From Sandaracinus amylolyticus (GTDB lineage Bacteria > Myxococcota_A > Polyangia > Polyangiales > Sandaracinaceae): a stretch of DNA of 64,000 bases. The translations under genes were made by a program, and so were the position numbers. The notes under the pieces were generated by a model. That model saw nothing but the letters and a program-made list of their open reading frames with translations, had not been told where the DNA came from and searched no databases. The stretch is from the NCBI RefSeq assembly GCF_000737325.1, contig NZ_CP011125.1, forward strand, positions 1,116,001 through 1,180,000, written 5' to 3'. Numbering within the stretch: the stretch's first letter is position 1; every line of letters starts with the position of its first letter. Shown here in pieces: positions 1 through 64,000 of the stretch.

Positions 1-836
1 GCGCTGGTCTCGCCGCGTCCGCCGGGCGCCCAACCCGGCGGTCCGAACACGTACCCGAGCGCGTCGCGCAGCGATCGTGCGCGCATCACGTCGCGCGCGA
101 TCGCGAGCCACTCGTGGAAGGCGATCTTCACGGGATGGAACGTCTCGATGTTCTTCGTGAGCCCGTAGTCCGGCGTCTCGGCCTCGGGCTCGAACGTGCC
201 GAACAGGCGATCCCAGACGATCAGGATCCCACCGTGGTTGCGGTCGAGGTACTTCACGTTGCGCCCGTGGTGCACGCGGTGGTGCGAGGGCGTGTTGAAG
301 ATCCACTCGAAGGGCCCGAGCTTCGGCAGCCACTCGACGTGCAGCCAGTACTGGTAGAGCAGCGAGATCGCCTGCTGCACCAGGATCATCCCGGGATGGA
401 ACCCGAGCAGCGGGAGCGGCAGCCAGAACACGATGCCGGTGAACGGCGTGGTCCACGACTGCCGGAGCGCGGTCGAGAGGTTGTAGTGCGTGCTCGAGTG
501 ATGGTTGACGTGCGCCGCCCAGAAGAAGCGCGACTCGTGGCTCACTCGATGGAACCAGTAGTAACAGAAGTCCTCGCACACGAAGAGCAGCAGCCAGACC
601 CACCACGCAGAGACCGGCAGATCGAAGATCCGGTGCTCGTACAGGAAGAGCCACAGCGCGATGACGCCGATCTTCACGACCCCGGCGATGAGCACGTTGC
701 CGACGCCCATCGTGAGGCTCGCGAACGTGTCCTTCGTCTCGTAGCCCCGCACGTTCGCGCGCTGGCGCACGTAGAGCGCCTCGAGCGCGACCGTGATGAT
801 GAACGCGGGGATCGCGTAGTAGATCAGCGTCGACAT
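1..836 (-). CDS. Sterol desaturase / fatty acid hydroxylase family membrane protein (partial, C-terminus beyond window)
   Basis: Integral-membrane di-iron oxygenase of the fatty acid hydroxylase superfamily, expected to hydroxylate or desaturate a lipid; the substrate cannot be told from sequence. Translating the minus strand from ATG 834-836 gives hydrophobic N-terminal segments and the three histidine clusters of the family: HRVSH, HVNHH and HHRVHH followed by GRN. These should bind the two irons on the cytoplasmic face. No stop codon is reached before base 1, so at least 278 residues are present and the C-terminus is missing. The start codon shares one base with the TetR stop (TGATG), so the two genes are almost certainly co-transcribed and translationally coupled. 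The regulator probably senses a lipid-related ligand (inference). Confidence 0.9.
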   Translation of the reverse strand, partial: MSTLIYYAIPAFIITVALEALYVRQRANVRGYETKDTFASLTMGVGNVLIAGVVKIGVIALWLFLYEHRIFDLPVSAWWVWLLLFVCEDFCYYWFHRVSHESRFFWAAHVNHHSSTHYNLSTALRQSWTTPFTGIVFWLPLPLLGFHPGMILVQQAISLLYQYWLHVEWLPKLGPFEWIFNTPSHHRVHHGRNVKYLDRNHGGILIVWDRLFGTFEPEAETPDYGLTKNIETFHPVKIAFHEWLAIARDVMRARSLRDALGYVFGPPGWAPGGRGETS

Positions 837-1495
837 CACCCCCTCCGTCGGGCTCGTGAGCCCGCCTTCGACTGCGCTGCTTGCGTGACCTGCGGTGCTG
901 CGGCCGCGAGCTCGTGCACCGCGAGGCGCTCGAAGAACGCGAGGTGCTCGCGGTCGCGCCGCTCGTCGTTCGAGAACACACCGAGCGCGACGCCCTGCAT
1001 CGCGTAGACGACCGCGTCGACGCCGCTCGCGAGCCCGGGATGCGACGCGAGCTCGGGGAGCAGCGCGCGCGCCTCGCGCTGGATGTTCGCGTTGTGCGCG
1101 GCGAGCAGCGGCTCGAGCGCGCGCCCGAGCTCGGGATCGGTGCGCGCCGCGAGATAGACCTCGAAGAGGCCCTGCATCGCGGGCAGGCGGAACACCTTCC
1201 AGAGCGCCGCGACGCCGACGCGGAGGCGCGCGTCGAGATCCGCGGGGGTGCGCTTGGGCAGCGCCGCGCGGAAGGCGTCCACGAGCGAGGCGAGCACCGC
1301 TTCGACGCACGCGGCGAGGAGATCGAGCTTCGTGGGGAAGTGCTTGAAGAGCGCGCCCTGCGAGACCTCGGCGCGCGCGGCGACGGCCGCCGTCGTCGTG
1401 CCGCGCAGGCCTTCTTCGACGAGGAGCGCGCTCGCGGCCTCGACGAGGCGAGCACGGGTGGCGATCGCACGGGCCTGCTGCGGCGCTTGGAGCAC
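836..1495 (-). CDS. TetR family transcriptional regulator
   Basis: A 219-residue TetR/AcrR repressor. The N-terminal helix-turn-helix lies at about residues 33-54 (TTTAAVAARAEVSQGALFKHFPTK), and the variable helical C-terminal domain should bind the ligand. It is the first gene of a two-gene minus-strand operon with the desaturase-family gene at 1-836. A perfect 7-4-7 palindrome (AAAGTGA-GCGG-TCACTTT) lies 21-38 bp upstream of its ATG, a typical place for an autoregulatory operator. Family and HTH are clear; the ligand and the range of targets are unknown. Confidence 0.93.
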   Translation of the reverse strand: MLQAPQQARAIATRARLVEAASALLVEEGLRGTTTAAVAARAEVSQGALFKHFPTKLDLLAACVEAVLASLVDAFRAALPKRTPADLDARLRVGVAALWKVFRLPAMQGLFEVYLAARTDPELGRALEPLLAAHNANIQREARALLPELASHPGLASGVDAVVYAMQGVALGVFSNDERRDREHLAFFERLAVHELAAAAPQVTQAAQSKAGSRARRRG

Positions 1496-1515
1496 GGCCG
1501 TCAGGCTAGCAGAAA

Positions 1516-1533
1516 AAAGTGAGCGGTCACTTT
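1516..1533. promoter_or_regulatory. Probable TetR operator (perfect 7-4-7 palindrome)
   Basis: AAAGTGAGCGGTCACTTT is an exact inverted repeat with 7-bp arms and a 4-bp centre, in an unusually A/T-rich patch. It sits 21-38 bp upstream of the TetR start. TGAGCGGTCA-type palindromes are common binding sites for TetR repressors of fatty-acid or desaturase genes, so autoregulation of the TetR/desaturase operon is inferred. Confidence 0.7.
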
Positions 1534-1572
1534 CTTTTCTGAGCGATGAGCCCTCGAAGAGGGGGAATTTCT

Positions 1573-1647
1573 AAGGAGAGCAGGAAGTTAGGAAGGCAGG
1601 AGAAACTCTGTCTTTGGTTCCCGTCCTGCCTTCCTGCTGCTCTCCTT
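1573..1647. terminator. Long bulged inverted repeat between the TetR promoter and a lipoprotein gene
   Basis: Outer arms 1573-1583 (AAGGAGAGCAG) and 1637-1647 pair over 11 bp. Inner arms 1590-1601 (AGGAAGGCAGGA) and 1624-1635 pair over 12 bp. The bulge is 6 nt on the left and 1 nt on the right, and the loop is 22 nt. It lies just 3' of the minus-strand lipoprotein gene ending at 1659, so a terminator or 3'-end structure is the simplest reading. No clear T-tract follows. The purine-rich/pyrimidine-rich arms differ in composition from the surrounding sequence. Confidence 0.5.
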
Positions 1648-1658
1648 GGAGGAACTCT

Positions 1659-2180
1659 TCAGAAGCCGCCGGCCGGGCGGCAGTTGTCGAGGAGGCCGAG
1701 CGCGATCACCGGCGCGCAGAGCGACTCGACCTGCACGTCGGTGAGCGCGCGCGAGCGCTGCAGTCGGCGGTAGCAGTCGACCGGCGCGGTCGAGTCCGCG
1801 CAGCGGCAGAGGCCGATGCGCTGCGGGTCCGTGATCGTCAGCCGCGCGCGCGCGTCGAGGTAGCACTGGATCGGCGCCGACGACCATGCGCCGCTGCAGA
1901 GCAGCGCGATCTGCTGCTCGGTGAGGTTCGTGCGGTTCGCCGCGACCTCGTAACAAGTCGCGGGGGCTTCGGGCTCGGGCGCCGGGCGCTCCTCCGGCGC
2001 AGGCACCGGGACGGGCACGATCACCGTGCGCTGCACCACGCCGCCATCAGCCTCCACGACGACCTCGTCCTGCGCCGACGCCGACTGCGGCGGCCCACAA
2101 GCCGAGCAGCCGGAGAGCGCGAGCGCACCCGGCACGACGACGAGCGCGAGCGCGATCGTGAGCGGTGCGCGAGAGGTCAT
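1659..2180 (-). CDS. Secreted lipoprotein of unknown function
   Basis: A 173-residue predicted lipoprotein. The signal peptide (MTSRAPLTIALALVVVPGALALSGC) ends in the lipobox LSGC. A Pro/Glu-rich linker (PVPVPAPEERPAPEPEAPA) leads to a C-terminal domain with regularly spaced cysteines in two similar segments, each with the pattern C-Y-x-x-L/A followed by a helix and a second C (CYLDARARLTITDPQRIGLC, CYRRLQRSRALTDVQVESLC). The repeated Cys-Tyr...Cys helices suggest a small disulfide-stapled helical repeat. Longer open frames upstream are antisense to the neighbouring kinase, so ATG 2178-2180 was chosen. Function not recognised. Confidence 0.8.
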   Translation of the reverse strand: MTSRAPLTIALALVVVPGALALSGCSACGPPQSASAQDEVVVEADGGVVQRTVIVPVPVPAPEERPAPEPEAPATCYEVAANRTNLTEQQIALLCSGAWSSAPIQCYLDARARLTITDPQRIGLCRCADSTAPVDCYRRLQRSRALTDVQVESLCAPVIALGLLDNCRPAGGF

Positions 2181-2336
2181 GAGGTCACCAACAAGCAACG
2201 CGCCCGCCAGCCACGCACAACGCGAAACGCCCAGGATCGCTGGCGTTCGTGCGTGGCGCCGCGCCGCGATCGCCGCTCGGTGGCCTGCGCGCTCGAGACG
2301 CTCTGCTCCGGTACAATCGCGGTCGAGGGGAGCGCG

Positions 2337-4097
2337 ATGAAGATCTGCCCGGCCTGTCAGCTCAAGTACACCGACGCCGACTCGCGCTGCCTCGTCGACA
2401 ACACCGTGCTCGAGACGCTCGCCGACGAGCGCATCGGCACGCTGCTCGGCGGTCGTTATCACATCGAGAAGGCGCTCGGCGAAGGCGGCATGGCGGTCGT
2501 CTATCGCGCGCGCAACGCGCTCGTCGATCGCCCGGTCGCGGTGAAGATCATGAACCCGCAGCTCTCGCGCGACGCGGCGCTCAAGGAGCGCTTCCGCCGC
2601 GAGGCGAAGAACGCGGCGGCGATCGCGCACCCGAACATCATCGAGATCCACGACTACGGCGAGACCGACGACGGCACGTCGTACCTCGTGATGGAGCTGC
2701 TCGACGGCGCGCCGCTCGATCGGCTGATCGCGAACGGGCCGATGCCGGCGCCGCAGGTGTGCACGCTCGGCCTCCAGATCGCGCGCGGCCTCGCGCGTGC
2801 GCACGACTTCGGCGTGCTGCACCGCGACCTCAAGCCCGAGAACGTGTTCGTCTCGCGCGGCGCGGGCGGCAAGCCCGTCGCGAAGATCCTCGACTTCGGC
2901 ATCGCGCGCTCGATGCACGACCAGCGGCTCACCAGCGCGGGTCAGATCTTCGGCACGCCGCAGTACATGGCGCCCGAGCGCGTGACCTCGATCGACTCGG
3001 GGCCCTCCGCCGATCTGTACGCGCTCGGCGTGATCCTCTTCGAGATGCTCACCGGGCGACTGCCGTTCCAGGCCGACGACATCCCCGCGTTCCTGATCCT
3101 GCACCTGCAGGCGACGCCGCCGAAGCCGAGCGAGCTCGTGCCCCACGTGCCGCGTCGCCTCGAGGAGCTGATCCTCCGGATGCTCGCGAAGCGTCCCGAG
3201 GATCGCCCGGTCGACGCGCACCAGGTCGAGAAGGAGCTCGCGGCGATGGCGCCCGCCGAGGCCGCGGAGCTCCCGACCGAGCATCAATCCGTGCTGCCGC
3301 GTCCCGCGGCGCCGACGCTCCCGCCGACCACGCTCGAGCGCTGGGCCGCGCGCACCGCGCTCTTCGATCAGATGCTCGAGCGCGCGTATCCACGCGGCGA
3401 TGCGCCGCCCGACGTGCGCCAGACGCTGAGCGAGATCCGCGAGGTGATCCGGCGCATGCACGAGCTGCGATCGGCGGGCCTCAAGGAGCAACGCAAGCTC
3501 GAGTCGATGGAGGCGATGGCGCGCGAAGGGCGGCAGCGGCTCGGCCACGCGATGAACGTGCTCGGCACCGATCTCTCGTCCGCGCGCGAGGCCGCGCGCA
3601 CCGCGCACCAGGAGGTCTCGCCGTACTTCGACGCGGCGAGCGGCGCCGAGCGCGCGTACCGCGACGCGCACCGCAAGCTCGCGGCGAGCTTCGGCCTGAA
3701 CGAGGCGAGCGCGCCGTCCCAGGCGCTGGTGATGATGCACCGCGAGCTCGCGGACGCGCTCGATCGCTGGCTGCTCGCGCACGGCACCGCGCAGCGCGCG
3801 CGGGAGTGGGTCGAGAGCAAGCAGCGCGAGGTGAAGGACCTCGAGTTCCAGACCGAGGCGATCCGCGGTCAGCTCGATCGCCTGGAGACGAGCTTCGAGC
3901 AGGATCGCAAGTCGCTCGAGCAGGCGCTGGAGCACGCGGGGCGCGAGATCGACGCGCTCGACAAGCGGCTCATGGCGCTCGCGACCCGATTCCTCACGCC
4001 GCTGCGCGCGCGCCGCGAGCTCGGCGACCTGATGCAGCGGCTCGAGCAGGAAGGGACGCCCGCGAGCGGGCTGCAGCGCCCGGGCTCCATCGGCTGA
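2337..4097 (+). CDS. Ser/Thr protein kinase with N-terminal zinc ribbon and C-terminal coiled coil
   Basis: A 586-residue Hanks-type kinase. The N-terminus (MKICPACQLKYTDADSRC) is a short zinc-ribbon-like CxxC...C segment. The kinase domain spans about residues 37-300, with the glycine loop GEGGMAVVY, catalytic lysine in VAVKIM, HRDLKPEN and DFGIAR, and an APE-like MAPERV. The C-terminal 180 residues are strongly helical and Glu/Arg/Ala-rich, reading as coiled coil. No transmembrane segment is visible, so it is probably cytoplasmic. The start is set by GAGGGGAG upstream of ATG 2337; the open frame extends further 5' only because of base composition. The zinc-ribbon layout is shared with the kinase at 54794. 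Confidence 0.93.
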   Translation: MKICPACQLKYTDADSRCLVDNTVLETLADERIGTLLGGRYHIEKALGEGGMAVVYRARNALVDRPVAVKIMNPQLSRDAALKERFRREAKNAAAIAHPNIIEIHDYGETDDGTSYLVMELLDGAPLDRLIANGPMPAPQVCTLGLQIARGLARAHDFGVLHRDLKPENVFVSRGAGGKPVAKILDFGIARSMHDQRLTSAGQIFGTPQYMAPERVTSIDSGPSADLYALGVILFEMLTGRLPFQADDIPAFLILHLQATPPKPSELVPHVPRRLEELILRMLAKRPEDRPVDAHQVEKELAAMAPAEAAELPTEHQSVLPRPAAPTLPPTTLERWAARTALFDQMLERAYPRGDAPPDVRQTLSEIREVIRRMHELRSAGLKEQRKLESMEAMAREGRQRLGHAMNVLGTDLSSAREAARTAHQEVSPYFDAASGAERAYRDAHRKLAASFGLNEASAPSQALVMMHRELADALDRWLLAHGTAQRAREWVESKQREVKDLEFQTEAIRGQLDRLETSFEQDRKSLEQALEHAGREIDALDKRLMALATRFLTPLRARRELGDLMQRLEQEGTPASGLQRPGSIG

Positions 4098-4116
4098 CGC
4101 GCGCCGGTATGCGCGC

Positions 4117-4155
4117 GACGCATCGCCGGACGCGGCGCGATGCGTCCGGCGCATC
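4117..4155. repeat. Nested GATGCG palindromes (intergenic palindromic element, copy 1)
   Basis: Two overlapping inverted repeats. GACGCATCGC (4117-4126) pairs with GCGATGCGTC (4137-4146), and GATGCG-TCCGG-CGCATC forms a hairpin at 4139-4155. The second core recurs exactly at 5619-5635 in another intergenic gap, suggesting a dispersed REP-like element. Confidence 0.55.
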
Positions 4156-4170
4156 ACGGCGAAACGCGTC

Positions 4171-4213
4171 CGGCCGTGCTCCGCGGCGCACGAGGCACCG
4201 CGGAGCACGGCCG
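4171..4213. terminator. Perfect 16-bp hairpin between convergent genes (bidirectional terminator)
   Basis: CGGCCGTGCTCCGCGG (4171-4186) and its exact complement at 4198-4213 enclose an 11-nt loop. It lies between the kinase gene ending at 4097 and the convergent lipoprotein gene ending at 4258, where a bidirectional terminator is expected. No long T-tract is present on either side. Confidence 0.65.
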
Positions 4214-4257
4214 TTCACGGCTCGGGGGCGAGCCCACCGCCCTCGCGCGGGCTCAGA

Positions 4258-4845
4258 TCACAGGAACCCGGGCGGGAGCGGATGGATCTGGATGTTGCCG
4301 TGGAGGATCGGCTCCTCGTCGGGCGTCACGTAGTCGTTCTCCGTGCCGGGGCAGTCGATCCGGATCGTGTACTCGTCACGAGCCGGCGCGTTGCGGCCCT
4401 CGCCGTGGTCTTCGGCCTCGACCTCGAACGTGCAGTCCTCGCCCTCGAAGGTGCCGGTGCCACCGAACACGATCTCGGCGAACCCGGCCTCCGGCGGCTC
4501 CTCGTCGTTCGCGTTCACGAAGCACTCGACGAACGTGATCTCGTGCCCGTGGAAGTGCTCTCCCTCGTGGGTCACGTGGTTCCACTCGCCGGTGAAGTCG
4601 CCGCGCCGGGGCGCCGCGTTGCCGCCGAACGAATCGGGGTCCTCGCCCACGTCGATCTGTCCGCCGCCGGTCATGCGGCAGAGCCCCGGCGGCGGGCCGG
4701 CATCGTGCTCGGCTCTCCCGGCGTCGTGCTCGTCCTTGCCGGCATCGACTTGAAGATGCGCAGCCCCCACTCGTCCGGTGTCCGGGTCGCTTGTACAGCC
4801 CACGAGAGCGAGCACTCCGGCCATCACACCGATCATCTGCTTCAT
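4258..4845 (-). CDS. Secreted lipoprotein with a post-COAP-1-like domain
   Basis: A 195-residue lipoprotein starting MKQMIGVMAGVLALVGC, lipobox LVGC. The start is fixed by AGGAGG 7 nt upstream of ATG 4845. An Asp/His/Ala-rich linker (DAGKDEHDAGRAEHDAG) is followed by a domain opening with CRMTGGGQIDVG and continuing with GEWNHVTHEGEHFHGHEI. The TGGG opening and the FH-rich strand resemble the small beta domains of post-COAP-1 secreted proteins, but I hold this loosely. Several His residues near each other (HVTHEGEHFHGHE) could bind metal (inference). Confidence 0.8.
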   Translation of the reverse strand: MKQMIGVMAGVLALVGCTSDPDTGRVGAAHLQVDAGKDEHDAGRAEHDAGPPPGLCRMTGGGQIDVGEDPDSFGGNAAPRRGDFTGEWNHVTHEGEHFHGHEITFVECFVNANDEEPPEAGFAEIVFGGTGTFEGEDCTFEVEAEDHGEGRNAPARDEYTIRIDCPGTENDYVTPDEEPILHGNIQIHPLPPGFL

Positions 4846-4965
4846 GTCGTCGCGCCTCCTGCGCTGACATGCAGGTAGGTGCTGGCGAGGTAGCGAAAAC
4901 CTCCACTCCGAGCGAACGCCGTCGTGGGCCGACGCGCACACGTCCGACCGCGTGCCCACGCGCGA

Positions 4966-5412
4966 CTACGGCGCGCCCTGCACGTCGAGCGCGATCGGGA
5001 TCGACACGCTGTCGAGGGCCGCTCCGCCGCCACGCGGCGTGAGCTCGAGGTCGATCCGTCCCGCGACGTCGTCGGTCGAGCCGCAGTTGAACTGCACCGC
5101 GAACGTCAGGACCTGCCCGGGCTCGATCGTGATCGACCAGTCGTCGTTGATCGGCCACGCGAGCTCGGGATCGAGCACGTCGATCGCGATGATGTCCTCG
5201 GCGAGCGAGAGCGTGACCGGCCCGCTCGCGTCATCACCGAGCTCGACCTCGACCACGCCGAGATCCTGCGGGCACTCGGTCACGCCGTACTCGTGCACGT
5301 CCGCGAGCGCTTCGCGATGCACGAGCGAGGCGCTCTCGGTCTCGCACCCCGCGCACGCACCGATCAGCGCCGCCACCACCACGCCTCGTCCGATCGCCTT
5401 CGTCACGTCCAC
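4966..5412 (-). CDS. Small secreted lipoprotein
   Basis: About 148 residues. The signal peptide MDVTKAIGRGVVVAALIGACAGC ends in lipobox CAGC, followed by a beta-rich domain with the strand pattern SITIEPGQVLTFAVQFNCG and RIDLELTPRGGG. The start is a GTG at 5412; a second in-frame GTG two codons later (5406) has better spacing from the G-rich tract and is an equally good start. It precedes the lipoprotein gene ending at 4258 on the same strand, with about 120 bp between them. No family recognised. Confidence 0.75.
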   Translation of the reverse strand: MDVTKAIGRGVVVAALIGACAGCETESASLVHREALADVHEYGVTECPQDLGVVEVELGDDASGPVTLSLAEDIIAIDVLDPELAWPINDDWSITIEPGQVLTFAVQFNCGSTDDVAGRIDLELTPRGGGAALDSVSIPIALDVQGAP

Positions 5413-5613
5413 CCCCCGTGCTCACGATGATCGACCGCTCCGCGCGCATCGCCGCGCGGTGCTCACTCGACCGTGCCCTCCGGATCGCGCCGTCTCGCCG
5501 CCACACCCCGGCGAGGCGCTCCGGTATCCGGGCAGCACGTGGGCTCGAGGCCCGACGCCACAAGCGCGCTCCGGCCTCGGTCGCCGCGCGCGCGGTCCGG
5601 CGATGCGGGGGAG

Positions 5614-5668
5614 CGCTCGATGCGTCCGGCGCATCGAGCGACGTCGAGCGATGCGTCGCACGCATCGC
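5614..5668. repeat. Paired GATGCG palindromes (intergenic palindromic element, copy 2)
   Basis: The first hairpin is CGCTCGATGCG-TCCGG-CGCATCGAGCG (5614-5640), with perfect 11-bp arms. The second is GCGATGCGT-CGC-ACGCATCGC (5648-5668), with perfect 9-bp arms. The 17-bp core of the first is identical to 4139-4155. The element lies in the gap 5413-5679, in which I see no gene. Confidence 0.55.
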
Positions 5669-5679
5669 GTGCGAGCGAG

Positions 5680-6123
5680 TCAGCGCAGCGACACGAGCTC
5701 GCGCTCGATCACGTCGGCGAGCTCCTCGGGCTCGCCCAGCGCGGCGTCGCGGGGATCGAAGCTGCGCACCTTGCCGTCGGGCTCGAGGATCCATCGTCGC
5801 GGATCGCCGATGCGTCGCATCACGACGACCCGCATCGCGCCGGTGCGCGCCGCGAGCTTCGCCGAGACGTGCTCCACGTCGAGCTCGGGCGGTGCGTCCT
5901 CTGCGATCGCGTAGAGCTCGAGCCCCTCGTCGCCGCGCTCGACGACGAACGGGCCGAGGTTGCGCGCGAGCTCGCGGTAGATCGTCGGCAGCGTCACGCC
6001 GAGGCGCGCGGCGAGCGCGTCGAGCGCGGCGTCGTCGGGCGGATGCTGCGAGCCCGCGATGACGAAGTCGGGGCGGAGTCGGCGCATCGCCTCGTACACG
6101 TGCTCGAGCGTCGTCGTCGTCAT
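5680..6123 (-). CDS. SMI1/KNR4 (SUKH)-like protein
   Basis: About 147 residues from MTTTTLEHVYEAMRRLRP. The segment LDALAARLGVTLPTIYRELARNLGPF matches the SUKH pattern (a short helix, then LG-x-LP-x-x-Y+ELL-x-x-NGG), where a small helical element precedes a beta sheet. SUKH proteins act as immunity proteins or in cell-wall or signalling contexts; no toxin gene is adjacent, so an immunity role is not supported. An in-frame ATG four codons upstream (6135) sits in a 15-bp tandem duplication, making the true start uncertain. Transcribed divergently from the lipoprotein gene at 6182. Confidence 0.6.
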   Translation of the reverse strand: MTTTTLEHVYEAMRRLRPDFVIAGSQHPPDDAALDALAARLGVTLPTIYRELARNLGPFVVERGDEGLELYAIAEDAPPELDVEHVSAKLAARTGAMRVVVMRRIGDPRRWILEPDGKVRSFDPRDAALGEPEELADVIERELVSLR

Positions 6124-6130
6124 GCGCCGC

Positions 6131-6160
6131 GCCATCGTACCCCGAGCCATCGTACCCCGA
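6131..6160. repeat. Exact 15-bp tandem duplication in a divergent promoter
   Basis: GCCATCGTACCCCGA occurs twice head to tail (6131-6145, 6146-6160) between the divergent genes at 5680-6123 and 6182-6694. It would be in frame with an N-terminal extension of the SUKH-like protein. It could be a duplicated promoter or operator element or simply slippage. Confidence 0.7.
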
Positions 6161-6181
6161 GCCGCGCTACCTTCGGCCGCG

Positions 6182-6694
6182 ATGCGGAGGGTGGTGATCG
6201 GGATCGCGTGCGCGCTGCTCGCGTCGTGTGGGGGCGGAGGCCGCGCCGAGGAGCCGGTCGCGACCCGCTCGAGCGGTGGCGTGGTCGTCGTCGAGGCGAG
6301 CGACGTGCCGCAGGCGGAGATCGCGACGAGCTCGGGAAGCTGCACCACGACCGTGCGCGTCTACGACGTCACGGTGCGCGAGGGCTGCGTGATCGACGAG
6401 CGAGTGACGAGCGCGCCCGGCTCGCTCTCCTATCCGTGCGAGGGCGGCGCGGCGAGCGCGACGTTCGGTCCGTCGGTGTTCCAGGGCACGGTGAGCGCGA
6501 GCGGCGAGGTCACGCTCGATCTCCAGACCGGCTTCGACTTCAGCGATCGATGTCATTGGACGACGAAACAAGCGATCCGCGGCATGCTCGGGACGGGCGT
6601 GCTCGCGTACGAGTACCGAGAGGAGCCCGACCCCGGTCAGCACGGATGCGCCGCGGCGTGCGTCGGGACCGCATCGGTCGCGGTGGCGAACTGA
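6182..6694 (+). CDS. Secreted lipoprotein of unknown function
   Basis: A 170-residue lipoprotein. The signal peptide MRRVVIGIACALLASC ends in lipobox LASC. The mature part has six further cysteines (SCTTT, GCVID, YPCEG, DRCHW, GCAAACVG), probably paired by disulfides, and beta-strand-rich sequence. Its stop codon is followed after a few bases by the start of the membrane-anchored protein at 6699, so the two probably form an operon. Function not recognised. Confidence 0.78.
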   Translation: MRRVVIGIACALLASCGGGGRAEEPVATRSSGGVVVVEASDVPQAEIATSSGSCTTTVRVYDVTVREGCVIDERVTSAPGSLSYPCEGGAASATFGPSVFQGTVSASGEVTLDLQTGFDFSDRCHWTTKQAIRGMLGTGVLAYEYREEPDPGQHGCAAACVGTASVAVAN

Positions 6695-6698
6695 CGTG

Positions 6699-7298
6699 AT
6701 GGACGAGCGCACTCGCAGATCGGTCGTGATGGGCGCCGTGATGGTCGCGATCGCCGCGATCGCGATCGCCGTCGCGACGAGCGGATCGGACGACGGCGCG
6801 CCGCGCGAGACGCGCTCCACCGCGACGCCCGAGGTCGAGGCGCGCTCGAGCTCGTCGGCATCGTCGGCGGCGCTGCCGCGACCGGCCGCGGTGGTCACGT
6901 CGCACGCGCCGGTGCTCGACGCGGGACGGCCCGATGCGGGCACCGAAGTCGCCGCGATCGCCGAGCCGGCCGCGCCGCCTGCCGCCGCACCGGCGTCTCC
7001 GCGCGAGCCCGCGCCGCCGCCGCGCGAGCTGGTGCGCTTCGCGCGCCCGATGACGCTCGAGGACGACCTCGAGCACGCGTCGCGCCTCTACGACTACATC
7101 GTGCTCCGGCGCGCCGACCTGCGACGCCGCATCGAGGAGCGCGAGCGCGAGGGAGACGAGTCGGGCCTCGCGGTGATGCGCCGAGAGCTCGAGGGCCTCG
7201 ACGCCGCGGAGCCCGACGCGCGCGCTCGCGTCGACCGCGTCGCCGCCCAGGTGCGCGAGGCGCGTGCCTCGGAAGGAGAGGGCGAGCAGGCCCCGTGA
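6699..7298 (+). CDS. Membrane-anchored protein with Pro/Ala linker and C-terminal helical domain
   Basis: About 199 residues. One N-terminal transmembrane segment (VVMGAVMVAIAAIAIAVAT) is followed by a Ser/Ala/Pro-rich low-complexity stretch to about residue 110, then a charged helical segment (EDDLEHASRLYDYIVLRRADLRRRIEEREREGD) that reads as a coiled coil. A GTG at 6696 immediately upstream is an alternative start. Topology suggests a periplasmic spacer carrying a helical domain. It overlaps nothing but follows the 6182 lipoprotein closely. No family recognised. Confidence 0.72.
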   Translation: MDERTRRSVVMGAVMVAIAAIAIAVATSGSDDGAPRETRSTATPEVEARSSSSASSAALPRPAAVVTSHAPVLDAGRPDAGTEVAAIAEPAAPPAAAPASPREPAPPPRELVRFARPMTLEDDLEHASRLYDYIVLRRADLRRRIEEREREGDESGLAVMRRELEGLDAAEPDARARVDRVAAQVREARASEGEGEQAP

Positions 7299-7347
7299 GG
7301 CCGCGCTCTTGCGCCCCGTCGCGGCCTCGCGCTACGCCGCCGCGACC

Positions 7348-8520
7348 ATGCAGAGCGATCGTCGCCACCACATCGACACCCTCGCCGTCCACGCAGGCCA
7401 GGAGCCCGATCCCGTCTCGGGCGCGGTGATGCAGCCCATCGTGCTCGCGAGCACGTTCGCGCAGCCGAGCCCCGGCCAGCACAAGGGCTTCGACTACTCG
7501 CGCAGCGGCAACCCGACGCGTCAGGCGCTCGAGCGTTGTCTCGCCGCGCTCGAGGGCGGCACGCACGGCATGGCGTTCGGCTCGGGCTGCGCCGCGATGA
7601 CGACGCTGCTCCACGTGCTGAAGCCCGGCGATCACGTCGTCGCGGGCGACGATCTCTACGGCGGATCGTTCCGCATCCTCGACAAGGTGATGAAGCCGCT
7701 CGGCATCGTCACCACGCAGGTCGACATGGGCGATCTGCGCGCGTTCGAGAGCGCGCTGCGCCCCGAGACGAAGCTCGTCTGGCTCGAGACGCCGACGAAC
7801 CCGATGCTCAAGCTCGTCGACATCGCCGCGGTGTCGGAGATCGCGCGCAAGCGCGGGTGCCTCGTGATCGTCGACAACACGTTCGCGACCCCGGTGCTGC
7901 AGCGCCCGCTCGAGCTCGGCGCGCACGCGGTCGTGCACTCGACGACGAAGTACCTCAACGGCCACAGCGACGTGGTCGGCGGCGTGATCATCACGAGCGA
8001 CGACGAGCTCGCGCAGCGCGTCGCGTTCCTGCAGAACGCGATGGGCGGCGTCCCCGGTCCGTTCGACTGCTACATGGTGCTGCGCGGCGTGAAGACGCTG
8101 CACCTGCGCATGCAGCGCCACGTCGAGAGCGCGCGCTCGATCGCGGCGTGGCTCGAGTCGCACCCGCAGGTCGAGAAGGTGCACTACCCGGGGCTCGCGT
8201 CGCACCCGCAGCACGCGCTCGCGAACCGTCAGATGAAGGGCCCGGGCGGGATGATCTCGTTCGTCGTGAAGGGCGGCATGCCCGCGGCGCGCGCCCTGCT
8301 CGAGACCGTCGAGATCTTCGTGTGCGCGGAGAGCCTCGGCGGCGTCGAGTCGCTGATCGAGCTGCCCGCGATCATGACCCACGGCTCGATCCCCGCGGCG
8401 CAGCGCGCGGCGCTCGGGATCCACGACGGGCTCATCCGGATCTCGTGCGGCGTCGAGGCGCACGACGATCTGCGGGGCGACCTCGAGCGCGCGCTCGACG
8501 CGGCGCGCCGCGCGAGCTGA
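7348..8520 (+). CDS. Trans-sulfuration PLP enzyme (cystathionine gamma-synthase / gamma-lyase family)
   Basis: A 390-residue Cys/Met-metabolism PLP enzyme, full length for the family. Hallmarks are the N-terminal TLAVHAGQEPDPVSGAV, the YSRSGNPTR phosphate-binding region, LETPTNP, DNTFATP and the PLP lysine in STTKYLNGHSD (about Lys201). These fix the fold; the family includes cystathionine gamma-synthase, gamma-lyase and O-acetylhomoserine sulfhydrylase, and the length plus LGGVESLIELPA fit the synthase/lyase branch. The start MQSDRRHHIDTLAVHAG was chosen because earlier in-frame starts overlap the previous gene with unrelated sequence. Confidence 0.93.
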   Translation: MQSDRRHHIDTLAVHAGQEPDPVSGAVMQPIVLASTFAQPSPGQHKGFDYSRSGNPTRQALERCLAALEGGTHGMAFGSGCAAMTTLLHVLKPGDHVVAGDDLYGGSFRILDKVMKPLGIVTTQVDMGDLRAFESALRPETKLVWLETPTNPMLKLVDIAAVSEIARKRGCLVIVDNTFATPVLQRPLELGAHAVVHSTTKYLNGHSDVVGGVIITSDDELAQRVAFLQNAMGGVPGPFDCYMVLRGVKTLHLRMQRHVESARSIAAWLESHPQVEKVHYPGLASHPQHALANRQMKGPGGMISFVVKGGMPAARALLETVEIFVCAESLGGVESLIELPAIMTHGSIPAAQRAALGIHDGLIRISCGVEAHDDLRGDLERALDAARRAS

Positions 8521-8535
8521 GCGCGCGAAGTCGGC

Positions 8536-8562
8536 GGGAGGGGCCCTCCGAAGACCCCTCCC
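8536..8562 (+). terminator. Hairpin after the trans-sulfuration enzyme gene
   Basis: GGGAGGGG (8536-8543) and CCCCTCCC (8555-8562) are exact complements around an 11-nt loop, 16 nt past the stop codon. No T-tract follows, so the assignment rests on position and stem strength. Confidence 0.5.
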
Positions 8563-8620
8563 GTGAGCGCAAGTGGCGGCGGCGACGGCGCTTTTGCTAG
8601 CCTCTGCCGCAGGAGAACCC

Positions 8621-9217
8621 ATGCGCCACGCACGCTTCGTCTTCCTCGCGGCCTCGATCGCCGCGACCGCGCTCCCGAGCTGCACCGACTCCCGCCCGGC
8701 CGGTGTGTACGCCTACATCGAGTGGCGTGTGCGCTGCGACATGGGCGACGGCCCCGAGGACAACTGCACGGCGTACCCGGATCGCTTCGTCGACGGCTTC
8801 GACGGCGAGGGCGCGCGCATCTCGTGCAACGTCACCGAGAACGACGACTCGCGCACGCTCAACTTCTCCGTCAGCGGGAGCGACTTCGGTCTGCAGCTCC
8901 AGAACGCGACGTTCCCGCGCGGCGGCGCGACGCCGAGCCCGGCGGGCTGCCGGGTGACCGTGCGCGACGACAACGCGTACACCGGCACGTGTGGCGGCAA
9001 CCCGCCGAGCGCGTCGCAGGAGTGTCAGGTCAGCGGCGTCTCGTTCGGCCGCGACGACGAAGGGCGCGCGCTGATCTCGGGTCAGATCTTCTGTGTCGGC
9101 ATCTCGCCCGAGGCGTCGCTGAACATCGATCGCGAGCTCACCGCGCCGGGCCCGACCGCGCGCACGACGCCCCTCACGTTCAACATCTACGACTGCCCCG
9201 GCTACCAGCCCGATTGA
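8621..9217 (+). CDS. Secreted lipoprotein of unknown function
   Basis: A 198-residue lipoprotein starting MRHARFVFLAASIAATALPSC, lipobox LPSC. AGGAG 6 nt upstream of ATG 8621 fixes the start. The mature protein has about ten cysteines and a beta-rich composition (RTLNFSVSGSDFGLQLQNATF), suggesting a disulfide-stabilised surface domain. The stop codon overlaps the proposed TTG start of the downstream ChaN-like gene, so the two are translationally coupled. No family recognised. Confidence 0.8.
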   Translation: MRHARFVFLAASIAATALPSCTDSRPAGVYAYIEWRVRCDMGDGPEDNCTAYPDRFVDGFDGEGARISCNVTENDDSRTLNFSVSGSDFGLQLQNATFPRGGATPSPAGCRVTVRDDNAYTGTCGGNPPSASQECQVSGVSFGRDDEGRALISGQIFCVGISPEASLNIDRELTAPGPTARTTPLTFNIYDCPGYQPD

Positions 9218-10101
9218 TCGCGCGTGCTCTCTTCGCGGCGTCGGCCGCGCTCGTGCTCCTGGCGTGCGGTGGCGCGCCGGCAGCGACCGAGCGCACGACG
9301 CCGCAGCCGTCTCGGCCGATCGACGCGCCGATCGTCGACGTGCGCACCGGCGCGCGGATGACGCTCGAGGAGCTCGCCATCGCGCTCGACGACGCGCGCG
9401 TCGTCTACGTCGGCGAGCGACACGACGCGCCGGCCGATCACGAGGCACAGCGCGCGATCATCGCGGCGCTGCTCGCGCGCGGCGGATCGCTCGCGATCGG
9501 CATGGAGATGTTCCAGCGCCCGTTCCAGGCGCCGCTCGACGCGTACGTCGCGCGCTCGATCGACGAAGCGGAGATGCTGCGTGCGACCGAGTGGCAGGAG
9601 CGCTGGAACATGGACTTCGCGCTCTACCGGCCGATCCTCGAGCTCGCGCGCGATGCGGGGGCCCCGGTGATCGCGCTCAACGCGCGGCGCGAGCTGACGC
9701 GCACGATCGCGCGCGAGGGCGATGCCGCGCTCACGCCCGAGCTGCGCGCCGAGCTTCCCGCGGAGATGGTCACCGACGACGCGGCGCACCGCGCGATGAT
9801 CATGGAGGCGTTCGGCGAGCACCCCGGGATGGAGCCCGCGATGCTCGAGCGCTTCTACCTCGCGCAGCTCGTGTGGGACGAGACGATGGCGGAGCGCGTC
9901 GCGTCGACGCTCGCGAGCGAAGGCGCGCCGGCGCGCATGGTGGTGCTCGCGGGCCGCGTGCACGTGCAGGGCGGGCTCGGCATCCCGCGGCGCGCCGCGC
10001 GTCGAGGCGCGGCGCCGTATCGCGTGGTGATGCCGCTGCTCGAGGAAGAGCTCGGCGATGCCGCCGAGCTCTGTGACTACGCGTTCGTCGTCACCGAGTG
10101 A
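9214..10101 (+). CDS. ChaN family lipoprotein (TIKI/EreA-like fold, haem-binding type)
   Basis: About 295 residues. No ATG is in frame before the conserved domain; TTG 9214 overlaps the upstream stop (TTGA) and gives a clean signal peptide MIARALFAASAALVLLAC with lipobox LLAC. The domain carries the ChaN signature VYVGERHDAPADHEAQ, followed by GMEMFQRPFQ and later GRVHVQGGLGIP. Characterised ChaN is an iron-regulated haem-binding lipoprotein, and the wider TIKI superfamily includes metalloproteases. No haem-uptake genes adjoin it, so substrate and role are open. Confidence 0.85.
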   Translation: MIARALFAASAALVLLACGGAPAATERTTPQPSRPIDAPIVDVRTGARMTLEELAIALDDARVVYVGERHDAPADHEAQRAIIAALLARGGSLAIGMEMFQRPFQAPLDAYVARSIDEAEMLRATEWQERWNMDFALYRPILELARDAGAPVIALNARRELTRTIAREGDAALTPELRAELPAEMVTDDAAHRAMIMEAFGEHPGMEPAMLERFYLAQLVWDETMAERVASTLASEGAPARMVVLAGRVHVQGGLGIPRRAARRGAAPYRVVMPLLEEELGDAAELCDYAFVVTE

Positions 10102-10114
10102 GCCGACGGAGCGC

Positions 10115-10678
10115 TCACTGCCCGACGAGGCGCGCGACGCCCTCGCTGATCGCCTGCTGCTCGGCGGGCGCGAAGCCCTCGCGCTCCCACACGATGCGGC
10201 CGTCGCGATCCACCCAGATGCTGAACGGCGCGCTGCGGCGCGGGTTGATCTGCGTGGTGATGCGCGTGTCGAGGTCGGTCACGACGTCGAACGTCACGCC
10301 CAATCGGCGCGCCGCCGGACCGGCGCGCATCACGGTGCGCGCGTCGTCCATGCTGATGCCGACGATGCGCAGCCCGCGATCACGATAGCGCTCGTAGAGC
10401 GACTGGTAGAACGGCAGCTCCTGCTGGCAGGGCACGCACCACGTCGCCCAGAACAGGATCACGACGGGGTGCTGCCCGAGGTGATCGGCCATGCGGAACT
10501 CGTCGCGCGACGGACCGCCGGTCGCGGCGGGCAGCGTGAACGGCGGAGGCCGACCGCCGACGCGCGCGAGCGCGCTCGATGCACCGAGGACCGGCGTGCT
10601 CGCCGGCACCGCCGCGATCGACGCGGCAGCGATCGTCGCGCCGAGCGCGAGCACGAGCGACAGTCGTGAGAGCTTCAT
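10115..10678 (-). CDS. TlpA-like thioredoxin-fold exported protein
   Basis: A 187-residue protein whose N-terminal signal or anchor segment (MKLSRLSLVLALGATIAAASIAA) leads into an AhpC/TSA-Redoxin domain with the CxxC centre FWATWCVPCQQELPF (Cys81, Cys84). It should act as a periplasmic thiol-disulfide oxidoreductase. GGAGG upstream of ATG 10678 fixes the start. It is the last gene of a four-gene minus-strand operon with the beta-barrel gene (46 bp upstream), a second CxxC lipoprotein and a Cys-rich lipoprotein. Confidence 0.88.
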   Translation of the reverse strand: MKLSRLSLVLALGATIAAASIAAVPASTPVLGASSALARVGGRPPPFTLPAATGGPSRDEFRMADHLGQHPVVILFWATWCVPCQQELPFYQSLYERYRDRGLRIVGISMDDARTVMRAGPAARRLGVTFDVVTDLDTRITTQINPRRSAPFSIWVDRDGRIVWEREGFAPAEQQAISEGVARLVGQ

Positions 10679-10724
10679 CGACATCCTCCGACGCGAGCGC
10701 GAGGCCCGCACTTCACGCGATCCG

Positions 10725-12452
10725 TCACAGACGACCGACGAACTGCAGCATGAATCCCTCGAACGCCGGGACCGTGCGGCACACGCCACCCGAGCAGATC
10801 TGACCGCCCGGCGTCTGACCCACGAACGCCTTCAGGAACGTCCCGGGGTCGAAGCTCCACCGCGCCTCGAGCGACGGGTACCAGGCGCCGCCGAGCACGT
10901 TGTACGAGTACTCCGGCTGCTCGCGACGCATCAGCTCGTCGAGCCGGAAGTCGCTCCAGCGCAGCGCGACGGTGAGCGCGAGCGGGACGCCCCACGAGTA
11001 CGTGATCGACGCGCCGCCGACCTGGAAGTCGCGGTAGTCGTCGAACCCGAGGAACCACGTCTCGACGCGATGATCGACCGACACGTCGAACGAGTGCTCG
11101 CCGCTGCCGACGGTCACCTCGACCTGCCCGTGCACCATGCGGCGATCGAGCGAGCCCACGCCGATCTGCGCCGAGCTCGCGTCGGCATCGTGGAGGAACT
11201 GCTCGTGGCGATACCCGAGCACCACGTTCGTCGACCACACGTACTCGTCGCCGAACTCCTGGCGCCGCGCGAGCGAGCCCCACGTGTGGCTGACCAACGT
11301 GCCGTCCCACGGATCGCGGCCGTGCTCGCCGAACCCGTAGAGCGCTTCGTTGACCGAGAAGCTCCAGGGCCCCGGCAGGAACGCGTAGTCGATGCGCACC
11401 GCGCCACCGCGCCGGTTGCCGACGCCGCGCAGCAGCTGCGGGCCCTCGTACTCGAGCGTCGGCGCCGCGCTGTAGATGCGCGAGGCCTGGGCCTCGGTGG
11501 TGCTCGGCGCGACGAGGTAGTTCTCGTAGTCCGCCCACTCGACGAGCACGGTGAGCTCGTCGCCCTGCACCTGCGCGCTCGCGTACACGGCGCGACCGAA
11601 CTCCTGCTCGTCGCGCCCGTCGAACGTGTACGTGCGGCGCAGCCCGTTCGCCTCGCCGTAGACCGCGAGACGTCCGTCGAGCAGCGCGGGCGCTTCGAAG
11701 CTCCAGCCCGCGACGTCGACCGTGCGGTGTTCGAACGCGACGAGCGGGTCGTCCATGAACCACACGCGATCGCCGTGCAGGCCGATCGTCAGCGGCACGT
11801 CGCCCGGGATCGTGAGCTCGACCTCGCCCGCGATGATCAGATCCTCGGGCTCCGCGACGATCCCGAGCGTGATCGGATCCTGGTTCTGCGGGTTCGCGAG
11901 GCCGACGTGCAGCCGCGCGTCGACGTTCGTCCCGTCGTAGCGCACGTGCCCGCCGCGCAGCGCGTTGTCGACCGCCAGGAGATCGACCTTCCGGAACGCG
12001 AGCGCGATGCCGCGTCCGAGCACGAGCTGCGAGTCACCGGCCTCGACGAGCCACTCGTCGTGCTCCCAGCGCAGCGCGATGCGCTCGGGCCGCACGTCCC
12101 ACGTGACGTAGCAGAGCACTTCGTCGCCGGGCGGGCACCGCGTGTCCTCGAAGATCGTCGTCGGCAGGAACGCGTCGAGCCGGACCTCGAGCCGCAGCTC
12201 GTCGCTCTGGAGCGCGAGATCGAAGCGCTGGTAGAGCGAGCCGAAGTCGTCGTCGTAGCGATTGAAGTCGTAGTTGTTGCCGCGATAACGCAGCGTCGTC
12301 GTGCTGGTCATCGAGAACGTCGTCGTCCCGATGAACGGCAGCTCGAACGAGAGGTCGTCGGCGTGTGCTGGCGCCGGCGAGACCAACGCGAAAGCTGCGA
12401 ATGCCAGGGCGAGGCCGCCCTGGATCGCACGCGCGGCGCGGAGGCGCGTCAC
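10725..12452 (-). CDS. Outer-membrane beta-barrel protein, DUF6029-like
   Basis: A 575-residue exported protein. The GTG start at 12452 overlaps the stop of the upstream redoxin gene by 4 nt (GTGA) and gives the signal peptide VTRLRAARAIQGGLALAFAAFALVSPAPAHA. The mature sequence is a long series of alternating strands with aromatic girdle residues, ending in Leu after FMLQFVGRL. Segments such as LVLGRGIALAFRKVDLLAVDN recall DUF6029 outer-membrane proteins; that family label is from memory and tentative. A cysteine pair (ICSGGVCRT) lies near the C-terminus. Its partners are thiol-redox proteins, hinting at redox-linked assembly or transport. Confidence 0.82.
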   Translation of the reverse strand: MTRLRAARAIQGGLALAFAAFALVSPAPAHADDLSFELPFIGTTTFSMTSTTTLRYRGNNYDFNRYDDDFGSLYQRFDLALQSDELRLEVRLDAFLPTTIFEDTRCPPGDEVLCYVTWDVRPERIALRWEHDEWLVEAGDSQLVLGRGIALAFRKVDLLAVDNALRGGHVRYDGTNVDARLHVGLANPQNQDPITLGIVAEPEDLIIAGEVELTIPGDVPLTIGLHGDRVWFMDDPLVAFEHRTVDVAGWSFEAPALLDGRLAVYGEANGLRRTYTFDGRDEQEFGRAVYASAQVQGDELTVLVEWADYENYLVAPSTTEAQASRIYSAAPTLEYEGPQLLRGVGNRRGGAVRIDYAFLPGPWSFSVNEALYGFGEHGRDPWDGTLVSHTWGSLARRQEFGDEYVWSTNVVLGYRHEQFLHDADASSAQIGVGSLDRRMVHGQVEVTVGSGEHSFDVSVDHRVETWFLGFDDYRDFQVGGASITYSWGVPLALTVALRWSDFRLDELMRREQPEYSYNVLGGAWYPSLEARWSFDPGTFLKAFVGQTPGGQICSGGVCRTVPAFEGFMLQFVGRL

Positions 12453-13063
12453 TCGCCGAGCAGTCGATCGAGCGCGGCCGTGATCGTCTCGAGCTCGTTC
12501 GAGACGCCGACCTCGTGGTGCACGATGACGCCGTTCGAGTCGACGATCAGCGTCGCGGGCAGCGCGTTGTCGGGGAAGTAGATCTGCGTCAGCTGGTTCG
12601 GATCGGTGAGCTCGGGGAACGTGATCCCGTAGTTCTCGACCCACTGCTGGCAGTACTCCGGCGTCGGCGGCGCGGGCCCGGGATCCTGGATCAGGACCTG
12701 GACGACGCGGACGCCGCGGTCGGCATACGCCTCCGCGATGTTCGCCTGGATGAGCGCGGCTTCCATGTGACACGGTTGGCACCAACCGGCCGCGATCGTC
12801 AAAACGGTGAGCGAGGCATCACAGTAGCCCTCGTCCGCGCCGTAGAACTCGAAGGGCGTGCCGTCGCAGCGGTTGAGCGTGAACGGGCGCAGCGTGCGCC
12901 CCTCGCTCGTGCCGTACGGGCCCTCGGGCGGCGCGCACTGGGCCGGGTCGCCCGAGTCCGCGGTGGTCGAGCCGGCGTCGGGACCGCCCGGGTCGTTCGA
13001 GCCGCAGCCCGCGAGCGGAGCGACGAGGAGCGCGATCGAGATGAGGAAACGAACGGTGCGCAT
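12449..13063 (-). CDS. TlpA/redoxin-family lipoprotein
   Basis: A 204-residue lipoprotein: signal peptide MRTVRFLISIALLVAPLAGC, lipidated Cys20, a Gly/Asp/Ser linker, then a thioredoxin-fold domain with the active site AAGWCQPCHME (Cys95, Cys98) and the strand ALPATLIVDSNG. Probably a periplasm-facing, lipid-anchored thiol-disulfide oxidoreductase. It is translationally coupled to the downstream barrel gene and starts 16 bp after the Cys-rich lipoprotein gene. A second CxxC protein ends the same operon, so the system has two distinct redox modules. Confidence 0.88.
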   Translation of the reverse strand: MRTVRFLISIALLVAPLAGCGSNDPGGPDAGSTTADSGDPAQCAPPEGPYGTSEGRTLRPFTLNRCDGTPFEFYGADEGYCDASLTVLTIAAGWCQPCHMEAALIQANIAEAYADRGVRVVQVLIQDPGPAPPTPEYCQQWVENYGITFPELTDPNQLTQIYFPDNALPATLIVDSNGVIVHHEVGVSNELETITAALDRLLGE

Positions 13064-13079
13064 CGAGGGTCTCCTGAGC

Positions 13080-14003
13080 TCAGCGGCCGCAGACGTTGCT
13101 GACGCTGCCGTCGCTGCGGGTCACTTGGCGACACTGATAGCCGGTCGGGCACGCGGTGCGCGTGCAGTCGATCGGCAGACACACGCCGTTGTCGAACGAC
13201 GCGGTCGAGCTCGCGGTCTGGAACTGCTGCCGGCACGTGTAGCCCTCGCGGCAGTCGGCGGGCGAGCTGCAGCCGTCGAGGCAGATGCCGAGATCACCCT
13301 CGGTCAGGCTCCCGTCGGGGAAGCACACGTCGGTCTCGCCCGCGCAGCCCGCGCGCGGCAGGACCGGGCCCGAGAAGAAGAAGTTGCTGCTGTAGCCGGC
13401 CGGCAGGATGCAGCGACCGATGCACGCGCCGCCGACGAAGCCGCTCGGCGTCCCGCCGTTCGCCTCGCGTAGGCACGCCTGGCTGCGACACTCGTCGTTG
13501 TTCGCGCACGGCTCGCCGACGACGGCGCCGGTCGGCTCGCTCGTGCCGGCGGGCACGCAGCGCGCGCTGTGGCGGTCGCACACGTAGCCCTCGCTGCACT
13601 CGGTGTCGCTCGCGCACACGCCGACGCACACGCCGCCCGACGGCGGGAGCTCGCCCTCGCACGTGTAGGCCTCGCGCCCGCAGTCGAGCCCGTTGCGGCA
13701 TCGCTGCTCGCAGAACGACTGCGTCTCGCCCTCGCGGCGCACGCAGTGGTGGTACGACCCGAACGCATCGCAGGGCGTGCGGTCGTCGCACGGGACCGAG
13801 CAATGCCCGCCCGGGAAACCGTCCTCGTCACGCCGGCAGACCGCGCCTTCGCCCGGGCACTGCGAGTCGTCGACGCATGGTCCGAACAGCTCGCTCGGGG
13901 CGAGCGCGTCGGTTCCGGCGTCGTCGACGACGGGGTCACCATCGCTGCAGGCGATGCAGAGGAGCACGAAGTGAAGTGCGACGAAGAATCGAGATCGGCT
14001 CAT
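13080..14003 (-). CDS. Cys-rich secreted lipoprotein
   Basis: A 307-residue protein with signal peptide MSRSRFFVALHFVLLCIAC (lipobox CIAC) and some 36 cysteines in repeated modules of the form GPCVDDSQCPGEGAVC, GVCASDTECSEGYVC, EPCANNDECRSQAC. These are the short Cys-rich repeats typical of myxobacterial surface proteins and should form many disulfides. First gene of the operon that continues with two CxxC oxidoreductases and a beta-barrel; the neighbours are plausible folding or isomerase partners for this protein (inference). Confidence 0.85.
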   Translation of the reverse strand: MSRSRFFVALHFVLLCIACSDGDPVVDDAGTDALAPSELFGPCVDDSQCPGEGAVCRRDEDGFPGGHCSVPCDDRTPCDAFGSYHHCVRREGETQSFCEQRCRNGLDCGREAYTCEGELPPSGGVCVGVCASDTECSEGYVCDRHSARCVPAGTSEPTGAVVGEPCANNDECRSQACLREANGGTPSGFVGGACIGRCILPAGYSSNFFFSGPVLPRAGCAGETDVCFPDGSLTEGDLGICLDGCSSPADCREGYTCRQQFQTASSTASFDNGVCLPIDCTRTACPTGYQCRQVTRSDGSVSNVCGR

Positions 14004-14084
14004 CGAGGCGCCGAGCATTCGCGTCGGCAACGCTCAAGTCAAAGGTGTGTCGCTCGATGCGTTGCTCTGCTATCCAGACGCGCC

Positions 14085-15647
14085 ATGCATCGCGGCCTCG
14101 CTTGCTCATCCGTGCTCGCCCTGTCGCTCGTCATCGCTGGATGTGAAGAGAACCCAAGGCCCGACGGGGGATCCGACGGAGACGCGGGTGGGATCGCCGA
14201 CGCTGGTCCGCCGCTCTCGTGCGCGACGACGACGCTCGTCGAACCGGTCCTCGACACGCCGATGAGTGTGACTTTCGACACGGCGATGACCGAGGAGCGA
14301 CCGCGCGACCTCGGGCTGAGCTGTGGCAACACCGCCGCCGAGCTGCGCTGGGCACCGCAAGAGGTCGTCGAGCTGCGCGTGCCGGGCTCGGGCCTCGTCG
14401 CGATCCAGCTCGACACGCTCGCGGGCACGTCCGACACGTTCAACACGGTCCTGCAGGTGCGGCGCACGTGTGAGGACGTGCCGCAGGGCATCTTCCCTCC
14501 GACGTGCTTCGACGATGTCGACCCCATCGAGTTCCGCAGCCGCGGCGCGTTCACCGCGATGGGCGGCGAGGTCGTGTACGTCATCGTGACCGGCTACAGC
14601 TCGCCGCCGGCCGAGCAGGGCACCGTCGATCGCGGCGTCGTGCAGCTCGAGATCACGGCGCGCGCCGACACCGCGCCCACGCTGACCGCGGGCTTCGTGC
14701 GGCTGGCCAACGCCGACGTGCTGATCGGCGCGACGGGCGAGGACGTGGACGGCGATGCGGTCGGCGTCGCGATGAACTTCCTCGGGCCGTCCGGCGAGCT
14801 CCTCGACATCTACGGCGACGGCGCAGCCACGATGGACGGCGACGTGTTCCCCGTGTTCTTCGACGAGCGTCCGACGACGGACGCATACGACGGGCGGGCG
14901 CGCGTGCTCGGCAACGAGGTGACGCTCGCCGCGTTCATGCGCTCGGCGATGGTGAGCCGCGTGGTGCTGCGCGCGTTCGACGCGGCCTTCGCGACGAGCG
15001 CGCCGCTCGAGGTGGAGGTCGAGGAGGCCGTGCTCGTGGGCCTAGGCGAGGCGTGCGACGACGAGCGCGTGTGCCGCCTCCCGATGACGTGCGGCGGCGA
15101 CGGCACGTGCACCGTGACCGGCGCCGCGGCGGCGGTGTGCACGAACGCGACGGCGATCGCGATCGAGGCGCCGACGACGACCGCGACGACGGCGACCGTC
15201 ACCGGCACGACCGGCGCCGGATACGGCCACTACGAGCAGGGCTGCGCGGTCGGCACCGGCAGCCAGGGCGCGGAGCGCGCGTACTCGGTCGTGGTGCCCG
15301 AGGGCACGTTCGACCTGATCGCGACGACCGATCTCGCCGGCACCGGGAGCACCGACACGATCCTCGCGCTGCGCTCGGTGTGCCCGGACTCGGGCAGCGA
15401 GCTCGCGTGCAACGACGACATCGCGATGTCGAACGTCCAGAGCGCGCTCGAAGAGCGCGACCTGGCGGGCGGAACGTACTTCCTGATGGTCGAGATGTTC
15501 GGCGGCATCGGCAGCGGCACCGCGCCGCACGCGCTCCAGGTCACGCTGCGCCCGGTGCTCGACGCGGGCGCGACGTGCGATCCCGCGGGCGTGCAGAACC
15601 GCTGCGCGACGGGCGCGTGCCCGGCGGCGGGCGTCTGCCCGGACTGA
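14085..15647 (+). CDS. Secreted lipoprotein with two pre-peptidase-like beta domains
   Basis: A 520-residue lipoprotein; signal peptide MHRGLACSSVLALSLVIAGC, lipobox IAGC, then an Asp/Gly linker. Two regions resemble C-terminal pre-peptidase (PPC) beta sandwiches: RVPGSGLVAIQLDTLAGTSDTFNTVLQVR at about 105-135, and YSVVVPEGTFDLIATTDLAGTGSTDTILALRSVC near residue 420, with the characteristic D-T-x-L-x-L-R and GGTYFLMVE strands. Short Cys motifs close the protein. No catalytic domain is visible. Divergent from the Cys-rich lipoprotein at 13080-14003, with 81 bp between them. Confidence 0.82.
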   Translation: MHRGLACSSVLALSLVIAGCEENPRPDGGSDGDAGGIADAGPPLSCATTTLVEPVLDTPMSVTFDTAMTEERPRDLGLSCGNTAAELRWAPQEVVELRVPGSGLVAIQLDTLAGTSDTFNTVLQVRRTCEDVPQGIFPPTCFDDVDPIEFRSRGAFTAMGGEVVYVIVTGYSSPPAEQGTVDRGVVQLEITARADTAPTLTAGFVRLANADVLIGATGEDVDGDAVGVAMNFLGPSGELLDIYGDGAATMDGDVFPVFFDERPTTDAYDGRARVLGNEVTLAAFMRSAMVSRVVLRAFDAAFATSAPLEVEVEEAVLVGLGEACDDERVCRLPMTCGGDGTCTVTGAAAAVCTNATAIAIEAPTTTATTATVTGTTGAGYGHYEQGCAVGTGSQGAERAYSVVVPEGTFDLIATTDLAGTGSTDTILALRSVCPDSGSELACNDDIAMSNVQSALEERDLAGGTYFLMVEMFGGIGSGTAPHALQVTLRPVLDAGATCDPAGVQNRCATGACPAAGVCPD

Positions 15648-15730
15648 TCGTCGCGGAGTGACAGCGGGTCGCGCGACCGCGCGCGGCCCTCGTCACGATG
15701 TCATGCGCAGTGACGCGATCGCGCGAGAAA

Positions 15731-15742
15731 CGCGCGAATTCG
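15731..15742. promoter_or_regulatory. 12-bp perfect palindrome upstream of the pseudopilin gene
   Basis: CGCGAATTCGCG is an exact palindrome 69 bp before the pseudopilin start, in the 164-bp gap 15648-15811 that holds no gene. An operator is possible; chance is not excluded in GC-rich sequence. Confidence 0.3.
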
Positions 15743-15811
15743 CGTGGCATCTCGCGTGCTCTGCGCCTCGTCGCGCTCGCGTTCCCGTCGACGCGAGCCG
15801 AGGAGGAATCG

Positions 15812-16192
15812 ATGCGCTCGAGGAAGAGAGCGGCGCGGCGGAAGCGCGCCGGCATGACGCTGGTCGAGGTGATGATCGTCGTGATCATCATGGCGATGAT
15901 CGCGACCGCGGTCGGCCTCGCGGTGCTGCCCGCGGCCCGCGACTCGCGCGAGAGGCAGGCGCGCGCCGACGCAGCGACGATGCAGAGCGCGGCCCTGCTC
16001 TACCTCGCGAGCGGGCACGCGGACCGGTGCCCGACCACGAGCGATCTGATCGAGGCCGGCGTGATCAACGCGCCGAGCCGCGCGCGCGATCCCTGGGACC
16101 ACGAGCTCCTGATCGAGTGCGACGGCGACGACGTCCGGGTGCGCTCGATCGGCGCCGATGGTCGGCCTGGCACCGAGGACGACATCCTCTGA
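15812..16192 (+). CDS. Orphan type II secretion GspG-like pseudopilin
   Basis: A 126-residue protein with a classical prepilin leader: MRSRKRAARRKRAG then MTLVEVMIVVIIMAMI, cleavage after Gly14 and glutamate at mature position 5. The soluble part ends with DPWDHELLIECDGDDVRVRSIGADGRPGTEDDI, matching the GspG-type DPWG...SxGxDGxxGTxDDI tail that binds calcium in known major pseudopilins. AGGAGG precedes the ATG at good spacing. No other secretion-system gene is nearby, so it must assemble with a machine encoded elsewhere or serve a separate role. Confidence 0.88.
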   Translation: MRSRKRAARRKRAGMTLVEVMIVVIIMAMIATAVGLAVLPAARDSRERQARADAATMQSAALLYLASGHADRCPTTSDLIEAGVINAPSRARDPWDHELLIECDGDDVRVRSIGADGRPGTEDDIL

Positions 16193-16202
16193 GCGCCGGA
16201 AG

Positions 16203-16237
16203 AGCGCGCGCAGGTACACACGGGACCGGCGCGCGCT
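16203..16237 (+). terminator. Hairpin after the pseudopilin gene
   Basis: AGCGCGCGC (16203-16211) and GCGCGCGCT (16229-16237) are exact complements with a 17-nt loop, 10 nt past the stop codon. A terminator is inferred from position alone; alternating GC makes a chance stem possible. Confidence 0.4.
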
Positions 16238-16375
16238 CGTGTGCTCCGCACGTGTGATCCCGCATGCGCTCGGGGCTGGCGCGTCCGCGCTCGCGCCTTA
16301 GCTTGGCTCGTCATCGCCGACGATCGCTCTCGCCAGACGCGCGAGCGCGCGTATGTCGAAACGGTGGGAGGGCGC

Positions 16376-17296
16376 GTGAGGGGAAGGCTGGTCCTGGTCT
16401 CGCTCGCGGTCGTGGGCGTCGCGCTGTCGCATCGCGTCGCGTCCGCACAATCGGTCGACACACGACGCACGCCCGTCGTCCCGCACTCGAGCTCGGCGCT
16501 CACCGGGAGCCTCGTGACGCTCGGCTCGGGCGTGCGGCTCTTCCTCTTCACGCCGACGATCGAGCAGCGCATGGTCGCGGGGTCCTGGCGCGGCGGCGTG
16601 CTCCTCGACGAGCCATTCCGCGGTGCGTTCCGGCTGAGCGCCGTCGACGCGCAAGAGATCGCGCGCGTGATCAGCGACGTCTCGCTGATGGCGACCGTCT
16701 TCCAGGCTGCGGCGATCGACGCCACGCTGGTGCCGCTCGTCCAGGGCGATCCCGATCTCGCGTGGCAGGCGAGCGCCGCGTACGCGCTCGCGCTCGGGCT
16801 CACGCTGAGCGTCGGACAGGTGATCAAGCTGGGCGCGGGGCGCGCGCGACCGTACTCGCGCGAGTGCGCGGACGATCCGTCGCGACCGGGATGCACCGAC
16901 GGTCAGGACACGTACCAGTCGTTCTACAGCCTGCACACCGGCGTCGCGTTCACGTCGGCGGGCTTCTCGTGCGCGATGCACGCATCGCGCGGGCTCTACG
17001 ACGACGACGTGGCGGACGGTGCGTCGTGCGCGGTCTCGGTCGCGATGGCCACGACGACGGGCATGCTGCGCGTGCTCTCCGATCGACACTATCTGTCCGA
17101 CGTGCTCGTCGGCGCGCTCACGGGGTTCCTCGTCGGATATCTGGTGCCGCTCGCGCTCGTGCCCGAGCGAGGCGAGCAGCACGCCGGGCACCGCGAGGCG
17201 CCCGACGTGACGTGGGCGGTGGCGCCGCTGCTCTCGACGTCGACGTCGAGCACCAGCGGCCAGACCGTCGGCGCGAGCGTGTTCGGGACGTTCTGA
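16376..17296 (+). CDS. PAP2-family (type 2 phosphatidic acid phosphatase) membrane protein
   Basis: About 306 residues from GTG 16376 (preceded by GGGAGG), with signal peptide VRGRLVLVSLAVVGVALSHRVASA. The phosphatase motifs are in order: KLGAGRARP (K-x6-RP), YSLHTG in place of the usual PSGH, and LSDRHYLSDV (x-R-HY-x-x-DV). These retain the catalytic His pair. It probably dephosphorylates a lipid phosphate at the periplasmic side. Transcribed convergently with the S9 peptidase gene, with almost no gap. The weak second motif is noted, but histidine is kept. Confidence 0.88.
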   Translation: MRGRLVLVSLAVVGVALSHRVASAQSVDTRRTPVVPHSSSALTGSLVTLGSGVRLFLFTPTIEQRMVAGSWRGGVLLDEPFRGAFRLSAVDAQEIARVISDVSLMATVFQAAAIDATLVPLVQGDPDLAWQASAAYALALGLTLSVGQVIKLGAGRARPYSRECADDPSRPGCTDGQDTYQSFYSLHTGVAFTSAGFSCAMHASRGLYDDDVADGASCAVSVAMATTTGMLRVLSDRHYLSDVLVGALTGFLVGYLVPLALVPERGEQHAGHREAPDVTWAVAPLLSTSTSSTSGQTVGASVFGTF

Positions 17297-17297
17297 A

Positions 17298-19274
17298 TCA
17301 GCGGAGGTGCCGCTCGAGGAACGCGGCGATCTGCCGATACATGTGCACTCGATTGCGCAGCTGGCGCACGCCGTGGCCCTCGTCGGGGAAGCGCAGGTAC
17401 TCGACCTCGACGTCCTGGGCGCGCGCCGCGCGCACGAAGCGGTCGGACTCGCTCACCGGATCGCGTGGATCGTTCGCGCCGTGCTCGACGAGCAGGGGCG
17501 CGCGCATCCGCGCGATGTGCGTGATCGGCGAGAGCTGCACGAAGAACTCGCGATCTCCCGGATCGTCGATGTCGCCGTACTCCAATCGATCCGAAGCGCG
17601 CAATTGCGGACTGGCACCCTCGAGCGCAGTGACCCAGTCGCTGACTCCGACGAACGAGACGCCGGCGCGGAATCGATCGGGGAAGTGCACCAGCGCTGCG
17701 AACGTCATGAATCCGCCGTAGCTCCCGCCCATGACCGCGGCGCGTGACGCGTCGACACGGCCGCTGCGAGCGAGCCAGTCGAGCGTGTCGGCCATGTCGT
17801 TCACCGCGTTCGGGCGCAGTCGCTGGTTGTCGAGTCGCGCATAGCGCTTCCCGTACCCGGTCGAGCCGCGGAAATTGAGGTCGAAGATCGCGATTCCGCG
17901 CGCCAGTAGATATTGCTGCACCGCGGAGAACGACGGACGCGCCTGTGCGGTCGGTCCTCCGTGCACGTTCAGCAGCACCGGCGGCGGCGCGCTGCGCTCC
18001 CCGGGCGGCAGATAGAGCAATCCGTGGATCGTCTCGCCGTCGCGCGCCGGCAGGTCGACGTGCTCCGGCTCGACGAGCGTCGTCGCGTCGATCCCCGCGA
18101 GCGTCGAGCGCGTGGCGCGCCGGAGCGAGCGGTCGCGCAGATCCCAGATCCACACGTCGCCGGGCACGCGCGGGCTCGAGACGTCGATCGACATCACGTC
18201 CGCGTGCTCCGCGAAGGCGATGCGGTAGGTACCGGGCGGGAGATCCGGAGGAATCGGGATCGCGCGGCTCGTGCGGCGATCGCGCACCTGCAGCGTCGAG
18301 CGCCCGCCGGTGTTCTCGGTCCACGCCAGCACGCGCCCGTCGTGCGAGAGCGCGACCTGCTCGACGTCGTGCGACGGCGTCTCGACGAACGAGAGCGCGC
18401 GCGTCCGCGCATCGACGAACGCGAGCGCTGCGAAGTCGCGCCCCTGATCGCTCACGAGATAGAACCCGCTCGAGTCGGGCAGCCACTCGATCGACTGGTA
18501 CGTCGAGGGCTCCTCGCGCGGCGCGAAGAGCGTCGTGAGCTCGCCCGTCGCGAGATCGAGCTGGTGCAGATCGTTCGCGTCCTCGCCGCGGATCTCGCCG
18601 ATCACCAGCGCGCCACCGTCGGGCCGCCACGCCGCGACGTAGTAGCCCACGCCGCCCGCGTGCACCTCGCGATCGGCGCCGCTCGCGAGGTCGACCACCC
18701 GGATCGCGAAGCGATCGCTCGAGCCGTCGGTCGTGGCGTACGCGATCTTCGATCCGTCGCGCGAGAAGCCGCCGAACGCGCGGAACGACTCGCTGGGCGG
18801 GAGCAGCTCGCGCTCGTGCGTCCCGTCGGGGCGCACGAGATAGAACCCCTCGCGCTCGTTGCCCGCGCGATCGGTGCCGTACGCGATCCAGTCGCCCGCG
18901 GGCGACACGGCGTGGAACGTGACCGACTGTCCGAACGTGCGCTGCTCGGGCCATCCGCCGTCGGCGTCGACGGTCCAGAGCTGCGGCTCGCCCGTGATCG
19001 AGCTGCGGAACGAGAGCCAGGATCCGTCGGGCGCGAGGCGGCCCGCGTACGCGGTGCGCACGAGCAGATACCGAACGACGTCGGGCTCGCTCGCGCCGGC
19101 GAGGCCGACGTGCACCGAGCCGACTCGCGGCACGTCCTCGGGACGCGGCGGGCCCGCGGTCTCGGTGGTCGGTGGAGTGGAAGTCGGCTCGGGCGGAGGT
19201 GTCGTCATCGTGGTGGTGCGAGCGCCGCAGCTCGTGAGGAGCGCGAGCAGCGCGAGGAAGAGGAGAGCGCGCAT
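17298..19274 (-). CDS. S9 family prolyl oligopeptidase-type peptidase, lipoprotein
   Basis: A 658-residue secreted peptidase; signal [16 protein letters not shown] with lipobox LTSC and a Pro/Thr linker. Residues about 60-400 form a WD40-like/beta-propeller region (repeated [12 protein letters not shown], [25 protein letters not shown]). The alpha/beta hydrolase domain has the oxyanion segment [11 protein letters not shown], nucleophile Ser518 in GGSYGG, an acid in [10 protein letters not shown] and histidine in PDEGHGV. Likely an envelope dipeptidyl/oligopeptidase for short peptides. Single-gene transcription unit. Confidence 0.93.
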
Positions 19275-19337
19275 GCGCGCAGAGGATAGCCGCGCTTCGG
19301 CGTCGAACGCCTCCGCACCGAGCGTGTCGACCGGACG

Positions 19338-19976
19338 TCAGCGCGCGCGCTTCTTCGCCTTCTTCATCGCCTCTTTGAGATAGCCGCGCACGAGATCGAC
19401 CAGCGCGTCGCGGAACTCGCGCGACTTCAGCAGGCGCGGCGCGAAGTCGAGCGCCGACGACACCGCGCCCTCCACCGCGGTGGTGAGCACCGCCGCCGCG
19501 AGCTCGCGATCGACGCCCGGCAGCTCCTCCGCGTGCGCGTCGAGCGCGCCGCGCACCAGCGACTGCAGCTTCCGCATCGTCGTGCGCACCAGCGCTTCGC
19601 CCTCGACCTTCGGGAGCTGCCGTCGCAGCGCGGCCTTCAGCTCCGGCCGCGCGCGCTTCGCCGCGAGCAGGCCGTCGATCATCGCTTCGATCGTGTCGTC
19701 GAGCGCCGGCTCCTCGAGCGCGCTCATCGCGGCAGCGATCGCGCGCTCGAGATCACCCATGCTCCGCTCGAGCAGCGCGACGACCAGCGCCTCCTTCGAC
19801 GGGAAGTACTGGTACAGCGTGCCGATCCCCACGCCTGCCGCCGCGGCCACGCGCGTCGTCGTGAGCTCCGCGTAGCCGCCCGCGACGAGAACCCGAGCGC
19901 TCGCCTCGAGGATCGCCTCGACGGTCGCCTTCGACCGGGCCTGCACGGGCCGTTTTCTCGGCGTGATCGCGGTCAT
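19338..19976 (-). CDS. TetR family transcriptional regulator
   Basis: A 212-residue TetR repressor. Basic N-terminus (MTAITPRKRPVQARSKATVE), HTH at residues about 39-58 (TTTRVAAAAGVGIGTLYQYF), helical ligand domain and a Lys/Arg-rich tail. AGGAG upstream of ATG 19976 fixes the start; the longer open frame is antisense to the epimerase gene. It diverges from that gene across a 93-bp region holding two copies of a CCGAAGGATC(C/G)TTC palindrome, which it very probably binds to control both genes. Confidence 0.92.
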   Translation of the reverse strand: MTAITPRKRPVQARSKATVEAILEASARVLVAGGYAELTTTRVAAAAGVGIGTLYQYFPSKEALVVALLERSMGDLERAIAAAMSALEEPALDDTIEAMIDGLLAAKRARPELKAALRRQLPKVEGEALVRTTMRKLQSLVRGALDAHAEELPGVDRELAAAVLTTAVEGAVSSALDFAPRLLKSREFRDALVDLVRGYLKEAMKKAKKRAR

Positions 19977-20008
19977 CTCGTGCTCCTGCCCGAATGCGAA
20001 TGGTGAAA

Positions 20009-20050
20009 CCGAAGGATCCTTCACATCTTCATATCCGAAGGATCGTTCGG
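20009..20050. promoter_or_regulatory. Two TetR operator copies between divergent tetR and epimerase genes
   Basis: Site 1 is CCGAAGGATCCTTC at 20009-20022, containing the perfect 12-bp palindrome GAAGGATCCTTC. Site 2 is CCGAAGGATCGTTCGG at 20035-20050, an imperfect palindrome. The centres are 26 bp apart. They share CCGAAGGATC and lie 19-60 bp upstream of the epimerase start and 33-74 bp upstream of the TetR start. Confidence 0.78.
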
Positions 20051-20069
20051 ATTCCAGGAGGCAGATGCG

Positions 20070-21071
20070 ATGAAGGTCTTCGTCACGGGCGCGACCGGGC
20101 TCCTCGGGCACCACGTGGTGCACCAGCTGCGCGAGGCGGGGCACGAGGTGATCGGCCTCGTGCGCTCCGACACCAAGGCGCGGCGCATGATCGGCGCGAC
20201 CGGCGCGCGCTGGGTCGTCGGCGACGTGCGCGACGTCGCCGCGTTCGCGCACGAGCTCGACGGCTGCGACGCGGTCGTGCACACCGCGGCGTACTTCCGC
20301 GAGTACTACCAGCCCGGCGATCACGCGACGCTGCTGGAGGACGTGAACGTGAAGGCGACGCTCGCGCTCATGCGCGAAGCGGACGCGCGCGGCGTCGCGC
20401 GCTTCGTGCACACGAGCTCGAGCGGCACGATCGGCCAGAAGCCCGACGGCTCACCGGGAGACGAGGACACTCCGCCGCCCGCGATCGCGCACGAGAACCT
20501 CTACTTCCGCAGCAAGGTCGAGGGCGACGCGAAGATCCGCGCGTTCACGCCGGTGAGCGGCATGCGCGTGATCGAGATCCTGCCCGGCTGGATGTGGGGC
20601 CCGGGCGATGCGGGCCCGACCAACGCAGGGCGGCTCGCGCTCGACTTCCTCGCGCGGCGCCTTCCCGGCGTGCCGCCCGGAGGCACCTCGGTCGTCGACG
20701 CGCGTGACGTGGCGAGCGCGACCGTCGCGGCAGCGCAGCGCGGCGCGCACGGCGCGCGCTACATCGTCGGCGGTCGACCGCTCACGCTCGCGCAGATCGT
20801 CGTGTCGCTCGAGCGCGCGAGCGGCGTCGCCGCGCCGCGGGTGCGCATCCCGTTCTGGTTCTTGATGATCTACGCGACCCTCGCCGAGCTCTGGTCGCGC
20901 GTCAGCGGGCGCTCGGTGACGATCACGCGCGTCGGCGTGAAGACGATGCGCGACGGACACCTCGTGAGCTCGGCGCGCGCCGAGCGCGACCTCGGCGTGC
21001 GCTTCCGGAGCTTCGACGAGACCGCGCGCGACGTCGTCGCGTGGTACCGCGAGCACCCGATCGCGGCGTGA
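20070..21071 (+). CDS. NAD-dependent epimerase/dehydratase (extended SDR)
   Basis: A 333-residue extended short-chain dehydrogenase. The Rossmann motif MKVFVTGATGLLGHH is at the N-terminus, VHTAAYFREYY follows, then the catalytic pair in NLYFRSKVEG (Y-x3-K) and the substrate-side PGWMWGPGD. It resembles hopanoid-associated sugar epimerase/dihydroflavonol reductase-like proteins, but the substrate is unknown. AGGAGG upstream fixes ATG 20070. Controlled by the divergent TetR through two operators, so it is probably induced by a small molecule it helps process (inference). Confidence 0.9.
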   Translation: MKVFVTGATGLLGHHVVHQLREAGHEVIGLVRSDTKARRMIGATGARWVVGDVRDVAAFAHELDGCDAVVHTAAYFREYYQPGDHATLLEDVNVKATLALMREADARGVARFVHTSSSGTIGQKPDGSPGDEDTPPPAIAHENLYFRSKVEGDAKIRAFTPVSGMRVIEILPGWMWGPGDAGPTNAGRLALDFLARRLPGVPPGGTSVVDARDVASATVAAAQRGAHGARYIVGGRPLTLAQIVVSLERASGVAAPRVRIPFWFLMIYATLAELWSRVSGRSVTITRVGVKTMRDGHLVSSARAERDLGVRFRSFDETARDVVAWYREHPIAA

Positions 21072-21575
21072 TCACTCGAGCTCGTCGATCACCGTGATCG
21101 GCGCGAGGACGATCGAGCCCGAGGTCGGGTCCACCGTGCCGCGGATCTCGAACGTGGACTGCACGCCGTCGCCGTCGAGGTCGCCGCGCGCTCGCACCAC
21201 GAACCCGCGGCCGTCGAGATCCGGCTGGTACTCGTACGCGTAGTAGACCGGCGGCGGCGCGAAACCGAGCTCGGCCCAGCCGGGCTCGGCGTCCGCGGGC
21301 CACACCCGTCGCTCGGGCCCCGGCACGCCCGGCATCGACGAGAGCGCGGGCGGCAGCGCGCGCGGCTGCGCGTCCTCGTACGCCGCCGCGACCGCGCGCG
21401 CGAGCAGCGCGACGTTCGCGTGGGCCTCGCTCGTCTTCGAGCGACGCACGTACGAGATGAACGACGGGATCGCGACCGCCGCGATCACGCCGGTGCACGG
21501 GATGCACGCGGCCGCGAGGCCGAGGACGATCAAGAGTGGCAGCGCGCGGCTGCGCTTCTTCGGAGGGCTCGTCAT
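21072..21575 (-). CDS. Pilin-like protein lacking a prepilin cleavage motif
   Basis: A 167-residue protein whose N-terminus is basic (MTSPPKKRSRA) and then hydrophobic (LPLLIVLGLAAACIPCTGVIAAVAIPSFISYVRRSKTSEAHANV). IAAVAIPSFISYVRRSKTSEA is the distinctive second half of a type IV pilin N-terminal helix, but the Gly/Phe cleavage site and Glu5 (FTLIE) are absent and replaced by a CIPC segment. The soluble domain ends with DGDGVQSTFEIRG. Convergent with the epimerase gene with no gap. Probably a single-pass membrane relative of PilA rather than a fibre subunit. Confidence 0.78.
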   Translation of the reverse strand: MTSPPKKRSRALPLLIVLGLAAACIPCTGVIAAVAIPSFISYVRRSKTSEAHANVALLARAVAAAYEDAQPRALPPALSSMPGVPGPERRVWPADAEPGWAELGFAPPPVYYAYEYQPDLDGRGFVVRARGDLDGDGVQSTFEIRGTVDPTSGSIVLAPITVIDELE

Positions 21576-21612
21576 CCGCGCGATGTAGCGCGGAACGCGC
21601 TCCGAGGACGCG

Positions 21613-21999
21613 TCAGCCGCTCGAGAGCCACTTCTCGGCGGCGGCCTCGTCGGCGAAGGCGCGCACGCGTGCCTTCCCGCGCTTCGCGATCGCCGTCATG
21701 TTGACCCGCGACACGTCGAGCTCGCGGGGCAGCAGCACCGCGACGCGCTCGAGCTTCGTGCGCACCGTGAGGAACTCCCAGCGCTCGGCGTGCACGTCGG
21801 CGACGTACGGACCGTGGTTGCCCCGCGCGTCGAACATCACGTTCTTGGTCCCGGCGCGCTCGGCGGCGCGATCGACGGCGTCGAGGTACTCGCGCATCTG
21901 CGCGGCCGTGATGTCGTCGTCGCCTTCGACGATCAGCAGGTACGACGCGCGCTTCTCGACGCGCGCCTCGAAGGATCCAGCCCGGAGCGTCTGGCGCAT
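21613..21999 (-). CDS. STAS/SpoIIAA-like domain protein
   Basis: A 128-residue single-domain protein, MRQTLRAGSFEARVEKRASYLLIVEGDDDITAAQMREYL, followed by KNVMFDARGNHGPYVADVHAERWEFL and a C-terminal AFADEAAAEKWL helix. Alternating strands and helices with the buried phrase VNMTAIAKRGKARVRAFADE match SpoIIAA-like/STAS sheets found as small stand-alone proteins in myxobacteria. No conserved serine phosphorylation site is certain. The very long open frame running upstream is antisense to glgX and others, so the start MRQTL was chosen. Confidence 0.68.
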   Translation of the reverse strand: MRQTLRAGSFEARVEKRASYLLIVEGDDDITAAQMREYLDAVDRAAERAGTKNVMFDARGNHGPYVADVHAERWEFLTVRTKLERVAVLLPRELDVSRVNMTAIAKRGKARVRAFADEAAAEKWLSSG

Positions 22000-22128
22000 C
22001 GCGTGTCTAGATCCCACGTCCGCGGACGTCGTGCACGCGCACCTCCGCCGACCATCGAGCACGACATCGGATCCGCATCTCACGCCATCGGCGGGTGTAC
22101 GCGCTCCCGCCCGCGCACGATCGCGCCC

Positions 22129-23712
22129 GTGCCGACCCGCGCGTCTCGAGCGTTCGCCCTCACGGTCCTCGTGCTCACCGCGTGTGACGCGACATCCGCC
22201 GACCCCGACGGCGGCGGGATCGTCGATCCCGATGCGGGCGTCGTCGACCCCGACGCCTCGACCGATCCCGACGCCGCAGCCGATCACGACGCCGGCGTGG
22301 TCGCGGACGACGCTGCGACCGATCCCGACGCGGGCGATCCGATCGACGCGGCGCTCGCCGACGACGCAGGAACGGAGCTCGATGCCGCGCTTCCGGCGAC
22401 CGATGCCGGGCACGATGCGTCCTCGCCCGACGCGGGCCCGCCGACGCCGACGTCGTGGGCGCGCGGCTATGGCCTCGGCGGGGCGCACTTCTTCCGCGAC
22501 GTCGCGCTGCTCGACGACGGCAGCTTCGTCGCCGTGGGCGAGTCCCCGGTGTACGGCGCCGGCGGTGACGAGGCGATCGCCGCGCGCATCGACAGCGATG
22601 GAACCGTGCTCTGGGCACGCACCCTCGGAGGCGCGAGCGCGGATCGCTTCACGTCGGTCGCGCTCACCGACGACGGAGAGCTGATCGCCGCCGGGCGGAC
22701 CCACAGCTTCGGGCCGCGCCTGTGGGCCGCGTTCGTGGTGCGCCTCGCGCGCGACGGCACCGTGCGATGGCAGCGCGCGATCGCATCGGCCGCCTACAGC
22801 TACGACGCTGCGTCGATCCGCGCGGTCGGCGGTGATCGGTACCTGATCTCCGGGCTCGCCCTCGCCGACGAGGGCGAGCGGATCGTCGTGACGACGATCG
22901 ACGGAAGCGGCGCGATCGTCGCGCAGCGTGGTGCGGGCGGCGGCGCGCCCTTCGACGCGCTGCGGCTCGGCGACGGGAGCGTCGTGGTCGCAGGCCAGAC
23001 GCGCACCGACACCTTCGGCGCGTACTACGCCGACCTCGCGCGCGTCGCGGCGGACGGGCGCGACGTGTGGCGCATCCACGAGAACCAGAACGCGACGGAC
23101 GAGGCGAACCTGCTCCGCGCGATCGTCCCGGCGCACGACGGCGGTGTCGTCGCGGTCGGCACCGCGAGCCTGCGGTTCGGCAACCAGCGCCGCCGCATCT
23201 GGGCGATGTCGGTCGCGGAGGACGGGACGATCCGATGGCAGCGCACGTTCGGCGGCGCGGGCGCGAGCGAGGGCTTCGACGTGGTCGCGATCGACGGCGG
23301 GTACGTCGTCTTCGGTCGCACCAGCGCGTTCGGCGACGCGTCGCGCTGGCGCGGATGGATCCTCGGGCTGAACGCGGCGGGCAACGTGACGTGGCAGCGG
23401 ACCTACTCGAGCGACGCGGGCTCGCAGTGGCTCACCGCGGGCGCGGTGTCGGCGAGCGGTGAGCTCGTCGCGGTCGGCGTCACCTACGCGCCGAGCGGCG
23501 GCGAGCACGCGAGCGGCCTCGTGGTGCATCTCGACGATCGCGCGCTCGACGCAGGGCCGTGCAGCGCCGAGCCCGCGTACCTGTCGGCGGGCACGACGAT
23601 CGCGCTCGACACGCCGTGGCCCGCCTTCCCCACGCCGCGCCTCGCCGCATCGGCGGGCAGCGCCACGATCGCCGACGTGACGCTCGCGTCGCCCGCGGTG
23701 TGCTCGATGTGA
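22129..23712 (+). CDS. Secreted lipoprotein with beta-propeller repeats
   Basis: About 527 residues from GTG 22129 (signal peptide VPTRASRAFALTVLVLTAC). A 90-residue linker is built from DPDA/DADA repeats (GIVDPDAGVVDPDASTDPDA), then about seven repeats of roughly 50 residues, each carrying a phrase like DGSFVAVGE, DGELIAAGR, DGSVVVAGQ, DGGVVAVGT, followed by WQRTFGGAG or WARTLGGAS. This is the bacterial delta-60-type/propeller repeat pattern. A calcium-binding, surface-exposed role is suggested by the Asp-rich linker (inference). Divergent from the STAS-like gene. Confidence 0.85.
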   Translation: MPTRASRAFALTVLVLTACDATSADPDGGGIVDPDAGVVDPDASTDPDAAADHDAGVVADDAATDPDAGDPIDAALADDAGTELDAALPATDAGHDASSPDAGPPTPTSWARGYGLGGAHFFRDVALLDDGSFVAVGESPVYGAGGDEAIAARIDSDGTVLWARTLGGASADRFTSVALTDDGELIAAGRTHSFGPRLWAAFVVRLARDGTVRWQRAIASAAYSYDAASIRAVGGDRYLISGLALADEGERIVVTTIDGSGAIVAQRGAGGGAPFDALRLGDGSVVVAGQTRTDTFGAYYADLARVAADGRDVWRIHENQNATDEANLLRAIVPAHDGGVVAVGTASLRFGNQRRRIWAMSVAEDGTIRWQRTFGGAGASEGFDVVAIDGGYVVFGRTSAFGDASRWRGWILGLNAAGNVTWQRTYSSDAGSQWLTAGAVSASGELVAVGVTYAPSGGEHASGLVVHLDDRALDAGPCSAEPAYLSAGTTIALDTPWPAFPTPRLAASAGSATIADVTLASPAVCSM

Positions 23713-23722
23713 CCGGCTCGCG

Positions 23723-23751
23723 GCCCCGCCCCCCGCCCGATCGCGCGGGGC
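23723..23751 (+). terminator. Weak hairpin after the propeller lipoprotein gene
   Basis: GCCCCGC (23723-23729) and GCGGGGC (23745-23751) pair around a 15-nt loop, 11 nt past the stop. GC-rich, with no T-tract. Confidence 0.3.
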
Positions 23752-23802
23752 GCGGCGAACGAACGCGACACGGAGCCCTGCTCTCCGTACGATCGCGCCG
23801 CG

Positions 23803-25917
23803 ATGAACGACGCGCGGCGCCACTCCGCACCTGCCGAGAGCCGTCCCGGCGAGCCCGAGCCGCTCGGTGCGACGTGGGACGGCACCGGCACGAACTTCTG
23901 CGTGTTCTCCGACGTGGCGGAGCGCGTCGAGCTGTGCTTGTTCGACGACGCCGGGCGCGAGCGGCGCGTCGAGATGCTCGAGCGGACCGGCTATCGCTGG
24001 CACTGCTTCCTGCCCGACGTGGGCCCGGGCACGCGCTACGGCTATCGCGTCCACGGCCCTTGGGATCCGGCACGCGGCCATCGCTGCAACCCGCAGAAGC
24101 TGCTGCTCGATCCGTACGCGAAGTCGATCGTCGGCGCGGTCGCCGCCGCGACCGAGACGCTCGGACATCGCGAGCACGACGAGAACGCGCGCGACGATCG
24201 CGACAGCGCGCCCTTCGTGCCGCGCTCGGTCGTGACCCATCCGTTCTTCGACTGGGGCCACGATCGCCCGCCGCGCGTGCCGTGGCACGACACCGTGCTC
24301 TACGAGCTGCACGTGAAGGGGTTCACCGCGCGGCACCCCGCGATCCCGCCCGCGCTCCGCGGCACCTACGCGGGCCTCGCGCATCCGGCGGCGATCGATC
24401 ACCTCGTGCGCCTCGGCGTGACGAGCGTCGAGCTCATGCCGATCCACACGTTCGCGAGCGAGCCGCACCTCGTGCGCCGCGGGCTCGTGAACTACTGGGG
24501 CTACAACACGATCGGCTACTTCGCGCCGCACGCGGGCTACGCACGACGCGGTGCGGATCCGATCAGCGAGCTCAAGAGCGCGATCAAGGCGCTGCACGAG
24601 GCGCGGATCGAGGTGCTCCTCGACGTCGTCTACAACCACACCGGCGAGGGCGATCACCGCGGCCCGACGCTGTGCTTCCGCGGCTTCGACAACGCGTCGT
24701 ACTACCGCTTGGATCCGCAGAACCCGAGCCGCTACCAGGACTTCACCGGCTGCGGCAACACGCTCGACGCGACGCAGCCGCACGTGCTCCAGCTGATCAT
24801 GGACTCGCTGCGCCACTGGGTGGAGGAGTTCCACGTCGACGGGTTCCGCTTCGATCTCGCGGCCGCGCTCGCGCGCGGAGAGCACGGTGCCGCGGGGCTC
24901 TCGTCGTTCCTCGACGTCGTGCAGCAGGACCCGATCGTCAGCCGCGTGAAGCTGATCGCGGAGCCGTGGGACATCGGCTGGGACGGCTATCACGTCGGGC
25001 GCTTCCCTCCGCACTGGAGCGAGTGGAACGGCAAGTACCGCGACGCGACGCGACGCTTCTGGCGCGGCGATCCGGGCAGCGTGGGCGAGCTCGCGACGCG
25101 GCTCGCGGGCAGCGCCGATCTCTACGCGAACAATGGCCGTCGGCCGTTCGCGAGCGTGAACTTCGTGACCGCGCACGACGGCTTCACGCTGCGCGATCTC
25201 GTGAGCTACGAGCGCAAGCACAACGAGCGCAACGGCGAGGAGAACCGCGACGGGAGCAACGACAACCGCAGCGACAACCACGGCGTCGAGGGCCCGACCG
25301 ACGACCCGAAGGTGAACGCGCTGCGCGCGCGCCAGCAGCGCAACTTCCTCGCGACGATCTTCCTCTCGCAGGGCGTGCCGCTGCTGCTCGCGGGCGACGA
25401 GATGGGCCGCACCCAGCTCGGCAACAACAACGCGTACTGCCTCGACGACGAGACGAGCTGGGTCGACTGGAGCGGGCGCGACCGCGCGCTGCTCGAGCAC
25501 GCGCGCTCGCTCATCGCGCTGCGCCGCGCGCATCCGGTGTTCCGTCGCCACACGTTCTTCCGTGGCGACGGAGACGTCGCGTGGTACCGCCACGACGGCG
25601 CGCCGATGGGCGAGCACGACTGGACGACGTCGCACGTGCGCAGCCTCGGCATGCACCTCGACGGGCTCGCGATCGGCGCGCGCGACGCGAGCGGCGCGCC
25701 GCTCGTGGGCGACTCGTTCTACGTGTTCTTCTGCGCGCAGCGCGGGCCGATCGAGCTGCGGCTCCCGCGCGCGCTCGCGAGCGACGAGTGGTTCGTCGCG
25801 CTCGACACGAGCGGCGCGCGCGAGGAGGGCGGGACGGTGCACGGACCGCTCGCCCTCGAAGGCCCGCTCGTGCTCGTGCTGCAGCAGGTGCGAGCACGCC
25901 ACTCGCTCGCGCCGTGA
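23803..25917 (+). CDS. glgX: Glycogen debranching enzyme GlgX (isoamylase family)
   Basis: A 704-residue GH13 debranching enzyme, full length. The N-terminal CBM48 domain (LGATWDGTGTNFCVFSDVAERVELCLFD) is followed by the catalytic barrel: VVYNHTGEGD, the nucleophile Asp in GFRFDLAAALAR (about 350), acid Glu in LIAEPWDIG (about 385), and Asp in VTAHDGFTL (about 458). The NGEENRDG...NHGVEGPTDD loop and GDEMGRTQLGNNNAYC are typical of GlgX/TreX. It hydrolyses alpha-1,6 branches of glycogen or limit dextrins in the cytoplasm. No other glycogen gene lies in the window. Confidence 0.94.
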   Translation: MNDARRHSAPAESRPGEPEPLGATWDGTGTNFCVFSDVAERVELCLFDDAGRERRVEMLERTGYRWHCFLPDVGPGTRYGYRVHGPWDPARGHRCNPQKLLLDPYAKSIVGAVAAATETLGHREHDENARDDRDSAPFVPRSVVTHPFFDWGHDRPPRVPWHDTVLYELHVKGFTARHPAIPPALRGTYAGLAHPAAIDHLVRLGVTSVELMPIHTFASEPHLVRRGLVNYWGYNTIGYFAPHAGYARRGADPISELKSAIKALHEARIEVLLDVVYNHTGEGDHRGPTLCFRGFDNASYYRLDPQNPSRYQDFTGCGNTLDATQPHVLQLIMDSLRHWVEEFHVDGFRFDLAAALARGEHGAAGLSSFLDVVQQDPIVSRVKLIAEPWDIGWDGYHVGRFPPHWSEWNGKYRDATRRFWRGDPGSVGELATRLAGSADLYANNGRRPFASVNFVTAHDGFTLRDLVSYERKHNERNGEENRDGSNDNRSDNHGVEGPTDDPKVNALRARQQRNFLATIFLSQGVPLLLAGDEMGRTQLGNNNAYCLDDETSWVDWSGRDRALLEHARSLIALRRAHPVFRRHTFFRGDGDVAWYRHDGAPMGEHDWTTSHVRSLGMHLDGLAIGARDASGAPLVGDSFYVFFCAQRGPIELRLPRALASDEWFVALDTSGAREEGGTVHGPLALEGPLVLVLQQVRARHSLAP

Positions 25918-25922
25918 CGTGA

Positions 25923-27110
25923 TCACGCGCCCATCGCGGCGCGGACGCGCATGGCGAGCTCGCTCGCGATGCGCGTGACGCGCGGCGGGGCAGGGCGGTG
26001 CAGCGCGCGCACGGGCGAGCGCAGGATGCACCGCTCGAGCGCGAGCTCGAACGCGCGCGTCGCGTCGGCGTAGGTCCACGACGTCGCGGTGCGGTGCGCC
26101 GCGTCCGACATCTCGCGCCACAGCTCGGGGCTCGCGCAGAGCACTCCGATCGTGCGGCCCGCGAGCGCCTCCGCGTCCTCGATGGCCACGAGGTACCCGT
26201 TCTCGCCGTCGATCACGTTGTCGTCGGGCCCGCCCACGCGCGTCGACACCACGGGCACCCGGCACGCCATCGCCTCGAGCGGCGGCAGGTGATAGCCCTC
26301 GCAGCGAGAGCCGCACATCCACACGTCGCACGACGCGTAGAGCGCGCGGATCACGTGCTGCGGCGGCCGCTCCTCGAAGCGCGTGCCCGGCGGCAGCGGC
26401 AGCTCGGCGACGGGCGCGTGCACGCCGAACGCGACGACCTGCAGATCGGGCAGCGCGCGCTTCACGAGATCGAGCGCGCGCAGGCTCACGTCGACGCCCT
26501 TCAGCGGGTTGTCGGAGTAGAGCAGGCCGACGGTCGGTCGCGCCTGCTTGCCGCGCGGCCGCGCGTGGAAGACGTCGAGCTCGACCGCGTTGGGCACGAC
26601 CTCCACGTCGGTCGCGCCGTGCGCCTCGCGCAGCATGCGATCGAGCGATCGCGAGATCGTGATCTTCGCGAGCGGCAGCCGCATCGCGCTCGCCGCGCGC
26701 GCTCGCTGCGAAGGCGCGAGCCAGCCGGGGTGCGCCTCGTCGTTCTGGACGAAGTGCACCTTCACGCCCTTGCGCGGCGGCAGCGCGGCGACCCACTCCG
26801 CCGTCTCCCACCACGTCGCGACCACGACGTCGGCATCGGGCAGATCGGATGCGCGCACCGGCCTCGCGCGATCGAGCAGTCGGCGCGGCACGTCGAGCTC
26901 GTCGAGGTGCGACGCTCCCCGCGTGGGATGCGGTCCCGCGCCGCGTCCGCGCGCCCAGCTGCGGAGCCGCGTGCGCAACGAGGGCGAGCCCGGCGGGCAC
27001 CCGACCACGAGCACCTCGTGCCCGCGCTCGTGGAGCCGTTGCGCGTACTGCGCGACGACGCGCACGCCGCCCGAGAGATCGAACACCGGAAGGACGAACG
27101 TGATCTTCAT
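25923..27110 (-). CDS. Glycosyltransferase family 4 protein
   Basis: A 395-residue GT-B glycosyltransferase. MKITFVLPVFDLSGGVRVVAQYAQRL is the typical acceptor-side N-terminus, and RCEGYHLPPLEAMACRVPVVSTRVGG holds the E-x7-E donor-binding motif. TVGLLYSDNPLKGVDVSLRALDLV marks the second Rossmann domain. Donor and acceptor sugars are unknown. ATG 27110 was chosen because the protein start matches the family; the longer open frame only adds unrelated residues. It faces glgX tail to tail with 5 bp between stops. Confidence 0.92.
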   Translation of the reverse strand: MKITFVLPVFDLSGGVRVVAQYAQRLHERGHEVLVVGCPPGSPSLRTRLRSWARGRGAGPHPTRGASHLDELDVPRRLLDRARPVRASDLPDADVVVATWWETAEWVAALPPRKGVKVHFVQNDEAHPGWLAPSQRARAASAMRLPLAKITISRSLDRMLREAHGATDVEVVPNAVELDVFHARPRGKQARPTVGLLYSDNPLKGVDVSLRALDLVKRALPDLQVVAFGVHAPVAELPLPPGTRFEERPPQHVIRALYASCDVWMCGSRCEGYHLPPLEAMACRVPVVSTRVGGPDDNVIDGENGYLVAIEDAEALAGRTIGVLCASPELWREMSDAAHRTATSWTYADATRAFELALERCILRSPVRALHRPAPPRVTRIASELAMRVRAAMGA

Positions 27111-27226
27111 GGCCCCACCCGCAGTGCAGCGCGCGCGCCATCCCACGGGTGTTCGTCACCAGGAAAACGTCGAGAAAACTTGCGACATCACGCGCCGGGG
27201 CACGCGCGGCACGACGCAGCGTGCGG

Positions 27227-27829
27227 TCAGCGCGCGGCCCACTGCACGTCGAAGCTGGCGTCGCCGAGGTCGCGCAGGTCCACGCGCACCTCGCCCTCGA
27301 CGCCACACGCGCGCATTGCTCCTTCGACCGCGCCGACCTGATAGGTCTCGAGGAACGCCGGCAGATCGCGGAAGTGATAGCGGATGTGTCGCTCGCCGAC
27401 GTCTTCGAGCTCCACGCGACCGAAGCTCACCGACACCGCCCATCCGCGCGCGCCGACGCGCGCGACCTGCGAGAAGCTCGAGCCGAACACGCCGAAGAGC
27501 ACCTTGCCGACCTGGCTCTCGAGCAGCGCCTGATAGCCCGCGCCGCCGAGCCGCCGCAGCCCTTCACCGAGCGGCGCCGACGGATACACCGCGCGCGCGG
27601 TCGCGACGATCAGGCGCATGAAGTCGGCATACGGATAGTCGAAGAACGGCACGTAGCGGCGCCCCGCGATCTCGCTCGACGCGAGGATCGGGTGGCGCGG
27701 ATCGACGCGTCGCAGTCGCGCGATCGGATCGTTGAAGAAGAGCCCCTTGCACGACGCGCCGTGCGGCAGGGCGCGGACGTGCTCGTCGACGTCGATGGGG
27801 CGATCGAAGCGCGGCGCGCCGTACGTCAT
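27227..27829 (-). CDS. DUF2378 family protein (myxobacterial TIGR02265 family)
   Basis: A 200-residue protein of the family expanded in myxobacteria: LKGLFFND near the N-terminus, then [50 protein letters not shown], and a C-terminal half with [27 protein letters not shown]. The family is distantly heme-NO-binding-like in shape, but no function is established. Its presence is a useful lineage marker for the Myxococcota. Divergent from the SDR gene with 111 bp between starts. Confidence 0.85.
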
Positions 27830-27940
27830 GCGATCGCGAGATCGTAGATCGCGGCGCCGACGGCGTGTGGATCTTCACGCGACGCGCGCGCTCGATCGAC
27901 GTGCGGCGATACGATGCGCGCCCCAAACGAGGAGACCGAG

Positions 27941-28687
27941 ATGGAGCTCAAGGACGTCAAGGCGATCGTCACCGGTGGCGCGCAGGGCATGGGCGCGCAC
28001 TTCGCGAAGCGTCTCGCGGAGGCGGGCGCGCAGGTCGCGGCCGGCGACGTGAACGAGCAGGCGCTCGCGGAGCTGCCGCCGGGCATCCACCGCCGCCGCC
28101 TCGACGTGAGCGACACGAAGGACTGCGCCGCGTTCGTGAAGTGGGCGGCCGACGCGATGGGCGGCGTGAACGTGCTCGTCAACAACGCGGGCATCCTGCG
28201 CGACGGCCTTCTCGTGAAGAAGGACAAGGCGACCGGCGAGGTCGTCACGCTCTCCGACGATCAGTGGAACGCGGTCATCGCGGTCAACCTGACCGGCGCG
28301 ACGGTGATGGTGCGCGAGACGGTCGCCGAGATGGTGCGCCGCGATCAGCGCCCGGGCGTCGTGATCTCGATGTCGTCGGTCGCGCGCCACGGCAACCGCG
28401 GGCAGAGCAACTACGTGAGCGCGAAGGCCGCGCTCGCCGCCAACGCGGTGACGTGGTGCCGCGAGTTCGCGCCGTTCGGCATCCGCGCGGTCGCGATCGC
28501 GCCGGGCATGGTCGAGACGCCGATGACGCGCGGCATGAACCCGAAGGCGCGCGAGGCGCTCGTCGCGTCGATCCCGGTCGGCCGCATCGGCGAGCCCGAG
28601 GATCTCTGGAGGGCCGTGAAGTTCTCGATCGAGTGCGACTACTTCAACGGCTACTGCATCGACGTCGACGGCGGCCTGTCGATGTGA
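27941..28687 (+). CDS. Short-chain dehydrogenase/reductase (SDR)
   Basis: A 248-residue classical [11 protein letters not shown] at the NAD(P)-binding turn, NNAGILRD, catalytic Ser in SMSSVARHG, and the Y-x3-K pair in NYVSAKAAL; the tail [12 protein letters not shown] is the usual family ending. Asp in VAAGDVN after the second strand suggests a preference for NAD. Resembles 3-oxoacyl-ACP reductase-like enzymes; substrate unknown. GAGGAG before ATG 27941 fixes the start. Confidence 0.92.
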
Positions 28688-28697
28688 TCGGCGAGCT

Positions 28698-28730
28698 CCG
28701 AGGGTCCGGGCGACCGGCCTGGACCCTCGG
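28698..28730 (+). terminator. Perfect 10-bp hairpin after the SDR gene
   Basis: CCGAGGGTCC (28698-28707) and GGACCCTCGG (28721-28730) pair exactly around a 13-nt loop, 10 nt past the stop and upstream of the vWA lipoprotein gene. TCTTG follows shortly after, not a full T-tract. Confidence 0.6.
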
Positions 28731-28809
28731 TGCGATCTTGCGAAAAAGGCCTCGCGAGCGTCCGTCCGGGATTGATCGAACGCCGGTTGGCGATGGTAGT
28801 CTCGCGGGC

Positions 28810-30834
28810 ATGCCGTACGCCGTTCGCCGTCTTCTCTTCACCCTGTCGATCGCGCTCTCGCTCTGCACGCTCAGCGCCTGCGACGACCCAACGCCGGATC
28901 GCCGGCGCGATGGCAGCGTCGGTGACGGCGCTCCTGCCGCCGACGAAGACGGAGACGGCATCTCCGACGCCGACGAAGATCGCGCCACGAACCGCGACAG
29001 CGACTCCGACGGGACGCCCGACTTCCGCGACGACGACAGCGACGGCGACGGCATCTTCGATCGCGACGAGGCCGGCGACACCGACCCGCGCACGCCGCCG
29101 CGCGACACGGACAGCGACACGCGCCCCGACTTCATCGACGACGACTCCGACAACAACGGGATCCCCGACCTCGACGAGGCGCCCGGCGACGTCGACGGCG
29201 ACGGCCGTCCGAACCACGCCGACATGGACGACGACGGCGACAACCTCGCCGACGCGCGCGAGCTGCGCGGCGCGCTGCCGCCGGGCGACCACGACGGCGA
29301 CGGGACGCCCGACTACCACGACCCCGACGCGGACAACGACACGATCCTCGACGGGCAGGAAGGCGACGCCGACACCGACGGCGACGGCACGCCGGACTTC
29401 TTCGACGGCGACTCCGACGAGGACTCGATCCCCGACAGCATCGAGGCGGGCGACACCGATCTCGTCACCCCGCCGGTCGACACCGACGAGGACGGCACCG
29501 ACGACTTCCGCGATCCCGACGCCGACGCGGACGGCATCAGCGATCGCGACGAGGCGACGATGCACGGCACGCGTCCGAACGCGGCCGACAGCGACGGCGA
29601 CGGCATCAGCGATCTGATCGAGATCGCCGCGGGCACCAACCCGCTGCTGATGACGGACAGCCCGCGCACGCGAGGCGACTTCGTGTTCGTCGTCCCCTAC
29701 ATGATGCCGCCCGATCCGACGCGCGACACGCTCTCGTTCCGCACGAGCATCCAGTTCGCCGACGTCTACTTCCTGTTCGACGCGTCGGGCTCGATGGGCG
29801 AGGAGCAGGCCAACCTCGCGGCGGGCGTCGGCACGATCATGTCGAACCTGACGTGCACCGACACCGGCACGCCGTGCACGCGCGACGCGGAGTGCGGCGC
29901 GGGCAACATCTGCAGCCCGTTCACGACCACCTGCATCGAAGATCCCGCGACGAGCTCGTGCATCCTCAGCGTCTGGACCGGCGCGGGTCAGTACGGCCAG
30001 GCCCAGGGCTCGGGCAACCTGCTGATCAACCGCACGAGCCTGCAGGAGAACCCTGCGACGACCAGCGCGGGCATCACGCTGATCCCGGAGGACGGCGGCA
30101 CCGAGCCGCTCTTCGGCGCGGTGTGGGCGGCCGTCGATCCCGTCGGATCGCCGATGCCCGAGATGGGCTGCTCGCCGATCGCCGGGCTCATCGGGTGCGC
30201 GGGCTACCGCGCCGATGCCGTGCGCATCCTGGTCGCCTTCAGTGACGAGGACAGCGATGGGGACGTGACCGCGACACAGGCGGGCACCGCCCTGCGCGAC
30301 CGCGGCGTGACCTTCATCGGCGTGGCGAGCGCATCGGCCGCACGAGGCGACATGATCGAGCTCGCGAACGCGTCGGGCTCGCTGAACAGCAGCGGCATGC
30401 CTCTCGTGTTCAACGCGAACGCCGACGGCACCGGCATCGACACCGTCGTCACCAACGCGATCAACGAGATCGTCGAGGGCGTCCCGCTGCGCGTGACGAT
30501 CGAGGCGGCCGACGAGCCCGACGACGCGGGTGACGCGCTGCAGTTCATCGAGCGTCTCGAGACGAACACGACCGGCGCGACGTGCACCGCCGTTCCGACG
30601 GAGGACGCGAACCCGGCGGGCGACGGCGTCCACGACACGTTCCCGTCGGTCACGCCGGGCACGCGCGTGTGCTGGGACGTGGTCCCGCGCCAGAACGACA
30701 CCGTCATGCCGACGCTCACGCCGCAGGTCTTCCGCGCGCGCCTCACGGTGCGTGGCGACGGCTCGCCGCTCGACTCGCGCATCGTGTACTTCCTCGTCCC
30801 GCCGCGTCCGCCGGTGATCGAGGGCCCGGGCTGA
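28810..30834 (+). CDS. Secreted lipoprotein with Asp-rich calcium-binding repeats and a von Willebrand A domain
   Basis: A 674-residue lipoprotein; signal [24 protein letters not shown], lipobox LSAC. Residues about 45-290 are thrombospondin type 3-like repeats built on D-x-D-x-D-G ([40 protein letters not shown] and so on), expected to bind many calcium ions. A vWA domain follows with the MIDAS motif DASGSMG at about 324. An internal Cys-rich module ([20 protein letters not shown]) interrupts it. Expected surface adhesion or scaffold role. Operon position: single gene after the SDR terminator. Confidence 0.9.
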
Positions 30835-30861
30835 TCGCAGTCGCGACCCCCACGCTCGGAG

Positions 30862-30889
30862 GAGCCGCTCGACGTTCGTCGGGCGGCTC
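30862..30889 (+). terminator. Hairpin with T-rich tail after the vWA lipoprotein gene
   Basis: A 13-bp stem with one G-U-type mismatch: GAGCCGCTCGACG (30862-30874) against 30877-30889, loop TT. TCTTCGTTT follows immediately, so it fits an intrinsic terminator for the plus strand; the convergent gene ends at 30898. Confidence 0.72.
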
Positions 30890-30897
30890 TCTTCGTT

Positions 30898-31469
30898 TCA
30901 CGGAGTCAGCTCGAGCGCAGCGGCGAGGCTCTCGAGGCGCTCCGGCCACTGCCAGAGCTCGGTGGGCTCGCTCGCCTCGCGCGGCGCCGCAGCGTACGCG
31001 TCGAAGTCCGCCATCATCGTCTCGCACGCGCTCGCTGCGGCTGCGTCGATCGCCGCCGCGTCCTGACCCGGGATCGCGCTCAGCGCCGATGCCATCAGCG
31101 CCGGACATCGCGCGCGTGCGCCCTCCGCCGCCGCCGCGATGCGCGCGAGCCGCTCGCTCGGCATCGGCGGGTCGTCCCACGTCCGCCCCGCGTTCCACGC
31201 CCACGGCGACGCGAGCGCATCGCGCAGCCCTGCGCACGGCGTGTCGCCCATCGTCAGGAAGAGCTCTCGCACGAGACCGACGTCGCCCTCGAAGAGCGCG
31301 CGCGCCGGCTCCTCGAGCACCGTCCACCGCGCCGCGCGCGCCGACTCGATGCGCTCGCACGCCCGCGTCGCCCGGTCTCGCGCGCTCACGTTGCGCGAGA
31401 CGTTCCACGCGTACGCGATCGCCGGCACCGAGAGCGCGATCGCGCCGGCGATCGCCCACCGCGCGCGGC

Positions 31470-31473
<4 letters not shown>
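30898..31473 (-). CDS. Small membrane-anchored helical protein coupled to spoVR
   Basis: About 191 residues. Its proposed TTG start (31473) overlaps the spoVR stop in TTGA, so it is translationally coupled. An N-terminal transmembrane segment ([19 protein letters not shown]) is followed by a helical, Ala/Glu-rich domain with scattered cysteines ([33 protein letters not shown]). The 222-residue frame begins inside spoVR, so the shorter start was preferred. Not recognised; its position after spoVR suggests a linked role. Confidence 0.62.
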
Positions 31474-33014
<1,541 letters not shown>

Positions 33015-33082
33015 GTATGCCGAGTGTACCTCAGCACCAGCGATCGGCCCCGCAAGCTCGGCTAGTGCGGGTGCGCCGAGCC

Positions 33083-35194
33083 TCAGGCGGTGGTGACGTG
33101 CGATGTGGTCTCGGCCGCGCTCGCCGCGTCGCGCGTCTCGAGCCTTCGCGCGACCGCGATCAGCAGCGACTCCATCGTGAACGGCTTCGTGAGCAGCTCG
33201 GCGTGCTCCGAGAGCGCGTCGTCGATCGGCTCGGCCGCGTAGCCGGTCACGAAGATCACCGGACAGAGCGGGTCGCGACGCCGCACCGCACGCGCGAGAT
33301 CCGGGCCCGAGAGCCCGGGCATCACGACGTCGGTGACGAGCAGATCGAAGGGCCACTCACCCCAGCGATCGAACGCGTCCGCGGCATGGATCGCGGCGCG
33401 CACCTCGTGCCCCGACTCGCGCAGCGCGACCTCGACCGAGCGCCTCAGCGCGGGCTCGTCCTCGACCAGCAGGATGCGCGCCCTGCGTCGCGGCGCTTCG
33501 CTGGAGATCTCGACCGGATCGGCCGCGTGCTGCGTCGACGCGAGAGGCAGCGCGACCTCGATGCGCGTGCCCTCGCCGGGCGCGCTCACGACGTCGATGC
33601 GACCGCCGCTCTGCGACACCGCGCCGTACACCATCGCGAGCCCGAGCCCGCTGCCCTGGCCGTGCCGCTTCGTCGTGAAGAACGGATCGAACATGTGCCG
33701 GCGCGTCGCGTCGTCCATGCCGACGCCGGTGTCCTCGACGGTCAGCCGCGCCCACGACGATCCGTCGATCTGGATCGACTCCGTCGCGATGCGCAGCCGT
33801 CCGCCCGAGGGCATCGCGTCGCGCGCGTTGAGCGCGAGGTTCATCAGCACCTGATCGATCTGCCCGCGATCCGCGAGCACCACGAGCGGCTCCTCGCCGA
33901 GCGAGACCTCGACCTCGACGCGCTCGCCGATCACGCGACCGAGCACGCGCGCGCTCGCGCTCACCGCGTCGCGCAGATCGAGCGGTCGTCGATGCAGCGG
34001 CTGGCGTCGTGCGAGCGCGAGCAGCTGCCGCGTGAGGTCCGCGGCGCGCATCGCCGAGTCGCGCACGTCGTCGAGCTCCGCGATCGGCCGCTGCCCGCGA
34101 TCGACGCGCAGTCGCGCGAGATCGGTCGCGGCGACGATCGCGCCGAGCACGTTGTTGAAGTCGTGCGCGATGCCGCCCGCCATGCGCCCGAGCGCTTCCA
34201 TGCGCTGCGCCTGCGCGAGCTCCTCGCGGAGCCGCTGCTCCTCGGTCACGTCGCGCATCGAGCCCTCGAACCAGCGCACCTGCCCGTTCCCATCGCGCAC
34301 GCGCCGGCCGTGCACCGCGACCTCGATGGTGCTGCCGTCGCGGCGCTTGAGCCGCACGGTGTCGATGTCGCCGTCCTGATGGGCGAGGATGCGCGCGCGA
34401 TCCGCGGCGTTCGCGTACACGTCGCGCATCAGATCGAGCGCGAGCAGCTCGGACTCGCGCTCGTAGCCGAGCATGCGCACGAGCGCCGGGTTCGCCGCGA
34501 CGAACTTTCCTTGCGGGCTCGTGCGGAAGAAGCCCTCGACCGCACCGTCGAACAGCTCTTGGTAGCGCGCCGAGCTCGCGCGCTCCTCGCGGCGCGCCTG
34601 CTCGAGGTGGAGCATGAGCATGCCGATGCCGACGCACGTCGCGAGCAGCGTCGCGAGCGTGAACCCCCACGGCGCGAACCACCGCACCTCGCGGAGGAAC
34701 GGGTAGTTCCACGAGTGCAGGCCCCAGAGCAGCAGCGCGACGCACGTGATGGTGCGCGCGGTGCGCGTGCCCTCGGCGCGCAGCAGCACGAGCGCGCCGG
34801 TGACGCGCGCGAGGCCGAGGAACGCCGACGTCGGCAGATGCACGATCGCGAACGGCAGCGAGAGCGTGCGCGCGATCGTGCCCGACACGCCGACGAGCAG
34901 CGCCGCGGCGATCCACGCGCGATGCGAGCGGCGCCCCGCGAACCGCATCGCGCCGTCCATCATCCACCACGCGCCTGCGGTCTGCAGGATCGTGCTCGTG
35001 AGCTCGAGCGCGACCGCGCCGCCGACCGAGAGGTCGACCGCGAGGAGCAGGTGTCGCGCACCGTCGAGCGCGTGCGCCCATGCCCAGCACCTCAGGTGCT
35101 CGCGTCGCTCACGCAGGTAGAGGACGCCGAACACCGAGAACAGCACGAGATCGGCTGCCCCCATGCCGAACGCGAACGGGATCAGATCCGCCAT
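33083..35194 (-). CDS. Membrane hybrid histidine kinase
   Basis: A 703-residue sensor. Several transmembrane segments in the first 220 residues (MASE-like, for example [20 protein letters not shown]), a PAS domain at about 230-340 ([34 protein letters not shown]), phosphoacceptor His about 342 in [14 protein letters not shown], HATPase with LNARDAM, DTGVGM, FTTK and GSGLGLAMV, and a receiver domain near the C-terminus with Asp in [10 protein letters not shown] (about 623). Start [10 protein letters not shown] was chosen over an upstream start that adds only a low-complexity tail. It sits between spoVR and yeaH-like genes on the same strand. Confidence 0.93.
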
Positions 35195-35266
35195 CGAGCC
35201 GGTCGATGGTACCGAACTCGGGCCGTGCCCGTCGACGGACACCCCACGGAAGGATGGGATCGCCGA

Positions 35267-36388
35267 TCACTTCCCCTTGCCGAGGAATTCCTTGATCGAC
35301 TCGATGATCGCGTCGCGGTCGCGGATCTCGCTGGTGATCACGCTGTCGTTCTTGCCGAGGTGCTCGCGCAGATCCTTGATGAACTGCCCCGAGCCGTAGG
35401 GCGACTCGACCTGCCCGTAGCAGAACACGTTGCTCACCGGCAGCAGCTTCGTCTTGAGCAGCTCGATGCAGAGCAGCGTGTCGTCGACGGACCAGTTGTC
35501 GCCGTCGGAGAAGTGGAACGGATAGATGTTCCACTCGCTCGCGGGATAGTCGGCGTCGATGATCTGCGCGGCGAGCTTGTATGCGCTCGAGATCATCGTG
35601 CCGCCCGACTCGCGCGTGCGGAAGAACGTGTCGCGATCGACCTCGCGCGCGACGGCGTCGTGGATGATGTAGCGGGTCTCGAGGCCCTTGTACTGCTTCT
35701 TGAGCCACGCATCGATCCAGAAGGACTCGATGCGGACGATCTCCTTCTGCTCGTCGCCCATCGAGCCGGAGACGTCCATCATGTAGAGGATCACCGCGTT
35801 CGCGACGGGCTCTTCCTCGGTCTTCCACGAGCGGAAGCGCAGGTCGTCGCGCGTGGGGATCACGATCGGGCGCGACGGGTTGTACGTGCCCATCGAGATC
35901 TGTCGCTTCAGCGCCTGCTTGTACGTGCGCTTGAAGTGACGCAGCGAGTTCGGACCGACGCGGCGCACGCCGACGTAGCGATCCTTCTGATCGACGAGCT
36001 TGCTCTTGCCGCGGTTCTCGATGTTCGGCAGCGCGAGCTCTTCGCCGAGGATGTCGGCGAGCTCGTCGAGCGTGACGTCGACCTCGAGGACGTGCTGGCC
36101 CGCGTCCTGGCCCGCCTTGCCCTGGCCGTCGCCCTCGCCCTCGCTGCCGCCCACGGGATCGCCGGGATCACCATCACCCTGACCGACGCCGCCCTGCTGG
36201 CGATCGGAGTAGCGGAAGCGCGGGATGTCGATCTGCGGGATGGGGATGGACACGACGTCCTTCCCCTGCTTCCCCATCAGCTCTCCCTGCGACACGTAGC
36301 GCCGCAGGTTCTGCCGGATCTTGCCGCGGACGATGTTCTTGAACCGCGAGTGGTCCTGGTCGATGCGGAGCGACACGAACGAGAGCAT
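35267..36388 (-). CDS. YeaH/YhbH family protein (DUF444)
   Basis: A 373-residue DUF444 protein: [24 protein letters not shown] at the N-terminus, a Gly/Asp/Gln-rich low-complexity segment, then a vWA-like region with [13 protein letters not shown] (about 203-215), [21 protein letters not shown] and [17 protein letters not shown]. In E. coli yeaH lies between the PrkA gene (yeaG) and the SpoVR gene (ycgB) in one stress-response cluster. Here its neighbours on the same strand are the hybrid kinase and spoVR, and PrkA is 7.3 kb away. Confidence 0.93.
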
Positions 36389-36492
36389 AGCCCCCGCAGC
36401 GCGCGATTGCTCGCGTTCGGAGGCGGTGCACGATGCGCGACGCGCGCGCGGCCGTGCCGAACAAGGCGTGCTCGTTCTGGAGGGAGAACCAC

Positions 36493-38010
36493 GTGCCTTC
36501 GATCCGACTGTCGATGTTCCTCGTTGCGCTCTCGTCGCTCGCGCTCGGTTGTGGCGAGCGTGAGTGCGGAACGGAATTCGTGCCCGACCCCGCGACCGGC
36601 CTCTGCGTGTGCCCAGAGGGGCGCATCGAGAGCCGCGGCATGTGTCTCGTGCCGGACGGCGGTGTGGAGCCCGATGGCGGACTGCATGATGGTGGCGGCC
36701 CCGACGCGGCGGAGGGCGATGCCGGCGGGGACAGCGTGCGAGTTCGCGTCGTCCACGCGTCCTTCCGAGTCCCGCAGATTCTCGTGCGAGTCGCCGGACG
36801 CGAGATTGGTCCGATCGTGTACGGGAGCGTCAGCGCGCCCATCGTCGTCCCGCGATCGATCGGCGGCGACACGGAGGTCGTCGTCGAGACCGGAACCGGG
36901 GACGCGCTCGTCTCTCGCACGCTCGCGCTCACGGAATCCACGACGCTCGTCGTCGCACCGGAGACGAACGAATCGGGCGAGACCATCTATCCGCTTGCCG
37001 ACGACCTCCCCGCCGCGGGTGGCGAGCCGGTCTATCGCGTCCTGAACGCGATGTCGGCGCACGCGCCTGTCCTCGTGGGCAACCTGTTCCTCACCGACTC
37101 GCCGTTCCTCTCGGAGATGGCGCTCGGTGAGTCGTCCGAGCTGCTGACGACGAGCGATGGGCTCGTCCAGACCGCCATCGTCGACATTCCTGACGAGGGC
37201 GACGGCGACATTCTCGCTGCGTTCAGCACGCAGCTCGCGCGCAGCGCGTGGATCGTGCTCTTCGGCGACACCGGCGCTCATCTTGGCGCTCCTCGCGCGA
37301 TGTCTGCGCTCGCGATCGACGCTGATGGCGGACGTCTGCTGACCCCCGACACGATGCTGTACTTGCTGAACGCCACGTCGGACGACGTCTCGGTGTACGT
37401 CTGCGAGACGCAGGGGGGAGCTGGGACGCAGGCGTCGGCACTCGTCGCGGGAAGCCTCCGTCAGATCGTCGTTCCGACCCATCTCGCTGCCGCGGTCGGG
37501 CTTCGAGTCGGTCCCGACGAGTCGACGGCCTGCACCGATTCCGAGCTTCCGAGCACCGACCTCGACGGACATCCTCGTCGCGCGCGCACTCTCGTCGTCG
37601 TCACGGGCCCGTCTGCGTCGCCGACGCTGCGAGTCGTCCCCGAGCGCGCGCACACGACCGATCCGGCGCCTGGCGACGCGCTGCTCGTGTTCTCGCATTT
37701 CGCGGCAGCGACCTATCCGTCGGCGTCACTGTCGCTCGCCGACGCAGATGCTGCGCCACCGACCCCCTTCTTCGCCGGTGCGAGCCTGAACGTCCCCGCG
37801 TATGCGGTGGTGCCGCGTGGCACGCTGCAGGGCCGAGTGCAGGTCCGGCATCCGTCGATGGGCAGCCCACTGACCAGCGGAGCCCTCGACGCGACGGACG
37901 TCACGGACGTCGTGCACGTCGTCTACTCGGACTCGACGGCAGGCGCACCGGCTCACGTCGTCAGCGGACCTCAGGGCCGGACGTGGAGAGCGGAGGTGCT
38001 GCGGCCCTGA
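36493..38010 (+). CDS. Secreted lipoprotein with DUF4397 repeats
   Basis: About 505 residues from GTG 36493, preceded by GGAGGGAG. Signal [20 protein letters not shown], lipobox LALGC. A Cys-containing start ([19 protein letters not shown]) and Gly/Asp linker lead to several DUF4397-type modules of about 110 residues ([97 protein letters not shown]). DUF4397 proteins are extracellular beta-sandwich repeats of unknown role. Convergent with the DUF4215 lipoprotein across a perfect hairpin. Confidence 0.85.
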
Positions 38011-38029
38011 CTCGGCCGTATCGCGCAGA

Positions 38030-38069
38030 GCGGCGCGGCGCGCTTTCCCCCGAAAGCGCGCCGCGCCGC
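38030..38069. terminator. Perfect 18-bp hairpin between convergent genes (bidirectional terminator)
   Basis: GCGGCGCGGCGCGCTTTC (38030-38047) and its exact complement at 38052-38069 enclose CCCC. Lies between the stops of the genes ending at 38010 (+) and 38075 (-). Confidence 0.78.
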
Positions 38070-38074
38070 AACCG

Positions 38075-39553
38075 TCAGCGACAGCGCTGGGTGCGCGGCT
38101 CGGTCACGACACACCCGCCGCTCGGGTTGACCCGGCAATAGCGGTAGGACTCCGTCGCACCGCACGACGCGCTGCCGTCGGACCAACCCGGATCGCTACC
38201 GATGCAGCCACCGCGGTACGAGATGCACGCGACGCAGATGCCGCTGCAGTTCGTGGCCTCCTGCGTCACCGTGCCATCGCAGTTCCAGTCGTAGCCGGAG
38301 CCCGGCGCCGGGATCGCCGTGCCGTACGCCGTCTGCGTGGGCCGCACGTTCGGGTTCGCGTCGTTGCAGTCGTACGTCGTGCGGTTGCCCGAGATCGGTC
38401 GCGTGGTGGTCCACCGCGCGATGCTCGGGTTCGGGCAGCCGGTGCTCGCGGGCGGCGTGCACCCGGTGTGCGTCGCGCCGCCGCTGAGCGGTGCGAACGT
38501 GTCGCCGTCGCAGTCCGCGAACCACGTCGGCGCCGTCTCGTCGGTGCCGCCCGCGCAGTTGTTGTCGCGCCCGTCGCAGATCTCCTCGGCGCCTGGATAC
38601 ACGTCGTCGTCGATGTCGTTGCAGTCGTTCGCCGCGGTTCCGAGGCACGTGTACGTCGTGCCCTCGACCATGTACGAGCCCGGCGGGTATCCGTCGGAGT
38701 CCGCGTCGCGAAGCGCGTGCGCGCAACCCATCACTGCGTCACACGTGTCGACGGTGCAGTCGGGGCCCCACTCGCCACGCCCGTTCGTGAAGTTCTCGGT
38801 GTCGGCGCAGTCGGGCGCGGTCCCCGCGGAGCACGTGTGCGTTGCGACGTCGCAGACCTCGAGGCCATCGCAGACCGTCTCGTTCTGGCACTCGTCATCC
38901 GTCTCGCACGTGTACGTGCAGTCGACGTCACAGCCGTCGCCGTCCTCGGCGTTGCCGTCGTCGCACTCCTCGCCCGAACCGAGCACGCCATTGCCGCAGC
39001 CGCGCGTCACGCACACGCCCGCGCGACACTGCCCGCGCGTGGGATCGTCCACACCCCCGTCGACGTCGACCCCTGCGTCCTCGACGCCCGCGTCGGGCAT
39101 CCCGGCGTCGACGTCGGGCACGTCGACGAGCATGCAGTCGGTGCCGTTCTCGAGGTCGGTGCCCGCGACGCAGCGATGCTCTTCGCACCGCGCTTCGCCG
39201 TTGCACTCCTCGGCGTCGTCGCAGTCAGCGTCGGCGTCGCAACTGAACGTGCACGACGTCGGCTCGCAGCCGTCGCTCGGCGTCGAGTTGCCGTCGTCGC
39301 ACTCCTCGTCGCGCCCGGGATCGACGACTCCGTCGCCGCACGCGCTCAGCGCGCACACTTCGTTGACGCACACGCGATCCGTTCCGCACGCCGTGCCGTC
39401 CGCGACGCCGGTGCACGACACGACGGTCGCGTCCATGCCGCCGCCCGCGTCGCGATCCTGGATCGCGCCGTCCACGATCACCGAGCAGCCCGCGTTCGCG
39501 CTCACGCCGAGCGCCAGCATCGCGAGCACGACACGCATCGTCGTCATCTTCAT
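38075..39553 (-). CDS. Cys-rich lipoprotein with DUF4215 and MopE-type repeats
   Basis: About 492 residues. Signal MKMTTMRVVLAMLALGVSANAGC with a lipobox-like NAGC; a start 9 codons earlier (39580) would share a base with the preceding stop (TGATG). DUF4215/TIGR02232 repeats are clear (CGDGVVDPGRDEECDDGNSTPSDGCEP; CGNGVLGSGEECDDGNAEDGDGCDVDCTYTC). A MopE-type metal-binding motif follows (DCNDIDDDVYPGAEEICDGRDNNCAGGTDE), then more Cys-rich modules. Probably surface-exposed and calcium or copper binding (family-based). Coupled to the TPR/PEGA protein gene upstream. Confidence 0.88.
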   Translation of the reverse strand: MKMTTMRVVLAMLALGVSANAGCSVIVDGAIQDRDAGGGMDATVVSCTGVADGTACGTDRVCVNEVCALSACGDGVVDPGRDEECDDGNSTPSDGCEPTSCTFSCDADADCDDAEECNGEARCEEHRCVAGTDLENGTDCMLVDVPDVDAGMPDAGVEDAGVDVDGGVDDPTRGQCRAGVCVTRGCGNGVLGSGEECDDGNAEDGDGCDVDCTYTCETDDECQNETVCDGLEVCDVATHTCSAGTAPDCADTENFTNGRGEWGPDCTVDTCDAVMGCAHALRDADSDGYPPGSYMVEGTTYTCLGTAANDCNDIDDDVYPGAEEICDGRDNNCAGGTDETAPTWFADCDGDTFAPLSGGATHTGCTPPASTGCPNPSIARWTTTRPISGNRTTYDCNDANPNVRPTQTAYGTAIPAPGSGYDWNCDGTVTQEATNCSGICVACISYRGGCIGSDPGWSDGSASCGATESYRYCRVNPSGGCVVTEPRTQRCR

Positions 39554-39579
39554 CGCACGCCCCCACGAAGCGAAGGACA

Positions 39580-40485
39580 TCAGAACGACCCCGCGACCGC
39601 GACGCCGCCGCCGCTCGCGCCGCCCCACGGCGCGAGCGAGATGCGCTCGGGCTCGCGGTCTTCGCCGCCGCCCGAGTCGGCCACGAGCAGCACGATCAAT
39701 CCCGCCGCCGCGAGCGCGACGCCCGCGCCCATCGTGATGTCCGCGCCGAGCGCCAGGCCGCGCGCCGCGTCGGCCTCCGGCGAGTCGCGGCCGGGTGCGT
39801 TCTCCGCGTCCGAGAGCGCGACGCCGCCCATCACCGCGCCCGCGATCAGCGCCGCGCCGCCCGCCGAGAACAGGATGATCGGCACCACCGGCAGCTCGTC
39901 GCCGCCCTGCGCCACCTGCGCGCCTCCGCTCGACGGCTGCATGTCGACCGCGACGTCGACCGACTGTCCCGCGGGCACGACCACGCTCGACGTGAACTCG
40001 GCGTATCCCTGCGCGCGCACCGCGATGCGATGCGAGCCGGGCGACACCTGGATCGGATCGGGACGCGGCGTGCGGCCGCGATCCTCGCCGTCGACGAGGA
40101 TCGTCGCGCCCTCGGGCCCACCGGTCACGCGCACGCTGGTGCGTCCCACGCGCTCGCGCAGCGCCGACACGCGCGCGCGCGCGTCCGACTGGTGCTCGTC
40201 GTTCGGATCGGCGCGCTCGAGGTAGAGCTCGAGCGCGTGGATCGCGTCCTCGAGACGACCGAGGCGCTCGTACGCCTGCGAGAGGTTGAACTGGAGCAGC
40301 GGCCGCGGATCCAGCTCGTACGCGCGCGTCCACTGCTCGATCGCCGCGTCGTAGTCACCCTGCGAGTACGCGGTCTGCCCGCGCTGGAACAGCGTGCGCG
40401 CGTCCTCCTGCGCGATGCCGAGCGCTGGCACGAGCGCGATCGACAGCGCCGCGACCAGCGCGATCCAAGTCCCCCGAGCGATCAT
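39580..40485 (-). CDS. TPR/PEGA domain membrane protein
   Basis: A 301-residue exported protein; signal MIARGTWIALVAALSIALVPALGIAQ. TPR repeats (TLFQRGQTAYSQGDYDAAIEQWTRAYELDPRPLLQFNLSQAYERLGR) occupy about residues 30-95, a PEGA domain about 118-180 (TGGPEGATILVDGEDRGRTP...VSPGSHRIAVRAQGY), then two hydrophobic segments (VVPIILFSAGGAALIAGAVMGG and ITMGAGVALAAAGLIVLLV). Architecture matches the protein at 48731-49936. Operon with the DUF4215/MopE lipoprotein, whose start may overlap this gene's stop. Confidence 0.86.
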   Translation of the reverse strand: MIARGTWIALVAALSIALVPALGIAQEDARTLFQRGQTAYSQGDYDAAIEQWTRAYELDPRPLLQFNLSQAYERLGRLEDAIHALELYLERADPNDEHQSDARARVSALRERVGRTSVRVTGGPEGATILVDGEDRGRTPRPDPIQVSPGSHRIAVRAQGYAEFTSSVVVPAGQSVDVAVDMQPSSGGAQVAQGGDELPVVPIILFSAGGAALIAGAVMGGVALSDAENAPGRDSPEADAARGLALGADITMGAGVALAAAGLIVLLVADSGGGEDREPERISLAPWGGASGGGVAVAGSF

Positions 40486-40517
40486 CCAGTGCCTCCCTCG
40501 CTCCAGCCTACTCGTTC

Positions 40518-41312
40518 TCAGCGCGACGACGCGAGCGCGCCGACGTCACCGCGACCCGGCCGCGCCCGCGCGAGCAGCTCGCGGAAGAGCGGTCTCCACG
40601 TCGCCCAGCCATGTCGCCCGTCCTGCTGCAGCACGTGTCCCTCGGGCAGCGCGCGCGCGAGGAGCTCGGCCGCGGGCGCGAGCCGCTCGCCGTTCGCGAA
40701 CCCCAGGTAGAGCGCGGGCATCGACTCCGGATCGTCGACGTAGCCGCGCAGCCACGACCACAGGAAGAGCGAGTAGTTGTCGCGATCCACGCGCGACGGC
40801 AGCTCGCTCGGCGGGGTCCACTCCGCGAGCCCGCCCGCGTCGATCACCGTCTGCACGAACGACTCCTCGCCGAGGTACGGCGAGAGCAGGATGATGCCGT
40901 CGACGTGGCGCGCGTGGTCGCTCGCGGTGAGCAGCGCGCCGAGCCCGCCCATCGAGACGCCGACGATCCAGATCTCGTCGTACCCGCGCGCGAGCGCCGG
41001 CGCGAGCACGTCCTCCCAGACCTTCTCCGACACGCCGCCATCGCCGTAGTATCGGAAGTGGAGGTTCACCGCGACCGAGTCGCACGCCGCGCCCGATCGC
41101 AGCAGGTCCTGCGGGAACCCGTGATCGAGATACGTGTCGGGGCCGTCGAGCATGCCCGGCAGGAAGATCATGAGGCAGCCCTGGCGCTCGCCTTCTTCGC
41201 GCAGCACCGCGAGCGCGGGCACCGGGCGCGAAGGCGACTGCACGAAGTAGCAACCACCGAGGATGACGGCGACGAGCGCGGACGCGACGAGCGAGCGGAG
41301 CATGGCGCGCAT
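40518..41312 (-). CDS. Alpha/beta hydrolase family lipoprotein
   Basis: About 264 residues from MRAMLRSLVASALVAVILGGC (lipobox LGGC); GGAG upstream supports ATG 41312. The hydrolase core has MIFLPGMLDGPDTYLDHGFP, the nucleophile Ser in GVSMGGLGAL and a histidine in QDGRHGWATW near the C-terminus. An acidic residue near RVDRDNY or YVDDPES would complete the triad; which one is unclear. Likely a periplasmic/outer-membrane esterase; substrate unknown. Confidence 0.85.
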   Translation of the reverse strand: MRAMLRSLVASALVAVILGGCYFVQSPSRPVPALAVLREEGERQGCLMIFLPGMLDGPDTYLDHGFPQDLLRSGAACDSVAVNLHFRYYGDGGVSEKVWEDVLAPALARGYDEIWIVGVSMGGLGALLTASDHARHVDGIILLSPYLGEESFVQTVIDAGGLAEWTPPSELPSRVDRDNYSLFLWSWLRGYVDDPESMPALYLGFANGERLAPAAELLARALPEGHVLQQDGRHGWATWRPLFRELLARARPGRGDVGALASSR

Positions 41313-41491
41313 CGTTCCACTCCACGGGCCCCCTGCCAAACGTCGTGCAACACCGCCTCGCGACCGCCTGTCCGCAACGGACGCGCCAGCGAAAACCCCC
41401 GGAATTCGCGGGGCGGCGCGTGCGACCGATGGTCACGTCGCGCAACTCTCGCGCGGTTGCCCGCGACCGCGAGCCCGGCGAGCATGGCGCG

Positions 41492-41749
41492 ATGCGGACG
41501 ATCCTCGCGCTCGTGCTCGTGCTCTTCGTGCTCGTTCCAGCGGCGCGCGCCGACGTGATCGAGACGTGTCCGGACGGACAGCGATTCGAGTCGAACCCGG
41601 TGCCCGAGGGCGCGATGCACCACGCGGGCGGCCGCTGCGTGGAGGACGAGGCGGCGGGTGGCTGCGCGATCGGGCACGGCGGCGGATCGGGGAGCGCGGT
41701 CGTGCTGATGCTCGCGGCGCTCGCGCTCGTGGCCGCGCGTCGCCGCTGA
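41492..41749 (+). CDS. Small secreted protein with MYXO-CTERM-like sorting tail
   Basis: An 85-residue protein. Signal peptide MRTILALVLVLFVLVPAARA, a short mature region with two cysteines (ETCPDGQRF, GRCVEDE) and the C-terminus GGCAIGHGGGSGSAVVLMLAALALVAARRR: Gly/Cys motif, transmembrane helix and Arg cluster, as in MYXO-CTERM/GlyGly-CTERM surface proteins. Ends exactly where the convergent EamA gene ends. Larger members of the same type occur at 50994. Confidence 0.8.
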   Translation: MRTILALVLVLFVLVPAARADVIETCPDGQRFESNPVPEGAMHHAGGRCVEDEAAGGCAIGHGGGSGSAVVLMLAALALVAARRR

Positions 41750-42727
41750 TCACGTGCTCTCGAGCGGCGCGATGGGCGTGCTGCGCGGTGATCGCAGCGC
41801 CCACGCGACGCCGACGACGAGCAGCACGATCCCGGCGAGCGCCATCGCGTCGGGAAGCCGCCCCCGGAGCACGAACGCGTAGCTCAGCGCGGCGAGCGTC
41901 TCGAACACGATGAGCTGTCCCGCGATCTGCGTGGGAAGACGCTGGCTCGCGCGGTTCCAGCACGTCGCGCCCATCCACGACGCGAGCAGACCCACCGCGA
42001 GCATCGCGAACACGAAGCGCGACGGTGTCGGCCCGAGCGGCAGCGGGAATTCGCCGGTCCCGGAGAGCGCGCTCCACGCGACGAACCCCGCGTAGCCGAT
42101 CGCGGCGATCGGCAGCGTCACGACGCCCTGCGCGGTCGCCCAGGTCGACGCGGATCGCGCGCGCGACGCGCGCAGCCACGCGGCGTTGCGGATCGGGTAC
42201 CAGGTCCAGCACACGAGCGCGCCGATCGCGAGCAGGCCACCGATCGCGTAGCGTCGCGGATCGGCGCTCGGATCGGCGCGCAGCGCTTGCCACTCGGCGC
42301 GGTTCACGAGCGCGATGCCCGTCGCGATCAGCGCGAGCGACGGAGCGAGACGCGACCACGCGACGCGCTCTCCGCGCGCGTTCGACACGAGCGCGATCAC
42401 GACCGGCAGCGTGCCGATGATCATCGTCGGCAGCGGCGCGCCCGCGCGCTGGATCGCGGCGGCGAGGCACAGGTAGTAGAGGACGTTGCCGACGAGCGCG
42501 AGCTTCGTCGCTTCGATCCAGTCGGCGCGCGAGAGCCCGCGCAGCTGCGCGCGATCGAGCCACGCGAGCGGGATCGCGATCACGCCGAACGCGACGTAGC
42601 GCCCGAACGAGAGCGCCACGGCCGGGTACTCGGGCAGGAGCAGCGGCACCACGAACACGAGCCCCCAGAGCAGCCCCGCCGCGAGCGCGTAGAGGGCCCC
42701 GGAGACGTTGGCGTCACGATCGGACAT
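41750..42727 (-). CDS. EamA/DMT family transporter
   Basis: A 325-residue protein with ten hydrophobic segments and two EamA repeats, beginning SGALYALAAGLLWGLVFVVPLLLPEYPAVALSFGRYVAFG and repeating in the second half. Characteristic DMT proteins export metabolites or amino acids; the substrate cannot be assigned. Stop codon overlaps nothing but abuts the convergent MYXO-CTERM-like gene. Confidence 0.9.
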   Translation of the reverse strand: MSDRDANVSGALYALAAGLLWGLVFVVPLLLPEYPAVALSFGRYVAFGVIAIPLAWLDRAQLRGLSRADWIEATKLALVGNVLYYLCLAAAIQRAGAPLPTMIIGTLPVVIALVSNARGERVAWSRLAPSLALIATGIALVNRAEWQALRADPSADPRRYAIGGLLAIGALVCWTWYPIRNAAWLRASRARSASTWATAQGVVTLPIAAIGYAGFVAWSALSGTGEFPLPLGPTPSRFVFAMLAVGLLASWMGATCWNRASQRLPTQIAGQLIVFETLAALSYAFVLRGRLPDAMALAGIVLLVVGVAWALRSPRSTPIAPLEST

Positions 42728-42816
42728 GGCGGCAGCGGGATGCGCGGATCAGCCGGCGCGATCCCACGCCTCCTCGAGCTGCCGCGGCACACGCGCCGCA
42801 GCATGCGGCTGCGCGA

Positions 42817-43614
42817 TCAGAAGGGCACGCCGCCGTCGCCCGGAGGCGGCGGAGGCGGCGGAGGCTGGTCCGAGCAGAGCCCCGCGGCGCGCTTCGACAC
42901 CGCGCACCGGCACACCGCGTTTTCTCCCGCGTAACAGCCGCTCGCGTTGCCCGACGCGTGCAGCATCACGAGCTGCACCACGTCGCCCTCCGCCCCGGGA
43001 TCCATCCGCTCGAGCTCGGTGTCGAGCGCAGGCGCCGGGTCGAGCCACGTGAAGGCGTAGTAGCGCGCGATCCAGAGCGCGTGCTCGATCGGCGTCGCGA
43101 TCGCGTCGTCGGGCTCGATGTGCGCGCGCGTCCAGAGCGTGCCGGCCGGCTCCTCGATCACGATCGCGCCCTCGGGGAACTCCTCGTGCGGCGTGCGCGA
43201 CGGAGCCAGCCACGCCTCCTCGACCGCGTCGAGCGTCGCCCACGCGCTCGGCGCGCCGCCGACCTCGACGCGCACCCGGGCGCCGCGCAGGTCGACGTCG
43301 GCGTGCCGGAACTGGAGGAAGAGCGAGCCGTCCTCGCGCGTCGACCCCACGGTCACGAGGCCCTCGTGGACGACCCGCGCCCACGCGTTCGGTCGATACG
43401 TGCCCGGCGGCGCGACGATCCCGGCCCTCGTGCCGCGCTCGATCACCTCCGCCTCCGGAACCTCGGCGCCCTGCGGCAGATCGCAGGTGCACCCCACGTC
43501 CTCGAGCACCTCGTAGTCGGCGACCGGGCAGACCCAGACCGGCGCCTCTCCTCCGCCTTCGACACAGCCGACCGCGAGCGTCGCCGCGAGCCAGACCCGA
43601 GCACCTGTTCGCAT
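42817..43614 (-). CDS. Secreted lipoprotein with poly-proline C-terminus
   Basis: About 265 residues from ATG 43614 (a GTG one codon upstream is possible). Signal MRTGARVWLAATLAVGC, lipobox AVGC, GAGGGGG as ribosome-binding site. An N-terminal Cys cluster (CVEGGGEAPVWVCPVADYEV...GCTCDL) precedes a beta-rich middle domain; the end has CYAGENAVCRCAVSKRAAGLC then PPPPPPPP. No family recognised. Confidence 0.75.
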   Translation of the reverse strand: MRTGARVWLAATLAVGCVEGGGEAPVWVCPVADYEVLEDVGCTCDLPQGAEVPEAEVIERGTRAGIVAPPGTYRPNAWARVVHEGLVTVGSTREDGSLFLQFRHADVDLRGARVRVEVGGAPSAWATLDAVEEAWLAPSRTPHEEFPEGAIVIEEPAGTLWTRAHIEPDDAIATPIEHALWIARYYAFTWLDPAPALDTELERMDPGAEGDVVQLVMLHASGNASGCYAGENAVCRCAVSKRAAGLCSDQPPPPPPPPGDGGVPF

Positions 43615-43655
43615 CACGTCCCCCTCGCGATGCGTCGCCGCGGCGGACGCGCTCT

Positions 43656-43698
43656 TCCAAAAACGACACGGGGCGCCCTCGTCACCGAGAGCGCCCCG
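43656..43698 (-). terminator. Intrinsic terminator of prkA
   Basis: Stem arms 43670-43681 and 43686-43697 pair over 12 bp with one G-U, loop of 4 nt. Read on the minus strand the hairpin is followed within 8 nt by TTTTT (complement of 43659-43663). It lies 25 bp past the stop of the prkA gene. The best canonical Rho-independent terminator in the window. Confidence 0.85.
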
Positions 43699-43722
43699 CC
43701 TGCGTGCACGACCTGCGAGCGA

Positions 43723-45783
<2,061 letters not shown>

Positions 45784-45919
45784 TGAAGGTGTGTTCCTCT
45801 CGTGACCCGCGTTGATTCGGTGATGCCAGCGTACCACGCGTTCCGAGCGCGATCTCCGCGCGCGATCCCCGTACGTTCCTCATAGACCCCTCGGTCTCGG
45901 GTGCTACCCTTCCGGGCTC

Positions 45920-47146
45920 ATGCGCTCGCCTTCCCGCCGCGTGATCGCGACGACCGAGCCGGCGGCCGCGAAGCCCGAGTCGGCGCCGTCGATCGCCGAG
46001 ATTCTCGCGGGGATCGCGCCCCTCGACGCGCTGCTCCTGCGCATCTCGCGCGAGGCGCGCGTGCTGCCCGCGCTCACGCCCGCGAACGCTGCGTCGGAGC
46101 GCGCGCGCCTGGTCGAACAGGTGGGCAAGGGCGAGGCGCCGGTGCCGCGCTGGGAGCTCGCGCGGCGTCGCATCGAGCCCGCGTTCTGGCGCGCGATCGA
46201 CGAGGCGCGCGCGCTCGCTCGGGATCGACTGCCGCCCGCGCTGCGCGCGACGTACTTCGCGCGGCTCGACGAGCTCGAGGTCGATCTCGCGATGATCGAG
46301 TGCGTCGGTGATCCGGTGCGCGTGCGCCCGCTCGCGGCGCGTCGCTTCGGTACCGGCATGCGCGAGGTCGTGCTCGAGGACGCGCAGCCGGTGCGCGTCA
46401 GCACGGTCGCGCGCGGTCTGCTCGAGCGCATCGCGCCGAGCGAAGAGGCGCGCGTCGTCGAGCCCGAGACGCTCGCCCAGATGCTGCGCGACGCGGCGCG
46501 CGCGGCGGGCCTCGATCTCGAGGTGCGCATCGACGCGCGCTTGGTCGCCGGCGCGGCGACCGGTGATCGCGCGGTGTTCATCGCGGCGCGTCGCTTCGGG
46601 CGCACCGAGTCGCGCCGGCTCGTCGCGCACGAGATCCTCGGTCACGCGGTCGCGGCGTCGAACGCGACGAAGCAGCCGCTGCGCATCTTCGAGGTCGGCA
46701 CCGCGGGCTCGTTCGCGGATCAGGAAGGGCTCGCGATCTGCCTCGAGGAGCAGGCGGGCGCGCTCGATCCCCATCGCATGCGCGTGCTCGCCGCGCGCGT
46801 CATCGCGACCGATCGCCTGCACTCGGGCGCGTCGTTCGGCGAGACCGCGCGCTTCTTGTTCAAGCAGCACGGCTTCAGCGCGGAGAGCGCGGTGCTGATC
46901 ACCGAGCGCGCGCACCGCGGCGGCGGCGTCGCGCGCGACGCCGGCTATCTGTACGGCTACCTGCGAGTGCGCGTCGCGCTGAAGAACGGCGACGCATGCC
47001 TCGATCGACTGCGCGTCGGGCGCATCGGCATCGACGATCTCCCGGCGTTCGACGACGCGTGCCGCGAAGGCCTCGCGCACCCGCCGACGTTCACGCCGAC
47101 GCTCGCCGACGTGATGCCCGCGGCGATCGACGAAGCCGCGGAGTGA
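45920..47146 (+). CDS. QEGLA-motif protein (flavohemoglobin expression-modulating / DUF1704 type)
   Basis: A 408-residue protein with the defining motifs: HEILGH (HExxxH, about 236-241) and FADQEGLAICLEEQ further on, in the order seen in the tyrosine/glutamate carboxypeptidase-like DUF1704 family. HExxxH plus the distal Glu fit a zincin-type metallopeptidase. A role in modulating flavohemoglobin expression is only a family name, not shown here. Divergent from prkA with 136 bp between starts. Confidence 0.88.
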   Translation: MRSPSRRVIATTEPAAAKPESAPSIAEILAGIAPLDALLLRISREARVLPALTPANAASERARLVEQVGKGEAPVPRWELARRRIEPAFWRAIDEARALARDRLPPALRATYFARLDELEVDLAMIECVGDPVRVRPLAARRFGTGMREVVLEDAQPVRVSTVARGLLERIAPSEEARVVEPETLAQMLRDAARAAGLDLEVRIDARLVAGAATGDRAVFIAARRFGRTESRRLVAHEILGHAVAASNATKQPLRIFEVGTAGSFADQEGLAICLEEQAGALDPHRMRVLAARVIATDRLHSGASFGETARFLFKQHGFSAESAVLITERAHRGGGVARDAGYLYGYLRVRVALKNGDACLDRLRVGRIGIDDLPAFDDACREGLAHPPTFTPTLADVMPAAIDEAAE

Positions 47147-47518
47147 TCACGGAGCCGGCGCGGCCGCCTCCTCGCCCCCGGACGTGTTCGCGAGCCACGT
47201 GGCCGTGTCCGGCTCCAGCACGTACACGGTTCGGCGCCCGCACCCCGTCACGCCGTAGCTCGTCACGATGTCCGGCCCCACGCGTCGCCTCCGACCGCCC
47301 TCGGTCCCGCGACGAAGGACGGTGAAGTGCAGCTGGTTCTGCGGGCACTGCATCTCGAACTGCGCGCGCTCGACGAGCTCTGCGCGACGATCTCGATTGT
47401 ACGCATCGGCGCTCCGGCAACCGACGACCGACCAGGCGCCCGCGATCAACGCCGCGCAGCGGGCGATGCGTGGCAGGTGACGCATGCACGCGGTTGCGCG
47501 CGAGATCTGATTGGCCAT
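47147..47518 (-). CDS. Small lipoprotein of the CP...GCGR family
   Basis: About 123 residues from ATG 47518, supported by GGAG at 7 nt. Signal MANQISRATACMRHLPRIARCAALIAGAWSVVGC, lipobox VVGC. The mature part has the compact pattern FEMQCPQNQLHFTVL...YGVTGCGRRTVYVLE, in which Cys-Pro and the final Gly-Cys-Gly are separated by a short strand pair. I recall this pattern recurring in many uncharacterised Myxococcota lipoproteins; the family name is mine. Confidence 0.72.
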   Translation of the reverse strand: MANQISRATACMRHLPRIARCAALIAGAWSVVGCRSADAYNRDRRAELVERAQFEMQCPQNQLHFTVLRRGTEGGRRRRVGPDIVTSYGVTGCGRRTVYVLEPDTATWLANTSGGEEAAAPAP

Positions 47519-47565
47519 GTGGATCTCCATCCTCGATCCTGACGCGTTGCACGGTGGCGCCACCA

Positions 47566-47585
47566 GCACGTGTTGCGTCACGTGC
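47566..47585. promoter_or_regulatory. CACGTG inverted repeat between coaD and the lipoprotein gene
   Basis: GCACGTG (47566-47572) and CACGTGC (47579-47585) pair over 7 bp with a 6-nt loop in the 104-bp gap. Could be a weak terminator for coaD or an operator. Confidence 0.35.
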
Positions 47586-47622
47586 CGACGCGAACGGGTC
47601 TTCGGGGCCCAGCCCTCGCCGC

Positions 47623-48114
47623 TCAGCCCTTCGACGCCGCCATCTTCGCGTCGAGGCGCTGGGCGACCGACTTCGGGACCAGGCGGTTCACGTCGCCGCC
47701 GAGGCGCCACGCTTCCTTCACGATGTTCGAGCTCACGTAGAAGTACGCGTCGTTCGCCATCAAGAAGACGGTCTCGACCTGCGTGTTCAGGTGGCGGTTC
47801 ATGTTCGCCATCTGCAGCTCGTACTCGAAGTCCGCGACCGCGCGCAGGCCGCGCAGCACCACGCGCACGTTCTTCTTCTTGCAGTACTCGACGAGCAGCC
47901 CGTCGAACGAGTCGACCTCGACGTTCTTGCCCGCGCCGCCGAGCTCCTCGCGGATCATCTCGACGCGCTCCTCGACCGTGAAGAGCGCTTCCTTCCGCGG
48001 GTTGCGCAGCACGGCGACGATCAGCTTGTCGAACACCACGAGGCCGCTCTTGATGATCGAGACGTGCCCGTTCGTCATCGGGTCGAACGACCCGGGATAG
48101 ATCGCGACGCTCAT
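47623..48114 (-). CDS. coaD: Phosphopantetheine adenylyltransferase (CoaD)
   Basis: A 163-residue enzyme of the fourth step of coenzyme A synthesis, full length. The nucleotidyl transferase motif GSFDPMTNGH at the N-terminus, RGLRAVADFEYELQMANMN and YVSSNIVKEAWRLGGDV (with the ISS-type turn) identify it. Its start overlaps the rsmD stop by 4 nt (ATGA), the widespread rsmD-coaD coupling. Confidence 0.97.
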   Translation of the reverse strand: MSVAIYPGSFDPMTNGHVSIIKSGLVVFDKLIVAVLRNPRKEALFTVEERVEMIREELGGAGKNVEVDSFDGLLVEYCKKKNVRVVLRGLRAVADFEYELQMANMNRHLNTQVETVFLMANDAYFYVSSNIVKEAWRLGGDVNRLVPKSVAQRLDAKMAASKG

Positions 48115-48692
48115 TCGAGTCCCTCGGACGGAGCCAACAAGAGCACGGCGCTGTCGCCGTAGCGCGGATGCGAGAGCACGTCGTAGCCCTCGAGCGCGGA
48201 GGGAGCATGCCTGGTCGCGTGCTCCACGGCCAGTAAAGCACCCCCCGCCACCAGCCCTCGCGCGCGCAGCGTCGCGAGCAGCGGCGGCACCGCGTCGATG
48301 TCGGCGTACGGCGGATCGACGAACACGCGATCGAACGCCTCGCCCGCCGCCGCGCGCTCGATGCGCACCAGCGTCTGCGCCTGACGCAGGTCCGCGGTGA
48401 TCACCTCGCAGCGCTCGCTCAGGCCGAGCTCGCCCGCGCTCTTCGTGATCGCGCGCGCCACCTTCGCGTCGCGCTCGACCAGCACCGCGCGCACCGCGCC
48501 GCGCGAGAGCGCCTCGAACGCCATCGCGCCGGTGCCCGCGTACAGATCGAGCACGCGCGTGCCCTCGAACCCACCGCGCGACGCGATCGCCGACGCGACC
48601 GCCTCGCGCACGCGCTCCGACGTCGGGCGCGTCAGCTCTCCGGGCGGTCCCGAGAAGCGACGCCCCGAGAGCGACCCTCCGACGATCCTCAC
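48111..48692 (-). CDS. rsmD: 16S rRNA (guanine966-N2)-methyltransferase RsmD
   Basis: A 193-residue methyltransferase from GTG 48692, with GGAGG at 5 nt. Motifs RIVGGSLSGRRF, LTRPTSERVREAVASAI, DLYAGTGAMAFEALSRG (SAM binding) and the catalytic DPPY of VFVDPPYAD identify RsmD. Overlaps coaD by 4 nt. Lies 38 bp downstream of the PEGA protein gene on the same strand. Confidence 0.95.
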   Translation of the reverse strand: MRIVGGSLSGRRFSGPPGELTRPTSERVREAVASAIASRGGFEGTRVLDLYAGTGAMAFEALSRGAVRAVLVERDAKVARAITKSAGELGLSERCEVITADLRQAQTLVRIERAAAGEAFDRVFVDPPYADIDAVPPLLATLRARGLVAGGALLAVEHATRHAPSALEGYDVLSHPRYGDSAVLLLAPSEGLE

Positions 48693-48730
48693 GCGGTCCT
48701 CCGGCGCTCGCTCGGGGACGAGCCGAGGTC

Positions 48731-49936
48731 CTAGAATCGCACGCGCGCCGTGATGCGCCCGCCCTCGGGCGAGAAGCTCGGCAGCACCGTCACGCTCGGC
48801 GCCTCGTCCTCCGAGCCGCCGCTCTCGCCGACGCCCGTCGCCAGGAAGATCGCGCCGGTGCCCGCCGCCGCGACCGCGACGCCGAGGAACACGTACTGGA
48901 GCACCTCGAGCGTGTCGCCCTCGCTGCAGAGGTCCGCGACCGAGCTCGCCGCGCCCGCGTCCGCGCGCCCGCCGAGCGTGTCGCCGCCGGCCGCCGCGCT
49001 GCAGTTCGTGAGGTACGTCGAGGGCGGGTTGCCGCCGCGCATCGGGTCGTACGTCATCCGGAACGACTCGGTGTACGCGCGGTACTGCGGGTCCGAGTTG
49101 ATCGCCTCGAGCCGTGCCCACGAGTAGATGGTCCCGCCGAACGCGAGCGCGCCCGCCGCGATCAGCGCGATGCCGGCCCAGTTGATCGAGGGCCCGTCGC
49201 CGCCGTCCTGGTGCTGGCCGCCGCCGGTGCTCTCCGCCAGCTCCGCGTCGAGCGTCATCTCGGTGTCGCGCGCGATCGTCACGGTGCCGGTCCAGGGGTC
49301 GCGCCCCGGCGCGCTCACCTCGATCGCGTGCTCGCCGACCGCGATCGCCGGCATCGAGAAGCCGCCCTCGCCGTCGGTGGTGCCGGCGACCTCGCCGTCG
49401 ACGCTCACGGTCGCGCCCGGCGCGTTCGACGCGATGCGCAGCGCGCCCGTGACCGGGCCCGAGAGCTGCGTCACCACGGTGCGCGCGGGCTCGCGCAGAT
49501 CGTCGATGTCGGTGCGGCGGCTCGAGAGCGTCTGCTCGACCGTGCGATCGATGTGGCCGGTCTCGGCGTCGAAGAGCGAGAGCGTCAGGTGGAAGTCGCC
49601 CGCCTGGCGGCGGACCGTGCCGTAGAGCAGGCGCTGCGCGTTGAGCGTCGCGGCGATCTGCCGGAGGCACTCGACGTCGGGCACGTCGCCGCAGCCGTGC
49701 GCGAGCGACATCTGCGCGAGCGTCACCTCGCGATCGCTCACCTGCCAGCCGGGCACCCGCGACGCCTGGTTGCGGATCGCGCCGGTCAGGTTCCGCGCGT
49801 ACTCGTCGTCGCCCTCGATCGACGTGAGGCCGAGGACGATCACCGACGCGTCCTGCGCGGCGGCTGGGACCGATGTGACGAGCGCGGCGGCGAAGAGGAG
49901 GGACGAGAGGAAACGAAGCCCGAGCGCATGCCGCAT
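48731..49936 (-). CDS. PEGA domain membrane protein with Cys-rich loop
   Basis: A 401-residue protein; signal MRHALGLRFLSSLLFAAALVTSVPAAAQ. The first domain (SVIVLGLTSIEGDDEYARNLTGAIRNQASRVPGW...LLYGTVRRQAGDFHLTLSLFD) resembles the alpha/beta component seen in TolB-type or penicillin-binding-protein activator-like myxobacterial proteins, followed by PEGA (APGATVSVDGEVAGTTDGEGGFSMPAIAVGEHAIEVSAPG). Two hydrophobic segments flank a loop with cysteines near the C-terminus. Architecture parallels 39580-40485. Upstream of rsmD-coaD in the same direction. Confidence 0.8.
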   Translation of the reverse strand: MRHALGLRFLSSLLFAAALVTSVPAAAQDASVIVLGLTSIEGDDEYARNLTGAIRNQASRVPGWQVSDREVTLAQMSLAHGCGDVPDVECLRQIAATLNAQRLLYGTVRRQAGDFHLTLSLFDAETGHIDRTVEQTLSSRRTDIDDLREPARTVVTQLSGPVTGALRIASNAPGATVSVDGEVAGTTDGEGGFSMPAIAVGEHAIEVSAPGRDPWTGTVTIARDTEMTLDAELAESTGGGQHQDGGDGPSINWAGIALIAAGALAFGGTIYSWARLEAINSDPQYRAYTESFRMTYDPMRGGNPPSTYLTNCSAAAGGDTLGGRADAGAASSVADLCSEGDTLEVLQYVFLGVAVAAAGTGAIFLATGVGESGGSEDEAPSVTVLPSFSPEGGRITARVRF

Positions 49937-50001
49937 GGGGGCGACGATACCGTCGCCGCTCGCGGATCGGCAAGCCGATGCGAGCGGCGACGGGGGTAGG
50001 C

Positions 50002-50682
50002 TCACTCGCCGGTCGGCTCGGCGTTCTTCTTGGGGCGCGGCATGCGCTCCGCGCGCCGGAAGAAGCGCGCGGCCCAGCTCGCGTCGCGGCGCTGCGCGCT
50101 CGCGAGCCGCTGGAGGTCGCCGAGCAGCCCGAGGCGCCCCGCGTTCACGTCGTCGAGCAGGGTGAGGATCTCGCGGGCCCGGTGGTCGCCGCGCACCGAG
50201 GCGGCGCGGGTGCGCGCCTGGAGCGCGTCGCGCCCGGCGGCGACACGCGCCTCGAGGGTGCGCCCGAGGTCCTGCAGCGACACCTCGGGCTCGCTCTGGA
50301 GCGACGCCGCCCAGCCCTCGATCTCGCGCAGCGTCGACTCGAGGCCGAGCTTGCGCAGCTCGCTCGGCGGCTTCTTGAAGTAGCGGCGGCGGCGCGGCGA
50401 CTCGGGGTCGCGGTCGAGGTGCTTCAGCTCGGCGTCGACGTCGTCGATCGAGTCCTCGAGGTCCTCGTCGGCCACGTCGACGCGCGCCTGGGCCTCGGTC
50501 TCCGCCTGCCAAGCGCTCTCCTGGCCGTCGCGGACGTCGGTGACGCGCGCGAGCAGTGGGTCGAGCTGCGCGGCGAGCGCGGCGGTCTCGGGGCGCGCGA
50601 GCAAGCGGGCGCGGGTGAAGATCAGCTCGTCGCGGACGCTCTCGAGCGAGTCGTCGCCTTGGATGGTGCGGATGCCGGACAT
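50002..50682 (-). CDS. Helical cytoplasmic protein of unknown function
   Basis: A 226-residue protein without signal peptide or membrane segment, start ATG 50682 preceded by GGGGAGG. Composition is Ala/Glu/Arg/Asp-rich and almost entirely helical; DEDLEDSIDDVDAELKHLDRDPESPRRRRYFKKPPSELRKLGLESTLREIEGW is the most distinctive segment and the C-terminus is basic (FFRRAERMPRPKK). Ends 5' of the minisatellite. No family recognised; possibly a DNA or membrane-associated scaffold. Confidence 0.7.
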   Translation of the reverse strand: MSGIRTIQGDDSLESVRDELIFTRARLLARPETAALAAQLDPLLARVTDVRDGQESAWQAETEAQARVDVADEDLEDSIDDVDAELKHLDRDPESPRRRRYFKKPPSELRKLGLESTLREIEGWAASLQSEPEVSLQDLGRTLEARVAAGRDALQARTRAASVRGDHRAREILTLLDDVNAGRLGLLGDLQRLASAQRRDASWAARFFRRAERMPRPKKNAEPTGE

Positions 50683-50744
50683 GGATGCCTCCCCTCGGTG
50701 GAGGTGGGACGGTATCACGCGCCCGGCGGGGGCACTCGACGCGC

Positions 50745-50950
50745 GTCGGAAGCTCCGCAAGCGGTCGCGCCGGCACCGCCGCGGCGTCGGAAGCTCCGCG
50801 AGCGGTCGCGCCGGCACCGCCGCGGCGTCGGACGAGCCGACGGGCGGTCGCGCCGGGACCGCCGCGGCGTCGGAAGCTCCGCGAGCGGTCGCGCCGGCAC
50901 CGCCGCGGCGTCGGAAGCTCCGCGAGCGGTCGCGCCGGCACCGCCGCGGC
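50745..50950. repeat. Tandem minisatellite, five copies of a 41-42-bp unit
   Basis: Units at 50745-50785, 50786-50826, 50827-50868 (42 bp, diverged), 50869-50909 and 50910-50950. Copies 2, 4 and 5 are identical, copy 1 differs at one base and copy 3 at several. Each unit opens with GTCGGAAGCTCCGC and ends in GCCGGCACCGCCGCGGC. A sixth copy is begun at 50951 and decays. It lies within the 311-bp gap 50683-50993 between divergent genes; no gene is otherwise seen there. Confidence 0.92.
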
Positions 50951-50993
50951 GTCGGGCGTTCCCACCCGGCGAGGGTTTGGGCATCCTGGCGCG

Positions 50994-53900
50994 ATGTCGC
51001 TTCGCCTGGTCCTCGGCTCGATGTGGCTCGTGTGCGCCTGCTCCGCGCCGGGCGAGACACCCGACGACGCCAGCGCCGACGCGCCCCCAGGGCTGCGCGT
51101 CGCGTTGATCCGGGCGAGGCAAGCCGAGGGCGCCGACGATCCGCGGTTCTTCGCCGTGCGCGAGGACGGCGCGCTGGCGCTGCGCAGCGGCGTCGTCGCG
51201 GCGCGGGTCGAGGCGCGCGGGGTCGCGCTGCGGGGCGGGGAGGTCCACGCGCGGCTCGAGACGCGGGCGGTGCGCTGCGACGCGGAGTCGGTCGCGGCGC
51301 GCGATGGGGTCGCGCGGATCGGCGCGCGACCGAACCGGGTCGAGCTCGAGCGCGCGCCGGGCGTGGTGGAGTGGTACGAGAGCGGCCCGCTGGGCATCGA
51401 GCAGGGCTTCGACGTGCACCGCGAGGGCTGCGACGAGCTGGTCATCGAGCTCGCGGTGCAGGGCGCGCGGGCGGAAGCGGACGGGGAGGGCGCGCGGCTC
51501 GTCGGGGAGCGCGGCGCGTTGCGCTACGCGGAGCTCTTCGCGATCGATGCGCGTGGGCGCGCGCTGCCGGCGCGGATGGACGTGAGCGAGGGCGCGATCG
51601 AGCTGGTGGTGGACGCGCAGGGCGCGTCCTGGCCGGTCGTGGTGGACCCGCTGGTGCACGTGGAGGAGCAGATCTTCGGGCCGGAGGGAACCCCGGGCGA
51701 CGTCGCGTGGGACGTCGGGCGCAGCGTCGCGATCGAGGGGGACACCGCGGTCGTCGGTGCGCCGCACGACGTCGTCGGCGGGAGCTACCAGGGCTCGGCC
51801 TACGTGTTCGTGCGCTCGGGAGGTGGCTGGGCGCTGCAGGCGAAGCTGATCGCGAGCGACGGCGCCGACTCCGACCACTTCGGCAGCACCGTCGCGATCT
51901 CGGGCGACACCATCGTCGTCGCACTCGACCGCGAGTACCTGAGCGCAGCCTACGTGTTCGTGCGCTCGGGCGGCGTGTGGACCGAGCAGGCGAAGCTGAC
52001 CAGCGCCTACGAAGGCATCGACTACTTCGGATTCGCCGTCGCGATCGCGGGCGACACCATCGCGATCGGCGCTCCGTTCGCGAACGATCTCGAGGTCGGG
52101 TCTCGCGTGCACGTGTTCCGACGTACCGGGGCGACGTGGGCGCGCGAGGCGATCATCACGTCGGCGTGGGAGGAGGCGCTGGGATGGAACCTCTCGCTCT
52201 CCGGCGACACGTTGGTCATGGCGGCGCGCGGCGGGGCCGAGGTGTACGTGCGCTCGGGGACGACGTGGGCGCGACGCTCCGTCCTGCCGGGTGGCCCGCC
52301 GTCGGCGTCCGGTTGGCGCAGCGGGGTGGTGCGGTGGGGGGACACCGTGGTCGTCGCCGATCCCAGCGCGGACTCCGAGCGAGGCGCGCTCACCGTGTTC
52401 GTGCGCTCGGGCGAGACGTGGGCGCCGCAAGCACGGCTGGTCGCGAGCGACGCGCGGGAGGGAGCTCGCTTCGGAACGGGGCTCGCGCTGTGGGGCGACG
52501 AGCTGATCGTCACCAACGCGCCCGCGCCGCGCACCGGCGGGACGCCGACGCTTTACGTCTTCCGGCGATCGGGCGAGACGTGGACCGAGCGGCAGAGCAT
52601 GCGACGAGCGGACGACCGCCCGCCGGCGCTCGCGCTCTCGAGCGACACCCTGCTGGTGGGGCGCGACGTGTTCGCGCGGACCGGCGACACCTGGACGCTG
52701 GGGACCGCGCTCCCCGCCGAGCCCTCCACGACGGGCCACGAGCTCGGGCGCAGCGTGGCGGTCTCGGGTGACGTGGCGATCGCCGGCGCGCCGGGCGACG
52801 ATGGCCTCTGCTGCTGCGGCGCCTGCGACCGCACGGGCGCGGCGTACGTGTTCGCGCGGACCGGAGGCGTGTGGGCGCGCCAGGCGAAGCTGGTGTCCCC
52901 CGGCGCCGCGCGGTTCGGCCAGAGCGTGGCGGTGTCGGGCGACACGGCGCTCGTCGTCGCGTCGGGCTCGACCTACGTGTTCGTCCGCGCAGGCGACGGG
53001 TGGATCCGGCAGGCCAGGCTCGCGGTGAGCGGCGAGAGCGTGGCGCTCGCGGGCGATGTCGCCCTCGTCGGCGCGCCCGACGCCCTGCCCGGCGCGGACG
53101 GCGGTGGTGCCGCGCACGTCTTCGTGCGGACCGGCTCGACGTGGACGGAGCAGGCGCGCCTGAGCGCGAGCGACGGCGAGTACGGCGATCGGTTCGGCGC
53201 GAGCGTGGCGCTCTCCGGGGAGATCGCGCTCGTCGGCGCGCCAGGACGTAGCCCGAGCGGGACCGTGAACGCCGGCGTCGCCTACGTCTTCGCGCGCTCC
53301 GGCGATACGTGGGTGGAGCAGGCGCGGTGGACCCCGAGCCGCGGCGTGCCGAGGGGGCAGTTCGGGGCGAGCGTGTCGGTGTCGGGCGAAGTCGCGGTGG
53401 TCGGCGGGTACGGCGAGCGCGCGGTGGGCGCGGTGCACGTGTTCCGCCGTCGCGGCGGTGCGTGGGCGGAGGAGGCGGAGCTCGCCCCGCCAGAGGTGAC
53501 GCTCGGGCAGTGGTTCGGGTACTCGGTGTCGATCTCGGGCGGGACGATCGTCGTCGGAACGTCGCGTGGAGTCGCGTACGTGTTCGCGCGTGTCGGCGCG
53601 GAGTGGCGGCGGCAAGAGCCCATCGCGCTGCGTACCGAGTGGACGCACCTCGGCAGGAGCGTGGCGGTCGAGGGCAACACGGTCGTCGTCGGCGCGCCGG
53701 ACGATTACGGAGTTGCGCCGTTCGGCGATTGGGATGAAGGCGCGGTGTACTTCGGGCGGCTCGATCGGCTGCCCGACGCGAACGGCGTCCCGTGCACGAC
53801 GAGCGGCGACTGCGTGAGCGGGCACTGCGTCGACGGGGTGTGCTGCGAGAGCGCGTGCGGCGGCGACTGCGACGCGTGCGCGAGCGCGCTGACCGGGGTC

Positions 53901-54629
53901 GCCGACGGGACGTGCGCGGCGCTCGCGGCGAGCGTGGCGCCGACGGTCGTGTGTCGCGCGGGGGCCGGCGCGTGCGACGTCGCGGAGACGTGCTCCGCGT
54001 CGAGCACCGAGTGCCCCGACGACGTGCTCGCGGCGGGCATCGAGTGCGGCGTCGCGAGCTGTGCGGCGGGGGTGGAGACGTCGGGGGCGACGTGCAGCGG
54101 CGCGAGCGCGGCGTGCCCTCCGGCGAGCTCGCGCGCCTGCGCGCCGTACGTGTGCGGCGCGTCCGCGTGCCTCGATGCGTGCACCGACGACGCGAGCTGC
54201 GCGGCGGGGTTCTACTGCGATGCGGGTGCGTGCATCGCCCAGCGCGCGGCGGGCGAGACCTGCAGCGAGGCGCGGGAGTGCGCGAGCGGGCACTGCGTCG
54301 ACGGGGCGTGCTGCGAGAGCGCGTGCGTGCGCTGCGCGAGCGACGCCGAGTGCGGCGCGGGGCGCGCCTGCGAGGACGGTGCGTGTGTGGACCTCGTGCC
54401 GCACGACGCGGGCGTCGACGGCGGGATCGTCGATGCCGGCTCGGACGCCGGTGACGACGACGCGGGGAGCGCGCCCGACGCCGGCGCGCCGACCGAGACC
54501 GCCGGCGGGTGCGGCTGTGCCGTCCCGGGCCGCGGAGGTCCGACGCCGGTCGGCGCGGTCGTGGTGCTCGCCCTCCTGCTCGCGGTCGGGGCGCGTCGTC
54601 GCAGGGCCGCGATCGTGAGCAGGCCGTGA
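50994..54629 (+). CDS. Large FG-GAP repeat surface protein with MYXO-CTERM tail
   Basis: A 1,211-residue protein starting MSLRLVLGSMWLVCACSAPG (lipobox CACS). After a beta-rich segment, about fourteen FG-GAP-like repeats run from about residue 235 to 920 (for example GRSVAIEGDTAVVGAPHDVVGGSYQGSAYVFVRSGGGWALQAKL), an integrin-type propeller that binds calcium in relatives. A Cys-rich region follows to about 1140 (CTTSGDCVSGHCVDGVCCESACGG, CASDAECGAGRACEDG), then an Asp/Ala linker and the MYXO-CTERM GGCGCAVPGRGGPTPVGAVVVLALLLAVGARRRR. Probably surface-displayed and processed at its C-terminus. Sits between the minisatellite and two kinases. Confidence 0.92.
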   Translation: MSLRLVLGSMWLVCACSAPGETPDDASADAPPGLRVALIRARQAEGADDPRFFAVREDGALALRSGVVAARVEARGVALRGGEVHARLETRAVRCDAESVAARDGVARIGARPNRVELERAPGVVEWYESGPLGIEQGFDVHREGCDELVIELAVQGARAEADGEGARLVGERGALRYAELFAIDARGRALPARMDVSEGAIELVVDAQGASWPVVVDPLVHVEEQIFGPEGTPGDVAWDVGRSVAIEGDTAVVGAPHDVVGGSYQGSAYVFVRSGGGWALQAKLIASDGADSDHFGSTVAISGDTIVVALDREYLSAAYVFVRSGGVWTEQAKLTSAYEGIDYFGFAVAIAGDTIAIGAPFANDLEVGSRVHVFRRTGATWAREAIITSAWEEALGWNLSLSGDTLVMAARGGAEVYVRSGTTWARRSVLPGGPPSASGWRSGVVRWGDTVVVADPSADSERGALTVFVRSGETWAPQARLVASDAREGARFGTGLALWGDELIVTNAPAPRTGGTPTLYVFRRSGETWTERQSMRRADDRPPALALSSDTLLVGRDVFARTGDTWTLGTALPAEPSTTGHELGRSVAVSGDVAIAGAPGDDGLCCCGACDRTGAAYVFARTGGVWARQAKLVSPGAARFGQSVAVSGDTALVVASGSTYVFVRAGDGWIRQARLAVSGESVALAGDVALVGAPDALPGADGGGAAHVFVRTGSTWTEQARLSASDGEYGDRFGASVALSGEIALVGAPGRSPSGTVNAGVAYVFARSGDTWVEQARWTPSRGVPRGQFGASVSVSGEVAVVGGYGERAVGAVHVFRRRGGAWAEEAELAPPEVTLGQWFGYSVSISGGTIVVGTSRGVAYVFARVGAEWRRQEPIALRTEWTHLGRSVAVEGNTVVVGAPDDYGVAPFGDWDEGAVYFGRLDRLPDANGVPCTTSGDCVSGHCVDGVCCESACGGDCDACASALTGVADGTCAALAASVAPTVVCRAGAGACDVAETCSASSTECPDDVLAAGIECGVASCAAGVETSGATCSGASAACPPASSRACAPYVCGASACLDACTDDASCAAGFYCDAGACIAQRAAGETCSEARECASGHCVDGACCESACVRCASDAECGAGRACEDGACVDLVPHDAGVDGGIVDAGSDAGDDDAGSAPDAGAPTETAGGCGCAVPGRGGPTPVGAVVVLALLLAVGARRRRAAIVSRP

Positions 54630-54679
54630 AACTTCGGGGGCGGACGCCCGTCGATCCGCCTGTGCGCGGCGTCTACGTA

Positions 54680-54697
54680 GGAACGCAGGTGCGTTCC
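54680..54697. promoter_or_regulatory. 18-bp near-perfect palindrome upstream of the zinc-ribbon kinase
   Basis: GGAACGCA-GG-TGCGTTCC has exact 8-bp arms around a 2-bp centre, 97 bp upstream of the kinase ATG 54794 and 51 bp past the preceding stop. An operator is the best guess; a terminator of the preceding gene is the alternative. Confidence 0.5.
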
Positions 54698-54793
54698 GTG
54701 CTAGAGGACAACCCTTGGGGCGGGATCCCGGGGACCCGCGCCGATCGCGTCGGCTCCGAGAGCGCCGCCGCTCCGCTCCCCCGGGCCGAGGCG

Positions 54794-56974
54794 ATGGAGT
54801 CGTTCGCGAAGGTCTGTCCGCGCTGCGGGATGCGCTTCGATGCCGCGGCCTCCTTCTGCCAGAAGGACGGCGCCGCGCTGCGGCTCGCCGAGGAGGACAC
54901 CGACCCGCTCATCGGGCAGGTGCTGCTCGATCAGTTCCGCCTCGAGGAGCGCATCGGCGTCGGCGGGATGGGCACCGTCTATCGCGCCCGGCAGTCGTCG
55001 CTGGGACGCGACGTCGCGATCAAGATCCTCCACCCCGACCTCGCGCGGAACCCCGACGCGGTGCGCCGCTTCCAGCGCGAGGCGCGCATCTCGACGGCGC
55101 TCGATCACCCGAACGTGGTGCGGGTGTTCCTCTTCGGACAGCTCCCCGACGGGTCGCTCTACCTCGTGATGGAGCTGCTGCGCGGGCGCACGCTCGCGGA
55201 GCTCGTGCGCGTGGAGTCGCCGCTCCCGGTGCACCGCGCGCTGCACGTCGCGACGCAGGTCTGCGACGGAGTCGGCGAGGCGCACGGGCAGGGCATCGTG
55301 CACCGCGACGTGAAGCCCGAGAACGTGTTCCTCGTGACGAAGGGACGCGATCCCGACTTCGTGAAGGTGCTCGACTTCGGCATCGCGCGCGTGCTGCGCG
55401 GGGACGACGCGACGGCGGCGACGCAGTCGGGGCTGGTGTTCGGGACGGCGCGCTACATCTCGCCCGAGGGCGCGGCGGGCGAGCGCACCGACGCGCGGAG
55501 CGACGTCTACTCGCTCGGGGTGATGACCTATCAGCTGCTCTGCGGGGAGACGCCGTTCGACGCGGGCTCGCCGGTGACGCTGCTGATGAAGCACATCCAC
55601 GACGCGCCGCCGCACCTCAAGTCGCGGGCGCGCGGCAAGCACGTGCCCGACGCGATCGCCGACGTGGTGATGCGCGCGCTCTCGAAGAACCCCGAGGGCC
55701 GCTACGACGACGCGACGGAGCTCGCGGAGGTGCTGCGCATGGCGGCGCAGCGCGCGGGGCTCGACGTGGTGCGGACGCGGAGCGGCAGCTCGTCGGTGTC
55801 GTCGATGGCGGGCGAGCGCCGCGATCCGAGCGGGCCGATGATCCGCGAGCGCGCGCCGATCGCGGTGCCCTCGCAGACGACGCTCGACGGCGCGCCCGAT
55901 CCGTTCGGCACGACCGGCGGCACCAAGGCGATGGCGATCCCGGGACGCCGCTCGGGGGGCGCGCGCGGGACGATCACGACGGTCGCGCTCGCGTTCCTGG
56001 TGGGCGCGCTCGCGGTGGGCGGCGGGGCGTGGGCGGTGCGCGCGCTGACCGCGCCCGATCCGATCGTGCTGGAGGCCGAGGATCTCGTGCGGCGCGCGGA
56101 CGTCGCGCTCGCGGCGGGGCGGCTCGACGCGCAGTCGGCGGCGGACGCGGGCGAGGAGCACGTGCGCGCGCTGACCGATCGGCTGCTCGCGGTGCGTCCC
56201 GGCGATCCCGACGCGACGCGGCTGCGTCGCGCCGCGGCGGATCGACTGATGTCGGAGGCCGCGCAGGCGGAGCGCGAGGAGCGCCTCGAGGACGCGCTCG
56301 ATCGCGCGCGGCGCGCGCTCGCGCTGGTGGGGACCGACGCGCCGGCGAGCGAGGTGATCGCGCGGCTCGAGTCGGTGCTCGCGCAGCCGGCGCGCGAGGC
56401 GGCGCTGGTGGTGACGCCGGAGACGCCGTTCGCCGGAGACCCGGTGCTGCTCACGGCGCAGCTCGCGCGCGGGCAGCGCATCGACGAGGAGGACCGGCCG
56501 CGCTTCGTGGTGCGGCGCGGGACGCAGCGCCTCGGCGCGAGCATCGACGCGACGCCGGGGCGCGACGCGGGCACCTGGATCGCGCCGTACACGTTCGCGA
56601 CGACGGGGCGCTATCGCGTGAAGTTCGTCGCGGGCGACGACGACGACGAGGATCGCGTCGAGCTGACGTCGGAGGTCGACGTGGTGCGCTCGCCGCGCGC
56701 GCCGACGAGCCGGCAGTCGGATCCGCCGCCGGTCACGACACAGGGCGCGTACGTGCCGCTGCACGCGCCGCAGGTGATCGACGCGCCGGCGCCGCCGCGC
56801 ACCCAGCAGCTCGCGGCGGCGCAGCAGCCGCAGGTGATCACGCCGCCGCCGCCGACGGTCGCGAGCCCGCCGCCGATCTTCCCGCTCGCGCCGCCGCCGC
56901 CCCCGCAGCAGCAGGTGGTCGTCGAGCCGCCGCCGCCTCCTCCTCCGCCGACGCCCTGGACGAGCGGCGGGTAG
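54794..56974 (+). CDS. Ser/Thr protein kinase with N-terminal zinc ribbon and transmembrane anchor
   Basis: A 726-residue kinase. MESFAKVCPRCGMRFDAAASFC is a zinc-ribbon-like start; kinase domain about 45-310 with GVGGMGTVYRA, VAIKIL, HRDVKPENVF, DFGIAR and YISPEG. A transmembrane segment at about 390-418 (TITTVALAFLVGALAVGGGAWAV) exposes a C-terminal periplasmic part holding a Pro-rich tail and a beta region (ALVVTPETPFAGDPVLLTAQLA). Start MESFAK was chosen because the longer frame upstream overlaps the FG-GAP gene. Next gene is a second kinase 29 bp downstream. Confidence 0.92.
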   Translation: MESFAKVCPRCGMRFDAAASFCQKDGAALRLAEEDTDPLIGQVLLDQFRLEERIGVGGMGTVYRARQSSLGRDVAIKILHPDLARNPDAVRRFQREARISTALDHPNVVRVFLFGQLPDGSLYLVMELLRGRTLAELVRVESPLPVHRALHVATQVCDGVGEAHGQGIVHRDVKPENVFLVTKGRDPDFVKVLDFGIARVLRGDDATAATQSGLVFGTARYISPEGAAGERTDARSDVYSLGVMTYQLLCGETPFDAGSPVTLLMKHIHDAPPHLKSRARGKHVPDAIADVVMRALSKNPEGRYDDATELAEVLRMAAQRAGLDVVRTRSGSSSVSSMAGERRDPSGPMIRERAPIAVPSQTTLDGAPDPFGTTGGTKAMAIPGRRSGGARGTITTVALAFLVGALAVGGGAWAVRALTAPDPIVLEAEDLVRRADVALAAGRLDAQSAADAGEEHVRALTDRLLAVRPGDPDATRLRRAAADRLMSEAAQAEREERLEDALDRARRALALVGTDAPASEVIARLESVLAQPAREAALVVTPETPFAGDPVLLTAQLARGQRIDEEDRPRFVVRRGTQRLGASIDATPGRDAGTWIAPYTFATTGRYRVKFVAGDDDDEDRVELTSEVDVVRSPRAPTSRQSDPPPVTTQGAYVPLHAPQVIDAPAPPRTQQLAAAQQPQVITPPPPTVASPPPIFPLAPPPPPQQQVVVEPPPPPPPPTPWTSGG

Positions 56975-57003
56975 TGACGCCGTGATAGCGTCGATCGCGA
57001 TCG

Positions 57004-60273
<3,270 letters not shown>

Positions 60274-60280
60274 AAACGAA

Positions 60281-60310
60281 AACGCCCCGCGACGTGTGTC
60301 GCGAGGCGTT
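60281..60310 (-). terminator. Hairpin with T-rich tail after the aldolase gene (bidirectional)
   Basis: AACGCCCCGCGAC (60281-60293) pairs with 60298-60310 over 13 positions with one mismatch, loop GTGT. On the minus strand it is followed by TTCGTTTTCA (complement of 60271-60280), a T-rich tract expected of an intrinsic terminator for the aldolase gene, which stops at 60336. A 10-bp palindrome CTCTCGAGAG lies beside it at 60311-60320. Confidence 0.75.
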
Positions 60311-60335
60311 CTCTCGAGAGACAGCGAGCGGCGAA

Positions 60336-61241
60336 TCAACCCTTGAAGATCGCCATCACGTCCTGGAGGAGCTTCACCGCTTCCGCCTCCGGACGCTGGA
60401 ACGCGTTGCGCCCCATGATCGAGCCGAAGGCGCCGCCCGCGTTGAGCTGACGGATCTCCTCGAGCAGGTCCGCCGTCGTCTTCGGCTCACCGCCCGAGAA
60501 GATGACGATGCGCTTGCCGTCGAAGCACGACTTCACGACGTGGCGCACGCGATCCGCGAGCGTGTCCTTCGGGATCTTCTCGTAGAACTTGCGGCGATCG
60601 TCGCCCTCGATGTGCGCCGTCGGCGGCTTCACCTTCACGACGTGCGCGCCGAGCTGGCAGGCGATGTGCGCGGCGTACGCGATCACGTCGAGGCCGGTCT
60701 CGCCCTCCTTGCTCATGTTGCCGCGCGCGTACGACCACATGATCGTCGGCAGGCCCGCCTTGCGCGCTTCGCGCGACATGTCGCGGATCTGCTCGTACAT
60801 CTCGTTGCGGCCCGCCGAGCCCGGGTAGATCGTGAAGCCGATCGCCGAGCAGCCGAGGCGCAGCGCGTCCTCGACCGAGCTCGTGAGCGCCGACTGCGGC
60901 GACGCGGTCTTCGCGAGCAGGTCGCTGTTGTTGACCTTGAGGATCAGCGGCAGGCGACCGCCGTGCTTGTGGGCGACGGCCTCGATGAAGCCGAGCGGCG
61001 CCGCGTACGCGTTGCAGCCCGACTTGACCGCGAGGTACGCGTGGTACTCGGGGTCGTAGCCCTGCGGGTTCGGCTCGAACGAGCGACCCGGCCCGTGCTC
61101 GAAGCCCTGATCGACCGGCAGGATCACCATCTTGCCGGTGCCGGCGAGCGTGCCCGTGTGCATCAGGCGGCGGAGGTTGCCGATCACGCCCGGGTTCTCG
61201 CCCGCGTAGTTCGAAAGAATCCGCTCGACGACCTCGCTCAT
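60336..61241 (-). CDS. Class I fructose-bisphosphate aldolase, DhnA/FbaB type
   Basis: A 301-residue class I aldolase of the DhnA family, catalysing reversible cleavage of fructose-1,6-bisphosphate. GKMVILPVDQGFEHGPGRSF, LPLILKVNNSDLL, IGFTIYPGSAGRNEMYEQIRDMSREARKAGLPTIMW and the Schiff-base lysine in VVKVKPPT (about 205) identify it. AGGGAGG upstream of ATG 61241 fixes the start. Transcribed toward the kinase gene with a terminator between them. Confidence 0.94.
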   Translation of the reverse strand: MSEVVERILSNYAGENPGVIGNLRRLMHTGTLAGTGKMVILPVDQGFEHGPGRSFEPNPQGYDPEYHAYLAVKSGCNAYAAPLGFIEAVAHKHGGRLPLILKVNNSDLLAKTASPQSALTSSVEDALRLGCSAIGFTIYPGSAGRNEMYEQIRDMSREARKAGLPTIMWSYARGNMSKEGETGLDVIAYAAHIACQLGAHVVKVKPPTAHIEGDDRRKFYEKIPKDTLADRVRHVVKSCFDGKRIVIFSGGEPKTTADLLEEIRQLNAGGAFGSIMGRNAFQRPEAEAVKLLQDVMAIFKG

Positions 61242-61841
61242 CGCTGTGCCTCCCTGTGGTCCCTTGGAGCGTCGCCCACATAGCACCCGCGATGGGCGCC
61301 CACAACGACGCAGGAAGACACTAGTGTCTCGTGATTGAGTGACGCAACGCCCATCCCCGGGCGGACCCCCGCGCTCGGGTGGGTTGGCGCCCCGCCGCGC
61401 GATGCAGGGGAGCGGGTCGAGCCGCGACGGATGAGGGGCGCCGCGCGCGTGGAAAGGGGGTGCGTCACGCGCGCGGTCGCCCACTTCGATTGGCGGTGAG
61501 CCCGTGCATCCGTCACGGCGCGTCGAGGACGTGCAGAGTTGCCGACTCCCGCTTTCGACGAGCGGTGATCGCGATACGAGCGGGGCTCATCGCGCGGAGC
61601 GCAGGGGGCGCGTCAGGCACGTTCCGACTGTCGCGCAGACATCGTGCTTCGACTCTGATCCACGGCGATCGGGAGAGTCGCAATCGTGGTGTCGATCGTC
61701 GCACCGCGCGCTCCGGCGCCGAACCCGGACGGCATCGCCGCTCCAGACACGATCGCGTGCGTCGTGGCCGGCGCACCGTCGCGCTCGACAGAGCGGCTCC
61801 TGGCAAGCCCCCACTCCTTCGTGCAATGGTTCCGCGCCTTC
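61242..61841. other. Non-coding stretch upstream of tRNA-Ser, about 600 bp
   Basis: Open frames here are short and look like composition artefacts; no protein family was recognised. It contains the aldolase promoter region and a perfect palindrome GACACTAGTGTC (61317-61328). Confidence 0.55.
61317..61328. promoter_or_regulatory. 12-bp palindrome upstream of the aldolase gene
   Basis: GACACTAGTGTC is an exact palindrome 76-87 bp upstream of the aldolase start. Its AT-containing core is unusual for this genome. Possible operator. Confidence 0.45.
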
Positions 61842-61927
61842 GGAGGAGTGGCCGAGTGGTCGAAGGCAGCGGTTTTGAAAACCGCCGTGGGCACCGCCCA
61901 CCGGGGGTTCGAATCCCTCCTCCTCCG
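61842..61927 (+). tRNA. tRNA-Ser (anticodon UGA)
   Basis: An 86-nt class II tRNA. The acceptor strand GGAGGAG pairs with CTCCTCC, the D-arm GGCCGAGTGGTCGAAGGC is canonical, the anticodon arm is GCGGT-TTTGAAA-ACCGC giving TGA, a long variable arm (CGTGGGCACCGCCCACCG) marks serine, and the T-arm contains GTTCGAAT. The discriminator is G at 61927 and CCA is not encoded (next bases TAC). It reads UCA codons. Confidence 0.97.
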
Positions 61928-62024
61928 TACCGTTTCCCTCGGAAAAAATGGCCGATTCAGCGGCCGCACGGGACTGAACGCATCGCCAGTCGCTGGCGGT
62001 CGAATTCGGTCGCTGACGGGTGTT

Positions 62025-62054
62025 TTGCCCACCGACTTCCCACCCGGTGGGCAA
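62025..62054. repeat. Perfect 10-bp inverted repeat
   Basis: TTGCCCACCG (62025-62034) and CGGTGGGCAA (62045-62054), loop 10 nt, 98 bp past the tRNA. No T-tract on either strand. Confidence 0.6.
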
Positions 62055-62111
62055 CGACCCGCGGGCGTCGATCGCACCAGCTAATTAGCGGCACCCTCGG
62101 GCGATCGACGG

Positions 62112-62344
62112 ATGGATCGAAGCGCTGTGAACCTCGGCGTACGTGTCTCGTCGCCGCGTCGATCGCGCTCGGGCTCCTCGTCGGATGCAGCGGCTCGGGT
62201 CGCTCGAGCGAGTGTCCAGGAGGCCGCACGTCCGACGGCGACTGCTGTCGCACCGGATCCGCGTGCGGCGCATCGTGCATCTCGTGCTCGTACTCGTGTC
62301 GGCGTGCTGCGCCGCTCACGAGTGCCCTCGACGCTGGCGACTGA
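62112..62344 (+). pseudogene. Possible frameshifted small Cys-rich lipoprotein
   Basis: An ATG at 62112 starts MDRSAVNLGVRV in one frame. A neighbouring frame encodes VAASIALGLLVGC (a lipobox, LVGC) followed by SGSGRSSECPGGRTSDGDCC...CGASCISCSYSCRR and ends at 62344. A single indel near 62145 would join them into an ordinary short lipoprotein with eleven cysteines. No usable start codon exists in the second frame. A sequencing error or real decay are both possible. Confidence 0.45.
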
Positions 62345-62526
62345 CCGTGAGTCGCGAGGCTCGGCCGGCGAGGGCATCGTGACCCGCTATTGCGCGGATC
62401 CCGGCAGGCGAGCGCCACCCCACGCAGCGATCCCGGTGAGGGCCTCTCGGCGCGCACTCGCGCTCGAGCGCGGAATCGTGCGCGGACGTGGAACACCAAG
62501 GCGAGCGACCGCGGCCGGCCGGTCCC

Positions 62527-62556
62527 GCCTGATCGCTCAACGCTGATCGATCAGGC
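62527..62556. repeat. Perfect 9-bp inverted repeat
   Basis: GCCTGATCG (62527-62535) and CGATCAGGC (62548-62556), loop 12 nt; 114 bp before the small gene at 62670. Confidence 0.55.
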
Positions 62557-62669
62557 CGAGCAGCGCGCGCTCGCGGAGTGGTCAACCACGTGCGCGGTCC
62601 CGGGGCGGGGTGCTCGCGCAGTGGTCGGAGCGGTGGTGAGCCGCCGCGCGACTGCCTAGGTTCGACACC

Positions 62670-62930
62670 ATGAGCAAAGACGAACGGATCGCCTTCCACG
62701 CGCGACATCGCGACGCATTGATCGCGCTGTGGGCCCGTGAGCCAGACCCCGCGAAGATGGTGTGCCTCGTGGACCCGGCGGATCAGTTCGGGAGCGCCGT
62801 CGCCGCGTCGATGCCCGGCGATGTCACGGGCACGTGGGTGGCTGCGATCGTCGATCGCGCTGAATTCGCGCGCGCGTTCTCCCGCGAGCTCGGCGCGAAC
62901 GCGGCTCACCTCGCCGACCTGCCACTGTGA
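62670..62930 (+). CDS. Small unknown protein
   Basis: An 86-residue protein, MSKDERIAFHARHRDALIALWAREPDPAKMVCLVDPADQFGSAVA...DVTGTWVAAIVDRAEFARAF. It is balanced in composition with a plausible alternating helix/strand pattern, so it looks like a real small cytoplasmic protein. No ribosome-binding site is convincing and no family was recognised. Convergent with the small gene at 62940, with stops 9 bp apart. Confidence 0.5.
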   Translation: MSKDERIAFHARHRDALIALWAREPDPAKMVCLVDPADQFGSAVAASMPGDVTGTWVAAIVDRAEFARAFSRELGANAAHLADLPL

Positions 62931-62939
62931 GACGTGCGT

Positions 62940-63194
62940 TCAACGGGCGCGTCGAACGCGCGCCCTCGCGGCGACTGCGGCCGTCTCGGCCTCGTGTGCG
63001 TAGAGCATCGCCGTCGAGGCGCTCGCGTGCTCGCTCCGCCACTTCGCGTCGCCCAGGGCGAGAATCGCCCGCTGAACGAGCGGTGCGAGCTGCGCGCGAG
63101 TCGCAGCCGAGCATGCGTCCAGCGCGGCCTCCGCGTCCGCGAGGGCGGCCGCTGCGCGCTCGAGCGCGTGTCGCACCTTTTCCTCGTCGCTCAT
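62940..63194 (-). CDS. Small Ala-rich helical protein
   Basis: An 84-residue protein, MSDEEKVRHALERAAAALADAEAALDACSAATRAQLAPLVQRAILALGDAKWRSEHAS, nearly all predicted helix with heptad-like alanine spacing and a basic tail (AARARVRRAR). Could be a coiled-coil adaptor. A longer frame upstream adds a Cys/Arg-rich stretch of unlikely composition, so ATG 63194 was chosen. No family recognised. Confidence 0.55.
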   Translation of the reverse strand: MSDEEKVRHALERAAAALADAEAALDACSAATRAQLAPLVQRAILALGDAKWRSEHASASTAMLYAHEAETAAVAARARVRRAR

Positions 63195-63705
63195 CAGCGG
63201 ACGACCTGGCGGAGAAGAGCGGGCGCGCACACGCGCGTGACCTGGTCCCCTCCTGGTGCCTCCACAACGTGCTGCGCCGACGCAGCGCGCGAAGCATTTT
63301 CCCGCTGCGACGGCGCAGCCGAGGTACTCGGCGTGATCCGGCCGTGCACCCTGGCGCTCTTCGTGAACCACGTCCCGCCCGTCCTTTCACTCGATATCGG
63401 AAGGGCACTGCGCCCGGGAGCTCGCGAAGATGCTCGTGGGCATGCGGCGAGCGTGCGGGTCGAGCGGCATCGCGACGGGCTCGCGGGCATCGAGACGCGG
63501 GTCACGGGCCCGGACGGGAACCCGACGCGCCGGGAATGAGCTGGTCCCCTCGGCGAGCCGACCGCGATCGCTCGAGCGGCGGCCCGCCAGGGGCCATCTG
63601 CGCGTAGGCCCCTGCGACGGCGGGTCAAAGTCTCCGCCAACGGTCCTTCTCGCGGACGACGATCCGGCCGCGTTGTGAGCATGTGCCGTACGCGGAGTCG
63701 CGCGG
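63195..63705. other. Non-coding stretch before the receiver-domain gene
   Basis: 511 bp. Open frames exist on both strands but none shows a recognisable domain or a good start. A hairpin CAGGGGCC (63588-63595) / GGCCCCTG (63607-63614) with an 11-nt loop lies in it. Confidence 0.5.
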
Positions 63706-64000
63706 AATGCCGACGGTGCTCGTCGTCGATGACGATGACGACCAGCGGGAGCTGCTCGCAATCTGCATGCGGGAACACGCGTGCGTGGTGGACGCCTCGA
63801 GCGGAGAGCAAGCGCGCGCGCTACTCGGCGCGGTGCGCATCGATGCGCTCATCGCGTCGATCGAAGCTCCTGGCGTGGTCGAGTTCATCGACTCGCTGCG
63901 CGACACACCGGTCGTGCTCATCGCGACCGCATGGACGGAACGCATGCTTCGCTACGCGCACGAAGTGCGCGCGTCGATCCTGCAGCGTCCGCATGACATT
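63706..64000 (+). CDS. Response-regulator receiver domain with missing phosphoacceptor (partial)
   Basis: Reads MPTVLVVDDDDDQRELLAICMREHACVVDASSGEQARALLGAVRIDALIASIEAPGVVEFIDSLRDTPVVLIATAWTERML and runs off the window. The acid cluster after VLVVD and the fold are those of a receiver domain. In IDALIASIEAPG the usual phosphorylated Asp is replaced by Ser, and the switch Lys near ILQRPHD is Arg. A pseudo-receiver that may signal without phosphorylation is likely. No stop is seen, so the full protein and any output domain are unknown. Confidence 0.8.

Follow-up and report, generated by a model that had tools for sequence, protein, structure and literature searches.

What joins two thioredoxin-fold proteins, a cysteine-rich lipoprotein and an outer-membrane barrel in a single gene cluster? 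The question is raised by the window analyzed here, a 64,000-nucleotide stretch of the Sandaracinus amylolyticus genome, in which four minus-strand open reading frames (termed A, B, C and D in order along transcription) are all present. A first-pass annotation of this DNA had described them as closely packed, with a gap of 16 bp between A and B, a 4-bp overlap (GTGA) between B and C and a gap of 46 bp between C and D, and had read CxxC motifs in B and D; packing, spacing and both motifs were recovered as described. The four genes are as follows:

13080..14003, minus strand: gene A, Cys-rich lipoprotein, 307 aa
12449..13063, minus strand: gene B, TlpA-like lipoprotein carrying WCQPC and cis-Pro169
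10725..12452, minus strand: gene C, predicted DUF6029-type outer-membrane beta-barrel, 575 aa, with a GTG start in the overlap with the stop of B
10115..10678, minus strand: gene D, exported TlpA/ResA-like thioredoxin-fold protein with WCVPC

The clustering is not a product of chance, because the whole single-contig genome (10.33 Mb) holds 20 AhpC-TSA places in total and two of these flank barrel C; together with a tally of 97 barrel loci (see below), this rules out a fortuitous meeting of thioredoxins and barrel. Elsewhere in the surroundings, a ChaN-type haem-binding protein (PF04187, 223 bits) is encoded at window positions 9253-10101 on the plus strand, convergent with D, and a Cys/Met metabolism PLP enzyme (PF01053, 510 bits; 7345-8520, plus strand) lies downstream of the cluster, a few genes away, and is also present in the closest relative.

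Both B and D pass the Pfam cut-offs for Redoxin and AhpC-TSA, and each combines a CxxC and a cis-Pro with an export signal sequence; the lipobox of B reads LAGC. Their active sites map to the following positions:

12770..12781, minus strand: active site C95-x2-C98 of B, both Cys present in 29 of 29 homologues
10427..10438, minus strand: active site C81-x2-C84 of D, from translation and homologue alignment

The closest solved relatives of D are ResA and DsbE proteins. Against the NCBIfam models for ResA and DsbE, D scores 70.2 and 33.2 bits and B scores 40.8 and 28.7 bits, all under the curated cut-offs (170 and 123, respectively), and on these profile scores the two are classed as TlpA-type thioredoxins but not as ResA or DsbE equivalogs. 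The genome encodes a single DsbD_TM protein, of the DsbD/CcdA type.

The barrel itself had been called DUF6029-like with a cysteine pair near its end, and both observations hold. C matches Pfam DUF6029 (PF19494) at 32.1 bits (gathering cut-off 27), and the match is confined to its last 27 residues, those that contain the pair; in a relative with a fused thioredoxin domain, profile positions 48-536 are matched at 160 bits. Three features of C recur in the analyses below:

10779..10796, minus strand: CSGGVC (C553-x4-C558), located in the barrel's last beta-hairpin and present in 91 of 91 complete barrels
12111..12137, minus strand: second Cys pair, C106/C114, in the predicted extracellular loop 99-118 (barrel alignment and model)
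11967..12017, minus strand: conserved loop running from G146 R147 G148 through L151 to D162, on the predicted extracellular side

All 91 complete barrels, drawn from several phyla, carry a C-x4-C within their last 45 residues (three barrels lacking it are cut or mis-framed and were left out of this number), and an alignment of 31 diverse barrels leaves C553 and C558 as the sole invariant cysteines. When both were changed to Ser in silico, the DUF6029 score of C fell from 32.1 to 17 bits, a loss of 15 bits, and the Pfam profile therefore holds the same conserved pair. Such invariance indicates that the pair is not incidental and that it marks the barrel family.

To follow the cluster beyond this genome, we searched 96 related genomes, found barrel homologues in 51 of them and tallied the neighborhoods of 97 loci with a homologous barrel. 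D adjoins or is fused to the barrel at 82 loci, and D or B is present at 92. By group, D is adjacent or fused at 29 of the 40 loci from the order to which S. amylolyticus belongs, 30 of 34 from the rest of the phylum, 19 of 19 from a Krumholzibacteria group and 4 of 4 others (Bdellovibrionales, Krumholzibacteria, Eisenbacteria and one without assignment). Eleven of the 40 order loci have no D nearby, and 10 of those keep B, which is frequent in Myxococcota and occurs also in Bdellovibrionales, one genome of which carries the set of B, D and barrel. The handful of loci with neither D nor B near the barrel includes contig ends and low-GC genomes with poor gene calls, and a control Bacteroides genome gave no DUF6029 match. 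The first-pass annotation had proposed a thiol system whose genes should be neighbors in related genomes; for D and the barrel they are, and the proposal survives in the form of a conserved outer-membrane thiol-redox unit. Its core is D plus barrel, widely conserved and sometimes fused, and we consider it nearly certain that this thioredoxin-barrel unit is real and conserved. Separately, D is immediately preceded by a response regulator in one part of the phylum (eight loci), and in several genomes the barrel is followed by a conserved ~310-aa gene and ArsA-like ATPase-looking genes.

Fusions between the two partners bear on both topology and history. A D domain is fused to the barrel N-terminus at three Myxococcota loci, and 9 of the 19 loci in the Krumholzibacteria group encode TlpA-DUF6029 fusions, as at locus L194, where Pfam assigns residues 22-134 to AhpC-TSA and 185-630 to DUF6029. 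These proteins run from a single N-terminal signal through the thioredoxin domain to the barrel, an order that therefore puts the thioredoxin domain on the periplasmic side. In a maximum-likelihood tree that also took in a further 14 AhpC-TSA proteins from the genome, all 14 fall outside a single cluster (82 rows, support 87/90) that unites the fused domains with the barrel-linked D proteins; the fused rows sit in three places of the tree, and B forms a monophyletic clade (support 100/98). Taken together, the single D cluster, the scattered fusions and the B clade indicate that the pairing of D with the barrel is old and specific, and that fusion either recurred or was repeatedly split. Repeated recruitment of unrelated housekeeping TlpA proteins is ruled out by the separation of the D/fused cluster from the genome's other members, for which the support is moderate.

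An AF2 model of C built with 24 sequences (pLDDT 80.9, pTM 0.77, ~24 strands) predicts an outer-membrane beta-barrel fold. Each even strand leads back via a short periplasmic turn (2-8 residues; conserved residues over all turns, 0/41), 13 conserved residues fall in the extracellular loops, and conserved charged residues lie on the predicted extracellular side. In the model, C553 and C558 stand on either side of the last extracellular turn (2 residues), a topology that would place the pair at the extracellular end of the barrel, with moderate confidence at the hairpin tip (residues 551-560, mean pLDDT 60); read from the strand list and the alternation of the sequence, both probably face the lumen, near the outside. 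Redox-active disulfides often show a geometry in which the bond links adjacent strands of a tight hairpin.

What might lie on the far side of the barrel is suggested by the Krumholzibacteria group, where barrel neighbors include thioredoxin-like proteins with an Omp28 domain (PF11551), some of which carry at their C-terminus a Por_Secre_tail or FlgD-like domain, as is typical for type IX secretion (tails found in this group only). The CxxC and following proline of the Omp28-type proteins line up with the corresponding residues of D (hhalign, E 1.4e-4, single comparison), and the Omp28-type domain gave no PDB match by sequence. At L194 and two further loci (L198 and L200), barrel neighbors combine PEGA and Omp28-like domains, an unusual pairing. 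Because some Omp28 neighbors join secretion tails to a D-like CxxC, a thioredoxin-like protein probably acts beyond the outer membrane, next to a barrel that has a periplasmic thioredoxin on its other side, and it is chiefly these neighbors that favor a relay over plain maturation of the barrel. Omp28 proteins thus resemble the cluster in being thioredoxin-like, with CxxC, and placed beside the barrel, but they are absent from the four-gene cluster itself, and in Myxococcota B holds that place. A Paraprevotella 'Omp28-related' protein that binds trypsin was rejected as a functional model, since the fold predicted for it is reported to be WD40 plus Ig (PMC9477747), unlike that of the thioredoxin-like neighbors.

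We propose, with a probability of about 0.4, that the cluster encodes a thiol-disulfide module dedicated to the outer membrane, with D trading electrons with the barrel pair and onward to surface thiol proteins. Briefly, the one DsbD/CcdA-type protein of the genome would supply periplasmic D, the usual partner of barrel C, from the inner membrane; D would reduce the C553-C558 pair, which could then hand on reducing equivalents, or disulfide reshuffling, to thiol proteins on the outer membrane or outside it. Here the candidate clients or acceptors are two lipoproteins putatively at the surface, B with its likeness to thioredoxin and A with its 32 cysteines, and in other phyla the Omp28-type thioredoxin-like proteins may take this part. 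A reducing direction is suggested because the CVPC, CQPC and CEPC sites are of TlpA/ResA type and differ from the CPHC of DsbA. Counting against a relay, the barrel topology puts D and C553/C558 at opposite ends, and an invariant disulfide might serve structure alone.

The chief competing explanation is maturation of the barrel, whereby D (with or without B), acting as a dedicated catalyst or isomerase of disulfides, sets or proof-reads C553-C558 next to the C-terminal beta-signal during folding and the job of the finished barrel is non-redox. The invariance of the pair and its place in the last hairpin accord well with this scheme, as does the fusion of D at the barrel's own N-terminus, where it would work in cis on the chain, and the whole would be a natural extension of Dsb-LptD biology. 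Maturation nevertheless sits uneasily with the reductive-looking (TlpA/ResA-like) active sites of D and B, leaves unexplained both the second thioredoxin lipoprotein B and the surface-directed Omp28 thioredoxin-like neighbors, and might be served by general Dsb enzymes with no need of a dedicated, fused partner. We regard it as a serious possibility, well short of even odds and somewhat less probable than the relay; were it alone at work, the unit would represent a novel form of Dsb-dependent barrel assembly.

Less probable is a redox-gated pore for the export or import of polysaccharide, or of a peptide or protein such as A, that D would open or close via C553-C558. By fold, C comes closest to the ushers FimD/PapC, to AlgE and to Occ porins, with MtrB (6r2q_B) lower, and the sole paper found to name DUF6029 proposes a possible polysaccharide-export barrel by remote HHpred similarity (PMC9603273); the charged residues conserved on the predicted extracellular side would also suit a pore. 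Similarity among large barrel folds is, however, unspecific for function (with VIA-align, many reach Z 15-18), no OPX, PCP or glycosyltransferase genes were recognized beside the barrel in the mapped loci (neighbors partly annotated by family search), and gating is itself conjectural. On balance we think such a pore unlikely.

Gene A bears on a further reading. The first-pass annotation had put its cysteines at about 36; we counted 34 in 307 aa, 32 of them after the lipid Cys, as in most complete homologues, and across 21 homologues Cys makes up 28 of 56 conserved columns. A Pfam search placed A in no family, and its score against Myxo_Cys_RPT (TIGR04201) is 16.1 bits, under the NCBIfam cut-off of 25 bits. 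In Sandaracinaceae and relatives A lies directly upstream of B, and in the 97-locus tally it is present at 23 of the 40 loci of the order and at 0 of the 57 elsewhere. A is a lineage-specific add-on, the most lineage-limited of the four genes; maturing A therefore cannot be the general function, which corrects the thiol system as first proposed. The barrel pair C106/C114 occurs in lineages that also carry A, a correlation that is only suggestive because it covers essentially one clade. That B and D act as isomerases folding A, which the barrel then carries to the surface, would fit the position of A, its many cysteines and the tracking of C106/C114, but is very improbable given that beyond the order A is missing at all 57 loci while D and the barrel persist, an absence that likewise rules out a system built around A.

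In lineages without A, the slot upstream of B is often held by other Cys-containing lipoproteins of ~340 aa (eight loci), one family with several Cys, a conserved C-terminus and no Pfam match above cut-off. On the other side of A lies one more lipoprotein:

14085..15647, plus strand: divergently transcribed lipoprotein of 520 aa and 18 Cys next to A, with homologues beside A in relatives

It has a weak PPC domain, and its homologues (40-89% identity, 17-19 Cys) lie at the corresponding position next to A in 5 related genomes; one genome has two copies. By this association it is a possible partner or substrate of the module.

Disulfide chemistry of Gram-negative bacteria is held to be run in the periplasm. 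The proposed relay would extend it outward as a cytochrome-free thiol conduit, from a periplasmic thioredoxin (covalently in the pore in some lineages) through the barrel Cys pair to thioredoxin-like or Cys-rich surface proteins. We put this forward tentatively; if true, the conduit would let several phyla control extracellular disulfides. The conserved thioredoxin-barrel unit, with fusions that constrain its topology, would supply a first candidate for a route by which thiol chemistry crosses the outer membrane, and DUF6029, so far uncharacterized, gains a testable function that comes down to one Cys pair and one partner protein.

Among known families and systems, DUF6029 is the one whose cut-off C passes and whose C-terminal C-x4-C it shares, but the family has no described function, and its pairing or fusion with a TlpA-type protein is absent from the literature searched. 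TlpA, ResA and CcmG (DsbE) have the fold, CxxC and cis-Pro of B and D, whereas they go with cytochrome or cytochrome-oxidase assembly genes and the present proteins go with an outer-membrane barrel, adjacent or fused. DsbA makes disulfides in the outer-membrane barrel LptD, and that system likewise couples barrel disulfides to a periplasmic thioredoxin-fold enzyme; the enzyme is general there, and here it is dedicated, linked, sometimes fused and reductive-looking in its active site. In a literature search that left most subscription journals outside, the thioredoxin-barrel unit was undescribed, and the only route across the outer membrane that a search for thiol routes turned up was the heme-based one of Shewanella, whose porin-cytochrome conduit carries electrons over the outer membrane, also to extracellular disulfides (PMC10986466). 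The resemblance to MtrCAB is an analogy of working and not of membership: both would set a periplasmic redox protein, a large barrel and an outer redox lipoprotein in series. The multiheme pattern (CxxCH) occurs in none of the four translations A-D, and the cluster has thioredoxin-fold proteins and Cys pairs instead of multiheme cytochromes. Any novelty lies in the unit itself, the pairing of a thioredoxin, dedicated or fused, with a barrel of the outer membrane.
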